A stretch of DNA of 32,193 nucleotides, taken from the NCBI GenBank assembly GCA_012729555.1, contig JAAYCX010000088.1, positions 1 through 32,193 of the forward strand, read 5' to 3'. Position 1 is the first letter of the stretch. Every line of letters begins with the position of its first letter. The notes under the pieces were generated by a model. It was given only the letters and a program-made list of their open reading frames with translations, was not told where the DNA came from and did not search any database. Shown piece by piece: positions 1 to 32,193 of the stretch. The stretch is from Acidobacteriota bacterium (lineage in GTDB: Bacteria > Acidobacteriota > UBA6911). A program made the position numbers and the translations under genes.

Positions 1-206
1 TTCGGCAGCCCCATGTCCATCAGCACCACGTCCGGGTGCACCCTCGAGGCGAGGCGCACCGCCATTTCCCCGTCGTCGGCCTCCCCGACCACCTCCATGT
101 CGGGCTCCTGCCCCAGCAGCCCGGCCAGCCCCTGGCGCAGGACGGTGTGGTCCTCGGCCAGGAGCAGACGTATCCTTTTCGCGTTCTGCGGCTTGGAAAA
201 ATTCAT
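1..206 (-). CDS. Response regulator, N-terminal part (cut by window edge)
   Basis: The first 68 residues of a two-component response regulator are visible; the rest lies beyond base 1. The protein begins with a short Lys/Arg-rich lead, then a receiver domain: hydrophobic strand RLLLAEDH (acidic pair about E18/D19), helix TVLRQGL, and the phospho-acceptor Asp about residue 64 in VVLMDMGLP. The LAEDH-TVLRQGL-GLL pattern is typical of the NarL/FixJ class, whose output is a C-terminal LuxR-type DNA-binding helix-turn-helix; that half is not visible here, so the class is inferred from the receiver alone. The start is the ATG at 204-206, preceded on the minus strand by a G-run that can serve as ribosome-binding site. 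It is transcribed away from the tRNA gene. No kinase partner is visible within the window next to it. Confidence 0.85.
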   Translation of the reverse strand, partial: MNFSKPQNAKRIRLLLAEDHTVLRQGLAGLLGQEPDMEVVGEADDGEMAVRLASRVHPDVVLMDMGLP

Positions 207-329
207 GATGCCCCCCGGCGGCCTGTTCCTTACTCCATTATCCCCCGCCGCGGCGAGGGTGTCACGGCCAAAAAGACCGGCCCGCGAGGCCGGAAAAACA
301 CCCCTTCCCGCCCCGGCGCAAATTATGGA

Positions 330-358
330 TTGGATTTTCCCGCCGGATCGCTTACTAT
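330..358 (+). promoter_or_regulatory. Promoter of tRNA-Arg
   Basis: A sigma-70-type promoter is visible just before the tRNA: -35 TTGGAT at 330-335, a 17-base spacer, and -10 TACTAT at 353-358. Transcription would start near 365, a few bases ahead of the mature tRNA 5' end at 369, which fits a short leader removed by RNase P. Confidence 0.7.
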
Positions 359-368
359 TGCGGCGTAT

Positions 369-445
369 GCGCCTGTAGCTCAGCTGGATAGAGCGTCGGC
401 CTCCGGAGCCGAAGGTCACAGGTTCGAACCCTGTCAGGCGTACCA
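369..445 (+). tRNA. tRNA-Arg (anticodon CCG)
   Basis: The sequence folds as a complete tRNA. The acceptor arm GCGCCTG pairs with CAGGCGT (first pair G-U). The D arm contains AGCTCAGCTGGATAGAGC. The anticodon stem is TCGGC/GCCGA around loop CTCCGGA, giving anticodon CCG, which reads the Arg codon CGG. The T arm is ACAGG-TTCGAAC-CCTGT. The discriminator base is A at 442 and the CCA end is encoded (443-445). A sigma-70 promoter ends ten bases upstream. tRNA genes are common integration points, and the 1 kb downstream is gene-poor; I saw no repeated 3' end of the tRNA elsewhere in the window. Confidence 0.97.
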
Positions 446-1428
446 CTTCCTAACGCCTTGCCGCTGCAACAACATACCCCAATCAATCAAGGCCATGGGG
501 CATAATGGCGCCGTATACCTCATCCTGCGACGTCATCGGGGACTGAACTCCAGCAGGGATCTGGTAGTCGGCAAGGCGCGGGGGTCCCTCGCGATCCCCG
601 ATGGATTGCAGAAGCGAAGAGTGTTCACAATCCGACGGCCGGGTTTCTGCGTACCCGGCAGGATCGCCGACATCGGCGCTGTCCGGACAGTCATGGGCTG
701 GCGAGGAAATTGGGACGACTGAACCTCGGAAGACCCGCCTCCCCTTTTCCGAAATCCTCCTCCGGCCCACCCCCTGCTGCCACAGGCAAGAAAAAGAAAT
801 TTGAACCGGACAGCCGGGCTTCATTGGCAGAAATCCCGACAACCGTACTCATCAAGCTAAGAGATTTTTAAATATCAAGCGAAAAGTAACTCTTTTTATT
901 GACACGACCAAAATGTTTTCATACCATAAGCAGTAACTAGCGCCCCGAAACCATAGCAGAGCGTGTGATAGATTCCACAACGTTCTTCCTCATGTAGAAG
1001 CCCAATAGCAAGGTAAGCAGCGAGAAGCATGCGCTTGACAGGACATGGGGCCGAAGTTCAGGCGCATCAATTCTGCCGTGACGGATTGAGGCGGACCATA
1101 GCGCCGAAAGCTTCGATGTCTCGTATAGGAACAATGAAGGCGCGGCAGCTGCGCTACCAGGAGCGGCATAAACACGGCGTGAACGCGGCACGCGCAACTA
1201 CCGCCGCCGGGAGTTCTACTCCCGTGGAGACTCAGTCGTTGAAAAGCCATATGCAGTCCGTTTCACAACGGTTGCCTGGACAGGATGGGGTTATTCCGGG
1301 TATCCTTGGCCAGCGGCGACCCGTCGAAACCCCATGCGAGGACTCTTACGCACTGTGGTGTGAGAGGGATAGACGGCGTACCGGCTACCTGTGTCCATTG
1401 CTGCACGTTTCCGAGAGGGGAGGTAGGA
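446..1428. other. Gene-poor stretch downstream of the tRNA
   Basis: Almost 1 kb without a gene I can support. Short open frames exist on both strands, but none has a credible ribosome-binding site together with codon bias or a recognisable protein. Two items stand out. One is a promoter-like element at 899-927 (listed separately). The other is a hairpin at 1343-1366, a 9-base-pair stem (with G-U pairs) around a 6-base loop, about 60 bases before the start of the small Cys-rich protein. The part near 850-930 is visibly AT-rich compared with the flanks. This could be a long regulated leader, a decayed island, or simply spacer. Confidence 0.5.
899..927 (+). promoter_or_regulatory. Candidate sigma-70 promoter in AT-rich patch
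   Basis: TTGACA at 899-904, a 17-base spacer and TACCAT at 922-927 form a good -35 and a fair -10 on the plus strand. The patch is AT-rich in a GC-rich chromosome. The next gene downstream on this strand is the Cys-rich exported peptide at 1429, so transcription from here would give a leader of about 500 bases, or a separate untranslated RNA. Confidence 0.4.
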
Positions 1429-1722
1429 ATGATGCGTAAAAATAAGCTTTTTCCGGTTGCCCCATTGATTCTTGCGATATTCCTGATTTTCCCGGAAAAA
1501 ACACCTTCCCAATATTTCTATAACCACATGAGATTTCAAGATTGGGGAGAGATGTACTGTGCAGGTTGTCAGGATTGGGGTTATACGCTTTACGATGATT
1601 GTCAGCCATATAACTGCCATTGGTGTTCCCCGGTCGGAATGGAATACAGATACTGCTATGCCAATAACGGCTGTTTGAACCTGCAAGGAGTTCAAACCAC
1701 CACCGGAGGTGGACCTTTTTGA
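1429..1722 (+). CDS. Small exported Cys-rich protein, unknown function
   Basis: I do not recognise this 97-residue protein. It begins MMRKNKLF followed by a hydrophobic run VAPLILAIFLIF, a clear export signal with probable cleavage before about residue 28. The mature part is about 70 residues with seven cysteines, including CAGC and CHWC pairs, and many Tyr, Trp and Asn, so it is likely disulfide-bonded outside the cytoplasm. It ends in a Gly/Thr-rich tail. Two ATG codons are adjacent (1429 and 1432); a strong purine-rich ribosome-binding site AGGGGAGG sits just upstream. Base composition is clearly more AT-rich than the neighbours, suggesting recent acquisition. It lies about 130 bases ahead of an exported propeller-like protein on the same strand. 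Small Cys-containing exported peptides paired with six-bladed propeller proteins are known in Bacteroidetes (NVEALA type); similarity to that arrangement is inference only. Confidence 0.7.
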   Translation: MMRKNKLFPVAPLILAIFLIFPEKTPSQYFYNHMRFQDWGEMYCAGCQDWGYTLYDDCQPYNCHWCSPVGMEYRYCYANNGCLNLQGVQTTTGGGPF

Positions 1723-1732
1723 GTATGAGCCA

Positions 1733-1753
1733 AAGGACACAGGCTGCGTCCTT
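1733..1753 (+). terminator. Possible hairpin after the Cys-rich gene
   Basis: AAGGAC at 1733-1738 pairs with GTCCTT at 1748-1753 around a 9-base loop, 10 bases after the stop codon. There is no U tract, so termination would be weak; it may only protect a 3' end. Confidence 0.3.
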
Positions 1754-1855
1754 CAGACTCGTTTAAGTTCAATCAAGTCACGGGTCGGCTTGAGGTGTCC
1801 GCGTGTTTGTGGCTTGGGATAGTGTAAGTGAAATTTTATCACCGGAGGGAATGCG

Positions 1856-2854
1856 ATGGATAGGGTGCTGCGCCTTAAAAGGAAATTCATCGTTGCCTGC
1901 CTGGCGGCGAGTGGTTTTCTCGCGGCAGGCAGTACCATTTCGCAGGCCGCGCCTGGTATGGATATGCCAGGAGGCATTCAGAAGGCCGCATTTTCCAATG
2001 ATGGCCTTCTTTATATCCTGGCCAAGGGTGAAGCCTCGATCAGGATCTACTCGGCGGAGGGACGCCTTCTGCGGAGGTTGCCGATGGATCCAGGCAACCG
2101 CCTGAATCTGCAGGGGGCCGGACCCCGGGATTTTTCGGTGGATGCGAAAGGTGACGTGTATTGTCTCACCTCCTGCCGGGAGCTTCCCCATCAGCAGTCG
2201 TGTATCGTTCGGATCGACAAAACGGGAGGGGCATCGACCGTAGTACCGCTGGGCAAGCCGCTTCATGCACTGCAAATGAGCAGGGACCGGGACGGAAACT
2301 TTTTTGTATTGGGATTTGAAGCGGACGTCAACAGTTCGATGGCCCGGAAACAGGATCTCCCCTCTTCTGTATACCTTGTGCATAAGTTCTCTCCCAAAGG
2401 CGAACATGTGCAATCGCTGATGCCCGTCATGGGCACGGCCGCCGATGGGCTGCTGCTGAACGCCATGGGACGTGCCAGGAGTTTCGTAGTGTTGCCCGAT
2501 GGGGAAGTCTGGTTTTTTGAGCTGCGGGTGGATGGGCGGACGCCTCCATGGCAGAACGCCCGGGCCGTGTACCATGTCGACAGGAAGGGATCTGCCGAGC
2601 GCATCGAGCCGGCTTCCTCCTCCGACCAGTTCGTGATGGGCATCCATGAGTATGCTGGGGACGTCGCACTGGAATGGGCCGACAGGAGGGCAGGGACGGC
2701 CAAGATCCTGACGAAGGTCGATGGCACCAGGATTGGAACGGTAGAGGGAGGAAGCATCCAGGCGATCGGGACGGATAGCGCGGTTTGCACGCGGATGGGC
2801 GGGAGTGGGGCCTTTCAGCTCACCCTGCATCCCATCGCTCCCCCGCGAGATTGA
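1856..2854 (+). CDS. Exported beta-propeller-like protein, unknown function
   Basis: A 332-residue protein with a signal peptide: basic start MDRVLRLKRK, hydrophobic FIVACLAASGFLAAG, cleavage likely after the SQAA stretch near residue 32. The mature part has repeated short blocks of the kind seen in NHL or six-bladed propeller proteins, in which a hydrophobic strand follows DG, GD or GN turns: FSNDGLLYILAKG (about 46-58), FSVDAKGDVYCL, SRDRDGNFFVLGF, VVLPDGEVWFFEL. No catalytic motif is visible. The start at 1856 is supported by GGAGGG eight bases upstream. It follows the small Cys-rich exported protein on the same strand, and the two may work together at the cell surface. Its codon use is nearer to the chromosome average than that of the peptide gene. 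Propeller fold is inferred from the repeat spacing; function is unknown. Confidence 0.7.
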   Translation: MDRVLRLKRKFIVACLAASGFLAAGSTISQAAPGMDMPGGIQKAAFSNDGLLYILAKGEASIRIYSAEGRLLRRLPMDPGNRLNLQGAGPRDFSVDAKGDVYCLTSCRELPHQQSCIVRIDKTGGASTVVPLGKPLHALQMSRDRDGNFFVLGFEADVNSSMARKQDLPSSVYLVHKFSPKGEHVQSLMPVMGTAADGLLLNAMGRARSFVVLPDGEVWFFELRVDGRTPPWQNARAVYHVDRKGSAERIEPASSSDQFVMGIHEYAGDVALEWADRRAGTAKILTKVDGTRIGTVEGGSIQAIGTDSAVCTRMGGSGAFQLTLHPIAPPRD

Positions 2855-2993
2855 AAAGGGCACACCAGGCAGAAACCCGCTCCGGCATGTTCCGACGCAT
2901 TCCCCCCGGCGCCGCCTGCTTCACGGCTGCACCGAAAGCGAGGCTGCTGAACCCGGACCACGCGGCCTCGGCACGCCCTGATATTCCCGTCCG

Positions 2994-3587
2994 CTAACGC
3001 CTGGAGGCCGCGGCCAGGGCCCGGGCGTGGGCGCGGATGTCCTCCGGCCACGCTTCGGTCAGCGCGTCGAAGCGCGCCCGGTCGGAGGCGTAGAGCGCCC
3101 GCAGGGCCTCTTCGTACCCCGGCTCGTCCCCCGCCATGTCGGTCATGAAGCGGTAGCACGCTTCCTGCGCGAGCCGCCGCCGCTCTCCGCCCGCCGTCGA
3201 GCGGCGCGCCTCCTCGACCACTTTGCGCAGCGTCACCGAGGCCCCGCCCGGCTGACGGTTGAGCCATTCCCAGTGCCGCGGCAGCAGGGTCACCTCCCGG
3301 GCGACCACCCCGAGTCTCGGCCGCCCGGGCGAAGGAGAACGGGGGGGTGCCTCGGCCGGTCCGGCCGGGATCCGGGCCGCGATCTCCTCGGGCGTTCCCC
3401 GGAGGTCGAGTTCGACCGGTTCGCTGGTTTCGGCGTCGAGGACGAGCACCCGGCGGTCGGCGTCTTCGTCGAGCGCGCGCTTCGCCCCCAGCGCCGCTTC
3501 GAGCAGGGTTCCCGCGCCGACGCAGTTGGTGCCTGCAAAAGCGATAAACCGGTGTCCCGCCTCAGCCGCATCCGTCCCCTCGACCAT
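2994..3587 (-). CDS. DUF2239 family protein
   Basis: A 197-residue soluble protein that I recognise as the DUF2239 family by its conserved blocks: RRVLVLDAETSEPVELDLRG (about 45-64), RPRLGVVAREVTLLPRHWEWL (about 88-108), QPGGASVTLRKVVEEARR (about 111-128), YRFMTDMAGDEPGYEEALRALYA and a C-terminal AWPEDIRAHARALAAAS. The function of the family is not established. The start ATG (3585-3587) has AGGAGA in the right place. It is expressed alone from a near-consensus promoter that carries two identical palindromes (3622-3663), so it is very likely under the control of a specific repressor; no regulator gene adjoins it in this window. A second, decayed copy of its C-terminal coding region lies at 8222-8310. 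Confidence 0.85.
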   Translation of the reverse strand: MVEGTDAAEAGHRFIAFAGTNCVGAGTLLEAALGAKRALDEDADRRVLVLDAETSEPVELDLRGTPEEIAARIPAGPAEAPPRSPSPGRPRLGVVAREVTLLPRHWEWLNRQPGGASVTLRKVVEEARRSTAGGERRRLAQEACYRFMTDMAGDEPGYEEALRALYASDRARFDALTEAWPEDIRAHARALAAASRR

Positions 3588-3621
3588 CGGTTTCTCCTCT
3601 CATGGTGGAAAAAGATGGGCT

Positions 3622-3663
3622 ATTGTACCCGGGTAATATATCTTTGTCAATATTACCCGGGTA
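3622..3663 (-). promoter_or_regulatory. Promoter with twin palindromic operator of DUF2239 gene
   Basis: Read on the minus strand there is a textbook sigma-70 promoter: -35 TTGACA (plus-strand 3645-3650), 17-base spacer, -10 TACAAT (3622-3627). Two exact copies of the perfect 10-base palindrome TACCCGGGTA lie over it, at 3626-3635 (spacer and edge of the -10) and 3654-3663 (just upstream of the -35). Their centres are 28 bases apart. Transcription would start near 3615, giving a leader of about 28 bases to the ATG at 3587. A repressor bound at these sites would block RNA polymerase; the identity of the repressor is unknown. Confidence 0.8.
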
Positions 3664-3748
3664 TAACTATTTCGGCAGAGTGCAGGAGAATGGGCGTTTG
3701 GCTCCTGAGGCGCCGCCTCCCGATGAAGGAGAGAACCTCGGCGCTCAT
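3653..3748 (-). pseudogene. Probable vapC toxin remnant
   Basis: A 31-residue frame starts at an ATG overlapping the stop of the vapB remnant (ATGA overlap, as in intact vapBC pairs). Its first residues, SAEVLSFIGRRRL, resemble a segment near the middle to C-terminal half of VapC PIN-domain toxins, just before the GRGIGYVDAHLL-type block. The N-terminal catalytic part (hydrophobic-Asp-Thr start) is missing and the frame then runs into unrelated sequence and stops inside the DUF2239 promoter. So the toxin gene has lost most of its body by deletion and the fragment cannot be an active nuclease. The resemblance is short; I am fairly but not fully sure. Confidence 0.5.
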
Positions 3749-3949
3749 CCCATTCTTCTTCTCGGTATCTCCTCCAGCCGCTTCCGGGTCCCCCCCATCC
3801 TGGCGAGCCGGCGCGCGCTTTCCCGGGCGATGAGGGCCTCGAGGCCGAGGCGGACCAGGGCGGTCTTTTCCTTGATCCCGGTCAATCTCGACGCCCTTTC
3901 CACCAGCCCGTCGTCAATATTCAGGGTGGTGCGCCTATTCCGACCCCAT
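3745..3949 (-). pseudogene. vapB: VapB-type antitoxin gene, start broken by frameshift
   Basis: The frame encodes RRTTLNIDDGLVERASRLTG, then KEKTALVRLGLEALIARESA and a basic C-terminus ending PRRRMG. This is the usual sequence of the short VapB (DUF2191) antitoxin, which binds operator DNA as a ribbon-helix-helix-like dimer and neutralises a VapC nuclease. No start codon lies in this frame: a stop occurs upstream and only non-start codons follow it. Removing a single T from the sequence after ATGGGG (minus strand; ATG at 3947-3949) would join an ATG to the frame and give 67 residues. The gene is therefore probably dead through a one-base insertion, and its toxin partner is also truncated. Confidence 0.75.
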
Positions 3950-4027
3950 ATGTTTCATGTGCATGATTATGCGTCTTTCATGCATACCAGGCAAACTCAC
4001 CCCGGTCGGCGCCTTCCCCACTGTCGG

Positions 4028-4065
4028 CCCGGGAGACCCACCGCGCGTTTTCTGCCATAGTGGGC
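4028..4065 (+). repeat. Promoter-like repeat, copy A
   Basis: This 38-base segment matches 8334-8371 at 36 of 38 positions. It contains a TTTTCTGCCATAGTGG core, where copy B has CTATAGT, an extended -10 type element. Here nothing is transcribed rightwards from it: the next genes run on the minus strand. It looks like a duplicated promoter left behind by rearrangement. The remaining bases up to 4118 contain no other feature I can support. Confidence 0.65.
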
Positions 4066-4118
4066 AGAGAGGAGGCCGCTCTGCCGCTGCGTCACCGGGA
4101 TTCCGGCGTTCCCGCCGG

Positions 4119-7100
4119 TCACCCCTCGGGAAGGGCCTCGCGCACCTTCCTTGCCAGGTCTTCTCTGCTGAAAGGTTTCTGGAGAAAGTGTATCCCCTGG
4201 TCCAGGATGCCGTGAGGGGCGATCACGTCGGCCGTGTAGCCGGACATGTAGAGAATCCCCATGCCCGGGTGCCGGGCTTTCAGGCGTTCGGCCAATTCCC
4301 GGCCGTTCATCCCCGGCATGATCACGTCGACGATCAGCAGGTCTATACCCCCAGCCTGTTCCGCCGCCGTCTCGAGCGCGGCCCCGGGATGGGCAGCCGC
4401 CAGCACCCTGTATCCCAGACCGGCGAGGGTTTTCCGGGCGAGCTTCAACAGCGCCGACTCATCCTCCACCATCAGGATGGTCTCCCCGCGGCCGGAGGGC
4501 AACACCGCCGGAGCCGGATCTTCGGATTCGCACTGGTTTCCGGCGTGTCGAGGGAGCCAGATCCTGAAAATGGACCCCCGCCCGGGCTCGCTCTCCACAT
4601 CGATGGAGCCGCCGTTCTGCCGAACGATGCCGTAGACCGTGGCCAGGCCCAGGCCGGTCCCCCGACCCACATCCTTGGTGGTGAAAAACGGTTCGAACAG
4701 ATTCTCGAGGGTCTCCCGGCTCATGCCGCAGCCGTTGTCGCTCACCGTCAGGAGCACATGGTCCCCGGTCTCCGGACCGGACCGGCCCCGGCGGTCGGGC
4801 TGCCCCGCGGCCATGTTGCCCGTCCGGATGGTGATCCTTCCCACCCCGTCGATGGCATCCCGGGCGTTGACCAGGAGATTGGCCAGAACCTGGTGGATCT
4901 GGGCCGGATCCATGTTCATCGGCCAGAGCCCCGCGCCCGGTTCCCACGACAGGTCGATGTCCTCGCCGATGAGGCGCCGAAGCATCTTGAGCATGCCCGC
5001 AACGGTCTCGTTCAGGTCGATGATCCGGGGAGAGATGGTCTGGCGCCGGGCGAAGGCCAGAAGCTGCCGGGTGATCTCGGCGGAACGGCGGCCCGCATCG
5101 AAGATCTCCTTCAGGGCTTCACGAACCGGATCCCCGGGTCCGACCTGGTCCAGCGCCAGTTCCGACTGGCCCATAATCACGTTGAGCATGTTGTTGAAGT
5201 CGTGGGCGACGCCTCCGGCCAGCCGGCCGACGGACTCCATCTTCTGGGCCTGGAGCAGCTGGCCCTGAAGCCTTTCCTTTTCGGCCTCCGCCTGCTTGCG
5301 CTCGACGATTTCGCCGATCAGCCGGGCCGAAACCGCCAGCCTCTTCTTGGCCAGTTCGATGATGAAGGGGGGCCGGGTTTCGTAGGCCTCCGCCGCCAGC
5401 CTGAGGGCGTCCCGATCCACCCCGTACCGATCCGCCAGTTCCCCGAGCCGGACCGGGTCCCGCGGCGGGTCGCCGAAACCGAAGTTGATGGCGCCCACGA
5501 TCTCGCCCCCGGCCCGTATCGGCACCCCGTACATGCGGATTCCGCCGTTGCAGGCGATTTCGACGGGCTTTCCGGTCTCCATGGCCTTTTTGGCGTTCTG
5601 GGTCCAGCAGGACTCGTGACACAGCCACCTGCCGCAGGCAAGCGCCTCCCGGTTGTCGTCGGTACCGCAGAGAGTGCGCGAAGCCCCGTCCATGAAGCGG
5701 CACCAGCCCGAGGAGAAAAGGCCCAGGGCGTAATCGCCGTTTTTTTCGTAGATAGCCGCGGATGTTTCCAGAAGATCCAGAAAATCGGAAGCGATATCGC
5801 GCAACAGGTCCTCGTCCACCGAACGCCGGATGAGGCCGTGATCGTTCAGCGCGGCGAGGCTTCCGTAGGACGGCTGATGAACGCCGCCGTCCCCGTTGGC
5901 CGGCCGGGTCGTGAGCAGCCATTCCAGGCGGCTCAGGGCGTCCCGCGATCGGATGTTCTCGACCGACTTCCAGACCGCGTCCATCAGGAGGGTCAGTTCG
6001 AGCTGATCGGTTTCGGTGTAGTCCGATTCCTTGTCGGCAACGCCCACCACGGCCACCGCCCTATCGCCGCATATCACGGGGATCGCCAGCAAGCGCGTCA
6101 ACGGGAGAGGACCCCCGGAACACCCCATCTCAGGCTGATACCCGGACGGGATTCCGTTGACCGCGACCGGTCGCCCACTCCGTACCGCTTCACCCCAGGC
6201 GCCGCCGTGGTCCAGCGCGCAGACGATCGGGGGCTCCGACAGGGGACAGCCCGGCGCCGGGTCCCCGGAGCGGGTGTTGAAGGTGAACTCCCGCCGTTCG
6301 TCGTCGTAGAAATAGACGTACCCGCACCGGCTCCGGCTGAGGGAGACGGCCTGGTCCAGCGCGTGATCCAGAAAATCCTGGACGTCCCGGGGCCGATATT
6401 GCAGGATTTCGACCATCGCCTTCAGCCAGGCCATGTTTCGCCGGTTTTGTTCCTCGGATACCTTCTCGCGCGTCGTGTCCTGGAAGATGGCGGCGAACTG
6501 TCCGGCATTGGGAGAAAAGGCCGTAACCTTGAAATGCCTGCCCAGTTCTCCGGCATATGCATCGAAGGTGACGGGTTCTCCGCTGCGGGCCACCCGGCCG
6601 AACGCTTCGATCCAGTACGGCTCGGTCCGCGGCAGGACCTCGAGCACCGTCCGGCCGACGACCCGTTCCGCCTTGAGCCCGGTCAGGCTTTCGAACGCCG
6701 GGTTGACGGCAAGAAACCGGTAATCCACCGTGCGGCCGTCTGCATCCTTGACGATTTCATGGAGGGCGAACCCGTCGAGCATCTTATGGAACAGGGTGCG
6801 GTAATCCTGCTCCATTCTGCGATGCGCGGTCACGTCGCGCGCGATGACCAGGACCGATTCGACCCTGCCCGCTTCATGCAGCTCCGGTATCAGGCGGCAG
6901 TTGAGGATAACCTCCCCCTGCCCGCCCGGGAGCCGGATCTCGTCCTCCAGGGGCAGGCCGCTCTGAATCACCTGCGGGAGGGATCGGTCCCAGAACCGGC
7001 ACACGGACTCGGGAAGCCCCAGCTCGCGGTGGGTTTTCCCGAGGCAGCGGTCAACGGAAAGACCCGTGATCTCGGCAATGTTTTCCGACGCAAACAAATA

Positions 7101-7943
7101 GCGGCCGGCGCCGTCCAGCCGGAACACTACGTCGGGAAGCCCCTCGACCAAGGCACGGTATTCGTTCCCCTGCTTCCGCAGGGCCTCTTCAAACCGTTTC
7201 CCTGCCGAAATATCGACGATCTGCGAGATGAAATAGGCGGGGCCGTCCTCTTCGTCCCGCACCAGGGAAACATCGAGGAGGGCCCAGATGGCATGCCCCT
7301 GCTTGTGGATGTACCGTTTTTCGATCTGGTAGGTAAAAATCTCCCCCGACAGCATCCGGGCGACCAGGGTCGTGTCCGGCTCGAGGTCCTCCGGGTGGGT
7401 GATATCCTGAAAGGTCCGCTCAAGCAGTTCCTCCTCCGAATACCCGAGCAGGTCGCACAGGGAACGGTTGACCTTGAGCCATTCGCCCCGGGGCGAAACC
7501 AGGGCCATCCCGATGGGGGCGTGCGTGAAGGCCCTGAAAAAGCGTTCCTCGCTCTCCCGCAGAGCCTCCACCATGCGGCGCTGTTCGGTCAGGTCGCGGA
7601 TAATGATGCTGCTCCGGGTGCGTCCATCAGGTCCATCAAAGAGCGCCGAAGAGACCAGCGCGGGGAAAACGGTGCCGTCGGCTTTTTTGCACCGCAATTC
7701 CCCGACATACCGACCGGTGCGTTGGCGCTGCGCGAGCGCCGGACCCAGCCTCGGATCCCCGGCATCCATGATAGCGCTCCGGCCGCCCTGGACGAGTTCC
7801 TCTTTCGTCATCTGGAACAGCTCGCAGGCCGCCCGGTTGGCGAAGAGGATCGGACCTTCGGGCCGGGTCAGGAAGATCGCGTCCAGGCAGTGGTCCACCA
7901 CGGCCTCATAGGGATTGTCCAGCCTGCGTTTCCTCTCCCGCAT
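4119..7943 (-). CDS. Hybrid histidine kinase with PAS, GAF and PocR sensors
   Basis: A 1274-residue, apparently soluble sensor kinase. In order: PAS domains at about 13-125, 130-250, 260-375 and 380-495; a GAF domain at about 510-660 ([22 protein letters not shown]); a PocR ligand-binding domain at about 690-865, with cysteines in [14 protein letters not shown] and the [13 protein letters not shown] block; a short coiled coil; HisKA with GGVAHDFNN (phospho-His about 914); an HATPase_c domain with [15 protein letters not shown] and GTGLGL; and a receiver domain with phospho-Asp about 1206 in [13 protein letters not shown] and Lys in KPFS. PocR domains are known to sense small organic molecules such as diols. 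No transmembrane segment is seen. A TTG start 15 bases further upstream is possible, but ATG at 7941-7943 has AGGGG at good spacing. No response regulator adjoins it, so its target is unknown. Confidence 0.93.
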
Positions 7944-8103
7944 CGCACCGCCCCTCAAGCAAGAGGATTACTGGCTCCAGCCCCAAAAAGCATGGACCCG
8001 CCATAGGCCGCCGTCCGAAAGAGATGCGCGCCGGCACACCGGGTGCCTCCGGACCATGGCGCCCGTCTGCTGCCCTTATCGGCGCCTGGGGCGCATCCTT
8101 GGC

Positions 8104-8122
8104 GGTTTTCGTTTCGAAAACC
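8104..8122. repeat. Perfect short hairpin
   Basis: GGTTTTCG at 8104-8111 pairs exactly with CGAAAACC at 8115-8122 around TTT. It lies in the non-coding gap upstream of the large kinase gene (minus strand) and before the methyltransferase (plus strand). It could be an operator or part of a transcript end; there is no U tract. I see nothing else supportable in 7944-8221. Confidence 0.4.
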
Positions 8123-8221
8123 ATGATGGGGCCCGAACGGACCCGCGGAGGATTCCGATGTCACCCGGCCCTGTTCACCAGGGCGCCGGGAGGAACTGAT
8201 GGAAGCGGGGGCGGGCACCAA

Positions 8222-8310
8222 GGCATGGAGGCCGTGGCCAGGTCCCGGGCGTGCGCGCGGATGCCCTGAGGCCGCGCGTCGGTCAGCGCGGCGAGCAGTG
8301 CCCGGTTCAT
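8222..8310 (-). pseudogene. Remnant of a second DUF2239 C-terminus
   Basis: Read on the minus strand this stretch encodes NRALLAALTDARPQGIRAHA followed by RDLATAS, which lines up with the last 26 or so residues of the intact DUF2239 protein at 2994-3587 (RARFDALTEAWPEDIRAHARALAAAS). The nucleotide match to about 3000-3075 is also plain. No upstream part of the gene is present. It is followed 24 bases later by the second copy of the promoter-like repeat, so both pieces belong to one ancient duplication or rearrangement. Confidence 0.65.
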
Positions 8311-8333
8311 CGCCCCCTTCCCATCCGCCGGGA

Positions 8334-8371
8334 CCCGGGAGACCCGCCGCGCGTTTTCTGCTATAGTGGGC
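8334..8371 (+). promoter_or_regulatory. Promoter-like repeat, copy B, before methyltransferase
   Basis: The second copy of the 38-base repeat (36 of 38 identical to 4028-4065). It includes an extended -10 element, TG followed by one base and TATAGT at 8362-8367. Transcription would begin near 8374, immediately before the GAGGAG ribosome-binding site and the ATG at 8389, giving a very short leader. No good -35 hexamer is seen, as expected for an extended -10 promoter. Confidence 0.6.
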
Positions 8372-8388
8372 GCAGAGGAGATCGCCCC

Positions 8389-9168
8389 ATGGAAGGCAAA
8401 CGCGACCCTTACGCGGGCATGGCCGACGTCTATGACGGGATGGCGCGCGACCGCCAGGTCCGCGAGGCCTACCGCTACTGGAGGGAGCTGCTGCTCCAAT
8501 GCGCCTCGGAACGGAAGCTCGAGATCCGGACGCTGGTCGACCTGATGTGCGGGACCGGAAACACCACGATCCCCTGGACGCGGCGCGCGGGGTGGCGCGT
8601 CATCGGCGTCGACCGCTCGGCCGCCCTCCTCCGGGTGGCCCGCGCGAAATCGGACCGGGTGCGCTGGTACCGGCAGGATGTCCGCCGGCTCCGGCTCCGG
8701 GAGCGGGCGGACGCGGTCACGTGCCATTTCGACGCGCTCAACCACATCCTCGAGCCGGGGGAGATGCAGGAGGCGTTCCGCCGCGTCGCCCGGGTTCTGC
8801 GCCCCGGCGGGCTGTTCCTCTTCGACCTCAGCACCGCCGCATGGTTCCGCTGGCTCGACGGGCGGGACAAGGTTTCCCGGGTCGGCCGGAATTTCCTGAT
8901 GGCATCGAACTTCTACGACCCGAAAAGCCGCATCGTCCTGTTTACGCAGCACTGGTTCGTCCCCAGGGGGCGCCTGTACGAGCGGCGCACCATCGCCGTC
9001 CGGGAGCGGGCCTACCCGGTCGCGGAGATCCGCGCGATGGCGCGTGCGGCCGGCTTCCGGGTGCTCCGGGCGGAGCCGCAGTGGACGATCGGGGGGAAGG
9101 CCGTCCGCCGCGTGTTCGTGCTCGAAAGGAGGGCGCAGGACCCGTTCCCTCCCCGCGTTCATTGCTGA
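8389..9168 (+). CDS. Class I SAM-dependent methyltransferase
   Basis: A 259-residue soluble enzyme of the seven-strand SAM methyltransferase fold. Motif I is LVDLMCGTGNTTIPW (about 49-63), which binds S-adenosylmethionine. The strand-2 acidic residue is the Asp of VIGVDRS (about 71-77). YRQDVRRL follows, then motif IV region AVTCHFDALNHI (about 108-119) and RVLRPGGLFLFDLST (about 138-152). The C-terminal third (FYDPKSRIVLFTQHWF and the YPVAEIRAMARAAGFRVL block) is like that of UbiE/YcgJ-type enzymes acting on small molecules. The substrate cannot be told from the sequence. ATG at 8389 has GAGGAG ten bases upstream. The gene stands alone, ended by a strong hairpin at 9184-9226. Confidence 0.88.
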   Translation: MEGKRDPYAGMADVYDGMARDRQVREAYRYWRELLLQCASERKLEIRTLVDLMCGTGNTTIPWTRRAGWRVIGVDRSAALLRVARAKSDRVRWYRQDVRRLRLRERADAVTCHFDALNHILEPGEMQEAFRRVARVLRPGGLFLFDLSTAAWFRWLDGRDKVSRVGRNFLMASNFYDPKSRIVLFTQHWFVPRGRLYERRTIAVRERAYPVAEIRAMARAAGFRVLRAEPQWTIGGKAVRRVFVLERRAQDPFPPRVHC

Positions 9169-9183
9169 ACCCGAGCCGGAGTC

Positions 9184-9226
9184 CCCGGAAAACGGGGATC
9201 GTATGGGACGGCCCCCGTTTTCCGGG
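9184..9226. terminator. Bidirectional hairpin between convergent genes
   Basis: CCCGGAAAACGGGG (9184-9197) pairs perfectly over 14 bases with CCCCGTTTTCCGGG (9213-9226), leaving a 15-base loop. It sits 15 bases after the methyltransferase stop and 6 bases after the stop of the minus-strand membrane peptide gene, so it can end transcripts from both sides. No long U tract is present. Confidence 0.7.
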
Positions 9227-9232
9227 TTGCTC

Positions 9233-9322
9233 CTATTTGCGCCCGGAGGAGCGCTGCAGCCAAATCAGCGCTCCGACGGCCAGCAGCACAAGTACGAGCA
9301 CAATGATCTTGTCCTGGCTCAT
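9233..9322 (-). CDS. 29-residue single-span membrane peptide
   Basis: The short frame encodes MSQDKIIVLVLVLLAVGALI followed by a W-containing, basic end WLQRSSGRK. That is one transmembrane segment (about residues 6-23) with a positively charged C-terminal tail. GGAG lies a few bases before the ATG and a perfect hairpin follows the stop, which together make translation likely. The function is unknown; peptides of this shape often bind and modulate membrane protein complexes. It follows, 29 bases downstream, a possible exported protein on the same strand and may share its transcript. Confidence 0.55.
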   Translation of the reverse strand: MSQDKIIVLVLVLLAVGALIWLQRSSGRK

Positions 9323-9351
9323 GGTTCTCCGTTTCCGTGTATGGGTGGGGA

Positions 9352-9735
9352 TCAGGCCCGCGAAGGCCGCGGGCGACAGAAAGACGATCCCTTCGCGGGA
9401 GGGGCGCGGTCGTGCGGAATGCCCGCTCGCGGCCCGGTCCACGCGCGCGTTCCCCCGCCGTGCACGCAGGCGGATTCCGACGACGGGGGGGCGGTCGGGG
9501 CGCCGGCCGCGCCAAGGGCGAAAACGGGATGGGGCTCGCGCGCCGGCCGCTCGATTCCGGTGGTCCGGCCCGCGGCGCAGTACCCCTCCGGGGCGCTCCG
9601 CTCCAGGGCCAGCACCGCCTGCGCCCTGGACAGGGGCGCGGGCGAGAGGGGTATCGTCCGGGGATGGATCGAAAGCAGGAGCACCAGCAACGCGCCCGCA
9701 AGGGCGGGATGTATCCTTCCACCCGTCGATCTCAT
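9352..9735 (-). CDS. Possible small exported protein, unknown
   Basis: A 127-residue frame starting MRSTGGRIHP, then a hydrophobic stretch ALAGALLVLLLSI that looks like a signal peptide or a single membrane anchor, followed by a Pro/Ala/Ser-rich, low-complexity body with no recognised domain. A CATAAT -10-like element lies only a few bases before the ATG (minus strand), so the message would be nearly leaderless. High-GC chance frames are common here, so I hold this call loosely; the main support is the placement of a signal-like segment directly after the start and the membrane-peptide gene downstream. Confidence 0.4.
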   Translation of the reverse strand: MRSTGGRIHPALAGALLVLLLSIHPRTIPLSPAPLSRAQAVLALERSAPEGYCAAGRTTGIERPAREPHPVFALGAAGAPTAPPSSESACVHGGGTRAWTGPRAGIPHDRAPPAKGSSFCRPRPSRA

Positions 9736-9914
9736 GGCCGGATTATGCCAGAAACCGTCCGCATTTTCAGCCGTCCCGAAATCGGTTGACATGCCCGAAG
9801 GTTTGATGATCTACTCGCCCGCAGTCCGAGCGGCGACGCCGGACAACGAGGGCTGCCTGGCCGCATAGAACTGTGGGTTTTCTGTTGCCGAGGACGCGGG
9901 AACGCCTGATTCGC

Positions 9915-12053
9915 ATGCATATGTCCAGATCCGATTGTAAGGCGATGGCGCACATCATCGTCCCCTACCTCCTTTTCGGCGGCCTGTGGATCCTCCTCTC
10001 CGACCGGCTGCTCGAGAGGATCGAGCCCGACCCGGCGCGGAGGGTCGAGTGGTCGATCTGGAAGGGGTGGGCCTACGTCCTGGTGACGGGGGTGCTGCTG
10101 GCGCTCCTTCTGTACCGGGTGCTCCGGGCGCGCGAACGGGACACCGCGGCCCTTTACGAGACCGACCGCCGCTTCTCCCTGGTCTTCCGCAAGAGCCCCA
10201 TCGCCATCGCCATCCTCCGGCTCCGCGACGGTCGTTTCATCGACGTCAACGACAGCTTCGTGCGCCTCACGGGGTACTCCCGGGAGGAGGCGCTCGGCCG
10301 TACGTCGGTCGAACTGGACCTCTGGGCGGATCCGGTGGAACGCGGGGAGGTCCTGAGGCGGGTGCGCGAGGACGGGCAGGTCCGGGCCATGGAGATCCGG
10401 ATCCGGCGCCGGTCGGGCGAGACCGTCCCGATGCTCTACGCGGTGGAGCGGATCGACATCGGCGGCGAGCCCTGCCTGATCGGGATGGCGCAGGACATCG
10501 CCGCCCGGAAGGAGCTGGAGGAGGAGCTGCGCTCGCGGCTGCAGCGCTTCCTCCGGGCGAGCCCGGCGGTTCTCTACGTGCTCCGCATCGAGGGGGAGCG
10601 GGTGCGGCAGGAGTGGATCAGCGAGAACCTGGAGCGGATCACGGGGTGGACCATGGCCGAATCGGGGGATCCCGCGTGGTGGTACGCGAACGTCCACCCC
10701 GAGGACAAGGAGCGGGTGCTCGAGGGGCGCGCGCGGGCGGCCGAGTGGTTCGGCAGGAGCAAGCTGCTCGAGTACCGCTTCCGGCACAAGGGGGGCGCCT
10801 GGATCTGGATCCGTGACGAACAGCGCTACCAGCCCGCCGAGGAGGGGGACTGGATCGAGGCGGTCGGAACCTGGATCGATATTTCCGAGCAGAAGAGGCT
10901 GGAAGCCAACGTCGTGCAGATGCAGAAAATCGAGACCGTGGGGATGCTGGCCGGCGGCATCGCCCACGATTTCAACAACCTCCTCTCGGTCATCCGGGGA
11001 TACACCGAGCTCGCGCTCGAGGAGGCGCCCCCGGGGGAGGCCGGGCGCGCCAACCTCGAGGAGATCGTGCGCGCCACCCGCCAGGCGGCGTCGCTCACCT
11101 CCCAGCTCCTGGCCTTCAGCCGCAAGCAGATCCTGCAGCCCGAGATCCTGAATATCAACGACGTGCTCCGGGAAACCAGCCGGATCCTCGAACGCCTGAT
11201 CGGCGAAAACATCGAGCTGCGGCTGCTGCCCCGCGCCGATCTGCCCCCCGTCAGCGCCGACCGCGGCCAGCTGCAGCAGATCATCATGAACCTGGCCGTC
11301 AACGCCCGGGACGCCATGCCCGAGGGGGGAAAACTCCTCATCGAAACGGGAGAGGCGCTGTTCGACGAGGAATACGTGCGCGGTCACTTCCCCGCCACCC
11401 CGGGAGGGTACGTGATGCTGGCCGTCAGCGACAGCGGCGCCGGCATGGACGCGGCGACCCAGGCCCGCATCTTCGAGCCCTTCTTCACGACCAAGGAAAA
11501 GGGGAAAGGAACCGGCCTGGGCCTGTCGACCGTCTACGGCATCGTCAAGCAGAGCAACGGGTTCATCTGGGTCTACAGCGAAACGGGCGGGGGGACGACG
11601 TTCAAGGTCTACCTCCCCCGGGTCGAAGGCGCCGCGGAGGCGGTGGAACCGGAGGTGCGCACCGGGTCGGGACTCGCGGGTTCCGAGACCATCCTGGTCG
11701 TCGAGGACGAGGCGCCGCTGCGGGACCTGGCCTGCCGCACCCTCGAGCGGAAGGGGTACTTCGTGATCCCCGCCTCCGACGGCGACGAGGCCCTGGAGAG
11801 GGCCGCGGCCCGAGCGGGAAGGATCGACATGCTGGTCACCGACGTGGTGATGCCCCGGATGGGGGGGAAGGAACTCGCATCCCGGATGAAGGAACGGTTC
11901 CCCGGTATCCGCATCCTGTACGTCTCCGGGTACACGGATCATTCCATCGTCCACCGGGGGATCCTGGACGAGGGGGTCGCCTTTCTGCAGAAGCCCTTTT
12001 CCATGGAGGGCCTGGTCCGGAAGGTGCGTGCGATCCTCGACGGAAACGCCTAA
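9915..12053 (+). CDS. Membrane-anchored hybrid histidine kinase
   Basis: About 712 residues. Two transmembrane segments frame a very short external loop (about residues 11-33 and 51-70), so most sensing is probably cytoplasmic. Then come PAS domains at about 83-198 (FIDVNDSFVRLTGYSREEALGR) and 208-325, HisKA with GGIAHDFNN (phospho-His about 351), HATPase_c (MNLAVNARDA, DSGAGM, GTGLGL), and a C-terminal receiver with phospho-Asp about 643 in MLVTDVVMPRMGG and KPFS. The kinase-receiver part is closely similar in layout to that of the 4119-7943 kinase, pointing to a common family. The start is uncertain: GTG 9873, ATG 9915, ATG 9921 or ATG 9945 are possible and none has a strong ribosome-binding site. 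Its stop overlaps the stop of the convergent cytochrome gene by four bases. Confidence 0.9.
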   Translation: MHMSRSDCKAMAHIIVPYLLFGGLWILLSDRLLERIEPDPARRVEWSIWKGWAYVLVTGVLLALLLYRVLRARERDTAALYETDRRFSLVFRKSPIAIAILRLRDGRFIDVNDSFVRLTGYSREEALGRTSVELDLWADPVERGEVLRRVREDGQVRAMEIRIRRRSGETVPMLYAVERIDIGGEPCLIGMAQDIAARKELEEELRSRLQRFLRASPAVLYVLRIEGERVRQEWISENLERITGWTMAESGDPAWWYANVHPEDKERVLEGRARAAEWFGRSKLLEYRFRHKGGAWIWIRDEQRYQPAEEGDWIEAVGTWIDISEQKRLEANVVQMQKIETVGMLAGGIAHDFNNLLSVIRGYTELALEEAPPGEAGRANLEEIVRATRQAASLTSQLLAFSRKQILQPEILNINDVLRETSRILERLIGENIELRLLPRADLPPVSADRGQLQQIIMNLAVNARDAMPEGGKLLIETGEALFDEEYVRGHFPATPGGYVMLAVSDSGAGMDAATQARIFEPFFTTKEKGKGTGLGLSTVYGIVKQSNGFIWVYSETGGGTTFKVYLPRVEGAAEAVEPEVRTGSGLAGSETILVVEDEAPLRDLACRTLERKGYFVIPASDGDEALERAAARAGRIDMLVTDVVMPRMGGKELASRMKERFPGIRILYVSGYTDHSIVHRGILDEGVAFLQKPFSMEGLVRKVRAILDGNA

Positions 12054-14203
12054 TCCGGGCCCGGGCGCCCGTCCCCGGGCGCTTCTTCCTTCGCCGCTTT
12101 CAGCCGTTCGAGTTCCAGCGGGTAGTGCTCGGCCATTTCCGCCTCGGAAATCTTCCCCGTGATCCATACGGTGCTCATCGGGTAGGCGGTCGGGCTGAAG
12201 ATGACGAAATAGAAGTGCCAGACGACGATGCTCAGGGTGGCGAGCACCGCCTCGTAGAAGTGGATGGTGCGCGCCACGTCCCAGGCGAGCTTCGACCAGA
12301 GCGCCATGAAATAGTCGTCGAAGGTCATGACGACGCCGGTGGCCGCCATCACCATGACACCCCACACCAGGGCCCAGTATTCGGCCTTCTCGAAATAGGT
12401 GAAGCGCGCGAAGAGCGGCTTCCGGCCGCGGAGGCCGGTCATGTAGAGGAGGTTCCGGGCGACGTCGCGCGCGTCTTTCCAGCGGGGCCAGATGTCGCGC
12501 CGGAACCGTCTTCCCTTCTCCGTGAACAGGAGGCAGAGGACGTGGCAGAGGCTCAGGGCGATCATGCCGAATCCCGCGATCCGGTGCAGCACCCCGCGCA
12601 CGTCGAAAAAGCTCTCGCAGCACCCCCTGATCGGGGCCACCCACCAGGCGTCCGGGTAGCGCAGCATGAAGCCGGTGACGGCCAGGATGACGAAGCTCGC
12701 CGTCATCGCCCCGTGCTGCAGCCGGTCCCCGAGCGTCATCCTCTCGTAATGGATCTCCGCGGCCGCGTGCTCCGCCGCGGCCGTGCCCCGCAGCAGCGCC
12801 CGCCTGCGGCGCGTTTTCTTGATGAAGTCGAGGAGGTTGTGCAAAAACATCCCGCCCACGACGACGGCGATGAGGTAGAGATAGAAGGCGCGGATCCAGT
12901 AGAGGATCCCGCTTTCGGGGTCGCGGGCCTCGACGACGTGTACCGCCCCCCGGGCGAAATTTTCGTTGGCGCCCGGATGACAGGAGCCGCAGGTGGCGGC
13001 CAGGTTGGAGCTGTGGACCGTGGATGCGGGGTCCGAGGAGGGGAGGATGTCGTGGACCCCGTGGCAGCTCGCGCAGTTGGCCACCTCCACCGATCCGGCG
13101 CGCGAGGCCAGGCCGTGAAAGCTGTCGTTGAAGGTGGAGAAGCGGTCGGCGTCGATGCCGTACTTCCGGGTGAGCCGGAGCGAATCGTGGCAGGAGGCGC
13201 AGATTTCGACCGAGACGTTCACGGCCGCCACCGGGGAGCGCGCGTCCCCGACGCGGTAGATGTGGTGCTGCCCGTGACAATCGGTGCAGGTGGGGGAATC
13301 GCCGACCCCCTTTCCGACCGCCCGCCCGTGAACGCTCGCCTTGTAGGTCCGGGCGATCTCGGCGTGACAGCGCCCGCAGGTGTCCGCGATGTTCCAGCGG
13401 CTGACGCGCGAGGCGGAGTCCCTGGCCGTCCGGGTGTCGTGGGCGCCGTGGCAGTCGCTGCACGCGGCGGCGTCGAGGTTGCCCGCCGCGAGCGCCTCGC
13501 CGTGCACGCTGTCGAGGTACCCGGCCATGAAGGCGGCGGGGAATCCCACTTCGGTCCGCACCGTTTCGTCTTCGAGGTGGCACTTCAAACAGAACGCCGG
13601 CTCCTTCGTCTTGTAAAGGACCGCTTCGGGGTTGTCCCGGGCAAGGATGGCGTGGGAGCCGTGGCACTGGAGGCAGCCGGGGGATTTTGCGTTCTCCTTC
13701 CCCAGCGCCAGCCCATGGGCCGACTCCCGGTACCGGGCCGCGGCCTCACCGTGGCAGCGCCCGCAGCCGACATCGGCCCTCAGGCGGTGGTTGACCGACT
13801 TCGGATCTTCCGGGGAAAGAACGTCGTGGGTGCCATGGCACTCCTTGCAGCCGGCCGCCGGCCCGCCCCCCCCGCCGCCGGGGGAACGGCCGTGCACGCT
13901 CCCCTCGTACCCTTCGGTCTCGTGGCAGCTTTCGCACCGCACCGGGCGGATGACGGCCGCATGCGGGATCTTCATCGGCTCGAGCCCCGTGTGGCACCGC
14001 GCGCAGGCGAGCGACCCGTGCGCGGAGGATTTGAGTTTCGCCCCGTCGACAAAGAGAGACACCCGCCGCCCGCGCCGCTCCATCTCTAGCGAGGGGTTGC
14101 TGTGGCACATCGTGCACGGGTCCGATCCCTGGCCGTACAGCTGCAGCGCCGTTAACAGGGGCAGGAACCATACCGCGCGCCACCACTTCCGGGATCGGAT
14201 CAT
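12050..14203 (-). CDS. 13-heme cytochrome c fused to b561-type membrane cytochrome
   Basis: A 717-residue protein. After a signal-anchor (WWRAVWFLPLLTALQL), residues about 28-415 carry thirteen CXXCH heme c motifs, from CTMCH near 30 to CGSCH near 410, several followed by GxHD/GxHxI pairs as in NrfH/NapC-like and octaheme families. The last 300 residues contain about five membrane helices with well-placed histidines (LHNLL, QHGAM, LHRIAG, CHVLC, IHFYE, WHFYF), matching a di-heme cytochrome b561/FdnI-type domain. Such fusions (for example CbcL of Geobacter, which has fewer c hemes) pass electrons from the quinone pool to periplasmic carriers, often in metal or extracellular electron transfer. 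That role is inferred here. AGGA precedes the ATG by eight bases. It is expressed alone; no cytochrome maturation gene is nearby. Confidence 0.92.
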   Translation of the reverse strand: MIRSRKWWRAVWFLPLLTALQLYGQGSDPCTMCHSNPSLEMERRGRRVSLFVDGAKLKSSAHGSLACARCHTGLEPMKIPHAAVIRPVRCESCHETEGYEGSVHGRSPGGGGGGPAAGCKECHGTHDVLSPEDPKSVNHRLRADVGCGRCHGEAAARYRESAHGLALGKENAKSPGCLQCHGSHAILARDNPEAVLYKTKEPAFCLKCHLEDETVRTEVGFPAAFMAGYLDSVHGEALAAGNLDAAACSDCHGAHDTRTARDSASRVSRWNIADTCGRCHAEIARTYKASVHGRAVGKGVGDSPTCTDCHGQHHIYRVGDARSPVAAVNVSVEICASCHDSLRLTRKYGIDADRFSTFNDSFHGLASRAGSVEVANCASCHGVHDILPSSDPASTVHSSNLAATCGSCHPGANENFARGAVHVVEARDPESGILYWIRAFYLYLIAVVVGGMFLHNLLDFIKKTRRRRALLRGTAAAEHAAAEIHYERMTLGDRLQHGAMTASFVILAVTGFMLRYPDAWWVAPIRGCCESFFDVRGVLHRIAGFGMIALSLCHVLCLLFTEKGRRFRRDIWPRWKDARDVARNLLYMTGLRGRKPLFARFTYFEKAEYWALVWGVMVMAATGVVMTFDDYFMALWSKLAWDVARTIHFYEAVLATLSIVVWHFYFVIFSPTAYPMSTVWITGKISEAEMAEHYPLELERLKAAKEEAPGDGRPGPD

Positions 14204-14226
14204 TGGACTATCCTATGGTAGGCCGC

Positions 14227-14248
14227 ATTCTATCACAGAATATTCCGT
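14227..14248 (-). promoter_or_regulatory. Extended -10 and near-palindrome upstream of cytochrome gene
   Basis: On the minus strand TG-A-TAGAAT (hexamer at plus-strand 14227-14232) is an extended -10 that would start transcription near 14220, just before the cytochrome ATG at 14203. Abutting it is ACAGAATATTCCGT (14235-14248), a 14-base inverted repeat with one mismatched pair, a candidate operator. It is also about 150 bases upstream of the sigma-54 site at 14399, a normal distance for an NtrC-class enhancer. Confidence 0.45.
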
Positions 14249-14398
14249 CCGCTGCCACCAAATCTTTTATGGACTATTCTCGTCTCTCTCATGAGATTTC
14301 CCGGCCGGCCCGGGCTGAATCCTCACGGGAGCTGTAAAGAAACCGCACGCCCCGGCCGCGGTCGTACTCCCAAGTGCTTCACAATCAATGGAGCCCTT

Positions 14399-14413
14399 TG
14401 GCACACCGATTGC
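14399..14413 (+). promoter_or_regulatory. Sigma-54-type (-24/-12) promoter
   Basis: TGGCACACCGATTGC matches the RpoN consensus TGGCAC-N5-TTGC, with exactly ten bases between the GG of the -24 box and the GC of the -12 box. Transcription would start near 14425, leaving about 60 bases to the ATG of the ECF sigma gene at 14486. An NtrC-class sigma-54 activator is encoded 3 kb downstream at 17377, and the direct repeat TGGACTATYCT occurs upstream at 14204-14214 and 14270-14280. Consensus match and spacing are seen; activity is inferred. Confidence 0.6.
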
Positions 14414-14485
14414 GTCTTCCCCGCCGGAGATCGGCAGAATCGGCGATTCCGCCCCATCCGCCGGTCCCCTTTTCTCGGAGCGCCT

Positions 14486-15202
14486 ATGCAGCAAGCCACA
14501 TGGACCCATTCGAACCTCCAGGACAAGATCCTGATCCGACAAAGCCAGAAGGGGGATCAGCGCGCCTTTGAAGCGCTGATGCGCAAGTACCAGCCCCAGC
14601 TCTCCAGCCTGGTGTGCTGGCACGCGGGGCCGGCGGCCGACGCGGAGGACATCGTTCAGCTGATCCTGTGCAAGGTCTATTTTTCGCTGAAGAAATTCGA
14701 CCTCAACCGCCCCTTCTACCCCTGGCTCCGGCGCATCGCCGTCAACCGCTGTTTCGACGAACGGCGGCGCCTCCGGCGGCGCAAGGCCTACACCTTCGCC
14801 GAACTGGAGCTGGAGGAATCCACGATAGACACCCGCCGGCCGCGGGCCCTGCCCGACCCCTACGCGGAGGATAACCGCACGGACCTGGGCGAGATGCTCC
14901 GGGAGGTGCTCAACCAGCTGCCGGACGAGTACCAGGAGGTTATCGTGCTGCACCACCTGAAGCAGCTGCCCTACGAGGAAATCGCGCCGATCTTGCGCTG
15001 CACCCCGCAGGCCGCCAGGGTGAAGGCGTGCCGCGCCCGGGCCGCCCTCCGGCGCCTGTTGATGGAATCGTGCCAGGAGATCGCCGAAAACTTCTCCTCC
15101 TCCAACCTGATGCGCATCCTCGACGCCTGCTGCCGCCGGCAGCCCCGGCGGGTGCCCCAGGTCAGCGAAATGCGCCGGGACCTCGTTCTGTGCAATTCCT
15201 AG
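14486..15202 (+). CDS. ECF-type RNA polymerase sigma factor
   Basis: A 238-residue sigma-70 family factor of the extracytoplasmic-function class. Region 2 (about 15-90) includes LIRQSQKGDQRAFEALMRKY, AEDIVQLILCKVY, and the DNA-melting helix FYPWLRRIAVNRCFDERRR. Region 4 (about 135-195) has LNQLPDEYQEVIVLHHLKQL, PYEEIAPIL and the recognition helix TPQAARVKACRARAALRRLL. There is an unusual tail of about 45 residues after region 4 containing four cysteines, including a CC pair. The start ATG has GGAG seven bases before it. No anti-sigma gene follows; instead an exported protein and a two-component pair come next on the same strand. A sigma-54-like promoter precedes the gene, so this sigma factor may itself be switched on by an enhancer-binding protein. 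Confidence 0.9.
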   Translation: MQQATWTHSNLQDKILIRQSQKGDQRAFEALMRKYQPQLSSLVCWHAGPAADAEDIVQLILCKVYFSLKKFDLNRPFYPWLRRIAVNRCFDERRRLRRRKAYTFAELELEESTIDTRRPRALPDPYAEDNRTDLGEMLREVLNQLPDEYQEVIVLHHLKQLPYEEIAPILRCTPQAARVKACRARAALRRLLMESCQEIAENFSSSNLMRILDACCRRQPRRVPQVSEMRRDLVLCNS

Positions 15203-15240
15203 GGACGGGACCGCTTTTCTTTCCGGCGGCCGCCGATAGT

Positions 15241-15248
15241 GGTATATA
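15241..15248 (+). promoter_or_regulatory. Extended -10 element before the exported protein/kinase/regulator operon
   Basis: TGGTATATAA (TG at 15240-15241, hexamer TATATA at 15243-15248) is an extended -10 about 30 bases before the ATG at 15279. No clear -35 box is present. It would serve the exported protein, kinase and response regulator genes together, and could also be a target of the ECF sigma factor made from the preceding gene. Confidence 0.4.
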
Positions 15249-15278
15249 AAGGGAAGTCACCCGGAAGCGGTACAGACG

Positions 15279-15902
15279 ATGCAGATACGGAAGATGACCA
15301 TGATTCTGGCGCTCGGCCTGGCGGCCTGCGCCCTGGCGGCGTCCGCCCCGGCCCAGGCCCCCGAGATTCCCGAGGCCTGGCCCGACGGGGCCAAGGGCTG
15401 GCCCAGGCCGGACTGGATGGAACTGACCGCCAAGCGGCTCGATAAGGCGAGAGAGGCGCGGCCGCCCGGCCCGGAGATCGCCTTGCTCCACGCGAAGGCC
15501 ACGGACCTCCTCGAGCGCGCCAGGCGCTCCACGGACAACCGGTTCCGGTTCGAGCGGCTCATCGCGGCCGTCAACAGCCTGCTCGACGCCGCCGACCGGG
15601 TCGCGTGGGCGCGCAAGGTGGAGCGCACCCCCCAGGACAAGGACTTCTGGGGAGCGGGATTCGTGCTCCAGGGGTGCTACTTCCGGGTCCGGCAGGCCGA
15701 ATATTTCGCCACCCTCACCGAGGACAACAAATCGGAGCAGTATGTCACCCTGGCCCGCAGCCTCTACCAGCAGGGGCGCGGCGCCTACGACGCACGGGAA
15801 TACCAGCGCGCACGCCTGCTGGGCGACGCCTCCTCCCTGATCGTGTTTTCGCTGGAATGCATAGCTCAGGCCACCATTCCCGATCCCCACATCTACCGAT
15901 AG
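15279..15902 (+). CDS. Exported helical protein encoded ahead of a two-component pair
   Basis: A 207-residue protein I do not recognise. The N-terminus (MQIRKMTMILALGLAACALA) is a signal peptide; LAAC could be a lipobox, giving a lipoprotein, or cleavage may follow SAPAQA near residue 26. The mature part is mainly charged, amphipathic helix with many Arg, Glu and Ala and resembles helical-hairpin or tetratricopeptide-like envelope proteins; one Cys occurs in LQGCYF and one near the C-terminus. ATG codons at 15294 and 15300 are alternative starts, the latter with a better-spaced GGAAG. It is followed after 6 bases by the histidine kinase gene, so it may feed a signal from the envelope to that kinase, as ZraP does for ZraS; that comparison is a guess from gene order, not sequence. 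Confidence 0.7.
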   Translation: MQIRKMTMILALGLAACALAASAPAQAPEIPEAWPDGAKGWPRPDWMELTAKRLDKAREARPPGPEIALLHAKATDLLERARRSTDNRFRFERLIAAVNSLLDAADRVAWARKVERTPQDKDFWGAGFVLQGCYFRVRQAEYFATLTEDNKSEQYVTLARSLYQQGRGAYDAREYQRARLLGDASSLIVFSLECIAQATIPDPHIYR

Positions 15903-15908
15903 GTGCCC

Positions 15909-17387
15909 ATGCGCTTCCCCGCACCCGTCAGCTTCCGCGCGCAGGCGTTCATCATCGGGGCGGCCTCCCTGGCCGTTGTCGCGCTGGCGGCGCTGATCGT
16001 GCGCGATGTCGTGTTCACGACCGAGGCCAAGCTCCTGGGGGACGCCCTGCGCCGCTGCGAAACCGCCTGCCGGGAACTCGCCAGCCAGGTCCGGGAACGC
16101 GCGGCCTATGCGGGCGATCCCCTCGAGCAGCTCCCCCGGCAGGCCCTGGAGATTTCGCTCAAGGGGATCTCCTCCACCGTTCTCCAGGCTTTCCCCGGGA
16201 TCAAGGGGGGGATGTACCTGCCGGCCGAGGACGCCGTTTCGGGGTATGCCTATCCCACCGCGGAGGAGGAGCCCGAAGCGCGCCCCGGCCTCTCGGGGAT
16301 GGAGACCGACTTCATCCGTACCCTTGCCGCCCGGGCCGGGGCTGCGGATGCCATGGTCAGCGGCTCGGACTGGGAGAACCGCGACCTGATCGTCGGCGCC
16401 GCCGTCCGGTCGGGCGGCATGGTCCTGTGGACCCTGCGCCGCGTCCCGGTGCTGCGCTACCCCCTGATCGGCACGCACCGCTGGTGGCTGATCGCGCTCG
16501 GGTTCTCGACCCTGCTGGGCGTGGGCGGCATCGTCTCCATCTGGTACCGGCTCCATTCGGGCGTCCGCTCCATTCAGAAGGGGCTGCGCCGGCTGGAGGA
16601 CGACTTCTCCTTCCGCCTCCCCTCGGTGCGGGGCGACCTGGGCCGGGTCGCGCGCGACATCAACCTGATGGCGGAGCGGCGCATGGCGCTCGAGCAGAAG
16701 CTGCGCCAGCAGGACCGGCTCGCCGCCCTGGGTAAGGTCGTCAGCGGCGTCGCCCACGAGGTCCGCAACCCGCTCAACTCCATCAAGCTGACGCTGCAGC
16801 TGCTGGAGCGGCGGCTGAAGAAGGGGGTGGCCGCCTCGACCGAGGTCGCCGAATGCCTCGAGGAGATCGACCGGCTCGACCTGATCGTGGGCCGCCTCCT
16901 CGCCTTCGGCCGCCCGGTGATGACCCACCGGCACGTACAGGACATCGCCCCCGTCGTCTCGCAGGCGGTCAAGATGGTGCACGAGCCGATGCAGAAGAAG
17001 GAGGTCCGCATCGACCTCGACCTGCCGCGCGGGGAACTCCGGGCCGATGTCGATGCGCCCCAGATCGTTCAGGTCCTGATCAACCTGCTCCTGAACGCCA
17101 TCGACGCCTCCCCCCGGGAGGGGGTCGTCACGGTCCGGGCCGAGGCGGAGGGCGGCCGGGTCTCGATCCGGGTCGCCGACGGCGGCAGCCGCATCCCGGA
17201 CGAGGTGCGTCCCCACGTTTTCGACGCCTACTACACCACCAAGGAAAACGGGAGCGGGCTGGGCCTGGCCGTCTCCCGCGAAATCGTGGCCAACCACGGC
17301 GGCTCCCTGCAGTTCGAGTCGGAGGATCCGGGCACGACCTTCATCCTCACGCTGCCGGAGGAAAGGGGGGCGTCGGATGCGGCCTAA
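15909..17387 (+). CDS. Membrane sensor histidine kinase (NtrB/ZraS-like)
   Basis: A 492-residue kinase: transmembrane helix at about 12-32, an extracytoplasmic sensor region of about 155 residues, second helix at about 190-212, HAMP linker to about 262, HisKA with VSGVAHEVRNPLNSI (phospho-His 283), and HATPase_c with INLLLNAIDA (N396) and GSGLGLAVS. The G1 box is unusual: ADGGSRIP has Arg where the second Gly of D-x-G-x-G normally stands, which may lower ATP binding. The H-E-x-x-N-P-L form of the His box is that of kinases paired with NtrC-type regulators, and such a regulator gene follows with an 11-base overlap, so the two are translated together. A GTG six bases earlier is an alternative start; ATG at 15909 is preferred. 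Confidence 0.92.
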   Translation: MRFPAPVSFRAQAFIIGAASLAVVALAALIVRDVVFTTEAKLLGDALRRCETACRELASQVRERAAYAGDPLEQLPRQALEISLKGISSTVLQAFPGIKGGMYLPAEDAVSGYAYPTAEEEPEARPGLSGMETDFIRTLAARAGAADAMVSGSDWENRDLIVGAAVRSGGMVLWTLRRVPVLRYPLIGTHRWWLIALGFSTLLGVGGIVSIWYRLHSGVRSIQKGLRRLEDDFSFRLPSVRGDLGRVARDINLMAERRMALEQKLRQQDRLAALGKVVSGVAHEVRNPLNSIKLTLQLLERRLKKGVAASTEVAECLEEIDRLDLIVGRLLAFGRPVMTHRHVQDIAPVVSQAVKMVHEPMQKKEVRIDLDLPRGELRADVDAPQIVQVLINLLLNAIDASPREGVVTVRAEAEGGRVSIRVADGGSRIPDEVRPHVFDAYYTTKENGSGLGLAVSREIVANHGGSLQFESEDPGTTFILTLPEERGASDAA

Positions 17388-18738
17388 AGCGTCCATTCTC
17401 ATCGCCGAGGACGAGGCGCAGGCGCGCGAGGCGCTCCGCGCCCTGCTCGAGGACGAGGGCTACCGCGTGCTGTGCGCCTCCGACGGCACCGAAGCCTCCC
17501 TCCACCTCGCCCAGTCCGCGGTCGAGGCGGCGCTTCTGGACATCCGGATGCCGGGGAGGGACGGGCTCGAGCTGCTGCGCGAGCTGAAGCTCCATCCGGC
17601 CCCCCCCGCGGTCCTGATCATGACGGCCTACGGAACCAGCGCGGCCGCCATCGAGGCGATGGCCCTCGGGGCGTTCGATTACCTGACCAAGCCGCTGAAT
17701 TTCGACGAACTGCTGATCCAGCTCGAGCGCGCCATCGACAACCGCAGGAAAACCAGCGAGCTCGAGGCCTACCGCAGCGAAGAGGACGCCGGGCCGGGGC
17801 ACGAGATCGTCGGCCGGAGCCCGGCCATGCAGAAGCTGTACAAGCTGATCGGCCAGGTGTCCGCCACCGACTCCACGGTGCTCATCCGGGGGGAGTCGGG
17901 GACGGGAAAGGAGATGGTCGCCCGCGCCATCCACCGCCACAGCCTGCGCGGTTCGCGCCGGCTGGTCAAGGTCAACTGCGCCTCCATCCCGGAAACGCTG
18001 CTCGAGGCGGAAATGTTCGGCCACGAGCGCGGGGCCTTCACCGGCGCCGCCCAGCGCCGGATCGGCAAATTCGAGTACGCGGCCGGCGGCACTCTCTTCC
18101 TCGACGAGATCGGGGAACTGACCCCCTCCACCCAGGTCAAGCTGCTGCGGGTGCTGCAGGAGTTTTCCATCGAGCGCCTGGGGTCCAACATCACCATTCC
18201 CCTCGACGTGCGTTTGCTGGCCGCCACCAACTGCGACCTGGAGCTGGCCGTACGCGAGGGGCGCTTCCGCGAGGACCTCTATTACCGCCTCAACGTCGTC
18301 ACCATCGCCGTCCCCCCCCTCCGCCAGCGGCGCGAGGACATCCCTGAACTCGCGGCCTACCTGCTCCGGCGCGCCGCGGCGCGCCTGAAGATGCAGCCCC
18401 CCACTCTTTCGGAGGACGCGGCCGGGTATCTCGCCGGGCAGGAGTGGCCCGGAAACGTGCGCGAACTGGAGCACTGCCTGGAGCGGGCCCTGATTCTGGG
18501 CCGGTCGGGAGTGCTCCGGCGCGAACACGTGGCGCTCGATGCGCCGCCGGCGGCCGACGACGCGATCAACGGCTTCCCGCTCGAGGAAGGGCTGCACGCG
18601 GCCGTCGCCCGACTCGAGCGCGGGATGATCGAACGGGCCCTCGCCGCCTCGGGCGGAAACCGCACGCGGGCGGCCGAGATCCTCAGGATCCACCGCCGCC
18701 TCCTGTACGACAAGCTGCGCGAATACGGGCTGGACTGA
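17377..18738 (+). CDS. Sigma-54-dependent NtrC-family response regulator
   Basis: A 453-residue three-domain regulator. Receiver at 1-120 with phospho-Asp 55 in AALLDIRMPGRDG and Lys 105 in LTKPL. AAA+ ATPase at about 140-375 with Walker A GESGTGKE (K178), the GAFTGA loop (219-224) that touches sigma-54, Walker B LFLDEIGE (D243/E244), and the arginine-rich RFREDLYYRL block. A Fis-type helix-turn-helix occupies about 413-450 (ALAASGGNRTRAAEIL). All parts needed to open sigma-54 promoters are present. It overlaps the kinase gene, its likely phosphodonor. A sigma-54-type promoter lies 3 kb upstream before the ECF sigma gene and is the obvious candidate target. The stop is nine bases from the stop of the convergent SDR gene, with no terminator between. 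Confidence 0.95.
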   Translation: MRPKASILIAEDEAQAREALRALLEDEGYRVLCASDGTEASLHLAQSAVEAALLDIRMPGRDGLELLRELKLHPAPPAVLIMTAYGTSAAAIEAMALGAFDYLTKPLNFDELLIQLERAIDNRRKTSELEAYRSEEDAGPGHEIVGRSPAMQKLYKLIGQVSATDSTVLIRGESGTGKEMVARAIHRHSLRGSRRLVKVNCASIPETLLEAEMFGHERGAFTGAAQRRIGKFEYAAGGTLFLDEIGELTPSTQVKLLRVLQEFSIERLGSNITIPLDVRLLAATNCDLELAVREGRFREDLYYRLNVVTIAVPPLRQRREDIPELAAYLLRRAAARLKMQPPTLSEDAAGYLAGQEWPGNVRELEHCLERALILGRSGVLRREHVALDAPPAADDAINGFPLEEGLHAAVARLERGMIERALAASGGNRTRAAEILRIHRRLLYDKLREYGLD

Positions 18739-18747
18739 CCCCGCGCC

Positions 18748-19650
18748 CTACTTCTCCATGAGCGGGCGGAACACGTCGGGCAGCGTGAAGGGGAAATCCT
18801 CGCGCGTCCGCCCCGGGGTCAGTTCCGCGGGGACGGCCGCGGCGAGTTCCTCGGCCGTCCACCCCCCCTCCCTCCGGATCGTCCGGGCCACCGGCGGGGG
18901 GTCGACGAAGATCCCCACGTGTCCCCGCAGGACCTCGAAGATGCAGCCGTTGATCGAATCCGCCCCCTCGCTGACGAGGTACGTCGCCAGCGCGGCCACG
19001 TCCTCGGGCCGGTTCGATTCGAACAAGGGGTTGCGGATCTCCGGCGCCGTGCCGCGCCAGGCGGCGATCGGGCGCAGGACGTTGCAGGTGATCCCGTACG
19101 GCGCCAGTTCCCGCGCCACCGTGCGCGCGAACCCCACGATCCCCTCCTTCACCGTGGAGTAGGCCGCCTGCCCGGCAAACCCGAACCCGATATGGGAGGA
19201 GGTGCAGAGGATGCGCCCGTAACCCCGCGCCTTCATGTGCGCCGCGGCCGCGCGCGTCGCGAACATCATCCCGTACAGGTGGGTCCGCACCATCAGGTCC
19301 CAATCACCGGTCTGGATCTCGTCCACGTTCTGGTGGCGGATGACCCCCGCGTTGTTGACGAGGATGTCTATCCGGCCGAACTCCCGGATCGCCTGTTCCA
19401 CGACCGAACCCGCCCCCTCCTCGGTCGCGACGCTCCCGTGATTCGCCACCGCCGTCCCCCCGGCGGCCCGGATCTCCCCCACCGTCCGGTCCGCCGGGCC
19501 CGGCGACTCTCCGTACCCGTCGTGCGACGTGCCCAGGTCGTTGACCACCACGCGTGCCCCCTGGGCCGCGAACGCGAGCGCGTGCGCCCGCCCCAGGCCG
19601 TTGCCGGCGCCCGTAACCGCCGCTACCCTTCCTTTCAGCATCCCGCCCAT
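18748..19650 (-). CDS. Short-chain dehydrogenase/reductase
   Basis: A 300-residue NAD(P)-dependent oxidoreductase. The nucleotide-binding motif is VTGAGNGLGRAHALA (about 12-26); NNAG occurs near 105; the catalytic Ser, Tyr and Lys lie in CTSSHIGFGFAGQAAYSTVKEG (Y-x-x-x-K intact). GRAHAL-x-F/L-A-x-x-GA-x-VVVNDLG is the pattern of the SDR domain of peroxisomal multifunctional enzyme type 2 and related 3-hydroxyacyl-CoA dehydrogenases, so a hydroxyacyl or sterol-like substrate is possible. The C-terminal 70 residues, with EVLRGHVGIFVDPPPVARTI, extend beyond the basic fold. The start chosen (ATG at 19648-19650) has GGGGTGGGG upstream; an ATG 36 bases earlier is possible. It is divergent from trkA and apparently single. 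Confidence 0.87.
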   Translation of the reverse strand: MGGMLKGRVAAVTGAGNGLGRAHALAFAAQGARVVVNDLGTSHDGYGESPGPADRTVGEIRAAGGTAVANHGSVATEEGAGSVVEQAIREFGRIDILVNNAGVIRHQNVDEIQTGDWDLMVRTHLYGMMFATRAAAAHMKARGYGRILCTSSHIGFGFAGQAAYSTVKEGIVGFARTVARELAPYGITCNVLRPIAAWRGTAPEIRNPLFESNRPEDVAALATYLVSEGADSINGCIFEVLRGHVGIFVDPPPVARTIRREGGWTAEELAAAVPAELTPGRTREDFPFTLPDVFRPLMEK

Positions 19651-19764
19651 ATGCCCCACCCCCCGGATGATGTCCAAATGCCGCATTTCCCCCGAAAACC
19701 AAAGCGTGTATGATAGTGCGCGTATTGTACCCGACAACCCGAAACCCGTGTGAGAGAGAATGCC

Positions 19765-21132
19765 ATGAGGATCCTGATCGCCGGCGGGGGGCAGACCTCC
19801 GCGCTTGTCGCCAGCCGCCTCATCCACGAGGGGAACGAGGTCGTCATCGTGGAACAGGAGGGGGACCGCTGCCGGGAACTGGAGGGGATGCTGGACGCCA
19901 GGATCATCCAGGGGAACGCGGCCAGCATCGCCACGCTCCGCAAGGCGGGGATCGCCCAGGCCGACATGCTCATCGCCCTGACCAGCGTCGACCAGGTCAA
20001 CCTGCTCTTCTGCCTGATCGCTTCCGTGGAATCGCAGGCCAAGGTCCGGGTCGCCCGCCTGCGGACGCACGAAGTGGAGCACTGGCGCACCCTCTGCCGC
20101 CAGGCCAACATCCCGATCGACCTGATCATCCACCCGGAAACGGACATCACCGACCGGATCCTGCGCGTCATCCACATCCCCGGCGTCAGCGACATCCTCG
20201 ATTTCGCCGAAGGGCGGGTGAAACTGTTCGGGATGACGATCGACGAGGCCCATTGGCTCGCCCACCGGCGCATCGACGAGATCGACGAGGGACGATCCAT
20301 CCGCAAGGGGCTGATCGCCATGATCTTCCGCGACCAGCAGGCCATCATCCCGCACGGCGGGGAGGTCCTGATCCCGGGCGACCACATCTACTTCATGTCC
20401 CGGACGGAGGACCTGGATTCCGCCTTCGGATTCATGGGCCTCGCCACCCGGCAGAAGCTCGACCGCGTGTTCATCCTCGGCGGCAAGCAGCTGGGGATCG
20501 AACTGGCCCAGCGCCTGGAAGAGAGCGGGATCGACGTCAAGCTGTTCGAGCGGGACGGGGCGCGCTGCGAGCTGATCTCGCGCATCCTGAAAAAGACCAT
20601 CGTCATCCATGCCGACGGCACCGAGGAATCCACCCTCGCGGAGGAAAACATCCAGGACGTCGGGGCTTTCCTGGCGCTCACCGGTGACGACGAGGACAAC
20701 ATCATGGCGTCCCTGATGGCGCGCACGCTGGGCGCGCGCAAGGTCGTCACCCTGATCAACCGCCTGAACTACCTGCCGATGGTGCAGCGCCTCGGGATCA
20801 CGACCACCGTGAGCCCGCGCCTGGCGGCCGTGGACCGGATCCTGCGCTTCGTCCGCAAGGGGCGCGTCATCTCCGTCACCTCCTTTCGCGAGCAGGAGGC
20901 CGAATCGATCGAACTGATCGCCGCCTCCCGCTCCCGGGTCGTGGGCAAGAGGCTCCAGGACGTGCACCTGCCGCATGAATGCATCATCGGCGCCATCGTC
21001 CGTCCCGGCGGGGAGGTGATCGTGCCCCGCGGCGAGGATGCCGTCGAGGCGGGGGACCGGATCATCTGCTTCGCCCTGGAGACTTCCGTCCCCCTGCTCG
21101 AATCCGCCTTTCTTTCCGAATCCGGGAGCTGA
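19765..21132 (+). CDS. trkA: Trk potassium uptake regulator TrkA
   Basis: A 455-residue cytoplasmic protein with two tandem RCK units. Each has a Rossmann NAD-binding half and a TrkA_C half: first MRILIAGGGQTSALVASRLI with ENEV-like VVIVEQEGDRC (1-230), second VFILGGKQLGIELAQRLEES (about 235-455) ending in EVIVPRGEDAVEAGDRII. In the first unit the third Gly of GxGxxG is replaced, so nucleotide binding may differ between halves. TrkA gates the TrkH channel in response to nucleotides. ATG at 19765 has a GAGAG site; a GTG 15 bases upstream is an alternative. trkH follows eight bases after the stop. The gene faces away from the SDR gene; TATGAT at 19709-19714 is a possible -10 for it. Confidence 0.95.
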   Translation: MRILIAGGGQTSALVASRLIHEGNEVVIVEQEGDRCRELEGMLDARIIQGNAASIATLRKAGIAQADMLIALTSVDQVNLLFCLIASVESQAKVRVARLRTHEVEHWRTLCRQANIPIDLIIHPETDITDRILRVIHIPGVSDILDFAEGRVKLFGMTIDEAHWLAHRRIDEIDEGRSIRKGLIAMIFRDQQAIIPHGGEVLIPGDHIYFMSRTEDLDSAFGFMGLATRQKLDRVFILGGKQLGIELAQRLEESGIDVKLFERDGARCELISRILKKTIVIHADGTEESTLAEENIQDVGAFLALTGDDEDNIMASLMARTLGARKVVTLINRLNYLPMVQRLGITTTVSPRLAAVDRILRFVRKGRVISVTSFREQEAESIELIAASRSRVVGKRLQDVHLPHECIIGAIVRPGGEVIVPRGEDAVEAGDRIICFALETSVPLLESAFLSESGS

Positions 21133-21140
21133 CCCGAGCC

Positions 21141-22589
21141 GTGACCCACATCGCCCCCCTGCTGCACATCCTCGGACGCTTTCTCGTGGCGCTGGCGGCC
21201 GTCATGGGCATCCCGCTCGGCTACGCCCTCGCGATCGGCGACCCCCCCCTCCCCTTCGCCGGCGCCGTCGCCGCCACCGCGGGAGCGGGACTGGTCCTGG
21301 TCTTCTCCACCCGCCGCCCCAGGGGAGACCTGACGCAGCGGGAAGCGCTGCTGCTGGTCGGCATGGTGTGGGTCGCCACGGGCCTTCTCGGCTCCCTCCC
21401 CTTTTACCTCTCCCCCCATTTCCCGTCCTTCACCGACGCCTTCTTCGAATCCACTTCGGGGTTCACCACCACCGGGGCCACCGTGCTGGCCGACGTCGAG
21501 GTCCTCTCCCACAGCCTGCAGTTCTGGCGCTGCTTCTCCCACTGGCTGGGGGGGATGGGAATCGTGGTGCTCGGAATCGCCGTCCTGCCGCTGGTGGGGA
21601 TCGGCGGCATGCCGCTGTACCGCGCCGAATTTTCCGGCGCCAAATCGGAAAAGATCCGCCCCCGCATCCGGGAGACCGCCCTGGCCCTCTGGAAGATCTA
21701 TTTCGGGCTGACGGCCGCGCTCTATCTCGCCCTGCGCTGGGCGGGGATGGACCCGTTCGAAGCCCTCTGCCACGCCTTCTCGACCCTGGGAACCGGCGGC
21801 TTCTCCACCCGGACGGCCAGCATCGCGGCTTTCGGAAGCCCCAGGATCGAGGGGATCCTCATCCTCTTCATGCTCCTGGCGGCCGTCAACTTCACCCTCC
21901 ACTACCGGCTCTGGGTCGAGCGCCGCGTGAGAGGCTTCCTCTCCGATATCGAGCTCCGTTTCTTTCTCGGCGTGGTGGCCCTGGCGACGGCGGCGATCCT
22001 GGTGGCCCTCCTTCCCGGCGGCGGGCTGACCCCGTCTGAGGCCCTGCGCCGTTCCCTCTTCCAGGTCACCTCCATCATCACCACCACCGGCTTCGTCACG
22101 GCCGATTTCGAGGCGTGGCACCCGTTCCCCCAGCAGGTCCTGCTCCTGCTCATGTTCATCGGGGGCTCTACCGGATCGACCGCGGGGGGGCTGAAAGCGT
22201 CGCGCGTCCTCCTGCTCCTGAAGGTGATCGGGCGCGAATTCAAGCGCCTGGTCGAGCGCCGCGGCGTCTTCGCGGTCCGGCTGGGGTCCGCGGCCTATCC
22301 CGAAAACGCGATCCAGGGGCTCCTGAACCTGGTCTACCTGACCTTCCTGGTCTATTTTACCGGCTGCCTGCTGCTGACGGCGGCGGGGGTCGACCTCCTG
22401 ACCGCCGTGAGCGCCGTGCCGGCCAGCATGTTCAACATCGGCCCGGGGCTGGGGGCCGTGGGCCCGGCCGATCATTACGGCCATCTCCCGGCCCTGGCCA
22501 AGTGGGTCCTCGGCCTCTGCATGATCGCCGGGAGGCTCGAGTTCTACACCGTCCTGGTCCTGTTCACCCCCGCCTTCTGGCGGCGTTGA
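21141..22589 (+). CDS. trkH: Trk potassium transporter TrkH
   Basis: A 482-residue membrane protein of the TrkH/KtrB family, with about ten to twelve hydrophobic segments. All four pore loops of the K+ selectivity filter are visible: STSGFTTTGATV (about 108-119), STLGTGGFST (about 214-223), ITTTGFVTADF (about 314-324) and FNIGPGLGAVG (about 431-441). The start is a GTG eight bases after the trkA stop, without a strong ribosome-binding site, which fits translational coupling to trkA. TrkA-TrkH form a gated K+ channel in the inner membrane. The GH43 gene follows only 11 bases after the stop. Confidence 0.95.
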   Translation: MTHIAPLLHILGRFLVALAAVMGIPLGYALAIGDPPLPFAGAVAATAGAGLVLVFSTRRPRGDLTQREALLLVGMVWVATGLLGSLPFYLSPHFPSFTDAFFESTSGFTTTGATVLADVEVLSHSLQFWRCFSHWLGGMGIVVLGIAVLPLVGIGGMPLYRAEFSGAKSEKIRPRIRETALALWKIYFGLTAALYLALRWAGMDPFEALCHAFSTLGTGGFSTRTASIAAFGSPRIEGILILFMLLAAVNFTLHYRLWVERRVRGFLSDIELRFFLGVVALATAAILVALLPGGGLTPSEALRRSLFQVTSIITTTGFVTADFEAWHPFPQQVLLLLMFIGGSTGSTAGGLKASRVLLLLKVIGREFKRLVERRGVFAVRLGSAAYPENAIQGLLNLVYLTFLVYFTGCLLLTAAGVDLLTAVSAVPASMFNIGPGLGAVGPADHYGHLPALAKWVLGLCMIAGRLEFYTVLVLFTPAFWRR

Positions 22590-22600
22590 CGGAGGTCCCG

Positions 22601-24127
22601 ATGAAAGCAAAACTGGCAGTCTGCGCCCTTTCCCTTTTCCTGCTCCCCGCCGCCCCCGGCCGGGACGGCAGGATCCTGCCCTGGGGAGACCAGGGGGACG
22701 GGACCTACCGCAACCCCATCCTGAAGGCGGATTATTCCGATCCCGACATCATCCGCCATGGCGACGACTTCTACCTCATCGCCTCCGATTTCCACTTCGT
22801 CGGCATGCAGGTGCTCCATTCGCGCGACCTCGTCAACTGGACCGTCGTCGGCCAGGTGTTCGACCGCCTGGATATGGATCCGAAATATGACGCCATGAAG
22901 GGCTACGCCCAGGGGACCTGGGCCCCCGCCGTCGGCCGTCACGACGGGACCTTCTACATTTTTGTCTGCACCCCCAGGGACGGACTGTTCATGTGGCATG
23001 CCCCGGACATGAGGGGGCCCTGGTCGAAAACGGTCACGGTCCGCGCCGTGGAGGGGTGGGAAGACCCCTGCCCCTTCTGGGACGAGGACGGGACGGCCTA
23101 TCTCGTCCGCAGCCAGGTGGGCGCGGGTCCCCTCATCCTCCACCGGATGAGCCCGGACGGGACCCGCCTCCTCGACGAGGGGCGAGAGATCTACCGCGGC
23201 CCGGTGGCCGAGGGGCCCAAACTGTTCCGGCGCGGCGGGTACTATTACATTTCCCTCCCCGAGGGGGGGGTCGAGCGCGGCGGACAGACGGTCCTGCGCT
23301 CGAAAGACATCTACGGCCCCTACGAACGGCGCGAAGTCCTCCCGCCCGGGAGCCCCCACCAGGGGGGGATGGTGACGCTCGAAAACGGGGAGGGCTGGTT
23401 CGTGGGCTTCAAGTCCTCCGGGCACCTCGGCCGCATCTGCCACCTCCTCCCGGTGCATTGGACGGAGGAGGGATGGCCCGTCTTCGGCGACGGGGGAAAA
23501 ACGGTCGACCGCCATCCCAAGCCCGATGTCGGCCGGATCTACCCGGTCCGGCGCCCGGAGACGGGGGATGAATTCGAAGCCCGGACCCTCTCCCCCATCT
23601 GGCAGTGGAACCACAACCCGGACCCGGCGCGCTGGTCGCTTTCCGCGCGCCCCGGCTGGCTGCGGCTGACCGCGCTACCCGCACCATCCCTGGCCGAGGC
23701 GCCGAACACCCTGACGCAGAAGCTCTGGGACGACGCCGGGGTGGTGGACGTCGAGATGGACGCCGCCCGCATGAGCGAGGGGCAGCGCGCCGGTTTCGCC
23801 TTCATGAGCGGCAGCGACTTCGGCTGGATCGGGGTCCAGCAGCGCGACGGGGCCCGCCGCATCGCCTGGGAAGGGGGCGCCGGCCCCGTGCTCCGGGGCG
23901 ACCGGGTCTGGCTGCGGGGGCTCTACGAGGGGGACCGGGGGCGGCTCCTGTACAGCCTCGACGGGCGGACGTTCGCCGAAACCGGCGCGGCTTTCCAGCT
24001 CCGTTTCCGCCACTGGAAGGGGGCGCGCATCTCCGTGTTCAGCTACGGTCCCGGGGGCGGGGCCGCCGACTTCGACTACATCCGCTACCGCCCGGGCCCG
24101 TCGCTGGACGCCCTCGGCGGGCGCTGA
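22601..24127 (+). CDS. Exported glycoside hydrolase family 43 (xylosidase/arabinofuranosidase type)
   Basis: A 508-residue exported enzyme. The signal peptide covers about residues 1-20 (LAVCALSLFLLPAAPG). The five-bladed GH43 catalytic domain spans about 35-320, with the usual acidic triad: general base D47 in YSDPDII, pKa-tuning D155 in WEDPCPFWDEDG, and general acid E204 in VAEGPKLF. A C-terminal beta-sandwich (about 325-500, with FEARTLSPIWQWNHNP and GFAFMSGSDFGWIGV) matches the accessory domain of bacterial beta-xylosidases. It removes xylose or arabinose from xylan oligomers; the exact specificity cannot be read from sequence. GGAGG lies eight bases before the ATG. It sits between trkH and a GH10 xylanase, with 11- and 12-base gaps, so co-transcription is likely. 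Confidence 0.92.
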   Translation: MKAKLAVCALSLFLLPAAPGRDGRILPWGDQGDGTYRNPILKADYSDPDIIRHGDDFYLIASDFHFVGMQVLHSRDLVNWTVVGQVFDRLDMDPKYDAMKGYAQGTWAPAVGRHDGTFYIFVCTPRDGLFMWHAPDMRGPWSKTVTVRAVEGWEDPCPFWDEDGTAYLVRSQVGAGPLILHRMSPDGTRLLDEGREIYRGPVAEGPKLFRRGGYYYISLPEGGVERGGQTVLRSKDIYGPYERREVLPPGSPHQGGMVTLENGEGWFVGFKSSGHLGRICHLLPVHWTEEGWPVFGDGGKTVDRHPKPDVGRIYPVRRPETGDEFEARTLSPIWQWNHNPDPARWSLSARPGWLRLTALPAPSLAEAPNTLTQKLWDDAGVVDVEMDAARMSEGQRAGFAFMSGSDFGWIGVQQRDGARRIAWEGGAGPVLRGDRVWLRGLYEGDRGRLLYSLDGRTFAETGAAFQLRFRHWKGARISVFSYGPGGGAADFDYIRYRPGPSLDALGGR

Positions 24128-24139
24128 GGGAGGAAGGGC

Positions 24140-25336
24140 ATGCATAGGATCGGACTGCTGGCCCTCGGGCTTCTCGGCGCCTCCGCCGTGTGCGGCGCCT
24201 CCGCCGTGTGCGGCGCCCTCGCCGTGTGCGGCGCCCTCGGCGCCCGTTCGGACCCCGACGCGGGCGGCACCCTGAAGGAGGCCTACCGCGACGCGTTCCT
24301 GGTCGGCTGCGCGGTCAATGACGCCATCGCGTCGGGCAGGGACAAGGCGTGGGGCGATGTCGTGCTGCGGCACTTCAACACCCTCACCCCCGAGAACGCG
24401 ATGAAGGCCGAAGCCGTCAACCCCCGCCCCGGCGTCTACAATTTCGGGCCGGCGGACGCCTTCGTCGATTTCGCCGAAAAAAGCGGCATGTTCGTCGTCG
24501 GGCACACCCTGGTGTGGCACAACCAGACGCCCGACTGGTTCTTCACCGACGGCGGGGGGAAGCCGAAGACGCGCGCGGCCCTGATCGAACGGATGCGCGA
24601 GCACATCGAGGCGGTGGCGGGACGCTACGCCGGGAGGGTGGACGCCTGGGACGTGGTCAACGAGGTGATCGCCGACGACGGCTCCTACCGGCCGACGCGG
24701 TGGGTCGAGGGGGTGGGGGACGGCGACCTGCTGGTGAAGTCGGCCTTCCGGTTCGCCGCCCGTTACGCTCCCGGCGCGGAACTGTACTACAACGACTTCA
24801 ACGCCTGGCGCCCGTCGAAAAGGGACGGCATCGTGCGGCTGGTGCGGATGCTGCAGCAGGAGGGGATCCGGATCGACGGTGTCGGGATGCAGGGGCACTG
24901 GGGGCTGCATTATCCCCGGACCGAACATGTCGAGGCGGCGATCGACGCCTACGCGGCGCTCGGCGTGAAGGTGATGATCACCGAACTGGACGTGGACGTG
25001 CTCCCCCTGACGCGCGAGGGGCAGGTCATCGGCAGCGTCATGAGCCACGCGCAGTTCCAGCTCGAGGAATTCAAGGCCTTCCTCGACCCGTACGCCGGCG
25101 GCCTGCCCGAAGGGGTCGAGAAGCAGCTGGCGGACCGTTACGAAACGCTCTTCCGGATTTTCCACGGCCGGCGCGACAAGATCGACCGGGTCACCTTCTG
25201 GGGGGTACACGACGGCATGTCGTGGAAGAACGACTATCCGGTCCCGGGGAGAACCAACTATCCCCTGCTCTACCGGAGGGACGGACGGCCCAAACCGGCG
25301 CTCGACCGCCTGCTGCGCCTCCCCTCTAGCCGGTAG
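24140..25336 (+). CDS. Exported GH10 endo-1,4-beta-xylanase
   Basis: A 398-residue endoxylanase. The catalytic TIM barrel (about 45-395) carries acid/base E175 in WDVVNEVI and nucleophile E282 in ITELDVDV, plus conserved LTPENAMKAE, GHTLVWHNQTP and YYNDFN blocks. It cuts the backbone of xylan; the GH43 encoded directly before it would trim the products. The N-terminus is odd: after MHRIGLLALG the signal segment consists of GASAVC-type hexapeptides repeated three times, from an 18-base tandem repeat, which puts three cysteines in the hydrophobic core. It is unclear whether one acts as a lipobox. GGGAGGAAGGG precedes the ATG. The last 11 bases overlap the end of the convergent symporter gene. 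Confidence 0.95.
   Translation: MHRIGLLALGLLGASAVCGASAVCGALAVCGALGARSDPDAGGTLKEAYRDAFLVGCAVNDAIASGRDKAWGDVVLRHFNTLTPENAMKAEAVNPRPGVYNFGPADAFVDFAEKSGMFVVGHTLVWHNQTPDWFFTDGGGKPKTRAALIERMREHIEAVAGRYAGRVDAWDVVNEVIADDGSYRPTRWVEGVGDGDLLVKSAFRFAARYAPGAELYYNDFNAWRPSKRDGIVRLVRMLQQEGIRIDGVGMQGHWGLHYPRTEHVEAAIDAYAALGVKVMITELDVDVLPLTREGQVIGSVMSHAQFQLEEFKAFLDPYAGGLPEGVEKQLADRYETLFRIFHGRRDKIDRVTFWGVHDGMSWKNDYPVPGRTNYPLLYRRDGRPKPALDRLLRLPSSR
24176..24235 (+). repeat. 18-base tandem repeat in xylanase signal peptide
   Basis: Three consecutive 18-base units (24176-24193, 24194-24211, 24212-24229) and the first bases of a fourth. The first two are identical (GGCGCCTCCGCCGTGTGC); the third differs at two positions. 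Units are a multiple of three, so gain or loss keeps frame and only alters the length of the signal peptide core. Confidence 0.85.
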
Positions 25337-26810
25337 CGCCGCCGCTCCCGGTGCGCCGCATCCGCACCCGGAGGCTCAGGAGGAAGAAAACGACGCAGGA
25401 GGCGGCCACGCCGAAAACGCTCGGGTCCAGGTTTTCGAGGAGGCCGAAAACGTCCTCCCCCAGCGGGGACCACCAGCCCCGCCCCTGCACCCAGAGGATC
25501 GCCCGGTAGAGGAGCGTCAGCCCCGTCGCCGCGATCATGGTGACGAAGATGTTCCGCGTCAGCGCCGGGGAGCGCTTCCGCACCAGCGCCCCGACGCAGA
25601 CCGGCAGGATGACGGCCGGCGCCCAGATGTGATAGGTGAACAGGAGCAGCCCGATGATGTCGGGCCAGGAAACCGCCACGGCGATCGCCGTGCAGCCCAG
25701 CAGCACCGTCCAGATCCGCGCCAGCCGGAGCATGCGGCCGTCCCCCCGGTCCTTCCACCCCAGCTGGTGCTCGAAAAGGTCCTTCACGAAGATGGTCGTC
25801 GCCGAATTCAGCGCCGAATCGGCCGAGGACATGACGGCCATCATCAGGGCCCCGATCATCAGCCCCGCAACCCAGGGGTTGTGCAGCTGCATGATCACCA
25901 TCGGCAGGGCCTGCTGCGGGTCGATGTCGGGAAAGTGGACCCGCGCGTAGAGGGCGATGCAGAACAGGACCGCGGGGAAGACCAGGGCGAGGAAGACCCC
26001 GACCCCCGCGATCCCCCTCCTGGTCTCGCGCACGTCGCGCCCGACGCAGTAGCGGGTGGCGTAGCCGGGGGCGAAGGTCTCCCCCAGGAGGAACGCCAGG
26101 AAGGTGGTGACGAGAAAGAGCCACCCCCGGTTCCCCTGCGGGAGGAAAAACCAGCGCGGGACCTCCTCCAGCGAAGCGGCCGCGATGTCCGGGACGCAGA
26201 ACAGGAGGGTGACGCCGAATCCCGCCAGCAGGATGACGAACTGGTAGACATCGGTGTGGATTACCGCCAGCAGGCCCCCGGCGGTGCTGTAGATGACGAC
26301 CATGGCGCCGCCGATCAGGATCGCCCATGCCAGCACCCGCGACATGTCGGCGAACTCGGGCATCAGGGTCGCCAGCACGCTGCCGAAAGCCGCCATCTGC
26401 GCCGCCACTATGAAAACGGAAAAGAGGAGCGACAGGACCATCATCACGAAGCGGGGGCCCTCGCCGAAGCGGTGGCCGAAGTACCCCGCCACCGTGTACA
26501 GCTCCGCCCGGCGGAACTGCGGGGCGACCACCAGGCCGGAGAAGATGAAGTGCAGGTACCAGCCGGTGGAGACCAGCAGCATCAGCACGCCCCAGTCGTA
26601 GGTCTTGCCGATGGCGCCGATGGAGGAGCCGCCGCCGATGACGGTGGCCCCCATGGTGCAGAAGAGCATGAACCAGCCGACGTTGCGCCCGGCGACCAGG
26701 AAATCGTCGGTGTCCCCTATCCGGCGCGCCTTGGAGATCCCTTTCACGAAGATGAAGGCCATGTAGGCGGCGACGATGGCCCAGATGATCAGGGTGTCGG
26801 ACAACGGCAT
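25326..26810 (-). CDS. Sodium:solute symporter (SSS family)
   Basis: A 494-residue integral membrane protein with about thirteen transmembrane segments, of the sodium:solute symporter family (PutP/PanF-like). Recognisable blocks are DFLVAGRNVGWFMLF after the first helix, STAGGLLAVIHTDVYQFVILL near residue 175, GETFAPGYATRYCVGRD near 255, and MMAVMSSADSALNSATTIFVKDL near 325, where the Ser/Ala/Asp residues line the Na+ site. It carries a small organic solute into the cell with sodium. It begins six bases after the stop of the racemase-like gene, so the likely substrate is an amino acid or derivative handled by that enzyme; this is inferred from the operon. CTCCCC-type (minus-strand GGGGAGG) ribosome-binding sequence precedes its ATG. 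Confidence 0.92.
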   Translation of the reverse strand: MPLSDTLIIWAIVAAYMAFIFVKGISKARRIGDTDDFLVAGRNVGWFMLFCTMGATVIGGGSSIGAIGKTYDWGVLMLLVSTGWYLHFIFSGLVVAPQFRRAELYTVAGYFGHRFGEGPRFVMMVLSLLFSVFIVAAQMAAFGSVLATLMPEFADMSRVLAWAILIGGAMVVIYSTAGGLLAVIHTDVYQFVILLAGFGVTLLFCVPDIAAASLEEVPRWFFLPQGNRGWLFLVTTFLAFLLGETFAPGYATRYCVGRDVRETRRGIAGVGVFLALVFPAVLFCIALYARVHFPDIDPQQALPMVIMQLHNPWVAGLMIGALMMAVMSSADSALNSATTIFVKDLFEHQLGWKDRGDGRMLRLARIWTVLLGCTAIAVAVSWPDIIGLLLFTYHIWAPAVILPVCVGALVRKRSPALTRNIFVTMIAATGLTLLYRAILWVQGRGWWSPLGEDVFGLLENLDPSVFGVAASCVVFFLLSLRVRMRRTGSGGATG

Positions 26811-26816
26811 CCTCCC

Positions 26817-27977
26817 CTATTGCCGTCCGGGGTCTTCGGACGGCTCCAGGACGGGGTCGACGGTGAAGGGGTCCAGGGCGTAGTTCTTCTGGAATTCGGA
26901 GATCGCGGGCACGACCTCCCGCTGGATGTAGCGGCCGCTCATCAGGCGCAGAAACGCCGCGTAGTTGGGGCGGAAGCGGATCGTGTCGCCCACCTTCAGG
27001 CCGTCGGCGTCCTCGCCGATATTGACCACGGTGATGTCGCTCGAGGCCCCCGCGATGGAATAGCGTTCCTTGATGGGGCTCAGCCCCGATATCTCCGTGT
27101 CGAGGTTCCCCACGCTGACGAGCGCCCGGTACCCCCTCTGCCCCGGCGTCCTGTCGTCGCTCACCTCTGAAATGAAGGGCGTGATCGAGGTGGTCTCGGC
27201 CAGGGGAACCAGGCTCTTCTCCTTGATTTCGGCGATCTCGGCTTCCAGGACGACGGCGTCCCCCCGCAGGCCGGGGAGCAGTCCCCCGCTCAGCAGGTCG
27301 TTGCCCAGGAAGATCGCCTCCCCGATGCGGAAGTGATTGATGGCCCTGGGGAGCTGGCCGCTGATGAGGAGGGGGAGCACGGCCGAGGACCCCGCCGATA
27401 TCAGCGGGAGCGGGTGCTCGAATTTCAGCTCCAGGAGTTCCCGGTAGAGCGCCAGCTGCATGAACTGGTCCACCGTGGGAACGGCGCCCGCCAGGCAGCC
27501 GAGGTTGGCCCCGATCCCCTTCACCTCGATATGGGACAGCTCGAACACGTACTTGTAGAAATCGATCAGCGACCCCGGCAGGATCCCCTCCCGGAGGTCC
27601 CCCAGTTCGATCATGATCACGACCCCGTGCACCTGGCCGAGCCGGCGCGCCTCCTCGTTGAGCGCCTCGATGATGCGGATTTCGCTGTTGAGGCTGACGT
27701 CGGTGAGCCGCACCACGTCCGCCACCGCGGTCAGGTCCGGCACCCGCAGGTACCACGATTCGAAATCGGGCACGATCCGCTCGATCGCGCGCAGGTTTTC
27801 GAGCCGCGAGTCCCCCATCGAGCGGACCCCCATGGCCTGCAGGGCCCGGAGGGTGTCGGCGTGCCCGCACAGCACCTTGGTCACCACCGTCCAGGAGGCT
27901 CCGTGCTCGCGCATCCAGCCGCCGATGATTTTCAGGTTCCGCCCCAGCGCCTCGAGATCGATGAGGACCCTGTTCAT
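26817..27977 (-). CDS. Alanine/ornithine racemase family PLP enzyme
   Basis: A 386-residue enzyme with the fold-type III PLP barrel found in alanine racemase. The PLP-binding Lys is K34 in WTVVTKVLCGH near the N-terminus; MGDSRLENLRAI, VIMIELGDLREGILP, GIGANLGCLAG and ISAGSSAVLPLL line the barrel and are the pattern of the ornithine-racemase-like branch (Orr/YhfX type) rather than of the cell-wall alanine racemase. It probably interconverts L and D forms of an amino acid such as ornithine, lysine or alanine; which one is not decidable. Its ATG overlaps the stop of the MarR-GNAT gene (ATGA), and a sodium symporter gene follows after six bases, so the three form one translationally linked operon. 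Confidence 0.87.
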   Translation of the reverse strand: MNRVLIDLEALGRNLKIIGGWMREHGASWTVVTKVLCGHADTLRALQAMGVRSMGDSRLENLRAIERIVPDFESWYLRVPDLTAVADVVRLTDVSLNSEIRIIEALNEEARRLGQVHGVVIMIELGDLREGILPGSLIDFYKYVFELSHIEVKGIGANLGCLAGAVPTVDQFMQLALYRELLELKFEHPLPLISAGSSAVLPLLISGQLPRAINHFRIGEAIFLGNDLLSGGLLPGLRGDAVVLEAEIAEIKEKSLVPLAETTSITPFISEVSDDRTPGQRGYRALVSVGNLDTEISGLSPIKERYSIAGASSDITVVNIGEDADGLKVGDTIRFRPNYAAFLRLMSGRYIQREVVPAISEFQKNYALDPFTVDPVLEPSEDPGRQ

Positions 27978-29020
27978 TTCACGTACCTCATTTCCGCGTA
28001 CTTGCTCGTGAACCCGATCCGTTCGTAGAGACGGCGCGCGGGGTTGTCGTATTCGACGTGAAGCTTGATGTTCCCTTCCGACTCCCGGACGGCCCGCTCG
28101 ATGAGCAGCCGGCCCAGGCTCCTGCCGCGCCGCTCGGGCGCGACGGCCACGAAGAGGAGGAGGTTCTCGGGGACATAGCCCTTCATGCCCGTGCCCTGCA
28201 TGACCAGGGCCCCGGCGAGCGCCCCCTCGATCTCGGCGATCACGAGAAACCCGCCCGGCCGCCCTTCGGCCTGGAGGGCGTCCAGGATCCCGCGCTCGAT
28301 GTCCTCGGGCGCGTCCTCGTAGGGCTTGAGGCTCTCGTGCAGAAACCGGGTCAGCCCCTCGAGATCCACCCCCGGGGGAAACTCCGCGAGCGAGCGCGCG
28401 ACGTGCAGGCGCAGGCCCGAAACCGCTTCCTCCGGCCGCCCCGCCCCTCTTTCCGCACCGGGGCCCTTTCCCTTCACGGCCCCGGACCGCGCCCCCTCCC
28501 CCCCGCCGAGGTCGTCGGCGGTGTCGGTCAGGGCGTGGGGGACCAGGATCGGCTCGGCCGCCGTCCTCCCCTCGTCCATGAAACCGGCCACCCGTTCGAG
28601 CGAGGAGAGGATCTGCGCCTGCTCCCACTTCTGGAGCCCCTCGAGCTTGCGGACGAAGTCTTCCTGCAGGAGCGGGGGGAGGGCCTTCACGGCCTCGGCC
28701 CCGGCCGGGGCGACCTCGACGAAAACCTGGCGCCGGTCGGCGTCGCCCCGCTCCCGGCGCACCAGGCCGCGGGCCTCCAGCCGGTCCACGATCCCGGTCA
28801 CGGTGGCGTTGCTGAGGCTGGCGCTGCGGGCCAGGTCCCCCAGCGAGACGCGGCCCCGGCGCTGGATTTCGCGCAGGAGCACCACCTGGGGAATGGTCAG
28901 GCGATGGCTCTGGATCAGTTTCTTGGAATGCAGGTCGATCGAGCGTACGATGCGGCGCAGGGCCACCAGCACGTCATCGAGCATTTTCTGTTCTGGAAAA
29001 AGTGTGTTTGTCATTTTCAT
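27974..29020 (-). CDS. MarR regulator fused to GNAT acetyltransferase
   Basis: A 348-residue two-domain protein. Residues about 8-150 form a MarR winged helix: LTIPQVVLLREIQRRGRVSL, then DLARSASLSNATVTGIVDRL (recognition helix) and RERGDADRRQVFVEVAPAG (wing). A Gly/Ala-rich linker (about 160-200) leads to a GNAT N-acetyltransferase domain (about 205-348), with LLLFVAVAPERRGRSLGRLL as the acetyl-CoA-binding motif and ERIGF near the end. It probably represses its own operon in response to a ligand that the acetyltransferase half also recognises or modifies. ATG at 29020 is chosen; a second ATG two codons on is possible. A 15-base palindrome directly abuts the start codon. It leads the racemase-symporter operon. 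Confidence 0.9.
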   Translation of the reverse strand: MKMTNTLFPEQKMLDDVLVALRRIVRSIDLHSKKLIQSHRLTIPQVVLLREIQRRGRVSLGDLARSASLSNATVTGIVDRLEARGLVRRERGDADRRQVFVEVAPAGAEAVKALPPLLQEDFVRKLEGLQKWEQAQILSSLERVAGFMDEGRTAAEPILVPHALTDTADDLGGGEGARSGAVKGKGPGAERGAGRPEEAVSGLRLHVARSLAEFPPGVDLEGLTRFLHESLKPYEDAPEDIERGILDALQAEGRPGGFLVIAEIEGALAGALVMQGTGMKGYVPENLLLFVAVAPERRGRSLGRLLIERAVRESEGNIKLHVEYDNPARRLYERIGFTSKYAEMRYVK

Positions 29021-29069
29021 CTCAAATATTTTGAGTACAAAACATACTCCCCCATGTATAATAGGTCAA
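29021..29069 (-). promoter_or_regulatory. Promoter and palindromic operator of the MarR-GNAT operon
   Basis: On the minus strand: -35 TTGACC (plus 29064-29069), 17-base spacer, -10 TATGTT (29041-29046). Immediately downstream, over the expected start of transcription and the ribosome-binding region, lies CTCAAATATTTTGAG (29021-29035), an inverted repeat with 6-base arms and a 3-base centre, of the size bound by MarR dimers. A plus-strand TATAAT at 29057-29062 suggests a divergent promoter towards the mscS gene, which the same operator could affect. Confidence 0.65.
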
Positions 29070-29183
29070 TAAAAAAATGGGGATGGACCAGGCTATATGC
29101 TTGTGTAAATGCAGGATAGCCGTTCATTGCCGGACCGTCCCCCCGAGGGGGGCTGAAAGTTGGATCAGACCGGGAAAGGTGCC

Positions 29184-30356
29184 ATGAGCTGGGAACATAT
29201 CGTCGAAAACTTCAGGCAGTTCTGGCTGGTGGTGGTGGACGTCTGGCAGGACGGAGTCCTGGGCATCGATATCGGCAGGATCCTCGTCGCCCTGTTCCTC
29301 TTCTTCCTTTTCCTCGTCTTTCGCCACCTGATCGCCCGCTTCATCATCCGGAGGCTGGCCGCCGTAGCCCAAAAAACCCGGTTCCGGTTCGACGACGAGG
29401 TCGTCGAGGTGCTCGAAAAGCCGTTCACCTTCATCCCCGTCATCCTCGGCTTCTTCTTCGCCACGGAATACCTGGCCCTTTCGGGCTCGCTGGCCGACAT
29501 CGCCCACCGCCTCCTGCGCTCGCTCATCGTCTGGTTCCTCTTCTGGAGCCTGGTGCGCCTGGTGCACCCCCTCTCCTTTCTCTTCAGGCAGGTCGAGGAG
29601 ATCTTCTCCCCCACCATGGTCGAGTGGCTCCTGAAGAGCATCCGCATCGCCTTCATCTTCATCGGCGCCGGCACCATCCTGGAAATCTGGGGCATCCAGG
29701 TCCTGCCGCTGCTGGCCGGGCTGGGCCTGTTCGGCGTGGCCGTCGCGCTCGGGGCCCAGGACCTGTTCAAGAACCTGATCTCGGGCATCCTCATCATCGC
29801 CGAACACCGCTTCAGCCCGGGAGACTGGATCGAGGTGGAGGGGGTGGTGGAAGGGACGGTGGAGGCCATCGGCTTCCGCTCCACCCTGGTGCGGCGCTTC
29901 GACAAGGCCCCCGTCTACGTCCCCAACGCCAACCTCTCCGACAACGTCGTGACCAATTTCTCGGCCATGACCCACCGCCGGATCTACTGGACCATCGGCG
30001 TTCTCTACTCGACCCGGGTGGAGCAACTGCGCCGCATCCGCGACGGCATCGAGCGCCACATCCTGGAATCGGGGGATTTCGCCCACCCTCCCGAGGTGCC
30101 CACCTTCGTCCGCATCGACCGCTTCAGCGACTCCTCGATCGACATCATGGTCTACTGCTTCACCCGCACCACCGTCTGGGGCGAGTGGCTCGAGATCAAG
30201 GAGCGGCTCGCCTACCGGGTCAAGGAGATCGTCGAGGAAGCCGGGAGCGGCTTCGCCTTGCCCAGCCGCTCGCTGTACGTGGAGTCGCTCCCCCCGGGCG
30301 CCCCCGAACCCTTCGTCCCCCCAGCGGATACGAGCGTACAGCTCGCGTCCGGTTAA
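29184..30356 (+). CDS. MscS family mechanosensitive channel
   Basis: A 390-residue small-conductance mechanosensitive channel. Hydrophobic segments lie at about 30-50, 82-98, 112-132 and 152-168. The pore-lining helix with its Gly/Ala packing, LPLLAGLGLFGVAVALGAQD, is at about 174-193. The beta domain follows (HRFSPGDWIEVEGVVEGTVE, then RFDKAPVYVPNANLSDNVVTNFS), and an alpha-beta C-terminal domain ends near 370. Such channels open on osmotic downshock to release solutes. ATG at 29184 has GGAAAGG just upstream; a TTG eight codons earlier is possible. The stop TAA overlaps the stop of the broken secreted-protein gene on the other strand. Being close to an SSS symporter and about 4 kb from trkAH makes an osmotic theme possible but not proven. 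Confidence 0.93.
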   Translation: MSWEHIVENFRQFWLVVVDVWQDGVLGIDIGRILVALFLFFLFLVFRHLIARFIIRRLAAVAQKTRFRFDDEVVEVLEKPFTFIPVILGFFFATEYLALSGSLADIAHRLLRSLIVWFLFWSLVRLVHPLSFLFRQVEEIFSPTMVEWLLKSIRIAFIFIGAGTILEIWGIQVLPLLAGLGLFGVAVALGAQDLFKNLISGILIIAEHRFSPGDWIEVEGVVEGTVEAIGFRSTLVRRFDKAPVYVPNANLSDNVVTNFSAMTHRRIYWTIGVLYSTRVEQLRRIRDGIERHILESGDFAHPPEVPTFVRIDRFSDSSIDIMVYCFTRTTVWGEWLEIKERLAYRVKEIVEEAGSGFALPSRSLYVESLPPGAPEPFVPPADTSVQLASG

Positions 30357-30585
30357 GGCCGCGGCCTGCGGGGCAATTGGACCAGCCGGTCACCCTGGAA
30401 CGACCCGACGTAGATCCCGTCGCCCGCTTCCAGGGCGATGGAGACCCCTTGATCAGCCCCCTGCCGCCCGCATTCCAGCAGCGGAGGATTGAGCGCTCCC
30501 GGCTGGGCGCCTGCCCTCGATCCCAAAAGCACCAGGCAAAGGAATGGAAACAGGAAAAAAACAGCCCGTTTAAAAAACCCTTCAT
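30353..30585 (-). pseudogene. Small secreted protein, frameshifted in a homopolymer
   Basis: A strong ribosome-binding site AAAGGAGG precedes ATG 30583-30585. The frame MKGFLNGL is followed by a run of seven T (plus-strand A at 30555-30561). One extra T would give a proper signal peptide (FFFLFPFLCLVLLGSRAGAQ) and a short mature part with GVSIALEAGDGIYVGSFQGD, ending after 77 residues at 30353; as it stands the frame goes off into low-quality sequence. So this is a gene broken by a one-base slip, a phase-variable gene, or a sequencing error. Its corrected stop overlaps the mscS stop, which supports the corrected frame as the original one. Function unknown; the mature part is short and looks like the start of a propeller-type protein. 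Confidence 0.6.
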
Positions 30586-30664
30586 GCCGCCTCCTTTCGT
30601 CGAGGAATTTGTTCCCCCTCCGGTGATTTCAGGAAAACGGCAAACGCGGGGGGTGTCCCCGAGG

Positions 30665-31435
30665 TTATTGAACGAATCTGCCGCGAAACCGCTCCGTGAT
30701 CGACCAGAGGTCCGGAGTCAGGCACGACCGCACTTTTTCCAGGATGGGCTCTGCGATGAAACCGTAGTAGGCCTCGGCGATCGCGCCGGCGATCGCGGCC
30801 AGGGTGTCGCTGTCGCCTCCGAGGGATACCGCGTTGCGCACGGCATCTTCGTAGGACTCCGATTCGAGGAAGGCGATGACCGCTTCCGGCACCGTGCCCC
30901 GGCAGGAAACGTCGAAGGCGTAGGCGGGCCGGATTTCCTCCAGCGTGCGGGTGAGGTCGTACCCGAACCTCGCCGTCACTTCCCTTTGAATCCGTTCCTT
31001 GTCCCCTGTCGTTCTGGCCAGGAAAACGGCCAGGGCCGCCGCCTGGGCGCCCTTGATCCCTTCGGGGTGGTCATGGGTGATTGCGGCCGAACGGGCGGCC
31101 TCCCCGAGCACCTCGTCGATGCTTTCGTACGCCCACCCCACCGGGCCGACGCGCATGGCGGACCCGTTGCCCCAGCTGTGGTACGGTTCCGGCGCATCGG
31201 AAGAGAGCCAGCCGGAAAAGGCGCCGCCGTAGCCCGCCCGGGGGTGCCGCCGGCCGATCTCCCGGATCCAGCGGGCGTAATCCCCGTCCTCCAGGATCGC
31301 CTGCGCCACGGCGACGGTGAGGACCGTGTCATCGGTGAACCGGCAACCGGGGCCGAATAGGGGGAAATCCCTGGTCTTGATGGGATGGGCCTCGTATACC
31401 GATCCGATGATGTCGCCCGCGATCGCACCGATCAT
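30665..31435 (-). CDS. ADP-ribosylglycohydrolase family protein
   Basis: A 256-residue, all-helical hydrolase of the DraG/ARH family, which removes ADP-ribose from proteins or other acceptors using two Mg2+ ions. Metal-binding residues are visible in FTDDTVLTVA (about 33-42) and near the C-terminus in LGGDSDTLAAIAGA (about 208-221); the N-terminal GAIAGDIIGSVYE and the HDHPEGIKGAQ block (about 120-130) are also typical. Cysteine in DVSCRGTVPEAVIAF is common in this subfamily. ATG at 31433-31435 has GGGGAGG in the right place. It stands alone, with no ADP-ribosyltransferase toxin gene beside it, so a housekeeping or phage-defence link cannot be judged. Confidence 0.92.
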   Translation of the reverse strand: MIGAIAGDIIGSVYEAHPIKTRDFPLFGPGCRFTDDTVLTVAVAQAILEDGDYARWIREIGRRHPRAGYGGAFSGWLSSDAPEPYHSWGNGSAMRVGPVGWAYESIDEVLGEAARSAAITHDHPEGIKGAQAAALAVFLARTTGDKERIQREVTARFGYDLTRTLEEIRPAYAFDVSCRGTVPEAVIAFLESESYEDAVRNAVSLGGDSDTLAAIAGAIAEAYYGFIAEPILEKVRSCLTPDLWSITERFRGRFVQ

Positions 31436-31583
31436 GCCGCCTCCCCGGGAACCGGATCGTCCCGTTTCCTCCCGCCATTCTAATGGAAATTCCGGGGCCG
31501 AGCCGGAATATTCCTCCCGTTGCCGTTTTATGTTTTGAATTGGAGAACCAATGACAGCTCCGTATCTCCTGATTGAGATATTG

Positions 31584-31763
31584 CCACAGGTTTTTGCCCG
31601 GTGAGATCACCAGCGACGGGTTCCGGTCCTCATGGAACGGGCACAGCCCGATCAGGTCCGCCCCGTGCCGCTCCAGCCGGATCCCCCTCGCCTCCGCCAG
31701 CCGCTCCACCGACACCTCCGACTTCAACCGCTCGATGTCCCCGGGACTTACAAAGGGAACCAT
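31584..31763 (-). pseudogene. Truncated CHC2 zinc-finger (DnaG-type) fragment
   Basis: From ATG 31761-31763 the frame encodes SPGDIERLKSEVSVERLAEA and then DLIGLCPFHEDRNPSLVISP up to GKNLW, which is the N-terminal half of a CHC2 primase-type zinc finger of the kind found in mobile-element proteins. The expected second cysteine pair (about CxxC after LWxC) is missing: after residue 60 the sequence turns into unrelated residues and runs on to a stop near 31329 inside the ADP-ribosylglycohydrolase start region. The zinc site is therefore incomplete, and the gene looks cut by a deletion or insertion break at about 31583. Confidence 0.75.
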
Positions 31764-31827
31764 TTCCAGGAAAATGGAAGGGGCCCGGGTTGGATGGTTA
31801 ATCTGCGGGGAGGCGGTACAAAAACTC

Positions 31828-31843
31828 TATAGAAGTTTCTATA
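31828..31843. repeat. AT-rich inverted repeat between divergent genes
   Basis: TATAGAA (31828-31834) and TTCTATA (31837-31843) form a perfect inverted repeat with a 2-base centre. It is followed by TATATA and lies between the CHC2 fragment (minus) and the zinc-ribbon gene (plus), where promoters are expected. Could be an operator. Confidence 0.45.
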
Positions 31844-31893
31844 TATAGGGCCGGAGGCGGCAGCTGGCTTTCATTTATGACTCTCGGAGGTGA

Positions 31894-31910
31894 GAATCGA
31901 CAGTCGATTC
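31894..31910. repeat. 17-base palindrome near zinc-ribbon gene start
   Basis: GAATCGAC (31894-31901), one central A, and GTCGATTC (31903-31910) form a perfect inverted repeat 17 bases before the preferred ATG of the zinc-ribbon gene. It may be an operator or a recombination site. If translation starts at the upstream in-frame ATG (31877), it lies inside the coding region. Confidence 0.5.
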
Positions 31911-31927
31911 CAATCCGGGAGCGCACA

Positions 31928-32193
31928 ATGACGGCTGAACCCCGATGTTGCCCATACTGCGGTACAAAGTTCTCACCCTCGAAATTTCATCCTGATCAAC
32001 GCGTCTGTTCAAAACCGGAATGCCGACGGCGCTGGCGGACTGAGTATCACCGCCGAAAGTACCGCAGCGATGCCGAGTATCGCCTGGTATGCCGGGACAG
32101 CAATCAGAAGTGGCGCGCCCAAAACGTCGGCTATCAGCGGCGCTACCGGCAGCAACACCCGGCCTATGTCCAAAAAAACCGCACGGACCAGAA
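31928..32193 (+). CDS. Cys/Arg-rich zinc-ribbon protein, N-terminal part (cut by window edge)
   Basis: The first 88 residues are visible. A zinc-ribbon-like start CCPYCGTKFSPSKFHPDQRVC is followed by CSKPECRRRW-type spacing (about CxxC...CxxxxC), then a strongly basic, Tyr/Arg/Gln-rich part (YHRRKYRSDAEYRL, RRYRQQHPAYVQKN) typical of nucleic-acid binding. I know similar unnamed proteins next to mobile-element genes in Acidobacteriota and deltaproteobacteria, but no function is established. ATG 31928 has GGGAG at good spacing; ATG 31877 is in frame and would add 17 residues. It diverges from the truncated CHC2 fragment, and together they look like the edge of a mobile or degraded segment. Codon use is less GC-biased than in the neighbours. 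Confidence 0.65.
   Translation, partial: MTAEPRCCPYCGTKFSPSKFHPDQRVCSKPECRRRWRTEYHRRKYRSDAEYRLVCRDSNQKWRAQNVGYQRRYRQQHPAYVQKNRTDQ

Follow-up and report, generated by a model that had tools for sequence, protein, structure and literature searches.

A seven-cysteine exported peptide gene beside an exported β-propeller gene in an Acidobacteriota contig, and recurrence of the peptide–propeller gene arrangement in the phylum

When a gene for a small, exported, cysteine-rich peptide is followed closely by a gene for an exported propeller-like protein, do the two form a functional pair, or have two orphan genes simply come to lie side by side? The question is raised by a stretch of Acidobacteriota DNA of 32,193 nucleotides (“the window”), which is contig 88 of a 3.83 Mb draft genome. 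A preliminary description, made from the letters alone, had likened the two genes to the NVEALA-type peptides and six-bladed propeller proteins encoded together in Bacteroidetes, and had suggested that they might be an independent version of that arrangement. The adjacent, same-strand genes, their export signals, their strong ribosome-binding sites and the seven cysteines of the peptide were all found as it had given them. The features of the locus are the following:

369–445, + strand: tRNA-Arg(CCG), left-hand boundary of the pair's segment (ARAGORN, Rfam; synteny with congener G007)
446–9180, no strand: segment that congener G007 lacks at the corresponding position (blastn; comparison with the L042 sequence)
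899–927, + strand: sigma-70-like promoter match, TTGACA-17-TACCAT, 10/12 (resemblance to the consensus only; some 500 nt before the peptide gene)
1419–1423, + strand: ribosome-binding site GGAGG of the peptide gene, 5 nt before its start (sequence)
1429–1722, + strand: gene for a putatively exported 97-aa peptide, ATG at 1429, stop ending at 1722 (sequence, open reading frame)
1844–1849, + strand: ribosome-binding site GGAGGG of the propeller gene (sequence)
1856–2854, + strand: gene for a putatively exported 332-aa β-propeller protein, ATG at 1856, stop ending at 2854 (model, Foldseek, HHalign)

The peptide begins with a basic N-terminus and a hydrophobic core (best 12-residue mean hydropathy 3.06), a signal predicted from sequence, and all seven cysteines (residues 44, 47, 58, 63, 66, 76, and 82) lie past it, with a spacing of 2-10-4-2-9-5 that includes two CxxC pairs; the mature peptide also holds three tryptophans. 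The GC content of the gene is 44% and its codon positions are flat (45/41/45%), beside neighboring genes with a position-3 GC of 82–86%, so that the case for coding is made by length, signal, ribosome-binding site, and cysteines, not by codon usage; the missing codon-position bias may also point to a recent arrival or a young gene. In 400 dinucleotide-preserving shuffles of positions 448–1855, frames of at least 97 aa were common (77%), but none of the 400 yielded one that also carried a signal, a ribosome-binding site, and seven or more cysteines. Promoter-like sites numbered 3, with 1.5 expected. A Pfam search of the peptide gave no match up to E = 1, and its single-sequence structure model (pLDDT 48) was too poor for use.

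The propeller gene follows after a gap of 133 nt and has a codon composition unlike that of the peptide gene. Its product has a signal core hydropathy of 2.38, with probable cleavage after TISQA. The single-sequence model of the 332-aa protein is all-β with approximately 24 strands, at a low pLDDT of 53, and a Foldseek search of this model against the PDB returned 340 matches at E ≤ 0.001, almost all of them β-propellers among the 50 listed. Structural alignment to solved propellers gave Z values up to 12.5, and designed WD40-type propellers match one blade of the protein. By its four-stranded repeated blades and its matches to solved structures, the modeled protein is a β-propeller; approximately 24 strands would fit six blades, a number that is probable at best in a model of such low confidence. 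HHalign gave a probability of 95% to DUF5128-type propellers of the phylum and of 0.4% for a shuffled copy. Structure prediction and a profile search had both been proposed as checks, and the propeller-like character of the second protein is borne out by each of them; named families, on the other hand, were found for neither protein, since neither rose above the Pfam cut-off or had a match in NCBIfam, PHROGs, or PADLOC. No match to PF17170 (DUF5128) was obtained for the window propeller or for any other protein of its own genome. We regard it as a distant relative of the DUF5128/NHL-type propellers, which it resembles in fold and in distant sequence similarity, and from whose PF17170 members the missing profile match sets it apart.

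Orthologues of the peptide or the propeller were found neither in the genus, family, and class (38 genomes) nor in a 396-genome sample of the phylum nor in the plasmids and viral contigs searched, so the window pair is unique in all searches (n = 1). Eleven loci returned by a single scan of the whole collection with the propeller, 10 of them from Acidobacteria, Acidobacteriota, or Terriglobia, share the blade motif HKFSPKGE with the window propeller; they belong to a generic NHL-type family, the same as that of a protein of the same-phylum genome G390, have no exported cysteine peptide upstream, and were rejected as orthologues. The DUF5128 propellers of close relatives (L018–L021) likewise have no exported cysteine-rich peptide adjacent.

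The NVEALA family (PF14055) was absent from all 396 genomes of the phylum, while the positive control was found in Bacteroides ihuae. The window peptide has no NVEALA motif and no profile match, and an identity of the window pair with an NVEALA pair was therefore rejected; what the two have in common is that the gene for a small exported peptide adjoins that for an exported propeller. Our literature search returned nothing naming NVEALA and nothing on peptide–propeller pairs in this phylum.

Because NVEALA was absent and DUF5128 propellers were present (in 175 of the 396 genomes), we searched for other cysteine peptides upstream of such propellers. The scan called for an open reading frame of 40–150 codons with a signal-like core, a ribosome-binding site, and at least four cysteines after residue 22, on the same strand and ending at most 400 nt upstream of the propeller gene; sampling took the propellers with the strongest PF17170 matches, not a random set. 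Such a peptide preceded 16 of 127 DUF5128 propeller genes, and 14 were judged genuine by eye, 8 of these from the 100 loci fetched later, after the criteria had been fixed on the first 30 loci (several of which were positive). In the controls, the mirror position past the 3′ end on the opposite strand gave 0/122 and the downstream position 1/117. The two positives set aside were an arginine-rich frame that looks non-coding (L099) and a protein resembling a high-potential iron–sulfur protein (L165). An additional locus, L068, has a peptide with ten cysteines and no recognized ribosome-binding site. The 15 peptide–propeller loci are spread over 12 genomes of six families, with seven from family f48 alone, and are therefore not fully independent. 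The peptide–propeller gene arrangement thus recurs in the phylum. The analogy to the Bacteroidetes pairs holds for this arrangement (14/127 against the controls above) and fails for NVEALA itself, and it is plausible that the window pair is an independent version.

The recurrent peptides fall into several families, none of which is in Pfam or NCBIfam. In the largest, four cysteines are invariant and follow a twin CX6C pattern, which suggests, as judged from sequence, a helical hairpin with two disulfides; this family is recognizable across genomes and taxonomic families, at identities to the first sequence of up to 48%. Other peptides have ten cysteines (L055, L068, and L167) or a C-terminal QC.AKYCN (L048 and L052). 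At one locus (L188, 488–1056), two different small exported four-cysteine peptides stand in tandem ahead of one propeller gene, and at another (L113, contig 19 of G268) a six-cysteine exported peptide is encoded downstream of the propeller gene.

Peptide-bearing propellers also differ from peptide-less ones in what follows them. Of 14 peptide-bearing loci, 8 have a gene for a thioredoxin-fold protein immediately after the propeller gene, against 1 of 103 peptide-less loci (Fisher p = 4e-8, computed ignoring relatedness); its products have CxxC sites and best match AhpC-TSA and ResA/StoA thiol–disulfide proteins. Genes for an ABC permease and ATPase often adjoin the recurrent pairs; some loci encode the two as a single fused protein, in divergent orientation to the peptide gene. 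Among the 4 kb loci, only those with a peptide-bearing propeller gave matches to the ABC permease profiles. Both these profiles and that of the redoxin were themselves made from peptide-bearing loci, which biases both comparisons toward those loci. Since the propellers preceded by a peptide are those followed by a thiol–disulfide protein, a testable hypothesis would be that the propeller handles a disulfide-bonded peptide.

An unnamed conserved operon could be delimited at six loci, with genes for a twin CX6C exported peptide, a six-bladed propeller, and a thioredoxin-fold protein, and an ABC permease/ATPase nearby:

L178, 7392–9368: unnamed operon
L179, 7260–9277: unnamed operon
L180, 7740–11202: unnamed operon
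L182, 3729–7157: unnamed operon
L183, 3559–5551: unnamed operon
L189, 5267–8905: unnamed operon

How far does the window pair fit this module? It has every feature that defined the scan (signal, ribosome-binding site, at least four cysteines, and the 133 nt gap on one strand), and like the operons of L178–L183 and L189 it places an exported cysteine peptide shortly upstream of an exported propeller. Unlike them, it has no redoxin gene directly downstream, a feature of 8/14 members, and no adjoining ABC genes, and its peptide has seven cysteines where theirs mostly have the four of the twin CX6C layout. Compared with the recurrent peptides, the window peptide scored best against that of L068 (p = 0.005–0.014 before correction for 8 tests), and no similarity to a recurrent family was significant after that correction. 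The window propeller is nearer to the peptide-less propeller profile (HHalign 95%) than to the peptide-bearing one (approximately 15%). With neither redoxin nor ABC genes, a dissimilar peptide, and a propeller closer to the peptide-less profile, the window pair resembles at most the two-gene core of the phylum module.

The reading that we tentatively favor, with less than even confidence, makes the window pair a lone, divergent member of the peptide–propeller module in which the propeller binds a disulfide-bonded peptide. Both proteins carry predicted export signals; the peptide would be secreted to the periplasm and fold there via disulfides, one of its seven cysteines being left free or paired with a partner, and the exported β-propeller would be its binding partner, as a receptor, a carrier, or a large subunit. 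The two genes would be co-transcribed, and the pair would share the function of the recurrent pairs, whose operons often include, besides peptide and propeller, an ABC transporter and a thioredoxin-fold protein anchored in the membrane. Six-bladed propellers are bound by cysteine-rich ligands elsewhere, for example in Dkk1–LRP6 of animals, where a cysteine-rich secreted ligand meets a six-bladed propeller; the peptides are not homologous and the likeness is one of analogy only. Methylamine dehydrogenase, described below, offers a second precedent for a disulfide-rich small protein joined to a propeller. Counting against a module is the uniqueness of the pair, so that no conservation supports it as a unit, and the low confidence of both structure models and the differing codon compositions of the two genes weigh on the same side. 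Binding of the peptide by the propeller is the likeliest account, if one we hold with reserve, and chance neighborhood is its serious rival.

A wider claim is more doubtful still, and we consider it rather unlikely as a whole: that the phylum has an undescribed exported peptide–propeller system, with the window pair as a reduced member of recent origin, its peptide and propeller binding each other. If true, several unrelated cysteine-peptide families would each have their own β-propeller, often with a dedicated thiol–disulfide protein and an ABC transporter, and the window pair would be the extreme case, a two-gene core able to stand alone. The literature searched holds no description of a role for DUF5128-type propellers, though they are common in the sampled phylum, and the twin CX6C peptide, propeller, redoxin, and ABC transporter would provide defined gene sets for expression and assay.

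The strongest alternative, itself on balance unlikely, is that two unrelated orphan genes met in a variable segment linked to a tRNA and that their adjacency is functionally meaningless. Their location, 3′ of tRNA-Arg(CCG), is one that varies within the genus. Congener G007 keeps the tRNA and the sequence just upstream (92% identity over window positions 278–446), and its homologue of the window from 9181 onward starts approximately 200 nt past the tRNA, so that both flanks are kept and the low-GC segment between them is missing; the other congeners examined each carry different sequence after this tRNA. Sequence comparison found no second, att-like copy of the tRNA end. Chance adjacency would also account for the missing orthologue pair in everything searched, for the differing codon compositions, and for the missing redoxin or ABC partner. 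Against it stand the shared strand, the short gap, and the export signals and strong ribosome-binding sites of both genes, as well as the strong enrichment of the same arrangement at other propeller genes of the phylum.

It is improbable that the genes form a bacteriocin-like pair, with a secreted disulfide-bonded peptide acting on competitors and a propeller serving for self-protection or as a periplasmic carrier. Small exported cysteine-rich peptides that are highly diverse between loci, the ABC transporters adjoining many recurrent pairs, and the genus-variable location of the window pair would all suit such a role; however, the twin CX6C family is conserved across genomes and families rather than hypervariable, and we saw no immunity-like membrane protein or peptidase beside the window pair and no double-glycine leader. 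Less probable again is that the propeller gene alone is real and the peptide frame is not a gene: its GC content, flat codon pattern, lack of any relative found, and commonplace length would fit, but the empty result of the shuffles for the combined features and the similar peptides at the same position before other propellers argue otherwise.

Methylamine dehydrogenase, which requires MauE and the thioredoxin-like MauD, pairs a propeller heavy chain with a disulfide-rich, small exported light chain of 12 cysteines. That the window peptide is the cofactor-bearing small subunit and the propeller the large subunit of such a redox enzyme (methylamine or quinohemoprotein amine dehydrogenase) is the least credible reading: the mau layout of propeller, cysteine-rich small subunit, and thioredoxin-like protein, the quinohemoprotein amine dehydrogenase subunit 1jju_B among the aligned folds (Z = 10.9), and the three tryptophans are in its favor, but all propellers match the model about equally, no sequence similarity was found, the peptide has 7 cysteines and not 12, and the surroundings of the pair showed no MauE-like protein, MauG-like cytochrome, or radical SAM maturase. 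MauE and MauD are summarized in PMC7794033.

The remainder of the segment 446–9180 contains DUF2239, which is the next gene after the propeller and lies on the opposite strand, a VapB-like fragment, and a large sensor kinase. The VapB-like antitoxin frame (3745–3903, 52 aa) matches its profile from position 13 onward, and its immediate neighborhood yielded no toxin partner. At 3623–3666, a short distance upstream of the DUF2239 gene, lies an inverted repeat with 17-nt arms (TTGTACCCGGGTAATAT / ATATTACCCGGGTATAA, 94%) that resembles a repressor operator.

Follow-up and report, generated by a model that had tools for sequence, protein, structure and literature searches.

A gene on the minus strand of a 32,193-nt stretch of Acidobacteriota DNA (the window) raises the question of how its product exchanges electrons with the quinone pool, and whether it does so alone. 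A sequence-only reading had described the gene as a thirteen-heme c-type cytochrome fused to a di-heme b-type membrane domain, and had proposed a self-contained electron exit route. We computed the architecture, heme-ligand conservation, fold, clade and genomic context of the protein. From sequence comparison and structure models, it is quite probably a CbcL-like inner-membrane menaquinol:periplasmic cytochrome oxidoreductase. It belongs to an already described protein class, and the idea that the system is unusual or self-contained finds no support.

Gene model and domain architecture

The open reading frame starts with ATG, encodes 717 amino acids and has exactly the extent described earlier; sequence, Pfam matches and alignment identify it as a CbcL/MtrH/MtoC-like 13-heme c-type cytochrome with an FdnI/HydC-like b-type membrane domain (12050..14203, minus strand, as are the parts that follow). 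Residues 1-26 form a signal-peptide-like stretch (14126..14203; cleavage site approximate), seen in the sequence and in the model, which places a helix at residues 5-21. Next come the periplasmic c domain with its 13 CXXCH motifs (residues 27-428; 12920..14125), delimited by motif count, alignment and model, and a first long membrane helix (residues 429-471; 12791..12919) that carries the invariant H455 according to model and alignment. The Pfam order is cytochrome c7/c3 repeats followed by PF01292 (Ni_hydr_CYTB; E 7.9e-14; residues 487-669; 12197..12745), a b-type domain also recognized by FdnI alignment and fold match. The AlphaFold2 model of the full protein (mean pLDDT 79.8, pTM 0.54) has five C-terminal membrane helices and the N-terminal signal helix.

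The window has a G+C content of 66%, and the cytochrome gene is overlapped by ORFs of 654 and 1311 aa on the opposite strand or in another frame. The 13-heme ORF is nevertheless a real gene, because all 13 motifs are invariant over 46 aligned rows. Longest-ORF gene calling misses the cytochrome both in the window and in the related locus L010, where the overlapping ORFs are longer. Genes were called with a codon-usage caller, whose training set includes the window's own genes and whose scores are rough; few or no genes were called by it in some other loci. The own genome gave one whole-protein match only, and its one other PF01292 gene, on contig C11, encodes an FdnI-like 210-aa subunit.

Hemes of the periplasmic c domain

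The 13 CXXCH motifs lie between residues 30 and 409; shuffled residues (n=2000) contained 0.05 on average and never more than 2. Two N-terminal hemes come first, then five two-heme repeats, and a single membrane-proximal heme completes the series. A motif scan of the 717-aa protein returned no CXXCK, CX3CH or CX4CH, and the mark of NrfA-type nitrite reductases, a CXXCK catalytic heme, is absent from it. Across 46 aligned full-length proteins with 13 or 17 hemes, in which the relatives share 42-88% identity with the window protein, the 13 motifs never vary, and neither do 12 other histidines of the c domain (46/46 rows). H184 supplies a thirteenth candidate distal ligand in the window protein, where every heme thus has a candidate distal His, as fits all-bis-His electron-transfer hemes. 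This residue is His in just 23 of the 46 rows, so that one heme may be without a distal His in many homologs.

Modelled alone (pLDDT 84.3, pTM 0.79), the c domain matched the HAO-family octaheme 4n4j (Z 8.0) and, as well as HAO, the decaheme MtrA (6r2q_A; Z 7.5, 213 residues, 24% identity). In the full model, a region of approximately residues 160-422 matched HAO-family 4n4n_E (Z 8.7, 191 residues, rmsd 3.5 A). Foldseek found nothing below E 0.001 for the c domain alone among the matches listed (best E 0.01). The modelled resemblance to HAO and MtrA is distant and, while compatible with a heme wire, is not proof of one, as a Z near 8 can reflect merely a common arrangement. The 717-aa protein scored 46.4 bits against the DmsE/MtrA-type decaheme profile TIGR03508 (curated cut-off 192.2).

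The membrane b domain

E. coli FdnI, the gamma subunit of formate dehydrogenase-N, is the best structural match of the b domain (1kqf_C; Foldseek E 2.9e-4; VIA Z 16.2, 205 residues, rmsd 2.7 A). H497, H540, H648 and H663 align with H18, H57, H155 and H169 of the annotated K-12 record, which we take to be the b-heme ligands of FdnI, and in the b-domain alignment His fills these positions in 159/159, 159/159, 155/155 and 152/152 ungapped rows, respectively. Together with the 13 CXXCH motifs and PF01292, the FdnI fold and the four FdnI-equivalent histidines bear out the thirteen-heme c and di-heme b description, and fold, ligands and domain order agree that the fusion is quinone-linked. The cationic loops at residues 456-490 and 561-602 fit the cytoplasmic side. 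Unlike the window protein, FdnI has no c domain, and the formate dehydrogenase gamma profile TIGR01583 gave the 717-aa protein 46 bits against a curated cut-off of 115.85.

Unexpectedly, two further membrane histidines have no counterpart in FdnI: H455 in helix 1 (His in 130/132 ungapped rows) and H554 in helix 3 (138/159). Position 554 is Gln in sixteen rows, of which 15 make up an entire 11-heme clade and the other is L123. Where the b domain is a split subunit, the 19-heme partner carries a His in the equivalent motif of its C-terminal helix (23/25 cases). H455 and H554 could mark a third functional site beyond those of FdnI, either a distinct quinone site or a third b heme, that is kept in the split proteins, and the 13-, 17- and 19-heme proteins would then be a mechanistically distinct quinol-oxidising module; we regard this as distinctly unlikely. 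If it were true, the module of Ignavibacteria may act with the adjacent Rieske/cytochrome b pair and deliver both quinol electrons to heme wires.

Place in the CbcL/MtrH/MtoC family

As given in the excerpts of the family survey used here (PMC6295460), homologs of CbcL, MtrH and MtoC come from 15 phyla (with 2 homologs from Acidobacteria, 2 from Ignavibacteriae and 1 from Calditrichaeota among them), have 3-23 CX2CH motifs in 416-1034 aa, mostly six (4-6) predicted helices and a C-terminal membrane part with conserved membrane histidines, and catalyse quinol oxidation and/or quinone reduction. The window protein has the length, the C-terminal helices and the FdnI-like b domain of this family, and its 13 hemes fall within the published range, so that the number is not unusual. 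That known fusions carry fewer c hemes, as had been noted from the sequence, is correct for Geobacter CbcL, whose nine c hemes are all bis-His according to the portion of PMC9129911 used, but does not apply to the family as a whole. By published description, the protein otherwise resembles G. sulfurreducens CbcL in its N-terminal periplasmic multiheme c domain and C-terminal HydC/FdnI-like diheme b domain (PMC9129911; PMC6295460, both in part). MtrH and MtoC of Rhodoferax, Dechloromonas and Gallionella are placed in the same family in the survey excerpts, which describe them as often encoded with mtrAB/mtoAB (PMC6295460), whereas here MtrA/MtrB-like genes lie on a different contig. Parts of PMC12307469, PMC7399161 and PMC5317091 provide further context.

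Relatives were collected by a scan of species-representative genomes, from which the best 80 of 127 were used. A 13-heme b-domain ORF is present at 57 of these best 80 loci. Other relatives have 9, 11, 17 or 19 hemes, and the numbers are nearly always odd, as two-heme repeats combined with one membrane-proximal heme would give; the exceptions are truncated ORFs and a small number with 10, 14 or 18 hemes. No plasmid-borne relative was matched in the plasmid collection.

A quick IQ-TREE analysis of the b domain (159 rows, SH-aLRT support only) left out 20 loci repeating the same gene or genome and two of 161 selected sequences that cover too little of the b domain. All 61 13-heme rows, with two truncated members, fall on one branch (SH-aLRT 94) that spans Acidobacteriota, Ignavibacteriota and Bacteroidota/Chlorobiota. 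Its sister is a 17-heme group of mostly Calditrichota and Kryptonia (joining branch 95), and the 9- and 11-heme proteins lie outside both. The 19-heme proteins and split b subunits mostly form a separate group (98), with one 19-heme row, L116, placed elsewhere, while FdnI is far off on a very long branch. This placement assigns the protein to a lineage of multiheme/b fusions; a position among tetrathionate or nitrite reductases was not found in this tree, whose outgroups are FdnI-type only. The 13-heme clade is not singled out in the excerpted family survey (PMC6295460). A CbcL-like quinone-linked wire is now placed in an uncultivated acidobacterial genus, and the clade-specific heme number makes the gene usable as a marker, if the function holds.

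Partner genes at related loci

The 13-heme form is one clade across several phyla, with partner genes in most lineages and none beside the window gene. Partner genes were counted at 13-heme loci with enough downstream flank (at least 6 kb for the combined count), using queries taken from L027, itself among the loci counted. Outside Acidobacteriota, a 19-heme paralog lies downstream at 26/39 loci, a split b subunit at 25/36, an NapC/NrfH-like hexaheme at 26/32, a Rieske protein at 17/31 and cytochrome b at 14/31; at least one of the first three is found at 29/32. For the same five types, the downstream counts at Acidobacteriota loci are 0/3, 0/2, 0/2, 0/2 and 0/2. A 19-heme or split-b relative lies upstream in two family members, G012 and G014 (the latter on the same contig as L013). 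The Ignavibacteriota and Bacteroidota homologs, for example those at L027, L017 and L082, are like the window protein in being 13-heme members of one clade (approximately 43-51% identical over nearly the full length), but unlike it they sit with the 19-heme paralog, split b subunit and NapC-like hexaheme, often with Rieske and cytochrome b.

In L027 (7926-18100) and similar Ignavibacteriota loci, genes for the 13-heme/b fusion, 19-heme protein, split b subunit, NapC-like hexaheme, Rieske, cytochrome b, an 11-heme protein and a c554-like tetraheme occur together. This cluster resembles a module for quinol oxidation that is wired to multiheme cytochromes.

Proposed electron-transfer route and alternatives

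The C-terminal helix bundle, with its two b hemes in an FdnI-like arrangement, would exchange electrons with the menaquinone/menaquinol pool, menaquinone being the presumed partner and quinol oxidation the presumed main direction. Electrons would leave the b heme on the periplasmic side for the membrane-proximal c heme (residues 405-409, immediately ahead of the first membrane helix) and then travel down the 13-heme arm in the periplasm until they reach soluble or outer-membrane cytochromes, the putative periplasmic partners. The modelled protein ends in the periplasm, and exit through the outer membrane therefore needs other proteins. Porin-cytochrome genes, which the sequence-only reading had suggested seeking elsewhere in the genome, do exist: contig C40 (L125 4223-8748) encodes in a row a UshA-like tetraheme, a DmsE/MtrA-type decaheme (226.2 bits; curated cut-off 192.2) and, directly after the decaheme, an MtrB_PioB porin (E 1.6e-61). 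By sequence, this row is an MtrA-MtrB-type outer-membrane conduit, and it may be one onward route in the source organism. The proposed self-contained exit is not supported by these observations: the protein ends in the periplasm in the model, an MtrA/MtrB-like pair is encoded elsewhere in the genome, and partner cytochromes adjoin in relatives. Nor is coupling to MtrAB obligatory. Among ten 13-heme genomes examined in the genus and family, MtrA is above cut-off in 6 and MtrB in 4, and G005 (99% complete) and G006 (97%) keep the 13-heme gene with neither; absences, here and throughout, are limited by MAG completeness. The ten include G013, whose 13-heme gene (L227 626-2706; G013:C282) is spread over two reading frames, being either broken or affected by a sequencing error.

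On the acceptor side, a different destination is conceivable, in which the 13-heme protein feeds a periplasmic reductase, such as an HAO-like octaheme nitrite or nitrogen-oxide enzyme, and not extracellular acceptors. Its own genome has two HAO-like octaheme genes of approximately 425 aa, P0002 (C3; L126 5657-6934) and C44:62283-63524, whose products are 63% identical, and G005 and G006, which lack the Mtr conduit, keep one. Proteins of the P0002 type (E <1e-100) are, however, also encoded in G007-G009, where the 13-heme protein is not present at full length, and the search detected none in G012-G014, where it is. An HAO-like octaheme as the specific partner was rejected, there being no specific co-occurrence with the 13-heme gene in these six genomes, and we hold the broader periplasmic destination to be somewhat unlikely. 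It is very improbable that the HAO-like c domain houses a catalytic heme and makes the 13-heme protein a quinol-dependent multiheme reductase in its own right. The alignment with HAO-family structures and the inconstancy of H184 speak for such a role, and against it stand the candidate distal His at every heme of the window protein, the lack of CXXCK and an MtrA wire that matches equally. As a separate observation, most genomes in the genus encode strong relatives of the HAO-like octahemes.

Electrons might also flow in the opposite direction, with the protein acting as a quinone reductase that passes electrons from the periplasm or the outside to the quinone pool, as MtoC does in Fe(II) oxidisers. 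The closest solved fold is indeed that of FdnI, which itself reduces menaquinone. A weak counterpoint comes from the closest named relatives among the best 80 of 127, which we take to be MAGs from an anoxic spring and a digester, habitats that fit anaerobic respiration better. The family is found in organisms that reduce Fe(III) as well as in ones that oxidise Fe(II), and by the survey's account, comparing CbcL, MtrH and MtoC brought out no feature that tells quinol oxidisers from quinone reducers (PMC6295460). On balance, we judge the reverse direction unlikely and favor the CbcL-like oxidation of menaquinol. If this function holds, quinone-linked extracellular or periplasmic respiration is predicted in these organisms.

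The own genome also encodes, on contig C15 (L130 5063-8669), a pentaheme QrcA-like protein beside a fused QrcB/QrcC-like protein of 990 aa, which probably form an alternative complex III. With such a complex, aerobic oxidation of quinol would not have to run through the 13-heme protein.

Neighborhood of the gene in the window

The cytochrome had been said to stand alone. This is true insofar as no second multiheme gene was called in the window by codon usage, but a regulator operon is adjacent, and relatives have redox partner genes. On one side, a convergent PAS hybrid histidine kinase (9915..12053, plus strand; Pfam and gene call) has a stop overlapping that of the cytochrome, and its neighbor in L010 is 91% identical. 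On the other side, a divergent operon (14486-18738, plus strand) encodes an ECF-type RNA polymerase sigma factor (14486..15202; Pfam/profile and gene call), a 207-aa exported-looking protein without a Pfam match (15279..15902; gene call and relatives search), a membrane sensor histidine kinase (15903..17387; Pfam and gene call) and an NtrC-type sigma-54-activating response regulator (17377..18738; Pfam). A sigma-54 -24/-12-like site (14399..14414, plus strand) in the divergent intergenic region faces the operon; it is the only match in the window of a pattern based on what we take to be the consensus, and is present too in L010 and L011.

The order of cytochrome and regulators is kept in four of the seven congeners with the gene (window, L010, L011 and L069), the other three having 7.8, 5.6 and 2.8 kb of upstream sequence. 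The 207-aa protein was found only in this family of Acidobacteriota (8/100 relatives). It adjoins the cytochrome in the same four, lies elsewhere in G002, G012 and G014, and is also found in G008, a genome without a full-length 13-heme gene. The operon as a fixed partner of the cytochrome thus only partly holds, with the marker beside it in 4/8, and control of the cytochrome gene by this neighboring set of ECF and two-component regulators is a guess, since the marker is also found away from it. Between the window and L010, the response regulator is 97.6% identical and the cytochrome 87.7%, the regulators being more conserved. Elsewhere in the window are a very large sensor kinase in which many PAS, GAF and PocR domains accompany a receiver domain (4119-7943, minus strand), and adjoining GH43 and GH10 glycosyl hydrolase genes (22586-25336), which suggest xylan use by the host.
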